Source: [Phialemoniopsis] sp. UDSM-2020
Taxonomy: Eukaryota > Ascomycota > Sordariomycetes > Thyridiales > Thyridiaceae
DNA length: 64,000 bases
Direction of reading: 5' to 3'
Assembly: GCA_018873225.1 (NCBI GenBank)
Contig: JAEILZ010000002.1
Location: 4,030,001 to 4,094,000 of the forward strand
Position 1 is the stretch's first letter, and each line of letters begins with the position of its first letter. The position numbers and the translations under genes were made by a program. A model generated the notes under the pieces. The model ran no database searches. It was not told the DNA's origin and worked only from the letters and a program-made list of their open reading frames with translations. Positions 1 to 64,000 of the stretch are shown piece by piece.

Positions 1-163
1 CTAAAGGATTGCGTTTGCCCATGTGCATGATCTGAATTAACTACCCAGCACTACCTGGTTTGAGATGTGGTAAGACCTGTCTTCAAAGATCACCGAAGCC
101 ACACTGTGTCTCATACCAGTCGCATTCTATACATTGAACTCACAGACTCGGCGGCTTGCTTTC

Positions 164-1532
164 CTAGTGACGAGCAATCTCGGTCAACTCATCGTCATCT
201 CCCAGCTTCTTCCAATCACTGCCTTTCCCGAACACGCTTTTGATAGTTTTGAACAGACCTGGCATATGGGCTTCGGGTCCCACCAAGATTCTTCCCGGAT
301 GTACAAGAGCAAAGGAGAGAATGGCTAGGAACATAGGTGCGGCCTCAAGTGCATAGAAGTAGGCTTCCTGTGTCAGCAGAGGGTTCGTTTGGTCATTGCT
401 TCCCCGAGAAAACTCGATTAGACGGAAGATGATTCGGACCTAGTATCAGTCAGCATTGCTGACTCTCTGCCAATCCGCTGCCGGTTGGGGTCATACCGTG
501 ATCAATGCTAGCGACGCGTATAGCACTAAAAGTAAGGGTTTCCAGCCATTTCCCGTGGACATCGGAGAAGAAGTGGTGCGGCTCATTATGCTGTGAAACT
601 TGCCCGCCAAGATGAGGAAAATGACAATGAAGAACTGCTGGATACCAATGCCGCCCATATAGATGTGAATGGCTCGCAGTTGGTCCTCCAGTGGTGATGA
701 AGGACCGGCCATGCTGCCACCAACCAGCTGGATAACAAACGATGCAATGTCCAAGAAGACGAAGATCGCAGCGATAATGGGTGCGGGTATCGAGAAAAGG
801 GATCGAGAGGGGACGAAATAGTAGATCATTCTCCCCAGAAGCATGTAGTCGAACGCGTTGACCCCTGAACCCTCTCTTGTTAGTAATTGCAATTATATTG
901 CAGACATGGGGAACTTACAGAGAGGAGCTAGCAGAATAAAGATCTGATAGACCAGATATATGCCACGGTTCTGCTGGTCACGAGTGCTCAAAGATCTGAA
1001 GGTGAAAGCCGCCGTTTCCCATATGCTTGCCATGATGATCACCCAGCAAAACGTCTGTTTTCGGGCCCATTTGCGCTCCTGGTCAGCCCTTGGCAGATGT
1101 ATCCCACAGTGGCATGAGGGGACGGACCTTTCTGTAGTGTGCTGCTTGCCAGATGTGCACGGCAGTGAGGAGCGCGAACAACACGGCGAAGACAGTCGCG
1201 GCTTCGAAGCTGGGGTAGTACTTCCAGATCGCCCCACAGCTGCCCGGCGGTACATGGCCATTTTTGTCAGGGGTTATCGTCTGTACACAGGTTGGGATGG
1301 CGAGTGTTATTGTCTTCTCGGGGATCGTGACGTGGGATTCGGTAACTCCGGTGATGACAATGAGCTTTGTCGAGATCGAGTTGATGCTGGTAGGGACAGC
1401 CTGACCTGACGTGATGATAGAAGCTTGTTGCTCATCTCGTCGCTCAAGGAGGCTGGCTGTAGGTGAAGGGGTAGGTATTGCGCCTACAAAGATTGTTGAG
1501 GTGACAAGGAGAAAGAGAGGAAAGATATGCAT
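164..1532 (-). CDS. RTA1-domain (lipid-translocating exporter family) membrane protein
   Basis: Four exons (1532-1128, 1054-919, 864-497, 439-164) join in frame to 394 codons. Intron 1 is 73 nt and has a GCTGAC branch point. The start is chosen because it gives an N-terminal hydrophobic signal-like segment (residues 1-20), followed by a Ser/Thr-rich extracellular stretch of about 85 residues. The first RTA1 helix lies near residues 108-129 (YYPS..., ending AVHIWQ), followed by several more helices. Conserved RTA1 features include an FCWVIIM...WE helix, FRLIEFSRG and a late Glu-rich helix (EAYFYALE). RTA1/RSB1 relatives are seven-helix plasma-membrane proteins linked to sphingoid-base export and azole or 7-aminocholesterol resistance, but most fungal paralogues are uncharacterised. 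The long N-terminal extension is not in yeast RTA1. Family assignment is confident; substrate is unknown. Confidence 0.85.
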
Positions 1533-1895
1533 CTTGTCTGATGTTTGAAGTGAATGGTGATACGATGAACACCTAGAAACTAGGGCACTCGACAATTAAA
1601 TACCATTCGAAGACCTACTAGATGTGATACAGTAGTCTGTTGCCTCCATGCATGCAGGGTCTAGCCACGGCGGCGTCAATGCTTGGGCCCTCGGATTCAT
1701 CCTTCATGGACCCATACACTAGTGTCTTCGGCCCTGAGCTGAGGGCGCAGTACCCCTGACATCTTGCCTCTTTCGTCACAAAACCCGAATCGTCCAATAA
1801 AACTGCACGAACTGCAGATGGTAAGGCGCATTTGAGGAATGCAAAGCATTCATTAGACGTACAATCATTGCGTGTTCTATTTGGCGCAGGCTGTC
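1533..1895. other. Intergenic, no gene recognised
   Basis: Lies between the 5' end of the RTA1 gene and the 3' end of the Zn2Cys6 gene, both on the minus strand. It should hold the RTA1 promoter and the upstream gene's terminator. The short open frames here show no family signature. Confidence 0.6.
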
Positions 1896-3433
1896 TCAGA
1901 TCTCTATCCATTCTTGCACTACCCTAACGTTTCCACCTTCTCCTGGAAATAGAAACGCGACAGTCTTTCCTGATGAGCCTATTTGATCTCCCTGGTCCAT
2001 AAGCGAGTCCATGACACGCGACGAACTAGGCGGCATTGACCAGTCCTCCACTCCGGACGCGCTTCTAGCAGTCAGCTCATTCATGGATAGGCCGTGCTCC
2101 ATCTCAATCACCCGCCGACAGACGGCATCCATCACGTCAAAGTTCCAGAGGTGCTCGCGCCGTATTGCCAGCGCCCTCATGAGCCTCAGAGCCTCCAATC
2201 GAGTTTTCAAATCTCTACACTTGATCACGACAAAGTACAATAAAGGCATAAAGCCTATGTCAAACGTGAACTTTGGCGCAACGGCCTTTACGCTCGCGAG
2301 CCGTGGCACTTGCGATGAAAGGGCTACAGCTCTTCGAAAGTCTTCGATGCTGGAGTCATAAGCGACTTCGTCTCCGTCAAAGACATTGCGAACCCATATC
2401 TTGGCAACGATGTGTTTTACTTCGAGGGTCACACACTCGAGCCGGACCTGCGGCGACATTGGAGCTGAAGACTTTAGATGGAGGAACCTGCTTTCCCAAT
2501 GCCTCAAAGCGAGCTTCAGATCACTCTGTTCCTCGAGAAATTCACTCGGGATCTCCGTTCTCTGACTGACACCCAAGCGATACTCGTTTCCTTGTCTCAC
2601 TAGCCTTATTGATCGATTGACGAGAATGTCAAGATATTGTTGCAGGTCGTGCATGCTGGGAGATGTGTCGCTGAGTGGAAGTAGTTCGTTGGCACCGGCC
2701 ACTTGAGGAAAGTTGTTGGGCGTAAAGCCCCAGAAGAAGGGTATGAAGCTCAAACGGCAGAAGTAATCCCGTATGTCGTTCATCCAAGACTTCTGGGTGT
2801 CGCTTTGAAGAAATTTCTTGAGGATAAGGATGCCATGGCGAAGATGCTCGACAGCTCGGTTGACGTCGCCCCGCAGACACTCGATACAAATGAACAGGAT
2901 ACAGGCCAGCAGGATGACGTGTTCGTCACTACTCGATACAAGGTGTGAGATGGAGTGATTGTAGTGTCGAATGGACATTTGTTCACGCTGTGTCGTCTTC
3001 AGGCCAAAGTCCTCGTAGAGTGAGCTGATTGCTATCGTCGCATGCCGCACTGCAGCAATGCCCGCTCCAGCTTGCCACACGAACCTGGTCCAGAACTAAT
3101 TGCTGAGCTGTCCGGAAATGGCGGGGGCCACGACTAGGTGGAAGTACTCGAGCGCCCTGGCTTCACTGTCCCTGACACGCGGTGTTGGAGTGACGGAGAT
3201 CACACTCCAGGGCGCTGCGACAGGCTGGGTGGCGCCCACAGGAGCATAGCCGTCGCACTTCCTACCGGTGCTAGTGCACCTTACGCACGCAGGCCGGGCT
3301 TCGTCACATTTGATCTTGCGTATCCTGGAGAGATGCGTCAGTCTGTCAATGCTAGAGCTCGGATCTGGCGGTCCGTGACCCACTTGCAAGTAATGCAACC
3401 TGTCTTTGCCTTTCGTTGTCCCTTTCGGGCCAT
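1896..3433 (-). pseudogene. Zn(II)2Cys6 transcription factor interrupted by an in-frame TAG
   Basis: Exon 1 (3433-3384) and exon 2 (3324-1896), split by a 59-nt intron, encode a textbook binuclear zinc cluster with Cys at residues 13, 16, 23, 30, 33 and 40. A linker and a roughly 400-residue regulator body follow (LEYFHLVVAPAISGQL, then FWTRFVWQAGAG and RHATIAISSLYEDF). These two halves sit in the same frame but are separated by TAG at 3096-3098, codon 93. The stop falls inside the conserved stretch, and no plausible intron removes it: the only local GT...AG choices are about 40 nt and would delete conserved residues. CAG to TAG is a single C-to-T change, so a point nonsense mutation, RIP-type change or base-call error are all possible. 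Without the stop the product would be about 490 residues. It would probably regulate neighbouring genes such as the adjacent sulfatase, which is inference. Confidence 0.75.
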
Positions 3434-3878
3434 TTTGTCAGGCGGCAAGGCGGGTGCTTGATCGATTCGAACTGATTCAGGGGCGGCCTGCTCTGGAAAG
3501 ATGCATTGGGACAAACTGAGCGATCATGCCCGCTCCCTCCAGATAAAGGGAGGGTTTTGGTGAAGTTGTCAGTGGAGAACGACAGTGGCTTGGCGTAAAG
3601 ATGTGCTAAGTTTGAGGCGGCGTTCTTGGGAACACAGCTCTGGGTCCTCGACAGGGATAAACCGAACGGACCAATAACAGCATTTGGAACCTGGTACAGT
3701 ATCCATAATTCCTGATGTCTCGGGATCGGGATGGTATCTCACTGTCTTCTACACACAAGACTTGCAAAGCAGTATGGCAATGCCTCGTAATATTATGCAC
3801 TTTTTAGTTTTTTTTGTCGTCTATGGCTCTTGGCGTACTCAGCCATCCTCAAAACTTGAGTTCAACAGACACGGCTCC
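3434..3878. other. Intergenic, promoter region of the Zn2Cys6 gene
   Basis: A gap between two minus-strand genes. It contains short A/T-rich runs near 3790-3815 that may belong to the sulfatase 3' end. No gene is recognised. Confidence 0.5.
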
Positions 3879-5567
3879 CTAACGAGCCCCGTTGCTGCCA
3901 TTCGTAAGCGTCGCCTCCGGTCTGACGCCGTTCTGCTCGCTGTACTTGACGCCTTCGGGGAGTGCCTTGGCACGTCCTGTAAGTCGTAGGTGGACAGGGT
4001 CATCGCCAATCTCCTCCATCTTACACTCCAGCAGCTTCGTCATGTGTCGTACGACCTCCTCATGCTCCGGGTCATTATAGATGTTGAAAAGCTCCAGCGG
4101 GTCCTTTTCGCAGTCGAACAGCTCCCACTCCTTCTCTTCCTCCTCCTCGGTGTTCTCAGCCTTGCCGGGCCGTGCCCCCAAGACACCGAGCGCCTCGTTA
4201 TACCAGTAGATCAGCTTGTACCGGCAGTCGCGGACACCATAGTGTGCGTACGCTTGGTGGATGACATCGTTGTGCATCCAATAGCGGTGGTAGGCCACCT
4301 GCTGCCAGTCTTCTGGAGTTTTGCCTTGGAGAAGGGCCCGGAAAGAGAGACCCTGCATGTAGTTGGGCACTCTCAAGCCTGCCAGGTCCAAGAACAAAGG
4401 AGCGAAATCGACATTGCAGATGATGTCGTCGCAGACACTAGCCGCTTGGATCTCGGCTGGGAAGCGGGCAAGGAAGGGCATCTGAAACGATTCCTCGTAC
4501 ATGAATCGCTTATCAAACCAGCCATGTTCACCCAAAAAGAAGCCCTGGTCTGAGGTATAGATCACAAGCGTGTTCTCAGCCAGTCCGTTTTGGTCCAGAT
4601 ACTCCAGCATCCGGCCCACGTTGTCGTCGACAGACTGGATAACCCGGAGGTATCGCTGCATATAGCGCTGAAACTTAAAGGCTGACAGTTCGGCCCCGTT
4701 CTTGAACGTGAAAACTGTGCCGTCCTCTTTGTCGATGAGCTTGACACTAGGATCGGTAGGAACCTTGCGCTGATTCGAGCCCGACTCTTGCTTTACGCGC
4801 GTGCCGAGGCGGTTGCCGCCCTCAGGCTGCACCAGCCCAAGATCCTGGTAGGTCAGGTCCTCGGCTACGCGCATCTTGGCAACGCGTGCCGCCTTGGCGC
4901 GGTTCCTGTAGTCGTCGTTGTACGTCTCGGGCACCTTGATGGGCTTGTCGGCATACAAGCCCTTGTGCTTCTCGTCGCACTCCCAGGACCGGTGGGGCGC
5001 CTTGTGGTGGCACATCAAGAAGAAGGGCTTGTCCGAGTCCTTGGTCTCGTCAAGCCAGTTCAGAGACTTATCGGTGATGATGTCTGTAACGTATCCTTCC
5101 TCGTCGACTTCGATGCCTGGGGCGTCGGGCTTGGCCCGGTTCATCTCGATGAACTCCGGGTCCCAGTAGTCGCCCTGCCCAGGTAGCACCGACCAGTAAT
5201 CGAATCCCGTGGGCTCATGGTCGTAGCCTTCTCCCAGATGCCACTTGCCAACCATGGCTGTCCGGTAGCCGCCTGCACGTAGATGCTTGGCTACGTTGGG
5301 CATGTGCTTGTTGATCTTGTTGTCCAGGGTCATCACGCCGTTAACGTGATTATGCGTGCCGGTCAGAATTGCAGCCCTCGACGGCGTGCAGATGGAGTTT
5401 GTGACATAGCAGTGGTTGAACTTCATGCCCTCAGTGGCCAGCCTATCGATGTGTGGCGTGTGGTTGATTCCCGCACCGTAGGCGCTTATGGCTTTCGACG
5501 CGTGATCGTCCGCCATGATGAACAAGATGTTGGGCCTCTTGGACGCCATCTTGTCAGTTGCGTGCAT
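3879..5567 (-). CDS. S1-family sulfatase, apparently cytosolic
   Basis: A single exon of 562 codons from ATG 5567; an internal ATG at 5549 (MASKRPN) is an equally good start. The open frame extends upstream to 5810, but that part looks like 5' leader. The protein opens with RPNILFIMADDH, the metal-binding Asp pair of the alkaline-phosphatase-fold sulfatases. It carries the C-T-P-S-R formylglycine signature at Cys60, then TAMVGKWHLG, PFFLMCHHKAPH and YTSDQGFFLGEHGW. The C-terminus has the usual WELFDCEKDPLELFN segment. No signal peptide is visible, unlike the second sulfatase at 29.8 kb. The family hydrolyses sulfate esters; fold and motif order resemble bacterial glycan sulfatases, so a sulfated sugar is possible. 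It is divergent from a hexose-type transporter, which supports uptake-then-desulfation; this is inference. Confidence 0.9.
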   Translation of the reverse strand: MHATDKMASKRPNILFIMADDHASKAISAYGAGINHTPHIDRLATEGMKFNHCYVTNSICTPSRAAILTGTHNHVNGVMTLDNKINKHMPNVAKHLRAGGYRTAMVGKWHLGEGYDHEPTGFDYWSVLPGQGDYWDPEFIEMNRAKPDAPGIEVDEEGYVTDIITDKSLNWLDETKDSDKPFFLMCHHKAPHRSWECDEKHKGLYADKPIKVPETYNDDYRNRAKAARVAKMRVAEDLTYQDLGLVQPEGGNRLGTRVKQESGSNQRKVPTDPSVKLIDKEDGTVFTFKNGAELSAFKFQRYMQRYLRVIQSVDDNVGRMLEYLDQNGLAENTLVIYTSDQGFFLGEHGWFDKRFMYEESFQMPFLARFPAEIQAASVCDDIICNVDFAPLFLDLAGLRVPNYMQGLSFRALLQGKTPEDWQQVAYHRYWMHNDVIHQAYAHYGVRDCRYKLIYWYNEALGVLGARPGKAENTEEEEEKEWELFDCEKDPLELFNIYNDPEHEEVVRHMTKLLECKMEEIGDDPVHLRLTGRAKALPEGVKYSEQNGVRPEATLTNGSNGAR

Positions 5568-6408
5568 CTTGGAGTTGGCTGAAACTCTCTCGAAGCTCGT
5601 CACAGCACTGGATCTCCAATGGTTGAGGTGGGTAGAGACCAAGTGTGAAGCTGACGAGGCGGCGGTATGGCTCGAGTGACCGCGTATTTGAGAGATGCTA
5701 GGGAGTTGGTGCTTAAGCTTGGAGGCTCTTGGAAATCGCGCAACCGAGAGTACAACCTCTGGACAGAAGCATTCGATATCACGATACTGTGAGCTGAGGG
5801 ATGGTGTCAACTACCGACACACAGTGCCCGGTCGTAAACTCGGATGTCGGCCTCCTCCGAACATCGCAGCTGCTTCTCCACACAAGCAATAGAGGTGCGT
5901 CAAAGAATTCTACGGCTGGCTTGTGGAGCCCTCGGCTCTTCGATCTGACATCGCAAGAGGTGGTTCACTCATTTTGCAGGTCCCGTGTGAGCGCCGCCAC
6001 TGACCATGGTGGGGACATTATGGCGGAAGTCGGTCTCGGATGTCTCAACTCGGCCTAGACTGTCCCCATATCCAGAGCCGGGGCTCCAGATCTCGTCTCG
6101 GTACTAGCGGATCAGTCCAGATCATTCCCACACCTTGCTGGTGCCTCCTGATCCCCGGGATGGTGCCACGATTAACGGCAAATCTTTGTGTTGAGTCCAA
6201 GTCCTGGAAAGACTCGGAGTCATGGCTCGGCACATTCAAAGTCATCTTGCACGCGTGTCGCGACCATGTGTGTTGGCCTAAACAAGAATCTGCAAGGCCT
6301 TCATAAAGTCGATCATGGTCCTCTCTCGTAGAAAAATGTCTGAACATCCGGACAGTCTCTGAAACAAGTCAATCGAATTGAACAAGGCCGAAGAACCGTG
6401 CTGTAATA
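5568..6408. promoter_or_regulatory. Shared divergent promoter, sulfatase / MFS transporter
   Basis: An 841-bp region separates the starts of the minus-strand sulfatase and the plus-strand transporter, so both promoters must lie here. It contains a CGG-N6-CCG inverted triplet at 5848-5859, the spacing bound by Ppr1-type Zn2Cys6 dimers. No gene is recognised in it. Confidence 0.45.
5848..5859. promoter_or_regulatory. Candidate Zn2Cys6 binding site, CGG-N6-CCG
   Basis: An inverted CGG pair with a six-base spacer inside the divergent sulfatase/transporter promoter. Zn2Cys6 dimers typically bind such triplets, and two such regulators flank this region. Chance occurrence in 841 bp is quite possible, so this is only a candidate. 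Confidence 0.3.
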
Positions 6409-8162
6409 ATGTCGCAAAGACTCGGCACATTCCGTGCAGTCTACCTTGTAGCCTTGTGCTGCGTTGGTTCCTTCTTGTTCGCCTACGACACTGGGATTGT
6501 TGGCGGCATTCTTACCTTCAAGAGTTTCCAGCGAGACTTCCGATACGCTGCCAAGGATAAGGCCAATGTCGGATCCAACTCGACAAGTCTCTTACAGGCC
6601 GGTGGTAAGTCTCAACCAAGACGTGATGATCATGTTCATAGAAGGAGGTGCTGACAGCATAATGCATCAAACAGCCTTCTTTGCCTGCTTCTTCATCTGG
6701 CCCTTTACGGCCAGATACGGTCGACGATGGTCCCTCGTTCTCTCCTCGGCTATTTTCTGCGTCGGTGCAGTCATCCAAACCTTGAACACACATTCAATCG
6801 GAGCGTTCTATGCCGCCCGCGTCATCAGTGGCGTCGGAGTCGGAATGGCAACCGTGATTATCCCCATGTACTCGGCTGAGATGGCACCAAAGAACATCCG
6901 CGGCATGCTGGGGTCTATGTTCCAGTTCTTCTTTACTTTGGGTGTCATGACCTCGTACTGGATTGATTATGCCGTGGCCAAGCATATATCCGATGACAGT
7001 ACGGCACAGTGGCAGATCCCTGTCGGTCTGCAATTGGTTCCTGGTGCTATTCTGGGTCTAGGGATGCTTCTGACCAAGGAAAGCACCCGATGGCTGGCCA
7101 AGAAGGGCCGCAGAGAGGAGGCTCTCAAGTCCTTGATCTGGTCCGTGGTGGAGACACTCCAGCGGTGCGAGACGAGTATGTGCAAGCCCTTCTTGCTATT
7201 ATGTGTTTGGAAGAGTAATTACTGATTGTTGTACGGCAGATTCGCCGAAATCATCGCGAGTATCGAAGAAGAGGAGAGAATCAAATCGGGCGTTACCTGG
7301 AAGGAACTTCTCCAGCCTATCAATCGGTACCGGGCTTTTTTGATCGTAGCCCTCCAGATTGGGGTTCAGCTTACGGGCAACACGTCTATGGCCTACTGTA
7401 AGGGTTCTTCTAGTCGCTCATATGAATAGAGGAAGGCTAATCGTATCAACAACAGATGCGCCTCAGATCTTCTCCCTCGTCGGCGCCGGGCAAGACAACC
7501 TACTACTCACTGGTTTCTTTGGCTTCGTCAAGGTTATTGCTTGCCTCTTCTTCTTACTATTCCTTGTCGAGCGCATTGGCCGCCGTGGTTCCCTCATGGC
7601 TGGTGCCTTCCTCATGGGCATGTACATGCTTATCGTCGCCATCCTCACCGTCAAGTTCCCGCCTGACCCGAAGGCTGGTCTCACCTCATCCTCCATCGCA
7701 TCCCTCACTATGATCTACCTCGAGGCGATGAGCTACAACATCTCCTGGGGTCCTGTACCTTGGGTATACATGGGCGAGATCTTCCCGACTCGGATCCGCG
7801 AGGCTGGCGTCGCCATCGGTACCTCGACCCAGTGGCTGTTCAACTTTGTCTTCTCGCAGGCTACGCCTCATGCTGTGCAGAACCTCGGCTGGAGAACGTT
7901 CCTCATGTTTTCAATCTTCAACTTTGCCCTTGTTGTCTTTGTTTGGTTCTTTATCAAGGAGACAAAGGGCAAGTCTCTGGAAGAAATGGAAGAGCGTGCG
8001 TTGCTCCCTCCCTTTGGCCCTGTTGACATGCTAATTTGGTTGATAGTCTTCGCGCGTCGCCTTGGTGTTTCTCGAGACAACGAGGCCGTAGTCGACACTC
8101 AAGTCGACTCCGATGTCAAGCACGAGAGCCACGAGCAGCAGGCACAAGCTGAGCACCGATAG
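6409..8162 (+). pseudogene. MFS hexose-type transporter with a one-base frameshift
   Basis: Five exons (6409-6604, 6675-7175, 7240-7397, 7456-7995, 8047-8162) encode a sugar-porter MFS of about 503 residues. Seen are FAYDTGIVGG in helix 1, ARYGRRWS, a variant of the PESPRWL loop (KESTRWLAKKGR), NISWGPVPWVYMGEIFPTRIR, and the KETKGKSLEEMEE end of the family. Exon lengths sum to 1511 nt, one short of a multiple of three. The break is at about 7139-7143: ...SLIW runs directly into VRGGDTPAVRDE in the next frame, as though one G of TGGGTC were lost. Intron 4 is 51 nt, so it can be misread as coding. Either the gene is disabled or the base is a consensus error in a G run. Its place divergent from a sulfatase suggests a sugar or sulfo-sugar substrate, which is inference. 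Confidence 0.8.
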
Positions 8163-8931
8163 GAATAACCAAAAATTAGGACATTGTGCGATTGCCGATG
8201 TCCTTTTCGACGTTCATGTCACCAGAATTGGTACACAGTGATTCAATAGGACGGAAGCAGATGAACCACAACTATTCGTAACGGGAAATACTGGCGTCTA
8301 TTAGGTAGATATGGTAGGCAACCCAAGCCGTTACACACTTTCCGAGAGGGCCTTGTCCCGGGTTCGGCCCCTGTCACAGTTGATGAGTTGGAGAGTCCTG
8401 GTCAGTTCGCGGTGCTTGTCCGATGTAGATCGTCCTCCCCACATCGCCCTCCATTCCATGTCATGCCAAGTGCGCTTCGACTAGCGCTGGAAGGGATGAA
8501 TTGCGGGCCAGAACCTCCATGGCTCTCGAGTTCTCCCCACGGGCCAGTGACTACTTTGCGCCGGTCGGCTTTCGCTTCCTCGCTAGCGAGGTTCGACTTT
8601 AGGTGGTCATATGGCACCACTACCCCAAATTTTCAGCGCCGACCCTTTCTACAGGGCTGTCTTCTCCACACTCCATCCTCTTCGCTCTCTTCCTCACCTT
8701 CTTCGTTCTACATTCTAAGCTCTTTGCCGATGTTCTGTTCTTGACCAAGGGATGACCCATACTCGATGCACCCACAGGAGTCGTAAACGTACTTTCAAGT
8801 TCGTCGTTGGTCATTCCATGGCTTGATAACCGCACCGAACCTAGGCCGGGCGACGATGCTCATCGACTTCTAAGACCGAACCGAGACTGCAACTAAATGC
8901 CCGTAGAATCTTCGGGTCCCTGACAGGAGAA
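8163..8931. other. Intergenic, leader of the double zinc-cluster regulator
   Basis: A 769-bp gap between two plus-strand genes. It should hold the transporter terminator and the promoter or long 5' leader of the regulator at 8932. No gene or repeat is recognised. Confidence 0.5.
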
Positions 8932-11499
8932 ATGGAGTCTCGCACTGGCTGCTTCCGCTCCAAAGTGCACTCCACCAAGGCCCTTGCATGCTCGCAATGT
9001 CGCTGGCGCAAAGTGCGTTGCGATCGACGACAGGGAACCTGCTCGAACTGCAAGCGGTTAGGATTACCATGCTACCCACCCGTATATGCTACGGCCGATG
9101 ACTTTGCCGCCGCGACGGCGATGGTAGACTCCGGAGGCCGAGTGGTGCCTCCGTCGGCAGACAACGACAGCCTGCTACCGTTGGTCCTGAGCAAACCACG
9201 GCGCCTTAGGGTCAGCCGAGCTTGTGTCACCTGTCGAAAGAAGAAGACGAAATGCTCAGCCACTCTTCCGTCCTGCTCGGGCTGCCGCCGAAAGGGACAA
9301 GCTTGCGTATACCCCACGACACGAAGACCCGGAGAGGGCAGTCCCGAAGACGAATCCAATCGCAATGCTGCTGGCACGGGTTACGACCTTGGCAATGACA
9401 TCGACCTGGACATGGGGACATGTTCCACAGACCAAACAGGGGAAGAATCACCGGCGATCGAGAGGTTGGAATCATCGTTCTCAAATCCCGAGTCTGTTCA
9501 TCGTCCATCCGACGCATCATCACTAGGATTGCCATTGCCGGGAAGCAAACCCAGTCGCTCGACTAGCACTGACTATAGCGGCTCGAGCCTCTTGAACGAC
9601 CTACGCGCACCACTCATCGACGCATTCTTCGAATCGATTTACCCCTTGCCGTCCTACACATTTCTCCACCCGCAGATTACAAAGAGGCGATGCCGAGACG
9701 GAACATCCCACCGCGCGTTGACATCTGCCATCTGCGCCATCGCCGCGTTCCACCTCGGGAGCGTCAACGGCGTCCGCGTGTCCCGCGAGGTAACTTCGTC
9801 CTGGATTCAAAGCGCCGAGCAAAAGCTTTGGATGCACTTGGAGTCGCCCAACATCCCGCGCCTCCAGGCGCTACTGCTGGTCATCCATCACCACATGGAG
9901 GCGAGCCGCTTCCAGCGAGCATTCATGTTGACGGCAACGGCGTCCCGCTTTGCCGCAGCCATGAGGCTCAACCACGAGCGAACCGATCCCGATTTCATCG
10001 CGCGCGAAGTCCGACGGCGCATCATCTGGTCTCTGAAGATAGTCGAGCGCTACTTCTCCGTCGGCCTGGCCGAGTTCGATCCTCTCCCACTCGAGGTCAT
10101 TTACATCGACTATCCCTCGAGTGAAGAGGAGTTCCAAGCCCCGCACCACATACGAGAGGAAAAGACGCGGGAGGCGGCAACTCGCGAGCAGGAGCTGTCC
10201 CGAGGCAAGTCTGCCGAAGGTGGAGTGTATGGGCTGCTCGTGCGCCTCGAGGTCGTCCGTCGCGACATCATGAAGCTGACACGCAGTGTCGCTCCGCTTG
10301 ATGAGCCCTTGCCGTCGCTACTGGAGCTGCTACAGCATCACCAACACACACTTTCGACCATCGGCGCACCCGCACCTCTCCCCAGCGGCGACGGTGGGCT
10401 TGACCCTGCCGAAGACCGCTGGTTATCCCGACATGTCCTTGCACACATCTCATGGCACCAAGCACACTGCGATTTATACCGTACCTTACTACCTGGGTAC
10501 CCGGAGGCGGCACCCGCCGTCGTGATCAAGGCGATAGACCCCGCTGCGATCGCCAACGCCGAGAAGCAGTGCGTTCATCATGCGACGCGCACCATCCACA
10601 TCATCACCGTCCTGAACCAGCAGAGCACGCGCCGCCCACTGCTAGAGTTCGATACTGCAATCTGCGTGTACCACGCCACACGCCTGATCCTCTTTATCTC
10701 AAGGTTCGGGACTTCTCGCGATAGGCCGAGTCCCGAGTTTGCCGCCTCGAGGGCGGAGTTGTGCTTAGCGGCGCTGAAGCGCTTCTTTCCCACGTCGCCA
10801 TTAGCAGCGCCGATCATACAAGAGCTCGAAACTTCTCTCAAGGTGTTCTCTTCCCAGGAGCGACAGTCGCAGATCCTCCGGATGCAGTCTCCGTCACAAG
10901 CTACGCAGGCACTCACCAGCGCCTCTTATGGAACATCGACCTCTCCCGAGACAGCATCGCCCTTCTCGCCGGCACAGATCGATCAGCAGGGCCCGGCGAG
11001 GTTGTCAGCAGCCGCTCGGGCGCGACAGCGACTGGCTGTTCATAGTCTGCTGCGACAGGCCGACTTCTCGGACCACGACGGCGACCCAGAGGACGACAGT
11101 GACGATGCCCAAGAAGATCCGCCTAAAAAGCGCTCCTTGGTCGAGCCCGCTCCCAAGTCGCCACGGCTACGCGAAGAGACAAATTCCTCGTCAGTCAACC
11201 CCGAGCAAGCTGATCAAGATACCTTGGCCAATCCCTCCGCAACTCTGTCTTCACTCGCGACAAAACAAGCCGCACATGTCGGCAGAAGCCGTCATAATGT
11301 TACATCTCCGACCGCTGATGTCGGACACGGTTCGAGCGAGTGGGAGAGCCCGGCCTCGACGAGCTTCTTCCCTGACTTGGGTCCTCTGACAGGTGTGACA
11401 CCAGCGCCGGCGGATGTCCAACCGGCCCTGTTCTCATTTTGCGGACCTCATGATTGGGAGTGGTTGTTTGATCCGGAACAACATCCATCTCTCCCGTAG
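8932..11499 (+). CDS. Transcription factor with two tandem Zn(II)2Cys6 clusters
   Basis: An intronless 855-codon gene from ATG 8932. Cluster 1 has Cys at 20, 23, 30, 37, 40 and 47. Cluster 2 has Cys at 98, 101, 108, 115, 118 and 125. Both fit C-x2-C-x6-C-x6-C-x2-C-x6-C exactly and both carry the basic patch after the second Cys. Most fungal regulators of this class have one cluster. A fungal regulatory middle region follows (from about residue 220, LIDAFFESIYPLPSYTFLHP). A low-complexity tail holds an acidic run and PPKKR, a possible nuclear signal, near residues 705-730. The two clusters could let a monomer bind paired CGG triplets or give dual specificity. It lies downstream of the transporter/sulfatase pair and may control it; that is inference. 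Confidence 0.9.
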   Translation: MESRTGCFRSKVHSTKALACSQCRWRKVRCDRRQGTCSNCKRLGLPCYPPVYATADDFAAATAMVDSGGRVVPPSADNDSLLPLVLSKPRRLRVSRACVTCRKKKTKCSATLPSCSGCRRKGQACVYPTTRRPGEGSPEDESNRNAAGTGYDLGNDIDLDMGTCSTDQTGEESPAIERLESSFSNPESVHRPSDASSLGLPLPGSKPSRSTSTDYSGSSLLNDLRAPLIDAFFESIYPLPSYTFLHPQITKRRCRDGTSHRALTSAICAIAAFHLGSVNGVRVSREVTSSWIQSAEQKLWMHLESPNIPRLQALLLVIHHHMEASRFQRAFMLTATASRFAAAMRLNHERTDPDFIAREVRRRIIWSLKIVERYFSVGLAEFDPLPLEVIYIDYPSSEEEFQAPHHIREEKTREAATREQELSRGKSAEGGVYGLLVRLEVVRRDIMKLTRSVAPLDEPLPSLLELLQHHQHTLSTIGAPAPLPSGDGGLDPAEDRWLSRHVLAHISWHQAHCDLYRTLLPGYPEAAPAVVIKAIDPAAIANAEKQCVHHATRTIHIITVLNQQSTRRPLLEFDTAICVYHATRLILFISRFGTSRDRPSPEFAASRAELCLAALKRFFPTSPLAAPIIQELETSLKVFSSQERQSQILRMQSPSQATQALTSASYGTSTSPETASPFSPAQIDQQGPARLSAAARARQRLAVHSLLRQADFSDHDGDPEDDSDDAQEDPPKKRSLVEPAPKSPRLREETNSSSVNPEQADQDTLANPSATLSSLATKQAAHVGRSRHNVTSPTADVGHGSSEWESPASTSFFPDLGPLTGVTPAPADVQPALFSFCGPHDWEWLFDPEQHPSLP

Positions 11500-11910
11500 A
11501 CTGATACTCGTGCTCGTCTTGTCTAGCAAAAGCAACATTCTTTACACGGTCGCTTGGACTGCCGGAGACATTATCAAGTTTGCAACACGTCTTATGGATA
11601 CTGGTCGCCATGGCACATTTAGACTCCCCTGATTTAGGATATTCCTTGTCACGACTCGTGGGAGATGATGTCCCGTTGATTAGGACTTTATACAGTGAAG
11701 ACTCAGAAGAAACGGTCTATGACAGCTCTTAAGTACTGCTAGTTAAGATAGCCAGGTAATGTGAAACATATAAAGGCGTATCAACAGTTACGTCGCTCCA
11801 TATAGCAATCATTGCAATCGCGCCCACAGGTATCGAAAAAATGATGCACGTCGCCCCAAAACCAACATAACACTCTCTTTGACAGCTCTTGAGTTCGACA
11901 GCCTCGGTTA
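11500..11910. other. Convergent 3' intergenic region
   Basis: Lies between the 3' ends of the double zinc-cluster gene and the minus-strand 165-codon gene. A minus-strand frame at 11729-11900 encodes a hydrophobic segment, but no splice joining it to the neighbouring gene is convincing. Confidence 0.4.
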
Positions 11911-12408
11911 CTACAAAACCAACTGGCTCACCACCAACAACACCAGTCCAAGCCCAAGCATGTTCATCGAGGAGGGTGCATCTAGCCTGCTGCCCCCATT
12001 GCGGGGCGGGAAACACTTGGCCAGATTCGTAATATTGTTCTGGCGGTCGGTCGTATCTTGGACACACTGCTGGACGTTCGAGAAGTATCGTTCTGGACCG
12101 ACGCCCGAGTTCTCAGGTGCGGTCGTGTTGCAGGAGTACCAGCAATTTCCGGCTCCGTACTTGATAACGATGCTATCATCGTAGACAATAAGCGGATCGC
12201 TTTTGCAGCACCATTTTAGAGCCTCGATGGTCGTCGCGTTATAGTCAATTCCAGGAGTTGGCGCGTTGGGGAAGTAAGGGGCCCAGCAGGTGATATGTTC
12301 GAGGGAAGGGTCAACAAGATTATGTGCCTCAGTAGCCGGACCATTAGTATACGGAGCATTAATACGTGATCTGAAGGCGTAGGGACAATTTTCAATTTGG
12401 CTGGCCAT
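11911..12408 (-). CDS. Unrecognised small Cys-containing protein with hydrophobic C-terminus
   Basis: A single exon of 165 codons from ATG 12408. I do not recognise the family. The first 145 residues hold eight cysteines, including a CC pair (WCCKSDP), GNCWYSC and KCF, plus N-glycosylation-type sites (YNATT, CNTTA, NNITN). This is typical of an extracytoplasmic protein. The last 17 residues are a hydrophobic run (LGLGLVLLVVSQLVL) that could be a membrane anchor or GPI signal. There is no obvious N-terminal signal peptide in this model, which is odd for a glycosylated Cys-rich protein, so a missed upstream exon is possible. Confidence 0.55.
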   Translation of the reverse strand: MASQIENCPYAFRSRINAPYTNGPATEAHNLVDPSLEHITCWAPYFPNAPTPGIDYNATTIEALKWCCKSDPLIVYDDSIVIKYGAGNCWYSCNTTAPENSGVGPERYFSNVQQCVQDTTDRQNNITNLAKCFPPRNGGSRLDAPSSMNMLGLGLVLLVVSQLVL

Positions 12409-13131
12409 GTTGTGAGCTTGCTGTGGTTGAAGACTGTTGTGCGCAGCGGTCTTGTTTAAGTACCGAATCAGCTCAGCATAGGCGGCTTGCAGATGAGAAT
12501 CCGGGGATGCGGGACAACGGGGACTATGATCAATGTTGAAGCCTTGGATGGCAGGTCACTACTAAATGCTGCATTTGTAGGCGCACAAGCGCCAAGCGCC
12601 CTTTCATTTCAAAGAGGCTGTGACACGCCGACTTTCCTGTTATCGCGCTCGCTGCGCCGCACGAACGTGAAGTCATTCGTGGGTCTGTCCTAGCGGCAGA
12701 ACCGTTGTCTCGGGACCATTCGACGAGTGGGAGAGCTCGACACAATGTTTAACGAGACTGCTCATGCAAGAGTTGCACGGATGACGTCTCCATCAGACAG
12801 ATCTACACCTTCAACATTAACACATCAGATGATGTGCCTCTCCCTCGACAACGAAATGGTAAAGATCAACGCTGTAGATCAATAGGCTGAGACGTGGAGC
12901 CTTGGCTGTGCCTTTCCGTGCTGGCAAATGAAGGTGAACTCAGCCAATGATGATCCGACTCAGCCCTAACCTGGGTCACATCAAATGCTTGTTCCAACTT
13001 TCACCACCGCAATTCTGCCCTGCTCATCGTTGCACATCAGTGGAGACCGCGTATAGATGGGGGCCGTGTGGGGAAACTGGCCAGTCATTGCAATCGTTGG
13101 GGTGGAATACAACGCTGACAGTCTCCATTAA
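12409..13131. other. Intergenic, no gene recognised
   Basis: A 723-bp gap between the promoter side of the small Cys-rich gene and the 3' end of the GH3 gene. Only short frames without family signatures are seen. Confidence 0.5.
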
Positions 13132-15810
13132 TTATGCATGAGCACTGACAGTAACTTCCCCAGGCCCACCAGTCCTTTTAACCAGCTTGATCTCTGATGC
13201 TTGGGGTTCGTAAAATGCCCAAACACAACCAATTCTGCCACTTTGAAATCGAAGATCTTCACGTACGATGAGACAGGAAGGCTGACATTCATTAAAACAT
13301 CCGATGTTCCGATCCAGTAACGATCTTTTTATAGGCAGGGTTACGTTGAGACGCGTGAGGTCTTCCATCCTTGAGCTCGTGCCCACCCAGAACGAGTAGT
13401 TGCCTCCCTGCGTGTGCCACTTGGAATCAACAAAGTACCCCATCTCGTTGACAGTGATGGCGGGTAGCGTGACCGTTGCCGATGCTCCGGCTGCGAGGTC
13501 GACCTTGGAGAAGCGAATCAGCTGCATCGTAGGCAACTCGATAATGCTGTAGTCAGGCCGGAAGTACACCTGCACAACTTCCTTGCCTGCCATCTTGCCC
13601 GTGTTGGTCACATTGACTGACACGACAACGCCTGCGGTGCTGTTGGACCCGCACTTATGAACCGAGGCCGAGGCCCCTGAGGGCTGGAAGGACGTGTAGC
13701 TCAGTCCAAAGCCGAAGGCCAAGGGTGACTTGCGGGTGAGCTGCGGCCAGTGCCAATCGTAGAGCGTCGCCGTGCCGAAGCCCCCCGCGTCATCCGACGG
13801 GAGATAGTCGTACGAGACCGGGAACGCGCCGTTGGCCTGCGGCACGGTCACGGTAAGCTTGCCGCTCGGATTCGTCTCGCCAAAGAGGATCTCGACAAGG
13901 GAGTCACCCGTATACTCGCCGGCCAACCAGGTATGGAAGATGGCCCTGCACCGTGCCATGGTCGAGCTGTTGAGGACAAATGTCTGACCGGAGCTCATGG
14001 AAAGGATCGTTGGGACGCCCGTGTCGAGTACCGCATCGAGGAGCTGCTGCTGCCGCCCCGGGAAGCCTAGGTCCGCATGCGCGAAGCCCTCCGAGTCGGT
14101 GCGGTCGTTGCTGAGGAACTTTGCGCCGAAGTTGCCGTAGCCAGATCCCAGGACCACGATAGCGAGGCCCGCCTGTTTGGCGGCGCTCGCGGCGGCAGCA
14201 ATGTACTGCTCGTCGACGGTCTCGTTGCCGTGAGGAGGAAGGATGGTGCTCGTGCCTTGCGCGTAGATGACGTTGTCGGTACCTAGCTTCTTCTCCATGC
14301 TCATACGGAACGAGTCTCCGTATCGGCGGTCCGTCGGGTCTGCCGGGGCGTAGTTGCCGGCGTTGATGATGTCGGCATACGGACCAATGACGGCGACCTT
14401 GGATGTGCTGCTGCGAGCCAGTGGCAGTAGACCATCGTTCTTCAGCATGACGATGGATTCTCGGGTGATGTTCCGGTTGAGCTCAAGGTGGCGGTCACTG
14501 CGAAGCGTCTTGTTCATGAGCTCAACGGTAGGAAGCGCACGATCGAATTGTCCCGTCAAGAACTTGATCTGCAGGATGGCCAGCACGGCATTTTCGACGT
14601 GCGAGACGATAGACGAATCGTTGCCGAACTTGGCAAGCTCAGTGAACAAACCGTTGCCGCCGGGATACAGCTCGTGTTCCAGACCAGCACCAAGAGCTTG
14701 AACAGCTGCGTCTGCGCGAGAGGTGGCAACCTTGGAATCGGTGAAGAGATACTCGATCGCGTTCGCATCGGACATGATGAGTCCCTTGAATACTAAAGTA
14801 CCTCGCAGAACATCCTGTAGCATGTACTCGTTGATGGACATTGGTACTCTGTCCACGGTGGAGTAGGACGCCATCAGTGAGAGGGGCTGGCTTTCGCGAA
14901 TAGCCTTGCGATAAGGCGGCGCGAGATCGTTGAGGATATGATTGATGCCTCCTTGCATGCTGGCACGGTTGACGCCGCCGCTCCCGGACCCATAGACAAA
15001 GTGCTTGATGGTTGTCGCCACCTTGACCCAGCCTCCCTCGTCCTTTTCTTGCATCGTCTTGACGTATCTTGTCCCGAACTCGGCAGCGAGGTAGCTGTCT
15101 TCGCCGTACCTAAAGATAGTGTCAGCTAGTATGTCTTGTACAGAGTAGTCGTATGCTACTCACATCTCTCCATTACGCCCATTCCGAGGATCCTTGGCAA
15201 GGTCCAGCTCAGGAGACAAAACCCAATTGACACCAATAGCGTAATTTTCATCTCGGATGGCCCCGACGACTTCCTCATAGAGAGGCAAGTTCCAAGATGA
15301 TGCCACGGCGCAGGTGCCAGGGAATAACGTGCCACCAGAAATCCATATACTGTTGATAGAATCGGCAATGACGATGTAGGGGATGTGTAAACGTGTGGAG
15401 TTGATCTGCTCTGCTCGCCTCTGTTGCATCAATGGCACGACATCAGCGGCCCAGTTTGCTTGTGGCCCATAGCCTGGTGTAAGAGAAGTCATGTCAGTAA
15501 CCTCCCAGTAGCGAGATATCAAAGAGTGCGTACCAATCTGGCCGTTTTGAAGTCTGTGGATTATGTCATAGCTCGTCTTGTTGAAGGAGGGTTTCCCATT
15601 GACGGACTGAAACCCTTGTCGAACACCACCCAGCTGACCGATCTTCTCCTCCCAGGTCATACGGGATAGCAGGTCTGCTGCCCTGTCAGCGGGAGAAAGG
15701 CTAGCATTTTGATAATCCGGTACGTCACGGTGAGCGATGCCGGCTGAGACAGGATTCACCACCTGAAGCAAAGCCAGGCTGGCCGAGAGCATCCCGTGCA
15801 CCCCCATCAT
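13132..15810 (-). CDS. Secreted glycoside hydrolase family 3 (beta-glucosidase/xylosidase type)
   Basis: Three exons (15810-15534, 15473-15164, 15109-13132) give 854 codons. The start at 15810 is chosen because it gives a signal peptide (about residues 1-20); the frame stays open further upstream. The GH3 N-domain is recognisable from RMTWEEKIGQL, the NSTRLHIP and SGGTLFPGTCAVASSWN region, and WVLSPELDLAKDPRNGR. The KH motif is at residues 231-232 and the nucleophile is Asp310 in MSDANAIEYL, where many relatives have SDW. The GH3 C-domain (SIVMLKNDGLLPL, GLPFGLSYT-like region) and a fibronectin-III-like tail follow. Such enzymes release terminal beta-linked sugars from plant or fungal glycans. 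The last 60 residues are less conserved, so a small 3' exon could be missed. Confidence 0.88.
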
Positions 15811-16755
15811 ATTCAGCCAGTTAGGGATTGATACGTTGAGGTCGAATAAGACTGGTCTGATACAATCCCAAGATTCTCTCGGGTCATTGTGCAAATCTGT
15901 CTACTCTTGTAGTGATTCCGACAAAATCAACCCTCACACCATTTCACATGTTCTTGCGCCATTGATCGGGTCCATTATGCTCATCGGCAAGTGAGTTGCT
16001 CGACGACACAAAAGACTGCCGGCTCACGAGGTGATCGTAACGTGGCAATGCCTCCGATCTACCCCATGTGTGGCCCCGGACCATCTCCGCGATGTGCCTG
16101 GAAGCGCACGCGGCGTCCAGGTTCGGCTCGTGCTAGTCACCCGCACGTCGGATCCCGGCCGGATTGCCTCAAATAGGCAAAGCTTCCCAGATGTCGCAAT
16201 TCCCCACCCTGCAGGTAGCCAGCTTCGGGTGTTTCCATGGCTGTCTTTCGCTTCAGATGAATTTGCCGACTGAACAGTCTAAAATTCCTAAAAGATCATG
16301 TAGGACTTATGGAAGAGCAAATTATCGTATTGAAAAAGCAATACCGCATCCACATTTGTGATGGTGCCGGCACTGTGGTCACCTGCTTTGGTTTTGCCGT
16401 CGACGATCTTGAAAAACGTTTGGACTCTTAATTTTCTGCTCTCAAGGCCTGGCTTACCCTTCATCCCCGACACCTCGTCTTCTAAATTGGTGGCTTCCTC
16501 TAGTTCCTTGAATCACAAATACTGGCACTCAAAAAGGAAGATCAATACCTCACCGCAAGCTACGTCGCCCTATCCCTTGTGTCTTTCCCGACGATTACCT
16601 TGGGAACGAGAAACACCAAGACTCATCAAGAACACGCCATCTTCACAAATGCTAACTAACAAGGAAGATACAGATCCGAGTCAAGTCGACCAGACGTGAG
16701 AACTAATGTGTAGTGTTATATGTCGTAAGGCATCAGATACCGAGTCTCAAGTCAA
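15811..16755. other. Intergenic, GH3 promoter
   Basis: A 945-bp gap holding the GH3 promoter and the 3' end of the receptor gene. A plus-strand open frame of 113 codons at 16358-16699 is rich in Ser/Pro/Thr and has no family signature, so it is not called. Confidence 0.5.
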
Positions 16756-18069
16756 CTACTGCGAGATGCGGTGGCCATGGGACGCATCCGATCCCACTGA
16801 CTTGGTCTCGCTTTGAGCAACATTGAGAGTCCTCGTCACCATTATCTTGTTATTTCCGTCAGGATACACCAACCCCTCCTGGCTGCTGCTCGGTTCCGCT
16901 CGGCTGACTGAGGTCAGGGGGTACGAGTTGAGGTTGGTATCCCTGTCGATGATCCGGCTCTTGACGCGACTTCCGTGACTCTTGTTGCCGCTGTGGGGTC
17001 CGTAGCCGCTACTGTTCGGTCCGTATTTCGGTGTGCTTCCGTTGCCGTAGTATCCCCTCCGGCTCGTGTGTTGCTTGATGATGCGGTAGAGGCCTGGTCC
17101 GCTAGCGATGATGACAGCTGGTAGAGAAGACTGGTTAGGTAATGATCAGAAATGAACAAGTGTCGAGGAACTGACCGATGGCAGACTCGACCGTCCCCCA
17201 TAAAGCAAGCCATGGGACAGTTGGCTGCTGTGCACCATTTTGAATCTGCGAGACGCGGACTGTAGAAGCGATGATGCAGATGAATCCCAAGCAGAACAGG
17301 CCGCCAACACCGAGCTTGCGTGACAATGGCATTTGCAGGCCGAATAGCAAGCGCAACGGGAGTGCCATGACTACAAAACTTGTGAGTAAAAGCGGCGGAG
17401 AGATCTTCAAACGGGCAACGGCTTACTCAGCAGATCCGTCAACACATCGACCGCATAAGCATACCACATGCTGATAGCTGCATGAATGATATCTCTTTGC
17501 GTGTAGCAGTTGCCAACCGAGAACCAGGCGTACATGCTCGAGCATGCGAGGAAGAGTGTGACCATGCAGCCGACGAGCGCCTGATGATGCTACAGTTAGT
17601 ACTCGGGGGTTCGATGCTCTCAGGGAATGAGGCATAGACTTACCAAGGCTGCAAAGACAACCAATGCCCACCACAACTTGATGTACAGAGGCAACTGATT
17701 CAACAGCTTCTTGTACATACACAGCAGCGAGAACTTGGCCGACCACAGGCAGAACCAGAGACAGGCCGATGCTGCAAAGAGCCCCTTCTGGATAAAAAGA
17801 GCATCGTCGTTGGCCGTGGCGTATGGTTCAATTGCCCCAGTGGCAAGGTCGCTCACGCGGTAAAACGCTGGGACGATGTAGGTATACAGGACAGCGACGA
17901 CGAGGAAGAAGACGTAGCACATGACAAGCCAGAAATCCTCGATCTGGACACTGCGCCATTGCGAGTAACCGCCACCGATACGAGCGAGGAGGGCAATCGT
18001 CGTCAAAACGATCATGGCAATGCAGGTGTCGTGCAGCGACGATCGCGACAGCGGCTCCCCGGTCGCCAT
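16756..18069 (-). CDS. PTH11-like rhodopsin-domain integral membrane protein
   Basis: Four exons (18069-17644, 17580-17427, 17370-17176, 17117-16756) give 378 codons. All introns keep frame, and the first has an ACTAAC branch point. About seven hydrophobic helices are visible. Typical features of the fungal rhodopsin-domain family are VQIEDFWLVMCYVFFLVVAVLYTY, CLWFCLWSAKFSLLCMYKKLL, and a DIIHAAISMWYAYAVDVLTDLLIMALPL helix. The cytoplasmic tail (about 100 residues) is Ser/Gly/Tyr-rich. There is no CFEM domain. Members are putative G-protein-coupled receptors; PTH11 itself acts in surface sensing and appressorium formation in rice blast. Ligand and role here are unknown. Its place just upstream of the RiPP-like locus may be coincidental. 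Confidence 0.85.
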
Positions 18070-19739
18070 GGTTGAGTCTGATCTGTCACAAAGACAGTGA
18101 TCGGCGAAGAAACTGCTGGGAAAGGAATATCTTGATCTGGGGGCGGAGATGGTGAGCCCTTTACATGGTGTTCACGGACCTGTATCTGTCGCGAACTCCT
18201 GGTCTCTGGGCAGCAGCAAAATCCTTGGTAGCCGGGGGTTTTGCGAGAACCCCTGAGTTTATCTTTAGCGAACGCAACGTCTGTGACCTTGGCACACCTT
18301 GGTTCTAAGAACTTCTGGCCGACACAGACCCAGTTACTGCTCAAGCTTCTGCTCTGGTGGACACCATATTTCCACAAGTGCTGAACGACTTACCAGAAAT
18401 AGAGAATAGTCGCAGAGCTTAGTGGATGGCGAGACCGTTGATCCTGGAATCAGATAAGTAATTCTGGAAGACGATACAACGTTCTGAGACCTGGGCAACA
18501 TCACCATGCCGTTTAGGGGTTAAGCTACGAAAATTGCATGCAGTTCTGACAACCCTGATCCACGTCCTCGGATTCTCTAGGCTAGCACCATGCAGATGCC
18601 GAGCAGGTCTGTCTCCATACCGCATGCTCCAAGCCCCTCTCGTTCACGAAGCGTCTTCCTCTTCTGGCTCAATCACGCCACCTTGATTGCAAGCGATGAT
18701 AGTTGATGCAACTGTAACTCGAATTAGAGGTTATAGGTCAGTTCCATACTGGCACGTTTGCAACAAAACAGTTTTCCAGAACACTACCTCCCAAACCCGT
18801 TTCAGAGGTTTCCCTCCTTGCCCTCGCAGGTAGCTACCGTTGAAGGTTAGAGGCAGTTCGCAAGTTTACTTGGCAAGCCTTGGCAGCTGAACGGTAGTCC
18901 GCGACCGGCTTCACCCAAAGCCCGAAGGATTCGACTAACCCCATTTCCGAAAATTATCTTGCTTTCGTTGTAAATCTTCTTCTGTTTCAAGTAACGTCAT
19001 TCAGAGGGAAATTGAGATTCAAAAACAATGAGTTGCAAATACAACGGGGATGTGTTGTGTGTGGTGTCTCTCGAGATGATCTGTCACTTTTGCGGCGCAG
19101 TTGTTTAAGCATAACAACGATGCACACATGGGTGGGTCAGGGGTTGCTGACAATCTTACCCCAGGGGGCTACGCTAGACGGGGATCAGAATCAAGGCCAT
19201 GAAAAACACCTTGGTCTTCTCCTCTGGCCAATGCCTCCACGCGTCGCCGCTGCCAGTCACATTGTCCAGGACGGGATATTCCGTGCTTCCTGTATGCCGT
19301 CCAGACAAGTAATGCAACTGAAGTCTTCCAAAAAAAAAAAATACTCTAGGAGAGAGTAGGTCTTGCTGTTTGCTTGTACTGTGTTGACGCATTTATCAGA
19401 TCCGTGGAGAGTCGGATCCACCAACGGCACCGGCACCGGCGTACCGGCCGGGTTCTGTCTTGCCCACACACCCTAGCCCAGGCCGTAGCAAGGGTCGACT
19501 CACCTAGTTCCTCCCTTCAGTACACATTCGTCTGTCATCTCCGCTCGCTAAGGTTGCCGAGTGATGCACTCAGGGGACTGCTCGGGGGCTACGGATAGGT
19601 CCAGATATGCCCAGTAGAGGTTTAGGGGCTCGAGAGCACTGATAAACAGATCCCGACCTCTCCCGCCGATCTTTTTCTCTTTTCTCTCCTCACCACTCCT
19701 TCCTTGTTCCCCATTTTCTGGTCGGGCCTACCTGCAACC
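18070..19739. other. Long divergent intergenic region
   Basis: 1.67 kb between divergent starts of the receptor and the FAD oxidase. It holds both promoters and a 12-base A run at 19330-19341. Several frames of 70-120 codons exist on both strands, but none shows a signal peptide, domain or convincing splice partners. Confidence 0.5.
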
Positions 19740-21531
19740 ATGAGCATGTTGCGTTTCATTGCCGCCTTGGCGCTGGGCCTCAGTGGCACGGTCCTCGCCG
19801 CACCAACGACTGGCGACTTTGAGGCTTCGGACTTCAATGTCACTGAGGCACTCCTGCAGCAGGGCGTCGATGTCGACCAGATTCCTGCTCTGGACGACTT
19901 CAATACCACCTCGGCGGCCGAGAGGCGGTCCGCGGACGCCACCTACCCCACAGACAAAGCTTGCTCTGCAGCTGTACGTACCCGCCTGGTATCCTTCTCT
20001 TACCATCAAACATACTGACGCAAAGTGTAGTGCGCGTCTTTAGGGTTCCTCTACGGCAGCAATGCCGTCTATAGCAGGGGCAAGGCTACCTACGAGACTT
20101 TCACCAACTCTTATTGGTCAGACAATCAGGCCCAGGTCAACCCCTACTGCATCTTCAAGCCTTCCAAGGCTGCAGATGTGTCCGTGGCTGTCCTTCTCGC
20201 CCGACTGACCCAGTGCCCGTTCGCTGCCAAGAGTGGTGGCCATGCTGCCATGGCCGGCGCCTCCAGCGTCGAGGGTGGCATCACCATCTCGTTCGCCAAC
20301 ATGAAGACTGTAGCCCTGTCCCAGGACAAGAAGGTTGCGTCCATTGGCCCGGGTAACATCTGGGGTGAAGTCTTCGCCCAGCTCACCAAGTCTGACCTTA
20401 CCGTCATTGGTGGCCGTTTGTACAACATTGGTGTTGGTGGACTCACCACTGGCGGTGGAATCTCGTACTTCTCAAACAAGTATGGTTGGGCTTGTGACAA
20501 TGTCGACAGCTACGATGTAAGTAGCGAGCACATCCTAGTCCTTCTTCAGACACCGCTTACTGACTTTCAATGGCAAGGTTGTCACTGCCAGCGGTCTGAT
20601 TGTCCGGGCCTCGGCCACCAAGTATCCCGATCTGTACTGGGCGCTGCGTGGAGGTGGCAACAACTTCGGTCTCGTCGTCAGCTTCAACCTCAAGACCGTT
20701 CCCCTACCCGCCGGCAAGCTCTGGGGAGGTTCAAGGATGTACTTTGAGGACCAGTTCTTGGGCGTTGAGAATGCCTTTGTCGATGTCATCGCGAACTCGG
20801 CCCAGGACCCCGACGCTGGCCTCTACGTCGTCTACGTCTACGCTGGCGGCGCCAAGATGGTGCTGCCCGCCCTATACCACATGGACCCCAACGGCGGCAG
20901 CTCGAGCATCTGGTCCGGCTTCGACGCTCTCTCCCCCATCACCGACACCACCAAGACCCGCGTCCTGGCCGAGTGGGGTGCCGAGACCATGAACGACAGC
21001 CCGCCCGGTCTGCGCGAGATCTACTACGTCATGACCATCAAGGCCGACCCTACGACCCTGACCTTCGCCCGCGAGTACTTCTTCGACACCGTCAGCGCCG
21101 TCGCCGACATCCCCGGCATCATCCCCAACATCGTCTTCCAGGGCATCACGGTGCCGCAGATGCAGCAGATGAAGAAGAGCGGCGGCAACGCCCTGGGTCT
21201 CGACCCCAACGGCGGCCCGCTCTACATTATCCAGCTCTGCGGCATGTGGACCAACGCGTCGGACGACGACAAGGTCTACTCGTGGATGTCGGGCGTCATG
21301 GACAAGATCAAGGCCGAGGCGAGGGCGCGCGGCGTCGACAACGACTACCTGTACATGAACTACGCCAGCCAGTTCCAGGACGTCATCGGCAGCTACGGCG
21401 CGGCCAACAAGGCCAAGCTCAAGAGCATCGCCGCCAAGTACGACCCTGCCGAGGTCTTCCAGAAGCTGCAGCCGGGCTACTTCAAGCTTGACCGTGCGCC
21501 AGTCACGGGGTCTGGCTACTACAACTTCTAG
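19740..21531 (+). CDS. Secreted FAD-linked oxidase, berberine-bridge-enzyme-like
   Basis: Three exons (19740-19973, 20031-20516, 20578-21531) give 557 codons. Residues 1-20 are a clear signal peptide ending LAAPTT. The PCMH-type FAD domain shows CPFAAKSGGH, where the His is the usual 8-alpha-linked flavin attachment residue. GGRLYNIGVGGLTTGGGISYFS and KYGWACDNVDSYDVV follow, then LYWALRGGGNNFGLVVSF. The C-terminal berberine-type segment ends in NYASQFQDVIGSYG and YDPAEVFQKLQPGYFKL. Such enzymes oxidise alcohols, sugars or amine-containing natural products outside the cytosol or in vesicles, and are common tailoring enzymes. It ends 322 bp from the convergent RiPP-like precursor gene. A role in oxidising that peptide is attractive but is inference. 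Confidence 0.9.
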
Positions 21532-21853
21532 ATATCATGTCGTAATTATACATATAACACCTACTTATGTCCGTTTGGCATGTTTGTAACTGTGGAAAAT
21601 TATTTCTTCTTGTGTTTGTCGAAAACTACCTCTGTGCCGCTCAAGGTCGACGTCATGAACCGCTTACGTGGATGAGCTGTCGAGCCGGAGGACGAATCCT
21701 CGGCACGGCCCCATCATTCAACCGAATCCGTCTTGGCAATGCGACAATCACACCTCACGAGTTCAATATCAACCTCATGCATGACACGAATGTGATGTTC
21801 TTGTGCTTTGCCAAGCAGAAGATAAACCTTCCATCCTGGCCTAGATGTATAAA
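21532..21853. other. Convergent 3' region between FAD oxidase and precursor gene
   Basis: 322 bp between two gene 3' ends, presumably both 3' UTRs and terminators. No gene is recognised. Confidence 0.5.
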
Positions 21854-22295
21854 CTAAAAGTCGTCCTCCTTCATCTTCAAGAGATGAGCACCGTAAACTT
21901 GTGGAAGCGCCTCCGCCTCTGGCTCCCGCTTCTTGAAATCATCTTCCTTTGTCTTGAGTTGGTGCGCACCATAAACCTGTGGAAGTGCCTCTGCCTCCGC
22001 CTCCCGCTTCTTGAAGTCATCTTCTTTCATCTTGAGCTGGTGGGCGCCATAGACCTGCGGGAGTGCCTCTGCCTCCGGATCCCGCTTCTTGAAGTCATCC
22101 TCCTTCGTCTTGAGTTGGTGAGCGCCATAGACTTGGGGAAGGGCGGCAGCTTCGGCTTCGGCTATGATTTAGGACAGCGATTAGAAGGATGATTGACGAA
22201 AATCTGAACAGGTTCAACTTACGGGCCGCAACTGGAGCAGCAGCAGCGAGGCCAGCTGCACCCAAAACTACAAGGATGGCGTTGGAAAAGTGCAT
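21854..22295 (-). CDS. Secreted repeat precursor peptide, putative dikaritin/KEX2-processed RiPP precursor
   Basis: Two exons (22295-22223 and 22161-21854) with a 61-nt intron give 126 codons. Residues 1-20 are a signal peptide ending in four Ala. The rest is four tandem copies of a 26-residue unit starting at residues 32, 58, 84 and 110, each beginning LPQVYGAH. The units are separated by KKR kexin sites at 49-51, 75-77 and 101-103. After each KKR come Asp/Glu-Pro/Ala dipeptides (DPEAEA, EAEAEA, EPEAEA), the kind trimmed by Ste13-type aminopeptidases. Each unit keeps one Tyr, the residue cross-linked in dikaritins, and ends KEDDF. Only Gln/Leu and Thr/Met vary between copies. This is the architecture of ustiloxin, phomopsin and epichloecyclin precursors, and a UstYa-family gene is divergent from it. 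Alternatives are an unmodified KEX2-processed secreted peptide or a pheromone-like peptide. It lacks the Cys/Trp pattern of Sordariomycete alpha-pheromones. Confidence 0.85.
21857..22141 (-). repeat. Four tandem 78-bp coding repeats
   Basis: Repeat units occupy 22141-22064, 22063-21986, 21985-21908 and a partial last copy at 21907-21857. The eight codons of LPQVYGAH differ between copies only at third positions, so peptide identity is kept while DNA has drifted. Confidence 0.9.
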
Positions 22296-23057
22296 GTTTG
22301 GATCTTCTCATGTATGCAGGAGGACTGATGTGAACATTGTCTTGAAGCAGTTTGCCGGATACAAAGATGTCTTAAGAAGAATGGGAAGAATGTGCACTGG
22401 TGAACATGTCAGCCTGCAGACATAGCCTGCGAGATCAGAGCTTATCTGCTGCATAGAACCTTCCTCTTCTGGAAGTATATAGCCCGAGACACTGACGACG
22501 CCGGAGATCTTTGCTGGTCTGTGATGCCGACGAGGCAGATATTCAGACTTCATGGCAACTCCGGTTGGTGAACCATTGAACAAGAAGCGGCCGCTCCTCA
22601 CCTGGTCATTGACCCGGTCGACGATCACACCAGAAAAGGGAGGCGCGAATATTCGACCTTCCGAGAGTGTGTAGCGGTTTTGCGGGGTTGATATTGTACT
22701 AAAGCACTCTTGCAGACGATGATACTTAGATCCTGTTTCCGCCCCCAATCTCAGTGGCGAGCTCCGGTCAGAGCGTCAGCATTACTGTGTCACAACTGCA
22801 AATGCCTCTTATATTACCTGCCTGTTTTGATTGCATCCTCCGAGTAGTGCCCGCTGATAGAGGGGTCCGGATAATAAACTCTTGAAGGAGTTTAGAGCGG
22901 CGTCATCATTGACCATTGCGATCACCATGGATTTGCTGTAGCCACAGCGCCATATCCGCATGCCCCCAACAACTCAATAAACTTTCTTCTTGTTTTATCT
23001 AGAGTACACGACACTTTCGAAGAGCTTCATCGATACAATTCGATCACACTCTCAATC
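22296..23057. promoter_or_regulatory. Divergent promoter of precursor and UstYa genes
   Basis: 762 bp between the minus-strand precursor start and the plus-strand UstYa start. Any shared regulator of the RiPP pair must act here. No gene is recognised in it. Confidence 0.45.
22476..22482 (-). promoter_or_regulatory. Candidate TATA box of the precursor gene
   Basis: CTATATA on the minus strand, about 180 nt upstream of the precursor ATG. The distance allows a leader. It is a weak motif that could be chance. Confidence 0.3.
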
Positions 23058-24032
23058 ATGAAGTACGAACAGATCAGCCAGTCTGAGGAGACTTTATTGC
23101 AGAGCGATGGAGTGTCAACGCCAAGGCGCTCTATCAGAAACCGCCTTAGGAGTTTCCTAGGAGCATCGATTATCTTTAACGTCCTGTTAGCGATTGCTCT
23201 TGCGCTCCTCGTCATCGAAAGGCAGGCTGGGCCGCTCTCATCACCAGCCAACAATTGGCTTCGACAAACATCTTATTACTGTAAGGTGACCCTTGTTAAT
23301 TGCTGGACAGTGCACTAACAAGCTATGATAGCACCATTATGGGGAAGGGACGTCGAAAAGAAGTTCAAGAAAGTTGATAAACTGTTCGACGGCAGTCTTT
23401 TTGAGACTAAGAATCCCTCGATCTATCGGAATCGTCTTGCACCAACCGAAGATGTAGACAAAGCTTGGCAAGAGATCGAGTGGATTCGCACATTTCCCAT
23501 CACAGCCGATGATATTCGGGGCATTGGTAAGGATCCCGAGCTGGCTGTCAAATTCCCGCCCGAGTATGGATTCGGCGAGGACGCATATGTCGCTCAGCTC
23601 GACATCTTTCATCAGCTCCACTGTCTCAACCTCCTTCGACACATTGCCTGGGGCGAGTTCACTCGTGACGGCGTGACAGCAAAGCGCCCATATTCAGATC
23701 TGCATTGGATCCACGTCGCCCATTGCACGGAGGTGCTTCGCGAGAATCTCATGTGCAGCGCGAACCTGGATGTCATCACTTTCAATTGGAAGGAGACGCA
23801 GGACCTACCGTTCGCGGACTTCAATGTGAATAAAAAGTGCTCGAACACGGAGATCTTGATGGAGTGGCAGGAGGAGAACACGGTTGTGGCCGAGAAGGCG
23901 AGGAACTTTACGCGGCCGCCTGGAGCGAAACAGGTGCCTATCAGCGATGAGTACTTCCGGATCTTTGGGGTTGAGAAGGTCAATCTTCACGCTGGAGAAG
24001 CACATGAACATTCATTCAAGGACACATCATGA
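23058..24032 (+). CDS. UstYa-family (DUF3328) peptide-cyclising oxidase
   Basis: Two exons (23058-23280, 23332-24032) with a 51-nt intron give 307 codons. The N-terminus has the typical UstYa layout: an acidic start (EETLLQSDG), a basic stretch, then a single transmembrane helix at about 33-53, making a type II membrane protein. The lumenal domain carries both diagnostic HxxHC motifs. They are H168-QL-H171-C172 in the context FHQLHCLNLLRH, and H202-VA-H205-C206 followed by TEVLRENLMC. The SPLW...VEKKF segment after the anchor is also typical. Known UstYa proteins catalyse oxidative cyclisation in ustiloxin and related dikaritin pathways. The divergent gene encodes a kexin-type repeat precursor, which strongly supports that role. 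Only one UstYa-type gene is visible here; many clusters have two or more. Confidence 0.92.
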
Positions 24033-24392
24033 CTCATATCAAGTCACACCTTTGATCAACATATTTATACTAGCATAAATGGCAAAAAATGCTTGCCTCT
24101 ATTGCAATTGTTAGAACACCGCGAGGTGTTGCCGACTGTCACAAGCACCTATTGATAGTTTGTGCAGCATCGCCCTCCGTAGTAATCAAGGCAAAAAGTC
24201 TCTTAGGCTGAGTTCTCGGCTATTATGCATAGCACGGGTTCATTCGCTACGTCAAGGTTGATCACCTAGTGTCAGATTGCTGCCTAACTCAGCCTCATCT
24301 GTCTCCGGCGACTTTGATCGTCATCAAATTCTCATACCTTACGCAGCTACGTCGACTAGATTGCTTCAGCGTTGAATCAAAGACGAGCTAGT
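24033..24392. other. Intergenic, no gene recognised
   Basis: 360 bp between the UstYa 3' end and the STAND gene start. It presumably holds a terminator and a promoter. Confidence 0.5.
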
Positions 24393-27049
24393 ATGGAGGT
24401 TATCGGTGGCGCCGCGAGCGTCAGTACGATCGTTGACTTGGCTGCCAAAGTAGTAGCCCTTTGTTCGAACTACGTCATGGCCGTCCGGGCAGCTACAACA
24501 GAGATTCTACGTCTCCAACGGCAGGTCCAGAGCCTGGAAACCATTCTAAAGCATGCCACGCGTCTTATTGAAAGCTCGGATGGCCAAAGTCTCCCGGTAT
24601 CACGCGAACTTGACAGCGCACTTCGCAAATGTCGAAGCGAATTAGACAATGTACACGCGAAGCTTGAAGTCACTATACCACGTCGAGCCATGCAACGGGT
24701 TGGAATTCGTCACCTCAAGTGGCCATTCAAGAAAAGTAATGTTGAATGTATTGTTGCTTCCCTTGCAACTCACCAGCATACTATTGCAGCTGGGTTACAG
24801 ATTGACCAGACGTAAGTCCTACCAAGAAGCACTCATGGTCATCAGCTCACTCGCGTCAAGGGAGATCCTTTTGGATATTACAAAACGTATTGAGGTTCTG
24901 TCCTTACAAGCAGCCCCTGTCGACACCCCAGTGGCCTTCAAGCCACACTTCATCCTGCCCTTTCCCCGTGATCCCGATTTCGTCGAACGGCCGGCATTTC
25001 ACGCGTGGATTGAACGACAGTTCGCAAATCAAGCGGGTCGTATAGCACTTGTCGGGCTGGGGGGATTCGGGTAGGACGAATTTGAAATATGGCAATTTCT
25101 CGATATGCAGCTAATAAGGTCTCAGAAAAACCCAGATAGCGATTGAGTTTGCTCACAGAACACGCGATGCCACACCTGGTCTCAGCATTCTTTGGGTCCG
25201 TGCCAGCACGAAGGAAACTTTCCAAGATTCATATCGGTCGATCGCAGACACATTCATGCTTCCCCTCCGCCATAGTCCCGATGTCAATATCCTCAGGCTT
25301 GTCCGCGACTGGCTTCAAAAAGAGGATACAGTATCGTGGCTGATGGTCTTGGATAATGCCGACGACGAGAATCTCTTCTCCTCTCCTCAAACAGGTCATA
25401 GCTGTGACCACGAACCACTCAGCTCCTTTCTACCGAGGACGGGTAACGGAAGGATTCTGATTACAACGCGAAATATTAACGTAGCAGAGAAGTTGACCGG
25501 AAACTACAAGTTCATTCAAAGAATGCCAGCTATGGAAAGTCCTGAGGCTTTGAAAATCCTTTCGAACAAGCTAAGGGACGAGTTTGACGGAGATTCATGT
25601 GAAGCACTGGTCCGCGCGCTCGACTTCATTCCGCTTGCTGTAAGTCAAGCAGCTGCATTCATCAATCGACGCTCGCCCCGCGTAACAGTGGAGTCATATT
25701 TGGACGATTTCCGTCAGAGCGAAACCAAGAGAACTAGCCTTCTTCATAGTGATGCTGGTGATCTTCGGCGCTACACCAGCGTTTCCAACTCTGTTGTTGT
25801 GACGTGGCAAGTCACGTTCGAACAGATTGGTCGAGAATGCCCAGCAGCAGTTGATCTGCTTTCACTGCTGAGCTTTTTTCAACCTCAGAATATCCCAGAA
25901 TATATGTTCTCACAATCAAGCCACGAAGAACCAAGCAACGAGGAGAACCATAGCAGGATTGCTGATAGCGATTTTGAAAACAATCTGGATGTTCTTAGAG
26001 CATACTCGCTAGTAGATGTTTGTATCAAGCGTGGCATCTTGAAGATGCACCCGCTCGTTCAATTCTGTACAAAAAGTTGGCTTTCACAGCATGGTCGCTT
26101 CAAGCAGTTCAAAGATCTCTTTCTTGATCTGAGTGCAAGACATTTTCCAAGGGGCCGGTTTGAGTCATGGGCTAGGTGCCAGGAGATGTTTCCTCATGTG
26201 CAACCTCTCTTACTAGATCAGCCTACAGACGACGAGAATATGCTCGTGTGGAGCCGTCTGCTAACGAACATATCGCGTTATATGGGGTCGATAGGGGATT
26301 ATCGTAATGGCGAAGTCAATGCCGAAAAGGCGGTTTGGATAAGAAAACGGATCCTCGGAGACCAACACCCTGACACTTTGAATAGCATTGCCGACCTTGC
26401 AATCATATACAAGGAGCAACGTCGATGGGAACGGGTCGAGAGACTATGCCTGGAGCTTATGAGAAAGGGAAAGAGGGCACTTGGAGACGAGCAGCCTTGC
26501 ACACTCCAGAGTATGACAACCCTGGCAGCAGTATATCGAAGTCTTCGACGACTGGCAGAAGCCGAGACGCTAGAGTTGCAGGTACAAGCATTGTGCAAGA
26601 GAACTCTGGGAGAAGAGCATCGCGACACCCTGCGTAGTATGACTAACCTGTCAAATATCTGCTGGGACCAACACAGGTTTGCGGAAGCCGAGGAACTACA
26701 AAGCCAGGTGTTAGAGACGTATAGGAGAATCCACGGGGTGGAGCATCCCATTACTCTAATCTCCATGGAAAACTTAGCAAACACCTATCGAAAGCAAAGT
26801 CGATCTTTAGAAGCAGAGGCCCTTTTGGTGAGGGTTCTTAAGACGCGAGAGAGGCTGTTAGGAGACCATCCTGACACGCCGGCCGCCAAATACAACCTGG
26901 CGTGCGTACTGTGGGATCGGGGTCGTTTGGATGAGGCCCAAACCTTGATGCAGGATTGTCTATGCCAAACCCAACAGTTATATGGTGTAGAGCACCCAGT
27001 GGCAGTAGCTCGTTTGAAGAAATTAGAGCAGTGGGGACGTGGTAGGTAG
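24393..27049 (+). CDS. STAND/NLR-like protein: HeLo-like N-domain, NB-ARC, TPR
   Basis: Three exons (24393-24811, 24861-25070, 25126-27049) give 850 codons in frame. Residues 1-140 are a helical fungal STAND N-terminal (HeLo-like) domain (GGAASVSTIVDLAAKVVAL and a coiled-coil-like middle). The NB-ARC ATPase has P-loop GLGGFGKT at about 205-212, split by the second intron. The Walker-B-like WLMVLDNADD, the GRILITTRN sensor and the DFIPLAVSQAAAFI helix follow. The C-terminal 250 residues contain about six kinesin-light-chain-type TPRs, with GDQHPDTL, GEEHRDTL and GVEHPITL turns. Such proteins act in fungal heterokaryon incompatibility and innate-immune-like cell death. The first intron is read as 49 nt; a 34-nt alternative is in the same frame. 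The repeats are diverged from each other, unlike fast-evolving WD/TPR allorecognition genes. Confidence 0.85.
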
Positions 27050-27488
27050 TCGAGGTCAGAATTTGATATCAAAATCTGGTCCGGTGTAGAGCATGCGGCA
27101 ACTTCTACCGACGTCAAAAACTCTATAGGGAAGAGTCAATAGACATTAGCTAATAACTATTGAATCCTTATGCATTCCCAAATGATTGATATCTATGATA
27201 TCTAGAGTGATATCTAGAGGTGTACATTGCGGCCGGTAGTTCACGTGGCAATGACACAACGAATGGCTTACCATGATGAGCGCCTGGAAATTTTGAATGA
27301 CTATTATGAATTGGAGGATCAGATTCTTGATTTAAAATGCGAATGTCAAGAGTGCTCATCATCTAGAATCGGATTGACTGGAGACGAGCACATTACTTTG
27401 ACCGATCCAGGGTGATAGTTCGCCATACATGGGCCATGTTGTGTGTGATATGTACACTTCTGATCACTCCTCCAATTTCAGGTCTATT
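27050..27488. other. Convergent intergenic region
   Basis: 439 bp between 3' ends of the STAND and bZIP genes. It contains a small cluster of GATATCTA-like repeats near 27188-27218. The 62-codon frame at 27227-27415 has no signature. Confidence 0.4.
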
Positions 27489-28866
27489 TCAAGAATCTTT
27501 TGGTCGACAAAAGGGCCGAAGCCAAGGGTACTTCTTCTCAACCTCGGGGCCGACTGTCCAATTCTTCCCATTGCGGATGTGAGCTTTGAATATCGGATTA
27601 AGGGCGAGATGGCGCCCATCAGCAGATTCTAGAATGGCACCGGAGTCTGTATACGGCCACTTGACGGAAAGGGTGCCGCCCGTCAGTTGGCGGAAGCTCG
27701 GAAAGTCGTTCCAATCCATCCTACGCTGAATGACGAGATCTCTAACATCTGGCCTGCTTCGAATTAGTCTATACGAAAACTCGACATAAGATACATCAAG
27801 TGACATACCATGTGATCAAATCTATCCACGCTGGATGCGGGACGGTACATTGGAGACGAGTAGGTTTCATGAAGTCGGGGACATGGGCATAGCTCTGCTT
27901 GTCGCGGCGAAGATACCAACGCAGAAGCTGCGCGAGGATGTACATGAAGGCTATTCTCTCCGTCAGACCCTTGACAGATGATTTCCACACCTGAGCCGCG
28001 ACAAGCTCTGAGAGTGGGCGCGATTTATCCGCTTCTGCTGAGGGATTGAGTAGCGAAGATATGCTCGGAAATGTAGCCTCGTTCAGCTCGTTACCCGGCT
28101 CTGTCAGCGGGCGGGAGGCGGCTAGCACTCCGTGGATGAGCCTGTCTAATTCACAGGTAGGTGGAGTATGGGGCGGTATGATCTTCCAGTCCGCCTCATC
28201 ATCATTTTCCTGGGTCTCGTTTAGAGGGTGGTCATTTCCAGGTGGCTTGACGACATCGCTCCCGGGAATGGGAGGGATCGTGGTGTCCTCGAAGGGGTCA
28301 GGGTATATCGAGTCGCCCAAGCCAAAATCAAGAAACCGAAACCCTTTGCCGCAATCCATCATGTCCACAGTCATGCCAAGGTCGAAATCAAGAGGCAGGT
28401 TCTGAAATCGGGCATCCGCCATCCCCTCGGTGAATCCGCCTAGCTCAAGTTCTTCCCCGTCGTACCCTTGACAAGCGCTTGCAATGGAGGAAAATAAGGA
28501 CGACGCTGCCTCCGTGAGATGCGCGTCATGCATGTCCGACACGGAGTCTCCGACTGGAAGTGTCTGACTTGGGAAGTCGACTCCGCCGGGCGAAGCGACG
28601 GCTGCAGAGGAATGCGGAGGACTGAGCGGGATCTGTGATTCGTACCTGCTCAGCCTTTCGTTTGCCTCTGCGAGCTTCTGTGATAGCTCGGCGACCTGCC
28701 TCTCCAGATTCTCGACGCGTGCTTTCTGTTTGTTCCGGCAGTGCCGCTGGTTGGCTCGATCAATGGCCCTCTTCTTTTCCACCTGCCACGCCGTCATATT
28801 CGACACTCTCCGGCTGCCCTTGTCGTCGCCCTTGGGCTTGCTGTCGCCTCCCTGGCTGTCCCCCAT
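27489..28866 (-). CDS. bZIP transcription factor with DUF3425 C-terminal domain
   Basis: Two exons (28866-27809, 27753-27489) give 440 codons; the intron splits a Trp codon. The basic region and zipper lie at about residues 25-75 (KKRAIDRANQRHCRNKQKAR, then ENLERQVAELSQKL). The middle is acidic and Pro/Ser-rich. The C-terminal 150 residues match the DUF3425 domain that accompanies this bZIP class (YILAQLLRWYLRRDKQSY, VPDFMKPTRLQ, WIDLITW, then DVRDLVIQRRMDW and the PIF...YPWLRPF end). This bZIP/DUF3425 family is abundant in filamentous ascomycetes and includes regulators of development and secondary metabolism. It is divergent from a secreted sulfatase, so control of sulfur acquisition is possible, but nothing in the sequence proves that. 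Confidence 0.88.
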
Positions 28867-29820
28867 TGCCGTGAGCAGTCTTTCTGAACAGTGTGAGCGC
28901 TATTTCTCTCCTATTGGAAGACGATTGGGTTCAACAGCGCTGAATTTAGGGAAGTCCAAAAAGAGGACAGTCCTCGTGGGGAAAGTTGGTGGGCGAGATC
29001 AATGGCCGGAATGGGATGGGGGAATCAGTTCTCCGGTAAGGTACAAGTATTTTAAGACGGGCACGCCATTACCTGGCTGGGTCGCGTATTGGTATCGACG
29101 GCCTCCCAATGGTCCTGGTCGTCACACATTTAGTTTCACTGCGCTGTCGAACCTAGTCAACCGATGTCGTCTTGCGCTTACCAAGGTTCCGAGACCAGAT
29201 CTTTACTCCAGACATACAAACAGAAGAAGAGATTACCGTTCTGTAGGCGAAAGAGCTGCGTCCTCGACCCATGGCCCTGAACAAACCGTCCGATTGCTAC
29301 ATGTACACATCCTTGACTTCCTTCTCTCTGCACATTAGCGATTACCCCGCGAATCCACAAATTTAGATCAAGGTTTGGAGATGTCGTGACTCTAGACTTC
29401 AACCAACCTAGCCAGGAAATTGTTTTCCTAGCCTCACTTCTCCTCACGCCTAGCTGGGCCAGCGGGTGGGGATGGCGAACGAAGCGCTGATCCCTGCAGC
29501 AAGTGGTGCCGGACACCGTGGTAGCGCCCCATCGATTCCCGTCACCCATGTCTACACATGTCATGTTAGTGCCATGCGGATCGCGTCAACTCCCACCAAC
29601 ATGACAGCAGGAGCACAAAGCTGTTGTGAAACTGGAGCTCTGATCGTTTGTGCATCGTAGTCAAGCTCGGGGAGCTGGAGTCATGCTTGCCCATGGTGCT
29701 CCTATAATAAAAATCAATGATGCCTAGGATGCTTAGCCGTGGGAGCTCTCCTGCTCCATTTTCTCCCATGTCTCAATTGCAGGTGAGCTGCAAGAACAGA
29801 ACCAAAGAAACACAGCCATC
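28867..29820. promoter_or_regulatory. Divergent promoter region, bZIP / secreted sulfatase
   Basis: 954 bp between the two start codons. It must contain both promoters. Several open frames cross it, but none carries a domain signature. Confidence 0.4.
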
Positions 29821-31763
29821 ATGAGATCAATCGTAACCAGTGTTGTCGCCGGCCTCGCGTTCGCCGGCAAGGCGACTGCTGCCACCTCGAAGCCCCCCAA
29901 TATCCTCTTCATTCTCACAGATGACCAGGACTGGCACATGGAATCGATGGCGCACATGCCGTTCCTCCAAAAATACCTGATCAATGAAGGCACAGTGTAT
30001 TCCAACCACTACTGTACTGTCGCACTTTGTTGTCCGTCACGAGTGAACATGTGGACTGGTCGAGCAGCACACAATACGAATGTAAGTTCTGCACTCTCAA
30101 TATCAGGGCTTTGCATTGTACAACGGGTAACATCTGTGACTAGGTCACGGACGTCTGGGCACCATATGGCGGATATCCCAAGGTCGTGCGCGAAGGCATC
30201 AACGAGAACTACCTCCCGACGTGGCTTCAGGACGCCGGGTACAACACTTACTATTCTGGCAAGCTGTGGAATCAGCACTCGGTCGAGAACTACAACAACC
30301 CGTACGCCGGCGGCTTCAACTCGTCAGACTTTCTTCTGGACCCCTATACCTACCAATATTACAACCCAGTGATGACCCGCAACGGTGCGCCGCCTGTTCA
30401 CTACAAGGGCGAGTACTCCCCAGACCTCACAGCCGACAAGGCCTACGGCTTCCTCCGCGAGGCCATGTCCCACGACAAGCCCTGGTTCGTCGTGCACGCG
30501 CCCATCGCCTGCCACGGCGACGTCAAGCTGCTCGGCAAGGTCGTCCAGGATAAGCCCGGGGTGGCCAAGCGCCACGAGCACCTGTTCAAGGACTACGTAA
30601 TCCCGCGCGACGAGTACTTCAACCCGGAGGTCCAGGGCGGCGTGAGCTGGGTCAAGCGCCTGCCGCGCCTTAACGACACCGTCGTCGAGTACAACGACGA
30701 GTTTGCGCGGTCGCGCCTGCGCTCGCTGCAGTCGGTCGACGAGATGGTCGAGAACATGGTCAAGATGCTCGACGAGGCGGGCCAGCTCGACAATACCTAC
30801 ATCTTTTACACAACTGATAACGGATATCACATTAGCCAGCACCGCATGCACCCCGGTAAGGAGTGCGGTTTCGAGACCGACGTGCATATCCCGCTCATTG
30901 TGCGCGGGCCAGGCGTGCCGGTCGGCCACATCTCCAATGCGGTCACTTCGCACACCGACATCGCCTCCACTATCATGGAGCTGGCGGGTGCGCCGATTGA
31001 CTCTGACGGCACACCCATTCCCTTGACCCTGGATGCCGAGGCTGACGCGAAGATTGAACACGTCACCATTGAGTTCTGGGGCCTTGCTATCCCCGAGGGC
31101 ATCTGGGGCTGGTACGGCAACCACAGTATGTCTGGTGGAGGCTATGACGCTGGTGCAACTGCTGTCGGCAACAATACCTACAAGGCCGTTCGTGTCATCA
31201 GCCCACAGTACAACCTGTACTACTCTGTCTGGTGCACGCACGAGAGCGAGTTCTATGATCTCACTGTAAGTGATATCCTGACCACGGCTTGGTCTTTCAA
31301 ATATTTGCTAATGACTTCTCGATAGAATGATCCTTTCCAAATGCGGAACCTGCTTTCGGATGAGCACAAGTCCCTGGCTGAGGACTTCCGCTTGGGTGAC
31401 CGTCCGCTTGATCAGATCGCGGAGCGTCTTGACGCCCTGATGATGGTGCTCAAGTCATGCAAGGGCGAATCATGCGTCAACCCCTGGAAGTCTCTGCACC
31501 CCAAGGGCGACGTCTCGAACCTACTGCAGAGCATCGATGACAAGTATGATGACTTCTACAAGAATCAGCCCAAGGTCAGCTACTCCCGTTGCGAGCTTGG
31601 CTACATTGTTGAGGCCGAGGGACCTCAGGACTTCGATGTCTATGGGCAAAAGAGCGGCGGTGTTGGCAATATCTTCGACAGTGAGGCCTGGAAGGAGCGC
31701 ATGATTCGTCTAGGTGCGCCTGTCAAGTTCAAGTACCAGGGCGACTTTAGCATCTGGACCTAG
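29821..31763 (+). CDS. Secreted arylsulfatase (S1 sulfatase)
   Basis: Three exons (29821-30081, 30144-31265, 31326-31763) give 606 codons. Residues 1-21 are a signal peptide, then PNILFILTDDQD provides the metal-binding Asp residues. The formylglycine signature C-C-P-S-R has its reactive Cys at residue 70 (ALCCPSRVNMWTG). Downstream are YNTYYSGKLWN, IFYTTDNGYHISQHRMHPGKE and several N-glycosylation-type sites. The size and long C-terminal extension match fungal extracellular arylsulfatases, which free inorganic sulfate from aryl or choline-type esters when sulfur is scarce. It is the second sulfatase in 25 kb and is not closely similar to the cytosolic one. The bZIP gene is divergent from it. 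Exact substrate is unknown. Confidence 0.9.
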
Positions 31764-32173
31764 GGCAAACACCAGATTGACGGAAGACTTATGTCCTACC
31801 GGGGTGCTGTGACATACCCAGCACAAAGCATACAGGCTTGATGAAGAAAACCAGGGAGCATAGCTCCCGCATGTATTTACCAGTTGCTTGAGAGGCAATT
31901 TGTGGTCGCTCGTGTATAGACTGAAATTCTAACACCACTCAACTACCGGGCAGAGTCACCCAAGTGAGTGTCAAAAAGGTTTCGCACGAGAAAACCGTCA
32001 GCCAATCTCCTCACCCGCGTGATAGCAAGTTGGCTTGGCTTTAGATTTACTGCAACAGTTCAGTTTTATAGTAAGACTTGAAGTGAATTCGAGCTCAGAT
32101 TCAACCCATGAGTGCTCATATGGCCCCTTGTATCTGTTCTGTCCTCAGACTTCTACTGACACAGTAACGGACC
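31764..32173. other. Convergent intergenic region
   Basis: 410 bp between the 3' ends of the sulfatase and the TRI12-like transporter. No gene is recognised. Confidence 0.5.
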
Positions 32174-34099
32174 TCACACTTTACTCTTTTCCTTTTCCAG
32201 CACTCGACTCACCACCTTGGCCTTCTCCTCGTCAATGGTGGGCGTGAACACAGCACAGACCACAGATATGACGCCGAACGCCATCGACGTCAGCATGACA
32301 TCGCGGAAAGCCAAGGAGTTGGCAGTTTGATACGCCGCCGTAGCAACCTCCAGGATCTGAGGCGTTAACCCCGCCACAGGGCCCTTACCGGTGCCGTTCA
32401 ACACACCAATAAGTGCCGGGACCGAGGTAGCCGGCAGCCCTGCCTCACCTGCAGCCTGGGAGACTAGCTTGGGCACAGTCGACGCCAGCCGGTTGTTCAG
32501 CACGGCGCCGTATATGACGGACCCTAAAGCCGACAGACCCGAGCGCGTCGTCGCAGCCAGACCTCCGCCGACGCCTATCTCTTCCTGCCTCTTGAGCGCA
32601 ACCGTGCAAAAGACACCGCTGATAGCCTCCTGGACGCCAATGGCCAGGAATCCAGGAATAATCACCCCTAGCACCGTCGCCAGATTATCGGCGCGGGCAC
32701 ACGCCGAAGCCGCCAGGAATGACGCACCGATCGTGGTGCTCACGATCAGCAGGGCGCGCTTGTTCAGCCAGTTGGCGATCAGGGAGCCTGCGATCTGGCC
32801 AACCTGTAGACCCGTGCCGGTTAGGACGGACATCCAGCCGTAGCCGTTGCCGGCTGACTGGCGGGGCCACAGGGCGAGCAGCGCTCGGGGCCAGACCAAA
32901 GAAATGGCGTAGTATTGATTCGCGCCAATGGCGAGGCAGAGCATCATTGCCACCCAGCGGCTGTTTTTAAACAGGTGGAGGGGAAGGTAGGGGGTCTTTG
33001 CTGGCCCGTAGATCTCTGCTCGGAGGTTAGTTGAAATGTCGAGGTACGATGGCATCGTAGTTGAGACTCACCCCAGACAATAAATACGACGAGAAGGGCT
33101 GCACCGAGAAGAACACTGCACAGCACGGCTGCGCTCTTCCATGGGTAAGCGTTTCCTCCCCAGGTCAATCCCATGAGAAATATGAAGAAGCCCGCGGAGA
33201 AGAGAAAGACGCCGAACCAGTCCATCTCGCGCAGAGCCTGCAACTTGGTCTTACCCGGCTCTAGACGGTTGAATGACGGCGGGTGGTAGAAGAAAAAGTA
33301 GAGAGCAGTCGAGACTACGTTGAGAATGGCGCAAAGCCAAAAGCACCATCTCCAACGGAGAGCCGTCGAGTTCTGGAATGCTGTCGAGATGACCGGGCCA
33401 AAGCCACCCTAGATTCACGCAATCAGCTATGAACGTAGGAAGGTTCATTTCCACTTACCAGCGGCATAGTCCACGGAAATACAGTCGACATTACTAGAAA
33501 CCGCTTGCCGATAGGTACCAGCTCACCCAAGACATACTGGAAGGATATCTGGGTGCTGACTCCAAAGCTCGTGATAGCCATCCCGCCGATTAGAGCGGGC
33601 ACAGACTTGGCAGTCGCGCAGACAATGGTGCCAATCAGAGCGAGAAAGTTGCCGCATATGAAGAACCAGCGTCGGCCAAAGATGTCTGTGAGACGTCCCA
33701 CAAGGCTGAGGGATATGGCGAGGATCAGGTTGTACACGTAACCGACCCACGCAATGTCTGGCGAAGGTCCAATGTCCTGGTTGATCTTGGCAAGGAGAGG
33801 CGCGGCCAGGGCAAATGGCGCCACGCCGGACATGACGCTGACTGTGACCGCCTAGGGTTGCTTTATCAGCTTCAATCGATCGATCAGAAGGCGTTGACGG
33901 CGAAACTCACAAAGTAGGTCCCTAGGAACAGCGGGCTCGTGAAGTAGCCAGGTGGTAAACCATCATTGCTAGTCGCCGCCGGTGGAGACGTTTCGCCCTT
34001 GGTTGCGGTCTGGTTGTCATCACTTTGGGCCGAGTTGTCTTCAGCTTGTTCCACGTCCGACCTCATCTCGAGGTTCGACTTGTCTTCTGCGTGTGCCAT
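32174..34099 (-). CDS. MFS efflux transporter, TRI12 (trichothecene pump)-like family
   Basis: Four exons (34099-33911, 33851-33459, 33408-33072, 33015-32174) give 586 codons with every junction in frame. A charged cytoplasmic N-terminus of about 50 residues precedes the first helix. Family features are PDIAWVGYVYNLILAISLSLVGRLTDIFGRRWFF, the FGVSTQISFQYVLGELVP helix, MDWFGVFLFSAGFF, and LATVLGVIIPGFLAIGVQEAISGVF near the end. About 14 helices are expected. TRI12-type carriers export trichothecenes, siderophores or other small molecules by proton antiport. No trichothecene genes are present, so the name marks family only. It could export a product of a nearby pathway. Confidence 0.88.
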
Positions 34100-34939
34100 A
34101 ATCTCTAGATTGTTACTAGTCTCGCCGCCAAGTAAAGAGGCGCTTCTTGCCAACCCGATCCGTCTTGTAGCGAATATGGTTGGCAAGACAAGCTTTAAAG
34201 GCGTTTCTTGAAGTGTGCTTGAGTGAGACTGGCTTTGGCGTTGTCGGAAAAGGGCTGGATCGGATATCCGAGCCCGATCACGCGATAATACTATGCAAAG
34301 CTCAAGGAGCTGATACTCGATGCACTACTGGCTGCAGCCACATCGCATTGGTATTCTGGGCTTCCACAGGCAAGTTACTGTTTGTTACTGGACATATTCA
34401 AGAACTCGTCATTGTGAGGAGACATTGCAAATTCTAAATCCGGGGAAAGCGGGGACGCGGTCAAGGGGTTTCGGGCTAACATGACGGTGTTTTGGCGCTC
34501 TTCCTCCTTCTGGCCTTAGCTCAGAAGCCATCATGATTCATGTTAGGGGCCTCCCTCGGCAACTGGCGGTGATGTGTTACAAACCAGATTGACCTGGCTA
34601 TCTTCAGCCAATTCTGAGGGTGGCAAGACCCTACCAACGGATGAAGAAAAAGCCCGAACCCTGTTCCACTATCAGTAATAGTCTGCTCGCCGGGATCCGG
34701 GAGGATTACCCGTCCGCATAGCGAGTGATGTGAGAAGGCGGGAAGTCAGCATGTCATGCAGATGTTGATCGTTTGTGTCATGCAGTGAAATATCGCACAG
34801 CTCAATACTTGTGGGCATAAGAGTCGACTTGAATAAATTGTTGTTACAAACTAGTCTTGAACTTAGGAAGTCCGATTTCACCACTTGTGTAATTGTGCTG
34901 GACCACTGGAGCTCTGTAGTCCATGATTGACATTTTACA
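34100..34939. promoter_or_regulatory. Divergent promoter region between two MFS genes
   Basis: 840 bp between divergent starts of the TRI12-like and DHA2-like transporters. No gene is recognised. Confidence 0.4.
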
Positions 34940-37077
34940 ATGGCTGAAGATCAGAATTCGGGTGTGTGCCATCACCACCATCAGAACAAGAAATGGCCTG
35001 ATGAGACGGTGGCTGAGTTGACTGATGAAGTCACTCCACTGTTTGTCGCCGGTGAGCGTCAGATGTACCAGACCTGGCATCAGGATGATCGCGACGCGGA
35101 GGCTTCTGGAAGTTCGTGCGCAGACGAACAAGACGAGGAAAGCAAACCAGCTCAGCCTGTTCTGGGCATTCTCTCTGTTTTGCTGATCGGTATTTCTTCC
35201 CATTGAGGACATGGTTTTCAAAGACGAGCGGTTGCTGATGGTGGCTCTAACACGCAGGCGTGTTTGTCTCGCAGGCCGACACCTCACTCGTCTTGGCTAC
35301 CTACGGCCGGATAGCATCCGAGTTCGATGACCTCCAGAATGCAAGTTGGCTTCTGTCATCTTACATCTTGGCCATGTGCGGCAGCCAGCCATTGGTGAGA
35401 ACACACTCTCTCTAGTCGTGTGCGCGAAATATTCGGCTAACTTCTCCGCAAACAGTACGGAAAGCTCAGCGACATTTTTGGGCGCAAGTTCATGCTGCAT
35501 TTCTCCTACACGTTATTCGCTCTTGGAAGTATAGCTTGTGGCCTAGGCAGATCACTAGGCGAGATCATTGCCGGCAGAGTGGTGCAGGGCATCGGAGGCG
35601 CTGGCATGGTTTGCCTCGTCTCCATCCTCATTGCCGGTTTGTCTTATCCTGAGATAAATGACCTAAGTCATGGAATACTGACTATGCCAGATCTTGTGCC
35701 TCTGCGCCAGGTGGCCGCATATCGAAGTTATGTGAATATTGTGCAGACAGTCGGCCGTTCCTGTGGCGGTGCCATTGGAGGTTACCTAGCGCAAACAGTT
35801 GGGTGGCGATGGTGAGATATGTGTTGCTGTGTTGACGCGAGAAGAACTGGACTGACAACGACGGCAGGGCATTTCTTGGCCAGGCTCCTCTGACGGGTGT
35901 CGCCATGCTACTCATTGCTTGGAAGTTAGAGACGCCCGCAAAGCAGACCGACGAGCCGGCCAGTCTGTCGACAAAACTCAAGCGCATCGACTTTCCGGGC
36001 ACGATCTTCCTGGGGGCTACGATCGTCTCCTTTCTCCTCATTGTCGATACTGGAGGGCAGAAGGTTCCATGGAACTCAGCTTTGATCTACATCCTCGGTG
36101 GCGCGACCCTGGCGAGTGGTATTCTGTTTGTTTGGACTGAACGTCACTGGGCCAAGGAGCCAATCTTCCCTCTGGAATTGCTTTCCAATCGTGATCTCGT
36201 CAACTCTTACGGGATATTGATGCTCCAAAACGCTTCGCAGACAGCGGTATGGCCGATACCCATTCCCTTGCTGCATCCGGATGCCATGGTGACTGACATC
36301 TCTCTGTAGCTCATGCTTCTTATCCCCCTGTACTTTCAGGTCACGAAGCGGGCGACTACAGGCCAAGCTGGCCTGTACCTGGTTCCGTCTATCGTCGGAA
36401 ACACCATAGGTGGCTTGGCCACTGGAGCTTACATCAAGCGGTAAGCCATTCTGACAAAGGGGCCGGCGTTGTATCTGTGATGGCTGAACGAGTTCATGTG
36501 TAGGAGCGGCCGTTATAAAATGCCGGCTGTCCTGTCCAGCCTGACTGCAGGTCTCTGCTTCACCCTGCTTCTCATCTTTTGGCACGGTTCAACGCCCGGA
36601 TGGCAGTCACTGTTCGTCTTTCCGGGAGGGTTTGCGACGGGCGTGGCACACTCGGCCATCTTTGTGGCCGTCGCCGCTGCCATCCCGGAAGAGGAGATGG
36701 CCATCGCCGGCTCGGGCCTTTACCTCAGCGGCAACATCGGGGCCGTGGCCGGTCTAAGCGCTGTGAGCGCTGTCTTTCAGACGAGCCTGCGAAGTAATCT
36801 GTCCCAAACTCTGAAGGGGGTTGAGAACGGAACCCAGGTGCGTACAACAGGCAATCAAAGAATTTTAAGACATATTGACAGTTTCTGATATTCTCTATAG
36901 ATCGCACGTAGGGCTCTGTCCGATATCAATTACGTGAATAAGCTCACCGGAACTGTGAGAGAGCTGGTCGTAGGCGCCTACGTCAACAGTTTTCACAGTG
37001 GTTTCTGGTCACTGCTAGTGATCGCAACGGCCAGCGTCGTGTTTAGCCTATTCCTAAGAGAGAAGAGACTCAAGTAG
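34940..37077 (+). CDS. MFS transporter, DHA2/vacuolar basic amino-acid transporter-like
   Basis: Eight exons (34940-35189, 35258-35394, 35456-35636, 35691-35811, 35868-36246, 36310-36440, 36504-36837, 36901-37077) give 569 codons; all junctions keep frame. The N-terminal 75 residues are cytoplasmic, with a HHHH run and many acidic residues. The core shows ADTSLVLATYGRIASEF, YGKLSDIFGRKFML (motif A), GRVVQGIGGAGM (motif C-like), RSYVNIVQTVGRSCGGAIGG and a late WSLLVIATASVVFSLFLREKR helix. This layout fits 14-helix DHA2 carriers, including yeast VBA vacuolar transporters and drug exporters. A roughly 47-bp hairpin lies just past its 3' end. Substrate is unknown. Confidence 0.87.
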
Positions 37078-37145
37078 AACAGTACAGGTAGTATTGGCAT
37101 TGCCATGGAAGAAGAAATAGACGCCCTACCTAGGTGTGGTTTGGT

Positions 37146-37192
37146 CCAGGTATATTGATAGATGAACATCAAATTTAGATGTTCGTACCTGG
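37146..37192. repeat. Nested inverted repeat / hairpin
   Basis: Outer arms CCAGGTA (37146-37152) and TACCTGG (37186-37192) enclose inner arms GAACATC (37164-37170) and GATGTTC (37178-37184) around a 7-base A/T loop. The position, about 70 bp after a stop codon, would suit a 3' UTR structure. Confidence 0.6.
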
Positions 37193-37318
37193 GCAGTTTT
37201 CCAGCAGGGCTGTTAGAGCTGCTTGGCGGCCAAGACAGGAATAAGCGCTAGCTTTATGTCGATTCTAGGCAGCAACCGTCCTGAACGCCGCTAAAGTGAC
37301 GTGCCATACCCAACGTCA

Positions 37319-37336
37319 ATCAATCAATTGATTGAT
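37319..37336. repeat. 18-bp perfect palindrome
   Basis: ATCAATCAATTGATTGAT, about 145 bp upstream of the YdeI-like ATG. It could be a protein-binding site or a simple-sequence accident, as it is built from ATCA units. Confidence 0.5.
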
Positions 37337-37479
37337 ATGTGATTCTCCCGGCCGCGTTGTGTTTTCGGCGCTTTGCATGTCAGCTTTTTTCTTCGACTTC
37401 ACTCCGCTCCAACACAGGTGTAGGTATCTAATTCAGGAGGAGAAAGACTAACATTCGCTCAATTCGATCATCGAGAAGC

Positions 37480-38244
37480 ATGAAAATGTTGAGAAGGAGT
37501 GGCAGAGTACGAAAGTCACTTGCTGGCGCGGGAGCGACTGCTTCCCCAGCATCGTCCCCCGCAGCGGCCCCAACGTCCATCAAGCCTGCCAGCACAAGCA
37601 AGAGCAACGGCAAAGCCCTTGCAGCCTCAAAGACCAAGCCATCGCCATCTCCCTCCGTCGCAGGATTCCCCGGCGCCTCGCCACCCACCCACCTCTTCCC
37701 CTCCGCCGCAGCATGGCAGTCCTGGCTCGACGCCAACCACGCCGCCAGCCCGCTGGGCGTGTGGCTCCAGATCGCCAAGAAGACGGCCGCCGCGCCGAGC
37801 GTCACCTACGACGAGGCGCTCGACGCGGCGCTGTGCTACGGCTGGATCGACGGGCAGCGCCGCTCGCACTCGGCCAGCCACTTTTTGCAGCGCTTCACAC
37901 CTCGCCGCAAGGGCAGCGTCTGGTCGCGGCGCAACGTCGACAAGGTCGCCGCCCTCGAGGCCGCGGGCCGCATGCGCGACGCCGGCCGGCGCGAGGTCGA
38001 GGTCGCCCAGGCCAGCGGCCAGTGGGCGCGGGCGTACGCCGGGTCCAGCACGATCATGGTGCCCGAGGACTTTGCGGCGGCGCTGGCGGCGGACGGCGCG
38101 GCGAGGCAATTCTTTGAGACGCTGGGCAAGACGCAGCGGTACTCCTTTCTGTGGAGGATCGAGACGGCGAAAAAGGCCGACACGAGGCAGAAGCGGATCG
38201 CGCAGTTTGTCGAGATGCTTGGGAGGAGAGAGACCTTCAAGTGA
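37480..38244 (+). CDS. YdeI/OmdA (bacteriocin-protection) family protein
   Basis: A single exon of 254 codons. After a basic, Ala/Ser/Pro-rich leader of about 65 residues comes the YdeI-like core: LFPSAAAWQSWLDANHA, GVWLQIAKK, TYDEALDAALCYGWIDGQRR, FLQRFTPRRKGSVWSRRNVDKV. The OmdA C-terminal part follows (PEDFAAALAADGAARQFFETLGKTQRYSFLWRIETAKK...RQKRI). The family is best known in bacteria (YdeI/OmpD-associated), where it is linked to peptide resistance; its biochemical role is unclear. Fungal copies exist. The gene is markedly GC-rich and intronless compared with flanking genes, which fits either strong codon bias or ancient transfer from bacteria. The leader resembles a mitochondrial or nuclear targeting region, but this is not certain. 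Confidence 0.85.
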   Translation: MKMLRRSGRVRKSLAGAGATASPASSPAAAPTSIKPASTSKSNGKALAASKTKPSPSPSVAGFPGASPPTHLFPSAAAWQSWLDANHAASPLGVWLQIAKKTAAAPSVTYDEALDAALCYGWIDGQRRSHSASHFLQRFTPRRKGSVWSRRNVDKVAALEAAGRMRDAGRREVEVAQASGQWARAYAGSSTIMVPEDFAAALAADGAARQFFETLGKTQRYSFLWRIETAKKADTRQKRIAQFVEMLGRRETFK

Positions 38245-38565
38245 GTAGGCAACGGCTGGCAAGTATGGAGTGCCGGATACACGGCCTCTCACAGCCCTGT
38301 CGGGTCCGCATTCATGGCAAACCCCAGAGCAAACTTTGACTGGCTACGACTGTTCTACTTTGCGCGGACCTTCAGCCACCTCGACTTCACGCGTTCTACT
38401 ACGACTTCATATGAAATGGGGCAACAATTGACCGAATGAGGTTAAGGCAATGATTTCTTCATACGAGTCAATTCCTTTTTAATGCACCTAAACCGAAGCC
38501 AACCTGAACCTCTATGGCCGCAAAAATTCAGACAAACGCCTTCCATGTCATATTCTCGAATCTTT
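38245..38565. other. Convergent intergenic region
   Basis: 321 bp between the 3' ends of the YdeI-like and P5C reductase genes. No gene is recognised. Confidence 0.5.
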
Positions 38566-39475
38566 TTAGGCCTTTCCCAGCTCCTGGGCACGGTCGGTCG
38601 CAGCCTTGACGGCCTTGTTTACGATCTCCTCGAAACCAGACTTCTCAAAGCTCACTAGAGCAGCGTGCGTGGTGCCGTTGGGGCTGGTGACGTTCTTGCG
38701 CAGCTGTCCAGCATCCTCGGAGGACTCAACGAGCATCTTGCCCGCGCCGAGGCAGGTCTGTTTGGCCAGACGCGCGGCCTGCTCCTGGGGCAGACCGAGG
38801 CTGGTTGCACTGGTGATGAGGTGCTCAACCATGGCGAAGAAGTAGGCCGGGCCAGATCCTAGCGAGAGTCATCAGCACAAAGCACGCGAGCGAGGGAACC
38901 AAAGACCGGGCTTTCTTACCTGACAAACCAGTCACAACATCCAGCAGCTCCTCCTTGCTAACCCATTCGGTGGCGTTGCTCACACTCTCGAGCAGAGCAG
39001 TCGCCAGCTTGCGCTCCGACTCGGACACATCGTCGCCAGCGTAGAGGCCCGAGGCGCCCTCGCCGACAAGCGCAGGCGTATTGGGCATGACGCGCACGAC
39101 GTGCGGGGTTCTACTGTCGCCCGTCGTGGTCCACTTCCTCAGGCTCTCGACGGTGATGCCGGCGGCGATGCAGATAATCAGCGGCAGGCTCTTGCGGTCG
39201 GCCCAGGCGCCGGCGAGCTCGCGGCAGGCGGTCTCGGCGACCTGGGGCTTGACGGCGAGGACGACGAGGTCGGCGTCGGCCGAGGCCTCGACGTTGGAGG
39301 CGCTGGTGCGGACGCCCAGGTCGGCCATCTTGTTACGGTTGACGTCCCAGGGCTCCGAGACGTAGATGTTGGCCTTGGGGATGTCCTTGGCGAGCAGACC
39401 TCCGATGATGGCGGCGGCCATGTTGCCGCCGCCGACGAAGCAGAGCTTGGCGGATGAGAGCTGAGGGGCAGACAT
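38566..39475 (-). CDS. PRO3: Pyrroline-5-carboxylate reductase
   Basis: Two exons (39475-38920, 38858-38566) give 282 codons; the intron lies just before the SGPAYFF motif. The enzyme reduces delta-1-pyrroline-5-carboxylate to L-proline with NAD(P)H, the last step of proline synthesis. Seen are the Rossmann start LCFVGGGNMAAAIIGGL, VLAVKPQV, VRVMPNTPALVGEGA, the GLSG-SGPAYFFAMVEHL signature and QTCLGAGKML. The ending VTSPNGTTHAALVSFEK is also a family hallmark. The length is normal. This is a housekeeping gene and marks this stretch as conserved core between more variable blocks. The symbol follows yeast PRO3. Confidence 0.95.
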
Positions 39476-39982
39476 GGTGGGCGTGCGGTTCAATTGGCGA
39501 GCTGTCGCTGGAGGTGATGCCGATTCTACGAATCCCAACAGTGCTTTATCTGTCTTCCTGTCGTCGCCCTGAACTCTGACTCTTGGTACAATGCCGCGAT
39601 TAAGCGGTTCAAGATGGATTTTTGCTCCACCGTGCTAATCTAGTGAGTTCGTGGTGATAAAAGCGGCGGGCTTCATTGGCCGATTACGGGCGTTCAGTCC
39701 ACTGAAAAGCGATACCGGTGGCGGGGTCCCTTCAATCGCCCGGGATGCACGTGATTGAGATCTGGTTCGCGGCGGCTTTTGAGGCGCGTCTTTTATCGCG
39801 CCCGAGTGGGCAAGCTGTCAAACATTTAATGGAGTCATTTGAGAGCACTGCAGTGGTTCACATCATGGAGTCGTGATAGGTATTTCAGGTAGTAGGCTGG
39901 TACATGTAGTATGCGTTACCTGTTGATCTGGCTGCGGCGATCGTACCCCGCGCATGCCCCTGTCCACCCTGTAGACACATTG
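39476..39982. other. Intergenic, P5C reductase promoter
   Basis: 507 bp between the P5C reductase start and the 3' end of the GNAT gene, both minus strand. No gene is recognised. Confidence 0.5.
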
Positions 39983-40717
39983 TTATGATTGCGTGCCCGT
40001 CCGCATAAACACATTAGAAGGCCACGACCGGCTCTTGAACTCGTCGTCGACGAGGAACTCAAACTCGCCGCCCTCCTGCTTGAACCCCAGCTTCGCGTAC
40101 ACCCTCCTGCCCATCGGCGACGCCTCAGTCACGCACTCGAGGTTGCCCCTCCTCTTGGCCTCGTCGAGCCCCCACTGCACTAGCTTGGCCGCGATGCCCC
40201 TCCGCTGGAACCCCGGGTCGACGACGCACATGTCGAGCGCCATGGCCGCCGGCGGGTCGGCGCTCTTCTTGTCCTTGACCACCTCGATGCGCCGCTTGTG
40301 CAGCGCGTAGTCGGCCTGCCGCAGGAACCGCTGCTCGTCGGGCCGGCCTGGGTACAGCGCCTCGAGATCCGCCGAGGGCCCGATGTCCTCGACGGGGACG
40401 TCGCCGAAGCCGGGCACCACGGAGTGCTGCACCCAGATGGCCATGCCGGCGATGCTGTCGCCGACGACGGCCTTGAGGAAGACGATGTTAGGCCGGCCCT
40501 CCTTGTCCTTGGTAGCGGAACGCCAGCGCTGTGCCATGCGGGCGCCGCCCGCGGTGACGCCCTCGGGGGTGTCCCAGCCCGGGTTGAAGGTCTGCCAGAC
40601 GCCGTCGTTGGTCTGCCGGCCGAAAGTAGCGGCAGCGCAGCTGAACAGCGCGGGGAAGTCGTCGGCCGAGGTCACGACCTCGATGCGCACCTCGTCGTTA
40701 TTGCTTTGGCTCGCCAT
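39983..40717 (-). CDS. GNAT-family N-acetyltransferase
   Basis: A single exon of 244 codons from ATG 40717 (MASQSNNDE). The longer in-frame extension to 40789 looks like leader. The acetyl-CoA-binding core is visible as LDMCVVDPGFQRRGIAAKLVQWGLDEAKRRG, with the Q/R-x-x-G-x-G/A loop, followed by CVTEASPMGRRVYAKLGF. The front half has the less conserved acceptor-binding region (NDGVWQTFNPGWDT). Family function is transfer of acetyl from acetyl-CoA to an amine. The acceptor cannot be predicted. This layout is common in ascomycete paralogues of unknown role. Confidence 0.88.
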   Translation of the reverse strand: MASQSNNDEVRIEVVTSADDFPALFSCAAATFGRQTNDGVWQTFNPGWDTPEGVTAGGARMAQRWRSATKDKEGRPNIVFLKAVVGDSIAGMAIWVQHSVVPGFGDVPVEDIGPSADLEALYPGRPDEQRFLRQADYALHKRRIEVVKDKKSADPPAAMALDMCVVDPGFQRRGIAAKLVQWGLDEAKRRGNLECVTEASPMGRRVYAKLGFKQEGGEFEFLVDDEFKSRSWPSNVFMRTGTQS

Positions 40718-42186
40718 TGTTCGTGTTTTTGTGTGTGTATGTCTCTCAGTAAGTCTGTGCAAGTGCATGCGAGATGCAAGTTTGAGCAATAGGCATCGTC
40801 CTACTCAGGCTGGTAATTGAGCACCGGCTTTTCTCCGGCCACATTTGACTCATTCGGCGGGCATGCATACCAAGATGGAGTGCATCTCCACCATCAGCAC
40901 CTTGGCAGGGTTTTAATTTATGCTTAAGTGTATGTAAATTGATTCTTTTAGTCAGCCACTGTCAATATCCACAACAATTCGAGTCAGCAAACTCTGGAGA
41001 ATGCCTTTTTTGCCATACCTTCACAGGTCTTCACTGATAATCTTTAAAGAGCCTCGAAATTTTCAAGTGACAAGACTCGTTCTTATGAATGACATGCGTG
41101 CCGTCACAAACGTGGTGGCATTGCCTGGGATGGCCTTGGTTTGAGTCGATATCGTGATGCATACACAAGCTACGAGCAATATGTTCCCTTGTCCCGAAGA
41201 GAAATGAAATCTTTGTATAAGCCTCAAGATGTCAACTTGGGCGTCTCTCAAGCCGATATTGAAAGCTACCTTGGTTCGTTGCAAAAAAGAGTTCTTCACC
41301 GGAGTTCGAACCAAAGTCATAACCATGATCTTGTGCAGGCTTTCTTGGCAACAGACATGAGGACAACGATATCATCAATTAAATTAATTAGCATTCATTA
41401 CGCTATTAGGTATTGTTCTTCAAAGCAGTCATCAATTTTACAGATTGCCCGACTCGATTTCGGCGTTCTTCAACAAACCTGTAAATCTAACAATCACCCA
41501 CATCACAGCCTTGTAACCCACACATTTCATTCCGTGACCAGTCAATAAAGTAAGGAGTTGTCATAAAAGGCGAAATCATTCTAGACCCATGTTCTACGGA
41601 ACCCCACGGGGCAAATTACCCCGTTCCTCACTTCTTGTTTCCGTACATGGATGGATGGGGAACCCTGAACGCTAAATCGGAAGCTCGGAAGGTCGGTCGG
41701 TTCGGTTTTGGTTAGCAATACGTGCCACCGGACCGGACGACGACACCATAACCCCGCAAAGCAAACGCCTCTAAAATCCACGCTTGTCGTAGCCACGGTC
41801 TTGGACGCGTCACTGATTGGCCATGTCTGGGGTAAATGGGAGATCCATGTGGCTACCCCCTCGCTTCAAGGCCAGGCTTGGGGACCTGGACCCTTTGTTG
41901 GGGACCGCCACGGAGGCATGACTCTTGCTGCATCTGGGGGGAAAAGCAACTCCAACACGGAAATCGGGGTTCCCGGGGAATGGCCCTTCCCCGCCGTGCA
42001 CGCCGTGCGATTCTACTCAAATGCACCAGGACAGACCGTCTCCGAAGCTGCCGAAGTTTCAACTGTGATCATTGATTAAGATTTCGACTTTCGTGCAGTC
42101 TCGGATTTCCCAAACGCATAGCCAGCTTCAAGAGTCACTTGCAGAGCTCCCTTCTCTACACTTGCGTCATTCACTCGAACACCACC
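40718..42186. other. Long divergent intergenic region
   Basis: 1.47 kb between divergent starts of the GNAT and monooxygenase genes. The stretch around 40900-41500 is A/T-richer than its surroundings. Open frames present (up to 135 codons) show no domain or signal peptide. Confidence 0.5.
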
Positions 42187-43925
42187 ATGGGATCCGTGGA
42201 GCCCCAGGAGCCCGACTACGATGTCGTGATCATCGGCGGCGGTTTTGGAGGATGCTACTCCCTCTACAAGCTCCGAAAGCTCGGCTTCAAGACGCACCTC
42301 ATCGAAGCCGGCGCTGGTCTCGGCGGTGTGTGGCACTGGAATAGCTACCCAGGCGCCCGCGTTGACTCCGAGATGCCCTACTACCAGTTCTCCATCCCCG
42401 AGGTCTGGCGGACTTGGACCTGGTCCCAGCGCTTCCCGGGCCACGAGGAGATCAAGCGGTACTTTGAGCACGCCGACAAGGAGCTGCAGCTGTCCAAGGA
42501 CGTCAGCTACCAGACCATCGTCACGGGCGCCGACTTTGACGAGAAGGCCGGCCAGTGGACCCTGGCCTCGGACAAGGGCCGCAGCGTCACCTGCAGGTAC
42601 CTGCTCGCCGCGACGGGCTCCTCGTACAAGCGGTACGAGCCCGACTTCCCCAACATCAGGGGTTACAAGGGCCGCATCATCCACTCGGCGGCGTGGCCCG
42701 AGGAGCCCGTCGACTTCAGGGGCAAGCGCGTCGCCATCGTCGGCGCGGGCGCCTCGGGCGTCCAGTGCGTGCAGGAGATCTCCAAGGTCGCCGAGGCCAC
42801 GACGGTCTACGTGCGCAACCCGAACTACTCGCTGCCCATGGGCCAGCGCGAGTTCTCGGAGCTCGAGGCCAATGCGCAAAAGGCCATCTACAGGGGCCTC
42901 TTCCGGCTCGCGCGCGAGACGGCCGCCGGCATCGCCATGGACGGCCAGGTATTACGCGCCGGTGACGTGACGGCCGATGAGCGTAGGCAATACTGGGAGG
43001 ACCTGTGGTCGCGCGGCGGCTTCAGCTTCCAGGCGGCAAACTATGCCGATTTCCTGACAGATGCCGCAGTCAATCGTGAGATCTACGACTTTTGGGCGTC
43101 CAAGGTGCGTGCGCGCCTGCGCGACCCGGCCAAGCGGGATATCCTGGCGCCCGCGGAGCCGCCATACCCGTTCGCCACAAAGCGGAGCAGTCTGGAGCAG
43201 GACTACTACGAGTGCTTGGATAGAGATGACGTCGAGGTAGTCAGCGTCAAGAAGACGCCCATCAAGGAGTTCACGGAGCAGGGTATCAATACGGAGGACG
43301 GGCAGGAAAGGCAACACGACATTGTCATCTTGGCTACTGGGTATGACAATATGACGGGTAGTCTGACGGGCATGGGCCTCCGTGGTAAGGACGGCGTCGA
43401 CATGAAGGAGAGGTGGAAGGATGGTGTGTGGACGTATTTGGGTCTCATGACTGGCGGATGCCCTAACATGTTCATGGTGTACGGTCCTCAAGGTGAGTTC
43501 CCCCTTCCTTCATGAACTCGTGAGAATTCGCGAAATGTCCTGATAGCAAAACAACAGCACCCACCGCTTTCACAAACGCCCCAGTCTTCATCGAGCAGCA
43601 GGCCGATCTCCTCTGCGACTTCATCCGTAAGGTCCACGACTCGGGCGTGAAGACGATAGAGCCTACACATGCGTCGGAGCAACAGTGGAAGAAGGTCGTC
43701 CAGGACATGAACGAGCACACACTGTTCCCGCTGGCCGACTCTTGGTACATGGGTGCCAACATCCCAGGCAAGAAGCGCGAGCAGCTCAACTACATTGGCG
43801 GCATTCAGCTGTACGACAAGGCGTGTCGTGACGGCCTAAAGGACTGGACTCCCTTCAATGTCACTTGGACAGATGGCAGCAAGGGCTCGACGTCGGCAGA
43901 TGACATTACTGCTATCAGGCCATGA
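42187..43925 (+). CDS. Flavin monooxygenase, Baeyer-Villiger type
   Basis: Two exons (42187-43492, 43558-43925) give 557 codons. The start is the ATG giving MGSVEPQEPDYDVVIIGGGFGG; the frame is open upstream. Two Rossmann nucleotide-binding motifs are clear: GGGFGG near residue 17 for FAD and VGAGASG for NADPH. Between them is Y-K-G-x3-H-x3-W-P (YKGRIIHSAAWP), the Baeyer-Villiger fingerprint with Tyr in place of Phe. WHWNSYPGARVDSE and ATGYDNMTG are further family hallmarks. Such enzymes insert oxygen next to ketones, giving esters or lactones, often in secondary metabolism. The gene beside it is a broken aminotransferase, so any former cluster here is eroded. Confidence 0.92.
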
Positions 43926-43968
43926 CTTCCATAAGAACTAGCGTTTGATAATTGACATTGTTACAACA

Positions 43969-44676
43969 TCAGAAAACGAGGGAAGCTATGAATACGCTAC
44001 GAGTTCCTCGGAGTACGTCGCCAGAAACTCTTTTGATTGCTGCAGCAAACATGTCCACATTCTCATCGGTAATGACAATGTCCAGCGGCGTGTATCCTCT
44101 CGTGGCCATGTAGATTCCCTTCTCCAGCATATAGTAGAGATTGTGCCATAGAGCTCCGTCTTCGCCAGAGAAGCGGAGGTTCAGCATACTACCGCTGCTT
44201 GCGATGAAGCACTTCGGCAGTGGAAGTGTCTGACCGTCTCCAGCAGCAAGTCGGCTAGGGCCTTCGAAGCTGTCTGCCTCGATCACGTCCTTGAGGTGCT
44301 CCGCACGCTCCCGCGAATAGATGCCCGAGTCGAACAACGCCTCAGTGATGGCGGCCTTGAGACGATTGCCGCGCGCGTTCAACTCATCTACCGCATCAGG
44401 GGTATAGATGTCGAGTGCGGCGATGCCCGCGTTCATGCTGAAGACGTTGTTGTTGTACGTCCCCGGGTGCATCAGGCGTTTGGTCCCGCGAGCCGGGTCG
44501 AACATCTCCATGATGTCCCGCCGGCCGCCAAATGCGCCAAAAGTCATGCTTCCAGCTATCCACTTGCCGAATGACATGAGGTCCGCGCGGAGGCCGTGTG
44601 TGGCCAGCGTGCTTGAAGGTCCTAGTCGCGATGCCATGACCTCGTCGACATAGAAAAGGGCCCCTAGTCGGGGTCC
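43969..44676 (-). pseudogene. 5'-truncated class III aminotransferase (glutamate-semialdehyde aminomutase-like)
   Basis: The open part from 44637 encodes 222 residues, and recognisable coding extends a few codons upstream (LGALFYVDEV). Seen are the PLP-binding DEVMASR, the Schiff-base Lys in LMSFGKWIAGSMTFGAFGGR, and the HPGTYNNNVFSMNAG loop, all typical of glutamate-1-semialdehyde aminomutase-like class III enzymes. These are normally about 430-470 residues. The N-terminal half with the substrate and cofactor phosphate sites is absent. Immediately upstream the frame meets a stop, and no family sequence is found. The C-terminal half looks intact and not frame-broken, so the truncation may be recent or a hidden upstream exon may exist. 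Confidence 0.65.
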
Positions 44677-44929
44677 CTTTGCATGAGTTCGTTAGTACAT
44701 TTGGCGGTCATCAATGCCACTGCAATGATAAGATACAGCTGTTACTCTGTGCTACTTCATGAACATTGAGCTTCCTGGCTGCCTCAGGACTTGGAGACAG
44801 ATGGGATCGGTTGTTCGCCACCCTTTGCCAGGCCATCTTTGATCTCCTTCCCACCAGTTTGGAAGTACAACGTGAACTGGAGAGAAGCTTGGAAGCAGGA
44901 CACCAATATCTAAGCTCAATGGAAATCAA

Positions 44930-45022
44930 GTCAGTATCGCCCAGTTTCACTCGGAGTAGGCGTATTTGATCGGGCTCTAGAGGTCGATATAGACTAGGGG
45001 CTGAAGACTGTTGATCAGTCAT
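44930..45022 (-). pseudogene. Possible start of a HET-domain gene (fragment)
   Basis: From ATG 45022 the frame reads MTDQQSSAPSLYRPLEPD followed by QIRLLRVKLGD, resembling the opening of fungal HET (heterokaryon incompatibility) proteins. Those begin YxPLdp..eIRLLxL. After about 30 residues the similarity ends and no HET core is found before the aminotransferase fragment. It is best viewed as a relic; the match is short and could be fortuitous. Confidence 0.35.
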
Positions 45023-45427
45023 GGTAGAACGTATTGGTCTAGTTTGGTAGCTATCAAACTGGATTGAGATTAGGAAAGCCGATGGAACTTGACATGGGTT
45101 GGACATGCATGCACTGGTAAGATAAGCTGAGCGCTCTGGCTTGCTCATGACAATCCAAAAAGACGACGCACAAGTTCTCTCGGCAACGATATCGGTCGTC
45201 CAGGTTGCCAATTCAGCTATGGAAATATGTGGTCTACCCTAAGTTATAGAGGTGACAGATTTCGTCCAGAAGTGACATCGCTACACGCCTGAGTGGGAGG
45301 GGTTGAATTCCACCACCAGGTTTTGTGAATGCGAAATACGATGGCCCATGCCCTTGGGACCATCCCCACGCCGTGCCGACTCACCAACGCACACGCAGCC
45401 CAGGTCTCGGCCACGGATATCAGGAGC
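45023..45427. other. Intergenic, no gene recognised
   Basis: 405 bp between the HET-like fragment and the 3' end of the small secreted protein gene. Nothing is recognised. Confidence 0.4.
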
Positions 45428-46001
45428 TCAAGGCCGGTGCGAGTTTATGTCATCGGCGGTCATGTCGCTGACACACTTGAGTTTACGATTGCCCACCGCC
45501 ATGCCAACGGGGTCAGTGCCGCAGGTGAAGTGGACATTGTCCGACACTGTGCAAGTGCCGATCTGGTTGCCGTCGACGTCGACGATGGCTCCGCCTCGAT
45601 TGGAGTAGTAAGCTACACACGCACGTATCAGCTTCTCGACCACTGCAAGCCCGTCTCTACAGCGGTTGCTGGCTAGGGGGAGACTTACTGAAGTGAGGAC
45701 CGGTGCGGGTGTTGAGCTCGAGCTCGGTGATGGTGGCCGGGTCATCGCTCTGGCTGCAGCCGTCGCCCTCGCAGCGAACTCCGTACCTATCGCCGCTGAC
45801 ATCGTCGAGCGGACCCCAGATCCAGTCGAGGACATCGTCGCAGCTGATGACGCCATCGGTAGGCGCGTAGATCTGAACACCGGTGTCAGAGTTGCCGCCA
45901 ATGCCCGTGCCGCCGATGGCAGCGGCGTAGATGTCGAAATCGGCCTTGACAAGGCCTGGGAGGATGGCGGCCAGAGCGGCAGCGGCAGCCTGGTACTTCA
46001 T
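45428..46001 (-). CDS. Small secreted cysteine-containing protein
   Basis: Two exons (46001-45689, 45612-45428) with a 76-nt intron give 165 codons. Residues 1-20 form a clear signal peptide (MKYQAAAAALAAILPGLVKA). The mature part has six cysteines (ISCDD, VRCEGDGC, GTCTV, FTCGTD, LKCVSD), suggesting three disulfides. It also has a Gly-rich start and an acidic composition. I do not recognise a named family. Comparable small secreted proteins occur widely in plant-associated Sordariomycetes and are often listed as candidate effectors; that label is inference. It is intact although surrounded by broken genes, implying continued selection or recent arrival. Confidence 0.75.
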
Positions 46002-47397
46002 ATTGAGGTAGTATCAGGGGTGGCTAGACAAACGAGTCTGGTTTCTTTGCAAATGATCGCAATATAGCTGTTGGGCTGGTTTGTTTCTCTGAGTAATGAG
46101 GACGAGAGAGAGATGTCTTCAGACTCGGAGAGTCTACATGCTTTATATAGACGACACGGCGGCCACTCGAGCAGAGCTACCCAGAGTGGCCAACAGTTAC
46201 TGAAGGCCACCATGCCGTCGAACCTTGCACCAGTCACCCTCACTCAAGGATGCTGCCACTTTGAAGTCGCATTCGTCTACACACTGGATGTAACACGAGA
46301 GACATGGGCGTCATCATCGACAGTTGATCGGCAGTTTCCACCTCGCAACCGTTGCTCCACACTCAGCACTACCCACAAGGAGACCAAGGTTCATCCTTGG
46401 CAGTCATCGCTATACGCGCCGAAGCCACCGTGAAAATTCCCCATTCAGTTGTCATTTGCCCAAGGCCCTGGCCTTCTCTGATTCTGGCTCGATTCTGAAG
46501 ATCAAGGTTGATAGTCTTTCTCAGCGAGAGAGCCGCATTCTTGGTAGCCCCCGCTCTTAAAGTTCTGCCTACTCAGCACTTCGGACCCTTGTGTTTGAAG
46601 CACCATATAGTACGATATTCTGCAAGGTCGAGTATCTCAAATTCCCCGTCTGGACTTGCATTCTTTCAATTCATCTGAGTGTTTCGAATCCTTAGAAATG
46701 CTAAGGGCGCCAGCCTGGGGTCTCGCCATTGTCCAGCCGATCGTCGGTGGTTGTGGGGCACCGCCCCCGAAATAAGCTTAATCAGAAGTCAGCTGAAAGA
46801 GATGCTGAAAGAGATCGACGATTACTTACGCGTCTAGAGACCACTCTGAGCCTCCAGACTTGATTGGAACGTCGGGCAGTGCCGACAGGTTCGCCATCGT
46901 CACTCTTGATCGAAACTCCGGCAGCTGGAGGCTCTGAATGCCATACTTGCTTCTCTGTGCCAATTCTTGATATACAGCTCAACCTTAGACCTGTCGGGGT
47001 TATCAGGGACAATATGGAATCAGGATGACGACATGACAAGCCTTTCTGCGATCCGCTCAGGTCATGTACAGTACAGGCGCAGCAAGGCGCTCCAGGGGAA
47101 ACGATCTGCAACCAAGACAAGGCATTCATTCCAAATGGATCCACCAAGCCGCGTATACGCCCATGCACCGTTTTGCCGTTCAGACCGAATATTCTGTAGA
47201 CTTCTTGATTTGCATCAAACCGCAGGGTCATTAGCCGCTGACTGGATCCACTCCTAGCGACGTTGGGAAGGTCGAGTTGGAGATGCATACGGAAGAGGCC
47301 ATTCAAATATTTTGGGGGCCGTACCCCGTGCCGAATTCCGAGCAACCTTTCTTGCTCTAGTGTACCATGTCTCATAGGCCTGTATACGATTCGGACA
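46002..47397. other. Long region without a recognised gene
   Basis: About 1.4 kb containing the small secreted protein promoter. A minus-strand open frame of 214 codons (46782-47426) includes no recognised domain and overlaps the permease relic. No transposon features such as terminal repeats were seen. Confidence 0.4.
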
Positions 47398-47745
47398 TTA
47401 TAAGCGATGCGCGTACCGCCCCTCAATCAGACAAGGTGCCGCGACATAGGAACCGCAGTAATAGTAAACAACACAGCCAACGGTAGCATGGAGGTCCGTC
47501 ACGACGGCCGGACATAGAAGCAGTGATCGAGTGTACAGGCGAGGGTCCCGCATCTCGGAAGCAATGGACAAGAAACCCGGAGTTCCAGCATAGGCGAAAA
47601 TCATTGTAGAAATAGCAGAGATAGCGTCGGTGAAGGACGGATTGTTTGTCAACCTGTAGTCTGACTTCCATTCGCCGGCCTGGGGCGCCGTGGGCCGGTC
47701 GATCCTGGACTCCGACGGCACCTGCAACAACCCAGACTAGTGGAT
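47398..47745 (-). pseudogene. Amino-acid permease relic (AVT/Aa_trans type)
   Basis: The minus strand encodes an internal slice of a fungal amino-acid transporter: WKSDYRLTNNPSFTDAISAI, then MIFAYAGTPGFLSIASEMRD, VVYYYCGSYVAAP. That is about 75 of the roughly 450-500 residues of the family. Upstream, VGVQDRPA lies in a different frame from APQAGEWKSDY, implying a one-base shift near 47685. Neither the N-terminal helices nor the part after GSYVAAP is present. Truncation at both ends plus a frameshift make this a dead fragment. The family moves neutral amino acids across plasma or vacuolar membranes. Confidence 0.6.
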
Positions 47746-47886
47746 GTTGGGACCTTGAAGAATGAGACAGATGGGACAAGTAGTTATTACCAGAAACAGT
47801 AAGACAGATCATGCCTATCCAAGCAAGTCAGCTGATTCGGCCCAATGTACGTATCCTTCCAAAGGTCATACCTCAACATGGGCTAA

Positions 47887-48225
47887 TTCCCATGCGACAG
47901 CAACAACCTATACTTTGCTGCCAAGCCGACCAAAGACGTCACCGTCGTCGTGGACGAAGATGCGCTTCGTACCAATGACCGGACATGGTTGGTCTCCCCG
48001 CACAATGTCCTCAACACTGTCCTGTCGACCTTGAAACGCGACGCATTGCCCAAGCTCGCAGTCTCGTCGAAGCTGCCAGATCCTCGCGAACTGCTCAAAA
48101 ATATCCCTTCAGTCATCCCTACCGAAACTCTGAAGCAGGACATTTTCCGGAGGCGCCTGTCCCACTTCTTTCAACCTGGCGACACCATCATGACCGAGTC
48201 GGGAACCGCGCGCGGCGGTGGTTAG
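47887..48225 (+). pseudogene. Pyruvate-decarboxylase-like (ThDP enzyme) fragment
   Basis: An open stretch of 112 codons without its own start resembles the middle-to-third-domain junction of fungal pyruvate decarboxylases: KDVTVVVDEDALR, a leucine-rich helical linker, then FRRRLSHFFQPGDTIMTESGTA. That last part matches the conserved F.pGD.i..E.GTa at the start of the thiamine-diphosphate-binding domain. The frame stops right after GTARGGG, so the cofactor domain is missing, as is the whole N-terminal domain. It is a truncated relic. The match is by motif recognition only. Confidence 0.5.
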
Positions 48226-48492
48226 GAATTTGTTCTACCGCCGAAAACAACCCTGATCACGTCAATCGTGTGGCTTTCCATCACAAGTTAGGATGACGGC
48301 AGTAGCCTACCAGTCTTTCATGTACTACCTCCGGGTTCACGGGCCTTATAGCCTCCGTGTGGTTGTGATGCTGACCATGGTGAGGATGCTAATATCCCCA
48401 CTATCATGACCAAGTCTCCAGCGTGGGAGTTTTCGGTCAGAAAAGATCACCTTATGATCATGATAGAAGCGATGTTAATTCTTCTCATTTAT

Positions 48493-49443
48493 CTATTCTA
48501 ATATCCATAACTTCTTGGCATTTTCTCTGAAGAGCCGCTCTCGTAACTGGACGTTGTCCCCGACAAGATCAAGCAAGTGCTCCGTCCACGGCTTGATATC
48601 CAGGCCCTCAAACAACACATGGGGCCAGTCAGACGCGTAGACCAGCCGCTCTGGAGCTTCTCTGAACAATTCCTTAATCAAAGGATCCAATTGTGGGTAT
48701 AAAGGACCGTCGGACTCAACCAGTCGATAGGGGGCTGAAATTTTGACCCAGGTCTGGCCCTTCTTTAGTAGATTGATAAGCACTCGGAAGCCATGGACGC
48801 TGTAAGGGTCAGTGATCTGCTTGTTGTAGTCCCCCTTGGGCAATTCTGGGTGGCCAAAGTGATCGAATATGATGGTGACGTCAAGTGTCTGAAAGAAATC
48901 TTCCAATTGAGCCAGAAGATCCATGGGAATGTACATCTGCACTGCCCAGCCTAGGGGACGTATCACATCAGCATAGGCCTGCAGTATGACTTTAAACTGC
49001 TCAGCTGTGGGCAATTCTGGCACGAAGCCCAGATGCACTCGCACTCCCCGGACTCCCAGTGAGTGCCAATACTCGAGGGTTGCGGGAGGGATGGTTGTTG
49101 GATCAAAGACTACAACAGCACGAGCTCTGTCGGGGCCGAAAGCTCGAAGGGCATCCAATGTCGCTGTGTTGTCGTTGCCATAAATAGAGGGCTGAATGAT
49201 AGTGATATTACTGGCGCCGATTGAAGCCTCAAAGAGGACATTGTCCCAGGCTGTGTAGATGCCAGGCGTGTAGGTTGCGTTTGTATCCTGAGCATAGCGG
49301 GAGGGGTCCACGACGTGAACATGAGAGTCCCACGCTCCCTTTGGCATCCGCGAGAGACCCGCGAGTCTTCTCCTGGCGTCCATGACGTAGTCAAAGTCCC
49401 GGCTAGACTCTGACTGCTGGGCGACCTGGTTTTCCCACGCCAT
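48493..49443 (-). CDS. Amidohydrolase-2 family metal-dependent hydrolase (PDC-lactonase-like)
   Basis: A single exon of 316 codons. The TIM-barrel amidohydrolase signature is clear: WDSHVHVVD with metal-binding His41 and His43, IIFDHFGHPELP in the middle, and RLVYASDWPHVLFEG carrying the catalytic Asp near the end. The layout resembles 2-pyrone-4,6-dicarboxylate lactonase (LigI) and related lactonases or decarboxylases of aromatic catabolism. It lacks a signal peptide. A Dal5-type transporter starts divergently 670 bp away, which suits uptake and hydrolysis of a small acid. The precise substrate is not predictable. Confidence 0.9.
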   Translation of the reverse strand: MAWENQVAQQSESSRDFDYVMDARRRLAGLSRMPKGAWDSHVHVVDPSRYAQDTNATYTPGIYTAWDNVLFEASIGASNITIIQPSIYGNDNTATLDALRAFGPDRARAVVVFDPTTIPPATLEYWHSLGVRGVRVHLGFVPELPTAEQFKVILQAYADVIRPLGWAVQMYIPMDLLAQLEDFFQTLDVTIIFDHFGHPELPKGDYNKQITDPYSVHGFRVLINLLKKGQTWVKISAPYRLVESDGPLYPQLDPLIKELFREAPERLVYASDWPHVLFEGLDIKPWTEHLLDLVGDNVQLRERLFRENAKKLWILE

Positions 49444-50114
49444 TAGTCAAGATCGATGGTAGGTGGTGGCGGACGGTATCGGGCATGTAGAGTGCTAAGA
49501 GGGTGGACAATTTGATCAATGCAGAAGGATTTGAGCGCTGTGTCCACCTCAAGAGGGTGCAGATTGAAACACTAACCTCTCACTGATCTTGTTCAAAAGG
49601 AGAAACCTTGAATGGCTGGCCTCTTGACAGCCGAATGGTGACAAAATTGGGGCACCAGTAGATCCGATCCTCATCAACAACTAGAAGATAAAGGTTCAAA
49701 CCTAAGCACTTAGCGTCGGGGTACCCCGACCTGGCATCCGCCGCTCCGGTCCCGTGATTTAGAAGAGTCGGCCCTACGATCCGGGGCAAAGATGCGACTC
49801 GGATGTCAAACGCGGCAGATCCTGTGTTCGGCTGCTCATAGCTCATGATTAGCACCGTCGAGCGTCGGCGTCTTGCTCGTCTTTCCCGGGCATCTCCGTC
49901 TCTCCCGCCTCTCCGGTTGTTTTCCCCACGGGGCTTTGGTCGCCCCTATACCAAATAGTCGCCCCAAAAAATAGCACTAAATTTGTTCTGTCGACTTACA
50001 AAGACTCGCTTGGCTGCCACTCTCGAGCCTGTACATGACAGAACAATCTCTCTTACGTGCTTTCAGTTGAAAATCTCCAGCTGACCTTCTCTTCGCAATT
50101 TGCACCATCTGACA
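49444..50114. promoter_or_regulatory. Divergent promoter, amidohydrolase / Dal5-type MFS
   Basis: 671 bp between two divergent starts, containing both promoters. No gene is recognised. Confidence 0.4.
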
Positions 50115-51905
50115 ATGTCGCCTGACCAGCATGAGGACAGTGTGGGCGACTTCGCCGTCAAGGCAGTCAAGCCCGATGCTGTTCACTCAGAAGAACAGCT
50201 GGATATCATGATCCAGGATGAGATTGCTCAGAAGAGACTGAATCGCAAGCTCGACATGCGCATCGTTCCATGGGTATCTGGTATCTGGTCAGTAACACTC
50301 AGACTCTTGCATTGGCATCGGGACGCTAACACATCCCTCAAGGCTACTCGCGTACATCGCCAAGGCGAATGTCGGCATTGCGAAGATCAATGGGTTGCCC
50401 GCAGACCTGGGAATCGCAACGGGGACCAATTACAATATCGCCATCCTCGTATTCTATATACCTTACATCCTAATCGATATCCCGAGTAATTGGATGATCA
50501 AGAAAATCCCTGCCGGTATTTATCTCCCGATGTTGATTATCTCGTGGGGTGTTGTCACGACTTGCACCGGTTTCATCAACTGATCGCAGTTAGACTTCTA
50601 CTTGGTCTGACTGAAGGTGGAATCCTAGGAGGAATTGCTGTATACCTAGCGATATTTTACCGCCCGCATGAACTATCCTGGCGTATCGGCATCTTCTACT
50701 CCGCTGCGCCCTTAGCTGGCGCGTTTGGTGGACTTCTTGCTACTGGCATTGGTAAGATCCGCTATGGTGGTTATAACAACTGGCCTTGGATCTTTTTCAG
50801 TGAGTACATTTTGACCTTTCAAACCCACCCCTTAAGCTGTGTTATATGTAACATTGATTGACCTGATTGGACTGCAGTCGAGGGTGCAATCACAGTTCTT
50901 TACGGCCTTGTTTGCCTATGCTTTATGCCACACACTCCTGCGCAAGCCAGGTTTCTTTCCGAAGACGAGCGACGAATTGCAATGCATAGGCTAAAGGTCG
51001 ATGGACACGGCGCCGTTGTTGTAGAGGATGTTCGGGAGGAGAAGTTCAACTGGCACTGGGTCCAAATGGCGTGCATGGCACCACAGACCATCCTGTCGTC
51101 GCTCATCTGGATCTTCATGCTGATCCCCGTCTACGTGGGTTTGCAAATAGCCTTCTGCCTACCTCTTGGTGCTAACATTCTAGTCATGCTTTCTCAGAGC
51201 TACGTCCTTTTCCTGCCAACTATCATCCAAGGACTTGGCTTCAATACCTTCGAGACTCAGCTTCTTGTTGCTCCGCCGTGCATCGCCGCGTTTCTCACGG
51301 CTCTGATTTCAGCCTTCTTTTCGGACAAATATCCAGCGAGGAGTCCGATTCTCATTCTTGGATCGGTGCTTGCTATCATCGGCTACATCATACTCCTCGC
51401 TGCCAAGGACAACTATGCTCGATATGGAGGGACCTTCTTCATCCCGGCTGGTCTTTATCCTGCTTCCGCTATGATCATGGTGGGTTCAACAATAATTTGT
51501 CGGTCTCCATGCCTCATTCGCTCACAGGAAACTGGTTAGGGCTGGCTGTCAAATAATCTGTCGCCTCACTACGTCCGCGCAACCGGCATCGGGCTGCTCA
51601 TAGCGCTGGGCACCACCGCGGCTTTGCTTGCTTCTTTTATCTATCTTGCTCAAGACGCGTGAGTTTTCCATACTTTTCATTCTTGTGCTTGAACCGGGCT
51701 CACACCAAACAGTCCAAGATACATTCTCGGTCACACCATTTGCCTCGGCTCCAGCATCATTTGTTTGCTTCTTGTCATAGTGCAAATTGTATACCTTGCT
51801 TGGGAGAACAAAAAGCGTGACAGAGGTGCCCGTGACGACCGTCTCAATCATGGACCTGAAGATAAGCTGGGGCATAGGCATCCATCGTTTCGATACACGC
51901 TTTAG
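50115..51905 (+). pseudogene. Dal5/allantoate-permease-type MFS transporter, probably frame-broken
   Basis: Exons at 50115-50287, 50343-50799, 50878-51138, 51184-51479, 51540-51658 and 51713-51905 encode an anion:cation symporter-family MFS. Features are EEQLDIMIQDEIAQKRLNRKLDMRIVPW, ANVGIAKINGLPADLGI, RLLLGLTEGGILGG, AARSP-like loops and GWLSNNLSPHYVRATGIG. The exon sum is 1499 nt, one short of a multiple of three. The break is near 50580: GVVTTCTGFIN is followed by a stop, while LIAVRLLLGLTEGG continues in another frame. Four or so residues normally between them are missing, as expected for a deletion of about 13 nt. Reading 50547-50587 as a 41-nt intron would restore an open frame but would remove a conserved helix. 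Intron 51139-51183 is 45 nt and has a perfect GCTAAC branch point. Confidence 0.7.
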
Positions 51906-53153
51906 CCATGTTCTGAATCCAACCACAGCCCTCCGCACACACCGAAAGTGATCAAGCCTTCGAGCCGAAGTAGTGAAGTCAAGAAACCTATCTGCGTTTT
52001 TCAGTGCTGGGAATTGTCACTGTGTCTTTGTGACGCGGGCAATGTGCTCATAGTGCTGTAAGAACTGTGCTAGGTGTAGTGCGTTGAAACTGGTTGTTCA
52101 GAGGACAAGGTCGGTTTGATTTGTGGGCAGATTGTGGCAGTTCGATACTAGTATCTTTACTGATAGACCGTAAGACTGCCACTTATCTGCAAAGTCTCTG
52201 TCAGACGAAAGATAAATATTCGTTGGGCCCAACCGCCAGCTTCGGTGAGTGCATTGCATTGACACAAGGGGAAGGATGACCCTCCAAAAGAGAGGAGTGA
52301 GGGCGTAGACTTGTGATCGATTGAAACGTCACTTAATAGTGTCGCTCAGGCTGCATTTGATCACCGTCTGCGCAATGATAGTAGACAGGGCAAAGTTCTT
52401 AAGTGATCATCCAGGCGTCAGGCGAATCTCTTCACAGCTGTCGACGGGGGATACTGTCGCACAAACCCGTCAGCGCCTTGAAAGTTCCACCATACTATAT
52501 GTCTTATACCCCAGTTAGTGTCAGCAGTATAGCGAGAACACTGCTTTAGTCTGTATCAAGGGGCCATGCACTCCTGCAAATCGTGCAGCGCCGTACCCTC
52601 GGCAGTCCATGCCGGGTGGCTCTTGCTTTGCGCGGCCCTGTGAGCCGAAATGGCGGCTCAAACTCCGCACGCTATCACGATGTGGGGATGCCACCAGGAT
52701 CCGCAGTACATATGTCTTGAATCATTTTGCCGTTGAAGGATGTTTCTAATCTGGCAAGGCTAGATGACGCAAACCCAATGTGAGTTTCCAAATTCTTCTC
52801 TGTGTAAGACTAGAATTATGCCTGAGCCATTGGAGCGGGATATCAAGTCCGCGTTTGGAAAACACCGCCCAGGGGCCAGAAGATAGCTCATGAACTAGTA
52901 CCAAAGAGTTTAGAAAGTCTCCACGCGTTGCGTTTCTCTAAGTCGGACGGTCCAATCATACCAAGAGCTAGAGTTCATCGTCCCCTCCACCCGTCGGATC
53001 GCATCTGGTCAAAGATAGGTAAACTGGCGTCCCCAGATTCCGACGCTCCAAGTCCATCTTTGCCCCGCTCACCTGCGTGAAACGCAGGATTGATGCTTGA
53101 TACCCTGATCACTTCTCCTACTCCTTCGAGACTGGACCTGTTCAGTCGCAACC
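51906..53153. other. Long intergenic region, no gene recognised
   Basis: 1.25 kb between two plus-strand genes. It includes the promoter of the next Zn2Cys6 gene. Short frames only. Confidence 0.5.
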
Positions 53154-55228
53154 ATGACTGCTCCGAATATGCAAAGCATGGACCGAGCCGAAGCGACACA
53201 GACCCACCCCGTACCGCCAGTCCGGAGCCGCACCGGCTGCTTCACCTGCCGACGCCGCAAGAAGAAGTGCAATGAGGAGAAGCCGATCTGCAGCGGTTGC
53301 AGGCGCAACAAGCTCGACTGCCACTGGCCGAGCGGGACCACTAGACTGCCTTCGTCCGCATGCGCTGAGCCTCGCAAGGCTTCTCCAGCCTCTAGCCAGC
53401 ATTCGACCAGCCAGGATCCCTCTAGTGGTGAACGTTGCGGCAGTGTTCCGGCCAGTAGCAGACTACGACATATTGAACCACGCACTCCCGGCGTGAACAC
53501 CCCTCACTCTCCCGGACAACGGTCACCTCGTGTCCCACAAGCCTTGAACATGGGCTCCAGGTCCCTGTTCGACAGCGGGCCCGCAGGTCCTGCCGTTTCT
53601 TTGGAGGAGACGGCCGGGCTGATAGCTTCACTGCTTGATCCGTCTTGTTTCGCGCTGAGCACGGATACCGATATAGACCTGGTCGGCAACGACGTACCCA
53701 ATGGTGATCCATTCATATTCCCATCACTGCCCGGCCCGCGGAAGCCTTCTAGTGCGGCATCCTCGGCTTCTTCATCATCGCCCCACGACCTCTCGGGTAA
53801 TGCCAATGACCAACCCGCTATTACTACGGAAGACTTCACAACAGACAGCTATGAACTACCAGAACTCGGCAGTGCCACCTTTCCTCACGACGATGTCGTC
53901 ACGGCAAGCGATTCTGCACCTGACTCGTCTCTTGGCCTCGCGCTTCTGAACCCTCCCCTCCAGCCATCACTCAGCCTATTACCTCACCAGAGTCATGAGT
54001 CGATGGAACTTTTGAGCTACTACTTGTCCAAGACCGCCAACAGCATGGGCAACGGCTCGACCGATACCAATCCATTTGTCACTAAGCTCGTCCCCCTCGC
54101 CTTCTCCAACTCTCTGGTGCTTCAGCTCATCTTGGCCCAGAGCGCCGCTCATCGCCAAGCATGGACTCATACGGCACACGTAGAATCGGGCTTGGAAGTT
54201 GCTCAACAATCTTACGCAAGATCGCTCAGCTCGTTCAGGGGTGTTCTCAGCGAGTACGCCTCTGGCCGGGAGCAGAACGTGTTGGTGGTGACTGTTGGAA
54301 GCTTGGTCCTATGTCTCACAGAGGTCAGCCAGTCCTTGTGCTAGTGTGCTTCGTCGTGACGTTTGCTAACAGCGTAATAAACTAGGTCGCACGAGGTGAT
54401 ATACACGGCGTCGTCTTTGACCATCTCTCGGCATCAAAATCACTGCTCAAGATCTTGCTCTCACAGCCAATCTTGCAATCTCTCCACGACCTGCCTGATT
54501 TCCTCGTCGAGTACTATGTGCACATGGCTGCTACCAGCATGATCTCCATAGATGCTCGATACACGCGGCAGACCATGATGAGCCCCGAGATCGACCAGAA
54601 AATCCTACAGCTTATCCAGAACAAGTATATCGGACAGTTAAGTGGCTGCTGGATCGAACTACTGTATCTGATCACCCAGATCTTCGCTCTCGGCCAGAGC
54701 ATGTTGGGATCGGAAACAGAGAGCAGTTCCCAAGCATCGCCCTCTCCAAGCGACATCATCACTTTCGGCCTCCTTCAGTCGCAAACTATGGCTTTCTGCC
54801 CCGACTCGTCTGCCCGCTCTAACTCCCAACTAGTAGCTCTGATTTTCAAACAAGCTGTCCTCCTCTACCTCTGGACACTCATCGGCAACCCACACAAGCA
54901 CAACACATCCACCGATACGCATAGTGCTCTCGTCAACGGGGCCGTGGCCGAAGCCTTGTTGTCTCTTTCGCAGCTCCCTGTCACGGATCGAATCAACACC
55001 AGTCTTTGCTGGCCACTGGCCGTCATTGGCTGCTGCACGGCCGACGACACCGCCAAGGACATCATCCGCGGCCGCCTGCGTGCAATGTCCGAGACGATTG
55101 GGCTAGGCAACATGAAGGAGACTCTTGTCCTGTTGGAGACTGTCTGGACGCAGTCACTCGAGGAGACAAGCCCCTGGAGCTTGTGCAGAGTCATGGGAGA
55201 ATATCAGATGTGGATTTCATTCGCTTAA
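53154..55228 (+). CDS. Zn(II)2Cys6 transcription factor with Fungal_trans_2-type body
   Basis: Two exons (53154-54323, 54386-55228) give 670 codons. The zinc cluster lies at about residues 29-56 (GCFTCRRRKKKCNEEKPICSGC, ending KLDCHWP). A Ser/Pro-rich linker of about 200 residues follows. The C-terminal 400 residues are helical and resemble the Fungal_trans_2 domain (LLSYYLSKTANSMG, FVTKLVPLAFSNSLVLQLILAQSAAHRQ, LCWPLAVIGCCTADDTAKDIIRGRL). This is the first of three such regulators in a row on the same strand. Targets are unknown; local genes such as the MFS, cupin and dehydrogenases are the natural guess. Confidence 0.92.
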
Positions 55229-55806
55229 TGCTGCTTAGAGAATCTATCAAAACCCGCTTCATGTGCGAGTTTCAGAAAACAATCGTCCGGTGGATTAGAC
55301 TAATGAGGACAAAGCCACTTGCAATACGTTCAAGGAACAGGTCGTCCTCTTATTCGATTTGACGCGCTCCGCCGCATGCAATTCTCCTTCCGACCTTGCG
55401 ATTCTATGTTCCGCACGTCAGAATCTCGTCTCTCACCTGTGAACCCTACTGAGCACTTTACCCAGTGGGGAAATAAGTAAATCCTAGTGCTTTAGGTGCG
55501 TATTTCGGCTCTTACTAAAAGAACTACACATGGCCGGTGTCGGGCTTGTCCGATTTGTGGAGCCGGGCAATGCCGACAACCTTGAGCAGGTGTTGGGCCT
55601 CCACCATGAATGATCTTTCCTGATGATCAACTAAGCCGGAGGTCAAGGGTTAGCGTCCATATGCTCTCTTCATGCAGGTCGGAAAGGCTTATGCGCTCCA
55701 TTCATCCAAGCTGTGCCGGAAACGCACTCCACCACGGGACACGGTGAAGGCCGCCACGGGTCGATATTGTTCCCACACCCGGGCTTCCGAACAGGAGTGG
55801 GAGACA
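55229..55806. other. Intergenic, promoter of second Zn2Cys6 gene
   Basis: 578 bp. An in-frame upstream ATG at 55672 could extend the next protein by 45 residues, but that segment has no conserved feature. Confidence 0.45.
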
Positions 55807-57927
55807 ATGCAGGCGGAGGAGGCAGAGTCGAGGTCCCATGTCGTAATGAACCCGATTACAGCTACCCAGGGCGCATGTGTCTCTTGCAAAACAAAGAAAT
55901 TGAAGGTGCGGATGCCCCCAGACGACCATGTATAATTGCGCCATATCTGATCTAGCAACAGTGTGACAGGCTTTCACAGTCGTGCAATCATTGCACAAGG
56001 CTGGAGGGACCTTGCATTTCCATTGACCCAAGCTCAGGCCAGTATCATGCAAGAAGGTTTGTCGAGAATACCCGTTGCTTGTATTGCATCACGGTTATAA
56101 CCATCACTCTCCATCAGTTACATAGATGGCCTTCGTGACAGGGCTGAACACCTGCGACGCACGACCGGACAAGCTCGACGCTCAGGAGAAACAAATGGGA
56201 ATGAAACGTTTCCTGCATCGACCAGCACCACCGTCACTACGCTGCAGCCCAATGTCTCGCCTCACTATAGTGGCTCCGGAAGCATCTTCAGGTACAGTCC
56301 ACGTTTTATTTCATTGAATTGGGCCTGCTAACATCATTGTAGTCTGGGGCAACTTGTGGCTGCAGCCGTATCCCGCGGCTCAGATAACTCTGTGCTTCGT
56401 CTGGGGGCCTCCGTCGCGCGGGAATATCAGAGTGTCGAAGAGGTCCATTCCAGAGACATTCCTTTGCCTCCCCTTGCTGATGCCGTCGAGCTAGTCAGGT
56501 CATACTTTGACGCACTACACGTGACGGTACCTTTCATGAGGAACAGAAATGTTTTCCAACAGCTGGAACGGCTATATACGGGTAGTCCACCCTATACTGG
56601 GCGTGACAAAACTCAGGACCTCTTTCAGCTCCACATGATTTTCGCCATCGGAGCCATGTGCTCCCCTGGAAAGTGGAAAGACGACTGTGCCAGAGACCAC
56701 TACGTGACCGCAATGCGGAAGGAAGCTGATCTTGCCGAGGTCTCGTCGTATGCGCAAATACAGAATCTTCTTCTCGTATTCGTCTTCGCCACCTTACATG
56801 ACGTCGGCATGGGAAGTACGTGGGAGATCATTCGACAAGCCATGAGAGTTTCGGTGCTGTACGGCTTTCACAGCAAAGAAAACGCAGAGAGCGATCTATT
56901 GCGCGAGCAACTACGCCGGAGGATATTCTGGTCCATCTATATCTCGGATCGTCAATGTAGCCAGAACATGGGACGGCCCGTAGCTTTAGCGGAGAACGCA
57001 ATCACAATCGACCTGCCCATCAATCAAGACGACGACAGCCTTGAAGCCGGTGAAGCGGAGATTCCTGGCCAATACACCGAAGTCACCAACTTGATCAGGC
57101 ACATTCTGTTGAGACGTCTCGGGAACAACGCGCGGACTGCCCTGAACAATTTGTCACGACAGAGGGCCGCGTTGCCGAGTGAAATCGAGAGTGCGAAGAC
57201 GTGGAACAACGCGCTCGAGGCATGGTACAACTCTAGCATTGTCAAGCCTTTCCCAGCCAATGCATATGAGACCAAGGAGTATCTGGACATCAATTTTCAC
57301 CGAGAACGGATGAAGTTTCTGTCCTACTTGGTGCTTCCATCCGACACAATGAAGTCGGCGGTCGACATTGAGCACCTTTGGCAATATGCTCTATCTGCCT
57401 ATCAGATTCTGTTAGCATATCACACACAGTCCAACGACGGGTTTCTGATTCCCAACTGGACCTACGTGCAAGATGTGCTCAAGTCTGGTTTTGGTATATT
57501 GTTTTGCGCACTGGGGATCCCGGAGCAAAGGAGTCGTAGCAATGGTGATGCTGCTGGCCTACTGCCTGCCGAGATGAATACTGTTGTCAGTGCACTCCGC
57601 CTTTGTGGCGAGACACTGAGTCGAATCACAATACAGTGGCGTACTGTCAAGCGTCATGCCGATGCCTTCATGCAGATGTCTGAGGCGGTACTCGAGCATA
57701 TTGCGAGCACCACTCGTGATTCCACAAGGGATCACTCTCGGATAGATACACAGAGCGCAAGGCTTGACGGTGGCTTAGAGGAAGCATTGGACTGGGATTT
57801 CACTGCTCTTGACTCCACCTTGGATATGTTCAATGGAGGTGTAAGCGCGCCGTTCACAGATGCAGAGTGGGCCGAGTTGTTCGAGCTGGATACAGAAATG
57901 TGCCAGGATCAGGTTCTGCAGATGTAG
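55807..57927 (+). CDS. Zn(II)2Cys6 transcription factor with Fungal_trans domain (second of three)
   Basis: Four exons (55807-55905, 55962-56056, 56118-56291, 56343-57927) give 650 codons. The zinc cluster GACVSCKTKKLK-CDRLSQSCNHCTRLEGPC is split by intron 1 immediately before the third Cys, a position often seen in this family. The Fungal_trans domain starts near residue 170 (VELVRSYFDALHVTVPFM). It contains the SVLYGFHSKE...LREQLRRRIFWSIYISDRQCSQNMGRP signature. The acidic C-terminus (FTDAEWAELFELDTEM) could be the activation region. Start 55807 is preferred over 55672 because it lies close to the zinc cluster. Confidence 0.9.
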
Positions 57928-58284
57928 TCAGACGCAAGATCAGGACGAACGAAGGTCTTAGAGTGTAATTTGATGACAGAAGTCCATGGTCCATATGTTT
58001 AACAAGCTTTGCCACAGCACATGCTCTTCTACTAGTGAGCTCGACCAACAGGAGAATCAGGTCATCAGGCCAAACTGGAATGCCCCGGCGTGAGAACCCC
58101 AAGCACCCGCGCACGCCGCCCCGACGCTAGTAGTTGATCCCTCGTGCTGTGCCTGGAGTGGGGGGTGGAGTTATTTAGTGCTACACTCAAAAGCTGGGAA
58201 TCCCGGATTCGGCGTCGGGTACCTAACTACTTTACATCCCATCTCTAGCGACGCTTTCGAAAATCCTCACTGATCATCCAAGGC
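57928..58284. other. Intergenic, promoter of third Zn2Cys6 gene
   Basis: 357 bp between two regulators on the same strand. No gene is recognised. Confidence 0.5.
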
Positions 58285-60149
58285 ATGGATGTGACACGAG
58301 CCGGCCACGCTTGCTTGCGCTGCCGGCGGCAAAAGAAAAAGGTACCCAGGATCCACGCAGTTGTGGTCTAAACATGCTGATGTTTTTTTGACACGAATCG
58401 ACAGTGCGACAGGGGAATACCGCGATGTTCGCATTGCTCAAGAGCAAATGCAGTGTGTACCCGCGAGGCAGTCATCAGGGGATCTCACGTCACTGTCCAG
58501 TAAAGCATTCCTGCATCCCTGTTTCTAAACGACGCTGACTGTTGGAAAATGTAGAAGCGTCTCTGAGCTAGAGGCAGAGGTCGCCTCTTTAGAGAAACAG
58601 GCTGCCGCAATCGCGGGAACGGCTCGACCTGTCTCCTCCCACCAGTCCGTGTCTCCGAACTGGAGTGCAGGCGAGCTCCAAGGCACAGAAGATGTTGTCG
58701 CCGAGCCAAGCGGCTCCCGGACAGATCCGGTGAGGCAGGCGCAGACACCGAGTCTCAGCGTTTTGGCCGACCTCAATAATGCTACCGTATACGCCTACGA
58801 GAATTACAATTTAACACGCATGCTCAGCCGGGCACTCATGCTGCGGAATCATGCATTCAGTTCTTACCCCGTCAACAGCCATCTTCCCAAAGGCCTGTCC
58901 TCAGTAAAGCCATCATGCGATGGGAAGACACTGCTCAGCGGTATATCGATTGATCTGTTGCGCTCTTACCTCGACCGTTACTTCGAGCACGTAAACCTCG
59001 TCTTCCCAATCCTCGCCATCGGAGAGACCAATAAGACCTTGCAGTCTCTCAGAAATGGCCAGGCCGTCGATCCCAACGATGCATGTCTTCTGTATCTGGC
59101 GCTTGCAATGGGGGCTATCTTCCCAAGCTCAGATTCGCTGACAGACGCCTTCAATGCCAGCCAGCTATGGTTGGCCGCTTCAAAAGAACAGGCTTTCCAT
59201 GACGAGTCCGAGAATACAGTCCGCATTCTCACCCTACTAACTTTATTCTCGCTTGTCGAGGAAAGCTGCGGAAGTTCCTGGCATTTAGTTGAGCTTGCTG
59301 TGCGCTCATGCATCAAACTCGGTCTGCATAGCAAAATTGGTCACCAGGAAGTGAGCAACGAGCTTTCCTCCCTGTTCTGGAGCGTTTATCTCATCGACCG
59401 CTGGGTGAGCTACAGTCTAGGCCTCCCGGTGTCTATCGAGGACGAGGAAATCGACCAGGAGCTCCCGGTCCTGGCCCCTGAGAACGCTCAGCAACTCACC
59501 CCGGTTTCACTTTGGCACATGGCTTACGGCATTGGTGAGAAGAGGTACTGCGCACCAGTCACCGTGACACAAAAGGCTTGGCTAAGCGACGATGCGTCAC
59601 TGCATACTCCGAAGCTACTGCACACCATAATTGCCACCGACCTACGGATCGCACATGCCGCTCGCTGTGTCGTCCGTGAAGATGAGTTGGCTACATGTAC
59701 CCAGGAGCTAGATCAGGTCGCCTTGGGGCACCTTGAGATTTCGGAACGCATCGCAAAACTTGGATTCACACTGCCCTGGACTTTGGCGCCCGCAACTTTC
59801 ATGTCCATCATGATCCGGCTGGTTTTATTCGGTCGGCTCAGTAGACACCAACTTCTATCAACTCCGGCTATACCGGATTCAAACTATATCTTGAGAGGGC
59901 TCGACATAGTTCGGTCCGTTGAGCGAAGGTTCAAGTGCTTCAAGTGTCTGGGCGACCTACTTGGACAGCTTTATCGCACCAGCAGGCTTGGTGTACCTGG
60001 GTCGGCAAGTATTCCTCTGCACTCGAGTATACGATGTTCGTTACTAATTGACAGTGTTACAGGGCACCATTGAGAATTCGATGCTACGACATTCCGAAAT
60101 AGCTCGTCTTGCATACAACGCTTTTAGATCTATTGAAGCCAGCGCATAA
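58285..60149 (+). CDS. Zn(II)2Cys6 transcription factor with Fungal_trans domain (third of three)
   Basis: Four exons (58285-58341, 58405-58499, 58555-59992, 60063-60149) give 558 codons. The zinc cluster ACLRCRRQKKK-CDRGIPRCSHCSRANAVC starts only nine residues from the N-terminus and is split by intron 1 before the third Cys, like its upstream neighbour. A short coiled coil follows (SVSELEAEVASLEKQ). The Fungal_trans body shows LRSYLDRYFEHVNLVFPIL and CIKLGLHSKIGHQEVSNELSSLFWSVYLIDRW. The last intron is the least certain; without it the protein would end at 60073. The shared intron position and domain order suggest kinship with the 55.8-kb gene, but the proteins are well diverged. Confidence 0.88.
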
Positions 60150-60244
60150 TTATACAACCGGTTGCTAGCACATGTAGTATAATCTGTATGGGTAACGCAT
60201 TTTATGCACTGTTACTGTTATCGTCGATTCATCCATGCCTCTCT

Positions 60245-60652
60245 CTATGACTTTTCCAGTCGCTGATTATACTCCTCATCTGTCACCGCCTCATACCACG
60301 TCGTCTTGCCTCTGCTGATGGCGAGGTGGACAAGGATGCTGCCCTCGTCGGCGCCGTGCCAGTGGATAGTGCCGGCCGGACACCAGACGATGTCGCCGAC
60401 ATTCAGCTTCTGCGGGATCCCGCCCTTGTCGCAGACCCAGCCCGAACCAGCCTTGACTTCGAGAACCTGGCCGTCCTCGTGGTGATGCCAGTGCGTGCGA
60501 GCACAGGGGGTGAAAGTTGCCGTGACCATGGTGATGCCTTCTTCTTGCTTATTCAGGACACTGTCGTACCAGACTTCGCCGGTGAAAGTAGGACCCTTCT
60601 TCAAGGTCTGGTCGTTCTCGGGCCGCGAGGAGCGGATAATTGTCATAGGCAT
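60245..60652 (-). CDS. Single-domain cupin protein
   Basis: A single exon of 135 codons. The cupin metal site is visible as THWHHHEDGQ (His54, His56, His58, Gln62) with the second-motif His in GTIHWHGADEGS. GDIVWCPAG marks the turn between motifs. Small cupins with the doubled HWH pattern include quercetinase-like dioxygenases, hydroxynitrile-lyase-like proteins and sugar or acid isomerases. The reaction cannot be fixed. It is convergent with the third regulator and divergent from the 3-hydroxyisobutyrate-dehydrogenase-like gene. It may act in the same pathway. Confidence 0.9.
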   Translation of the reverse strand: MPMTIIRSSRPENDQTLKKGPTFTGEVWYDSVLNKQEEGITMVTATFTPCARTHWHHHEDGQVLEVKAGSGWVCDKGGIPQKLNVGDIVWCPAGTIHWHGADEGSILVHLAISRGKTTWYEAVTDEEYNQRLEKS

Positions 60653-61204
60653 TGTGAGATAGAACGGCGAAAGATGGTGTCGGGTATGCTTGGGGTGGGG
60701 TGGGAAGGGCCAACGACTAAGAAGGCAAAGGATGGATAACTCTCGTTAGACACAGCTCAGCAGACAAAACTGGCATTTCGCTTATAACCTAATTTCGGAT
60801 ATTTCCCCCGAAGTTGGATGGCTCGCTTACCTCGAATCATCGCGGGATCGGTCCAACCCCTTTGTGTGGGTGTGGGGATCCGAGTCGGACCAGACCGCCC
60901 GGCCAGGGCCGACAGCGAATGTCGCCGATCATTGAAACACCCAAACGGACGATCTTGCATCAGTCAGGTGGCAAGAACATTCGTGGGCGAGTCGGTCATG
61001 GTACAAATTCGAATGTACATGGAGAAACATGCCTGTGCACTAACTCGCAAGTAACGACTTGGCAGGGTGTGTGTAACTTTGTAACTTACCTCATCGGCCT
61101 CTCAACACATCAGTAACCCCTTTCAAACGTCGGTTAATACAACTCCCACTTATATCTAATTCAGCCTCTCCTTTCACCTCACAAAGCCGCGGGGCCAAAG
61201 CAAG
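60653..61204. promoter_or_regulatory. Divergent promoter, cupin / HIBADH-like
   Basis: 552 bp between two divergent starts; both promoters lie here. No gene is recognised. Confidence 0.4.
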
Positions 61205-62233
61205 ATGCCCAGTGCAGAGAACCCTCAAATCTATGGCTTCATTGGCCTGGGCCTGATAGGCCTGCCAATGTGCAGGAACATCGCCAGCAAGGTTCCTCCG
61301 AGCGCACGCATACGAGTATTTGACTTGAACGAGGAGGCCATGGACAGTGTGTACAAAGAGTTCCCTACACAGGTCACCAAATGCTCTACGCCGGCAGAGG
61401 TCGCCGAGGGCGCCATGGTCATCATCACCATGCTCCCAGAGGGGCGTCATGTAGGATCAGTCTATATTTCTGGACCAAACGCTCTCAGTACGGTCTCTCT
61501 GGACGGGAAACTTCTTGTCGACTGCTCTACAATCGACACCGCAACTTCTCTAAGCATCAAGGAGCACCTTGACTTGCACTTCCCGAGTGCCTCGTTCTAT
61601 GACGCCCCCGTCAGCGGCGGCGTGATCGGTGCTGTCAAGGGCAACATCTCTTTCTTCGTCGGTTGCGAAGACGATGCAAACTTTGTTGACAACATCAAGC
61701 CGGTCCTGCGTCTCATGGGGAAGCAGGTTATTCCTTGCGGTGGGCCGTCGCTAGGCCTGACGGCCAAACTCTGCAACAACTACCTGTCTGGGATCTTGAC
61801 CATTGCGTGCTCCGAAACATTCAACATCGGCATGCGCGCCGGCCTGAACCCCAAGAAACTGTACCAGGTATTGGGGGCCGGGTCGGCTCAGAACACAATT
61901 TGCGACAAGTTCTGCCCCGTGCCCAACGTCGATCCCAACAGCCCGAGCAGCCATGGCTATACTGGCGGTTTCCGCATGGCGCTGATGCTCAAGGACTTCA
62001 CCCTTGCGACTCAAATGGCCGAACGGGCTGGCGCTGAGAGAATCATGGGAGCCAAAGGATTGGAAATGTACAGCTTGCTCAGCCAGCAGAGCAAGTACAA
62101 GGACCTGGATGTGAGAGCAATGTTCAGGTTCATTGGAGGGCAGGAGAAATGGGACGAGGCCCTTGAGAGCAATGGGGATGCAGCCCAGGGCTTGGATCAT
62201 AGTGGAGGCGAGAATGGCTTGAACGGACATTGA
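61205..62233 (+). CDS. 3-hydroxyisobutyrate dehydrogenase-like beta-hydroxyacid dehydrogenase
   Basis: A single exon of 342 codons. The NAD(P)-binding start GFIGLGLIGLPMCRNI holds the GxGxxG motif at about residues 14-19. VDCSTID and DAPVSGGVIGA form the substrate loop. KLCNNYLSGI supplies the catalytic Lys, and GGFRMALMLKDFTLA is the usual late motif. Family members oxidise beta-hydroxyacids such as 3-hydroxyisobutyrate (valine catabolism), tartronate semialdehyde or 6-phosphogluconate-like substrates. The context (cupin, ketopantoate-reductase-like enzyme, several pathway regulators) suggests a specialised paralogue rather than the mitochondrial valine enzyme; no clear mitochondrial leader is seen. 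Confidence 0.92.
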   Translation: MPSAENPQIYGFIGLGLIGLPMCRNIASKVPPSARIRVFDLNEEAMDSVYKEFPTQVTKCSTPAEVAEGAMVIITMLPEGRHVGSVYISGPNALSTVSLDGKLLVDCSTIDTATSLSIKEHLDLHFPSASFYDAPVSGGVIGAVKGNISFFVGCEDDANFVDNIKPVLRLMGKQVIPCGGPSLGLTAKLCNNYLSGILTIACSETFNIGMRAGLNPKKLYQVLGAGSAQNTICDKFCPVPNVDPNSPSSHGYTGGFRMALMLKDFTLATQMAERAGAERIMGAKGLEMYSLLSQQSKYKDLDVRAMFRFIGGQEKWDEALESNGDAAQGLDHSGGENGLNGH

Positions 62234-62412
62234 TTAGATTTTGATACGCGTTTTACTACATGAAGACATACACACATTTCCATCCGCTTTGTAGCATTTG
62301 ACTTCTCATCCTTGTGGATTATAATAGGTTTCATAGCCATATGACAAATGTGCTTTTCTTTTTTTCAAAAAAGCCAACAACCGAAAGGTTACTGTAATCT
62401 ACAAGAAGTATA

Positions 62413-63429
62413 TCAGGGATTCTTTGCATGGGCCTCTTTCAGCAAAGCCCAGCACCTACCTTTTGCCAGGGCATAAAGAGTTTCCAGTCGAGTCACGACC
62501 ACACCTTTACTCTTCCCAAGCCTCATAACATTGCCCAGAATCGCTTCTACCTCGAACTCTCTCCCCTGTCTGACATCTTGAAGCATGCTCATCTCCCTCC
62601 CTGTCCCCGTCTCCGCCCTCTTCTTCGCAATGGAAAACTTCTCCTCGGCCACCTCGACCGTAATACACGGGATGCCCATTGCCTTCGCAACCTCGAGTAT
62701 CTCCATAATGACGCCCCAAGCCAGGTCATGCGCGAATGGCTCCGAGGTATGCAGGAAATCCCCGTCTGTGGTGAGCGTCAGGGCGCCGATGGGATTCCAC
62801 ACCGCATTCATGAACAGCTTGGCCCAGCGCGCGCTTTGTATGTCGTCGTGCACCTCGGCTTTGCCCCCGCCCTTGATCATGAGGTCGGCGAAACGTCTTG
62901 CGGCCTCCTTGTGCGCCTCGGGTGCGGTGGAGGGGTACGTGCCCATCTCGAAGAGGTTTAGCATCTCGGGATACTCGATTGTGCCCGGCCCCGTCTGCAC
63001 CGCAGGGCAGTATACCACTCCACTAAGGATGGCATTGTTGGGGTACGCCGCTGCGATCTCCTCTTCGATCATTATACCATTCTGTGCCAGAATTATGGTT
63101 GTGCTAGGTTTGCCCTCCAGAACAGGTCTCAGTTGCTCAGCCAGCGAGGGTTTGCTACCGGGAAACGCCTTGGTGCAGACGAGTACATAGTCGAAAATCT
63201 CGTTGGTGCATTCATGAACATCCCGCACTACAGCAGTCGGTTTGTACGAGACGTTGCCATATCGCACGGATGAAAGCTTAAACCCATCTGCTTTTACCAC
63301 CTCGTAGTTCGACCGACAGACCGCCGTTACGCTGCAGCCGGCTTGTAGGAGCTGGTACAAGTAGACACCGCCAATACTGCCAGCGCCGTAGAGAAGAATG
63401 TTGGCACTCGGGGCACAATGACTACCCAT
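62413..63429 (-). CDS. Ketopantoate reductase-like (ApbA/PanE family) oxidoreductase
   Basis: A single exon of 338 codons. The Rossmann motif is ILLYGAGSIGGVYLYQLLQAG. YVLVCTKAF and LAQNGIMIEEE carry the typical KPR signature, and AKLFMNAVWNPIGALT provides the conserved Lys/Asn region. The late SMLQDVRQGREFEVEAILGNVMRLG is diagnostic of the ApbA C-terminal domain. PanE reduces 2-dehydropantoate in pantothenate synthesis. Fungal genomes hold many paralogues serving other 2-ketoacid reductions, often inside metabolite clusters. It is convergent with the HIBADH-like gene 180 bp away. Confidence 0.92.
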   Translation of the reverse strand: MGSHCAPSANILLYGAGSIGGVYLYQLLQAGCSVTAVCRSNYEVVKADGFKLSSVRYGNVSYKPTAVVRDVHECTNEIFDYVLVCTKAFPGSKPSLAEQLRPVLEGKPSTTIILAQNGIMIEEEIAAAYPNNAILSGVVYCPAVQTGPGTIEYPEMLNLFEMGTYPSTAPEAHKEAARRFADLMIKGGGKAEVHDDIQSARWAKLFMNAVWNPIGALTLTTDGDFLHTSEPFAHDLAWGVIMEILEVAKAMGIPCITVEVAEEKFSIAKKRAETGTGREMSMLQDVRQGREFEVEAILGNVMRLGKSKGVVVTRLETLYALAKGRCWALLKEAHAKNP

Positions 63430-63945
63430 GGTGGCGGAAGTGGTCGATCCGATATCGCAAGCTCGAGGACTGAGGGCCCAGGGGGACGGACTCTTGAGCG
63501 CTCAGGGGTAGCGGGGGGCGAATTGACTTAACCTCCTTCAGGGGCATTGGATTGATACCCGAGGCAAGTACATAAACGTTTTGTAGGCACAAGTCGGAAG
63601 TCCCGGTACAGAGCCAGGTCAAAACAATGGCCAAGTCTTTTAGGGAGTTCGGGGTTTCACTCAATCGGCAGCGGGGTTCTCCTCTAGTCTCGGGCAGCTC
63701 CGACATTGTTCAAAAAGCGGCGTGCCAAGGCCGAGCATTCAATATTGCACCCCATGGGGATCTCCAGACGGGCTTACCAAGTTTCTACCAATGCAATATC
63801 TAGTTGGGGGATATAAGAAAGGTCAAGGAGTTTCTGGGGTAGAGATGAGTTTTCGACTAGCATGGTCATACGAGTCGTTTTTTGCTCCTTCTGTCCAAGT
63901 TGTCCAACTCAATTCTGCCACTACCAAGTTTCACACACGTCAACC
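63430..63945. promoter_or_regulatory. Divergent promoter region at right edge
   Basis: 516 bp between the ketopantoate-reductase-like start and a plus-strand start at 63946. No gene is recognised. Confidence 0.35.
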
Positions 63946-64000
63946 ATGTCGCCGCCTCAGCAAGATGTCGATTTACGCGTCCTACCCGAGCAGATCGAGC
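63946..64000 (+). CDS. Start of an unidentified gene, cut by window end
   Basis: ATG 63946 follows a favourable CAACC context and opens 18 codons reading MSPPQQDVDLRVLPEQIE before the window ends. Too short to identify. Its divergent position suggests it belongs to the same block as the ketopantoate-reductase-like gene. Confidence 0.45.
   Translation, partial: MSPPQQDVDLRVLPEQIE

Follow-up and report, generated by a model that had tools for sequence, protein, structure and literature searches.

Dikaritins such as ustiloxin, phomopsin and asperipin-2a derive from precursors with a signal peptide and Tyr-bearing repeats parted by dibasic sites, encoded next to a UstYa/DUF3328 gene with two HxxHC motifs. 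All of this is shared by the locus described here, which lies in a window of 64 kb (the whole stretch of DNA that was analysed): we found a repeat precursor with Kex2 sites between its units, Tyr in the repeat unit, and an adjoining gene for UstYa, the class-defining enzyme, with both motifs. The locus differs in its core, YGAH as opposed to YAIG or YVIP in known dikaritins, in a unit of 26 aa with a conserved stretch of 15 residues, and in having one UstYa gene; the Y-x-I core of the ustiloxin/phomopsin subtype is absent. The core of asperipin is FYYTGY. An early definition of dikaritins by five genes includes a tyrosinase, for which there is no match (PF00264) in the window, the nearest on the same contig being at C4:4305554. 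According to the accessible parts of later literature, dikaritin clusters without one or more of the five genes have since been accepted.

Epichloecyclins (GigA) also come from kexin-type repeat precursors with a Tyr within the unit. They are described, in the part of PMC9233826 available to us, as nonapeptides in which an N-terminal Ile is cross-linked to an internal Tyr, and this Ile is missing from the present unit. Among the 7878 KEPs of 838 types compiled by Umemura 2020 (PMC7329392), 22% occur with DUF3328, and types with such neighbours resemble our locus in overall architecture and immediate neighbourhood, a comparison made by description and not by sequence. Literature text searches, outside the supplementary type tables of that study, did not find the unit. 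Ascomycete alpha-pheromone precursors likewise combine KR-bounded repeats with subsequent X-Ala/X-Pro dipeptides, but their peptides contain W and C, which the unit lacks. According to the accessible text of PMC6339444, unbroken X-Ala/X-Pro runs are as a rule confined to alpha-pheromones and do not occur in the precursors of cyclic peptides or epichloecyclins. Pheromone KEP genes lie away from DUF3328 genes, bar three exceptions.

The precursor and UstYa genes

Table 1. Features of the locus, in window positions
Feature	Position	Strand	Description	Basis
FAD-dependent oxidoreductase, PCMH type	19740..21531	plus	secreted-looking, 557 aa	gene model, profile matches
FAD oxidase introns	19974-20030, 20517-20577	plus		modelled
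Precursor gene	21854..22295	minus	two exons; product of exactly 126 aa	modelled
Precursor exon 2	21854..22161	minus	four 26-aa units, then stop	gene model
Precursor intron	22162..22222	minus	61 nt, GTAAGT...TAG, directly 3' of signal peptide	modelled
Precursor exon 1	22223..22295	minus	start codon and signal-peptide-like stretch MHFSNAILVVLGAAGLAAAAPVAA	splice model; second model search agrees
Spacer separating the start codons of the divergent precursor and UstYa genes	22296..23057		762 bp	gene models
UstYa/DUF3328 oxidase	23058..24032	plus	307 aa	PF11807 match, family alignment, gene model
UstYa intron	23281-23331	plus	51 nt	gene model

The splice sites of all gene models (Table 1) are predictions from sequence, and the precursor signal peptide and the UstYa anchor were called from hydropathy only. 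The conserved part of the precursor unit reads L-P-Q-V-Y-G-A-H-[QL]-L-K-[MT]-K-E-D-D-F, and the unit contains no W, no C and no Ile. Successive PQVYGAH anchors are spaced at 26, 26 and 26; K-K-R closes units 1-3 and unit 4 stops at EDDF. TRF reported this array as the sole tandem array in the window. Thus the splice model bears out the 126-residue precursor with four 26-residue KKR-bounded repeats claimed in the preliminary description, with KKR following three of the four units. Each of the four linkers is a continuous X-Ala/X-Pro ladder that stays in register with Gln. For the predicted linear units we computed monoisotopic masses of 1777.8635 (QVYGAHQLKTKEDDF), 1807.8563 (QVYGAHQLKMKEDDF) and 1792.8818 (QVYGAHLLKMKEDDF), each of which one cross-link would lower by 2.01565; the untrimmed forms would have 2588.24, 2629.27 and 2630.23.

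The precursor is a real repeat gene under selection. In pairwise comparison, 74 of the 87 nucleotide differences between units fall on third codon positions, and mean pS (0.92) far exceeds mean pN (0.056). Amino-acid differences amount to 10 of 120 in the coding frame, compared with 27 to 72 of 120 in the other five frames, and for units 2 and 3 none of 20 000 random placements gave amino-acid changes as few as observed. As the changes between units are mostly silent, the encoded peptide is evidently under selection.

The divergent gene has both HxxHC motifs and an N-terminal anchor, as had been noted from the sequence: HQLHC lies at 168-172, HVAHC at 202-206, and the hydrophobic segment spans residues 35-53. 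H168, H171 and C172 are invariant in 38 aligned UstYa sequences, while H202, H205 and C206 are found in at least 90%. The DUF3328 profile search proposed in the preliminary description was run and turned out strongly in its favour (PF11807, 163.9 bits; cut-off 25; E 6.8e-48). The spacer between the two start codons is likely a shared promoter region, from which we infer co-regulation of the precursor and UstYa.

Recurrence of the pair

The genome holds at least 18 UstYa loci, grouped from 34 stretches (itself a lower bound), and a repeat or repeat-like precursor was seen at 10 of the 18: seven by a strict scan, two by a loose scan (L028, L039) and one by eye (L021). In all ten cases the precursor and the UstYa gene closest to it are arranged head to head. 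The seven strict matches all lie no more than 2.03 kb from a UstYa stretch, with none in the 189 kb situated more than 2.5 kb away and none in five rounds of shuffles keeping base composition only. The stretch read was 20 kb long at nine loci, 6.9-9 kb at eight and 64 kb for the window; no precursor was seen at eight of the 18, a result that is weaker for the six of them read over 6.9-9 kb. The counts exclude frame-shadow rows over the same arrays (L019, L024, L028, L029, L044) and one weak GCGR row in L032, and they include the L039 precursor, which runs into the end of the stretch read and was counted without a signal-peptide check. An intron at a place similar to that of the window precursor was modelled in L028, L029, L032, L044 and L021; the models for L024 and L026 need no intron, and for L019 the model search gave no splice model.

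The UstYa protein encoded on contig C6 is 41% identical to that of the window over 148 of 235 residues. It has its own head-to-head precursor, which has Y-x-x-H-x-L-x-x-K-E in common with the window unit and is dibasic at only one of three junctions. Outside this genome, relatives of the precursor were found in Coniochaeta sp. PMI_546 (P0001) and one further source (P0061). Across the nine units of the three sources 11 of 17 positions are invariant (Q-x-YGAH-x-LK-x-x-EDDF), and YGAH, and thus Tyr, occurs in all nine. The X-Ala/X-Pro ladder is broken in all five linkers of P0001 and P0061. In PMI_546 the precursor and a UstYa protein (P0006) are both listed on contigs 3 643 859 bp long, so the partnership is likely kept in this second genome. 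Two length-limited searches, one of them over 7993 candidates sharing most words, returned no Fusarium or Xylariales precursor, unlike UstYa relatives, which are present in both.

The neighbouring FAD oxidase

The preliminary description had included the FAD oxidase as a BBE-like flavoenzyme and third pathway gene. The gap to the precursor stop is indeed the 322 bp claimed, and the flavoenzyme part stands (FAD_binding_4, 86.1 bits, above cut-off); the BBE label is loose, as that model scores 18.3 bits against a cut-off of 20.6. That the oxidase also tailors the peptide, making a three-gene pathway, is suggested by its proximity, its secreted appearance and its being an oxidase, and a FAD_binding_4 gene lies within 6 kb at two of the 18 UstYa loci (0.27 expected, P about 0.03). 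These two are the window and C4:6222498; the latter showed no precursor. Against such a role, the oxidase is convergent with the precursor, so the two have no promoter in common, and FAD_binding_4 genes are common in the genome (56 stretches, reduced to 50 places by removing six exon fragments of listed genes). The nine other UstYa loci with a precursor have none of the 50 places within 12 kb; at the C6 sister locus, one of the nine, the nearest is 69.5 kb away. The oxidase is therefore probably a mere neighbour, its membership in the pathway is doubtful, and we consider the three-gene pathway unlikely.

Proposed pathway and significance

We propose, with a probability of roughly 0.7, that precursor and UstYa form a minimal dikaritin-type RiPP module of two genes: UstYa would oxidise the YGAH tyrosine, and kexin would release the units. 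The precursor would enter the ER, where UstYa, anchored in the membrane and, by comparison with a published DUF3328 cyclase, dependent on copper, would oxidise the invariant Tyr of Q-x-Y-G-A-H and link it to a nearby side chain; the flanking LKMKEDDF is the likely recognition sequence. Kexin would then cleave after KKR and Kex1 would remove the basic residues back to ...EDDF; the X-Ala/X-Pro ladder may be taken off as far as Gln by a dipeptidyl aminopeptidase, and the trimmed peptide would be secreted. In the window and in PMI_546 alike, the last unit ends at EDDF without a basic tail, which agrees with EDDF as the mature C-terminus.

The two-gene module is supported by the UstYa match, the selected repeat, its invariant positions and the recurring head-to-head pairs; the C6 pair and the profile matches in the genome to P_proprotein (kexin; one) and DPPIV_N (two) also count in its favour. 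DUF3328-adjacent units more often contain Tyr (65.6% versus 38.2%; PMC7329392). On the other side stand the unbroken ladder, the eight UstYa loci at which no precursor was seen, the C6 junctions, the absence of a tyrosinase match from the window, the lack of Fusarium and Xylariales precursors in the length-limited searches, the missing Ile and Y-x-I core, and a unit of 26 aa compared with 13, 14 and 8 in characterised cases. UstYa proteins act outside RiPPs too, as the accessible parts of the literature report. What stands of the cyclic-peptide locus first described is thus the precursor/UstYa pair, recurring in the genome and likely kept in PMI_546, without the FAD oxidase as third gene.

The ladder in all four linkers might instead mark a linear secreted hormone, with kexin, Kex1 and a Ste13-like peptidase releasing unmodified QVYGAH[QL]LK[MT]KEDDF and UstYa acting elsewhere; many KEP products are indeed linear, as the accessible part of PMC9769878 states. 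However, the ladder is kept in none of the linkers of the two relatives, whereas Tyr persists in every unit, precursors recur beside UstYa genes, and a conventional alpha-pheromone gene with four WCPIRGQPCW copies sits elsewhere, on C1. We regard a linear hormone as very unlikely. An accidental pairing or a non-coding repeat is scarcely credible given the third-position bias between units, the precursor relatives in two other sources and the recurrence of the pairing in the genome.

Taken together, the class is already known, and the peptide core is new among the literature searched. The accessible part of a 2022 review (PMC10512285) names no more than five dikaritins reported from filamentous ascomycetes, and candidate precursors number in the thousands (PMC7329392). 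With two genes, one short conserved unit and one UstYa, the window locus makes a very small test case, for which the C6 pair, with related oxidases and units that are related but different, offers a natural comparison. It becomes possible to test directly which part of its substrate UstYa recognises and, when there is no Ile, which residue partners Tyr, and the head-to-head layout at all ten precursor-bearing loci gives a practical rule for finding more pairs. More speculatively, and with a rather low probability, the window and C6 might represent an undescribed RiPP precursor family whose unit is Y-x-x-H-x-L-x-x-K-E. A UstYa-type oxidase would there link Tyr with the His three positions further along, or else form a Tyr/His ring that binds copper. 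If this were true, head-to-head precursor/oxidase pairs would spread whole and their cores would then diverge fast, giving a single fungus some ten distinct cyclic peptides.

The precursor gene and its neighbours in the window

The 44.2 Mb source genome (11 contigs) carries in the window a 126-residue precursor laid out as in the preliminary description, with a predicted signal-peptide-like N-terminus followed by four 26-aa units, three of the four closed by KKR and the final one ending in EDDF before the stop. TRF reports no tandem array in the window other than this repeat. Nucleotide differences between the units number 3, 10 and 74 at codon positions 1, 2 and 3, amino-acid differences amount to 10/120 in the coding frame versus 27-72/120 in the five other frames, and mean pS is 0.92 at a pN of 0.056. 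Thus, selection preserves the peptide rather than the DNA.

On the opposite strand, 762 bp away, starts the UstYa gene. The proposed UstYa/DUF3328 identity is borne out by the profile search (163.9 bits against PF11807; cut-off 25), and the two HxxHC motifs reported for this protein were also recovered: in an alignment of 38 sequences (the window protein and 37 of 59 matches of the relatives search), the residues of the first motif (H168, H171, C172) never vary and those of the second (H202, H205, C206) hardly do. A hydrophobic segment at residues 35-53 fits the reported N-terminal membrane anchor. The closest named relatives are from Coniochaeta (2T2.1, 68% identity over 99%; PMI_546, 81% over 72%); judged from this one gene and its precursor, the source fungus, evidently an ascomycete, would probably belong in or near Coniochaeta. 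Since a 2025 paper by Chiang, Ohashi and Tang (JACS 147:8113) reportedly concerns, by its title, a copper-dependent DUF3328 macrocyclase, the window enzyme would by analogy also depend on copper.

The distance of 322 bp between the end of the FAD oxidase gene and the stop of the precursor was confirmed. The enzyme is PCMH-type, with EncM as best relative of solved structure (E 4.6e-33); its BBE domain scores under the Pfam cut-off. FAD_binding_4 genes are numerous across the genome, and one lies within 6 kb of 2 of the 18 UstYa loci (expected 0.27, P ~0.03). This oxidase had been taken as a third pathway gene. However, no FAD_binding_4 gene occurs within 12 kb at any of the nine precursor-bearing UstYa loci outside the window; we therefore regard it as a neighbour with no defined pathway part, which might help with the peptide. 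Beyond UstYa, the NLR-like gene shows a weak NB-ARC match, under cut-off, after PigL_N. The bZIP-like gene scores over the Pfam cut-off for DUF3425 and under it for bZIP, and is a possible local regulator.

Precursors at UstYa loci across the genome

At least 34 PF11807 stretches were grouped into the 18 loci, the window included. A strict scan (KR-separated repeats, a 4-mer in at least three copies, at least five such words) yielded seven arrays at seven of these loci, all of them no more than 2.03 kb from a UstYa stretch. The scan found no array in the 189 kb lying further than 2.5 kb from UstYa, and five simple shuffling rounds produced none either. The repeat units of these seven precursors are mostly unrelated. 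Those of L032 (WLWK) and L044 (RNGAWG) have Trp but lack Tyr, and Trp may therefore be the target of the UstYa enzymes paired with them. A loose scan added two precursors, L028 (C6) and L039 (C11), and reading by eye an imperfect one in L021, which adjoins UstYa at C5:2262479 on the upstream side and may show a young or decaying repeat; in the stretches read at the remaining 8 of the 18 loci no precursor was seen.

At all ten precursor-bearing loci the nearest UstYa gene stands head to head with the precursor; those on C1, C8 and C9 have a further UstYa stretch in tandem, slightly more distant. For the strict set plus L028 (8/8), P = 1.5e-5 at 1 in 4 per pair, a value that overstates independence because the pairs possibly share ancestry. 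Umemura 2020 (PMC7329392) finds DUF3328 genes most frequent directly beside the precursor gene; its sections 6, 7 and 9 contain no statement on gene orientation that we found.

Features, repeat units and linkers. L, stretches read around UstYa or other loci; C, contigs; other positions refer to the window.
Feature	Position	Strand	Remarks
Sulfatase gene	3879-5810	minus	
FAD oxidase gene	19740-21531		557 aa, two introns; gene model
Precursor gene	22295-22223 + 22161-21854	minus	126 aa; two-exon gene model
UstYa gene	23058-24032	plus	307 aa, one intron; gene model
NLR-like gene	24393-27049	plus	Directly after UstYa; PigL_N start 24393-24812, then weak NB-ARC match and tetratricopeptide repeats (25118-27049)
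bZIP-like/DUF3425 transcription-factor gene	27489-28866	minus	~3.5 kb from UstYa
Second sulfatase gene	29737-31325	plus	
Window unit			LPQVYGAH[QL]LK[MT]KEDDF; strict scan
C9 unit	L019		RQILPYKITTF; strict scan
C1 unit	L024		SPDILYNNAAGWGR; strict scan
C8 unit	L026		VEPAYVWASPG; strict scan
C9 second unit	L029		AADYIYPIP; strict scan
C5 unit	L032		TDAD[SN][VI]WLW; strict scan
C5 second unit	L044		DAALRNGAWG; strict scan
His-His repeat	L039:3-546 = C11:573502-574045	minus	KREPHHQGKGKKGKK; head to head with UstYa; loose scan, partial stretch
Imperfect precursor	L021:8480-8922 (C5)	minus	LYIPALYES twice, VYFATIYD, APQEVYGPTKLY; by eye
Alpha-pheromone copies	L012-L015 = C1:7422262-7422768		WCPIRGQPCW, n=4
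DPPIV-type gene	C1:7410950-7412071		One of two
Window linker 1			AP-VA-AP-EA-EA-AA-LP, before Gln
Window linker 2			DP-EA-EA-LP, before Gln
Window linker 3			EA-EA-EA-LP, before Gln
Window linker 4			EP-EA-EA-LP, before Gln

The UstYa genes closest to the window's lie on C5, C6 and C9 (44%, 41% and 39% identity over 148, 148 and 209 of 235 residues), all three head to head with a precursor. The C6 precursor, L028 (150 aa, predicted signal-peptide exon, 55-nt intron), has units of the form VRP[FY]YDGHQLAFKE...KLY[QAK]R, with a dibasic junction (KR) in one of three cases and QR and AR in the others. In the 0.30 Mb of sequence read at UstYa loci, the motif Y..H.L..[KR]E appears in frame four times in the window precursor, four times in L028 and nowhere else. 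Related oxidases together with this common pattern suggest that oxidase and precursor were copied as a pair, the core seeming to have drifted later. Tyr and His, three apart, are among the few residues common to both sets of units, and we speculate from their retention that a Tyr-His link could be formed in the peptide.

Relatives, the linker ladder and proposed maturation

With the window precursor as query, a single relative was found among the 7,993 scored candidates sharing most words: P0001 of Coniochaeta sp. PMI_546 (100 aa, E 5.4e-30, 67% identity over 79%). P0001 as query added one more among six candidates, P0061 (67 aa, on a short contig, probably metagenomic). P0001 and the PMI_546 UstYa, P0006, are both assigned to a contig of 3,643,859 bp and thus very likely sit on one contig, where the precursor/UstYa partnership would be met again. 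When the nine units of all three sources are aligned, 11 of the 17 positions show no variation (Q-x-Y-G-A-H-x-L-K-x-x-E-D-D-F). The basic tail is KKVKR in P0001 and KKAKR or KKVKR in P0061. P0001 likewise terminates in EDDF, and as the final units of both precursors need no trimming, EDDF is probably the C-terminus of the mature peptide.

Before Gln, all four window linkers form an unbroken X-Ala/X-Pro ladder. This is the strongest point for a linear secreted hormone formed without UstYa modification: according to passages of PMC6339444, signatures of this kind generally belong to alpha-pheromones and are missing from cyclic-toxin and epichloecyclin precursors. In P0001 and P0061, however, the ladder is broken in all five linkers, so that it is no core feature of the family as judged from these sequences, and we consider a linear hormone improbable. 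The genome's own alpha-pheromone copies lie ~10 kb from a DPPIV-type gene, possibly Ste13-like.

On the most probable reading, a UstYa-modified peptide, we infer that the precursor would be imported into the secretory pathway, where UstYa would oxidise the Tyr of each unit, with the conserved LKMKEDDF side as putative recognition element. Kexin (one P_proprotein match in the genome) would cleave after KKR and the basic tail would be removed; a dipeptidyl aminopeptidase (two DPPIV_N matches) could trim the ladder as a possible step, and the mature peptide would be secreted.

The class itself is known, namely dikaritins with a Kex2-processed repeat precursor and UstYa. The window unit was not found in the literature text searched, and supplements of large surveys may list it. 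What makes the locus valuable is a short, well-conserved unit without Ile, a clean arrangement of two genes that has a diverged sister pair, and the many modules of one genome with their head-to-head pattern.
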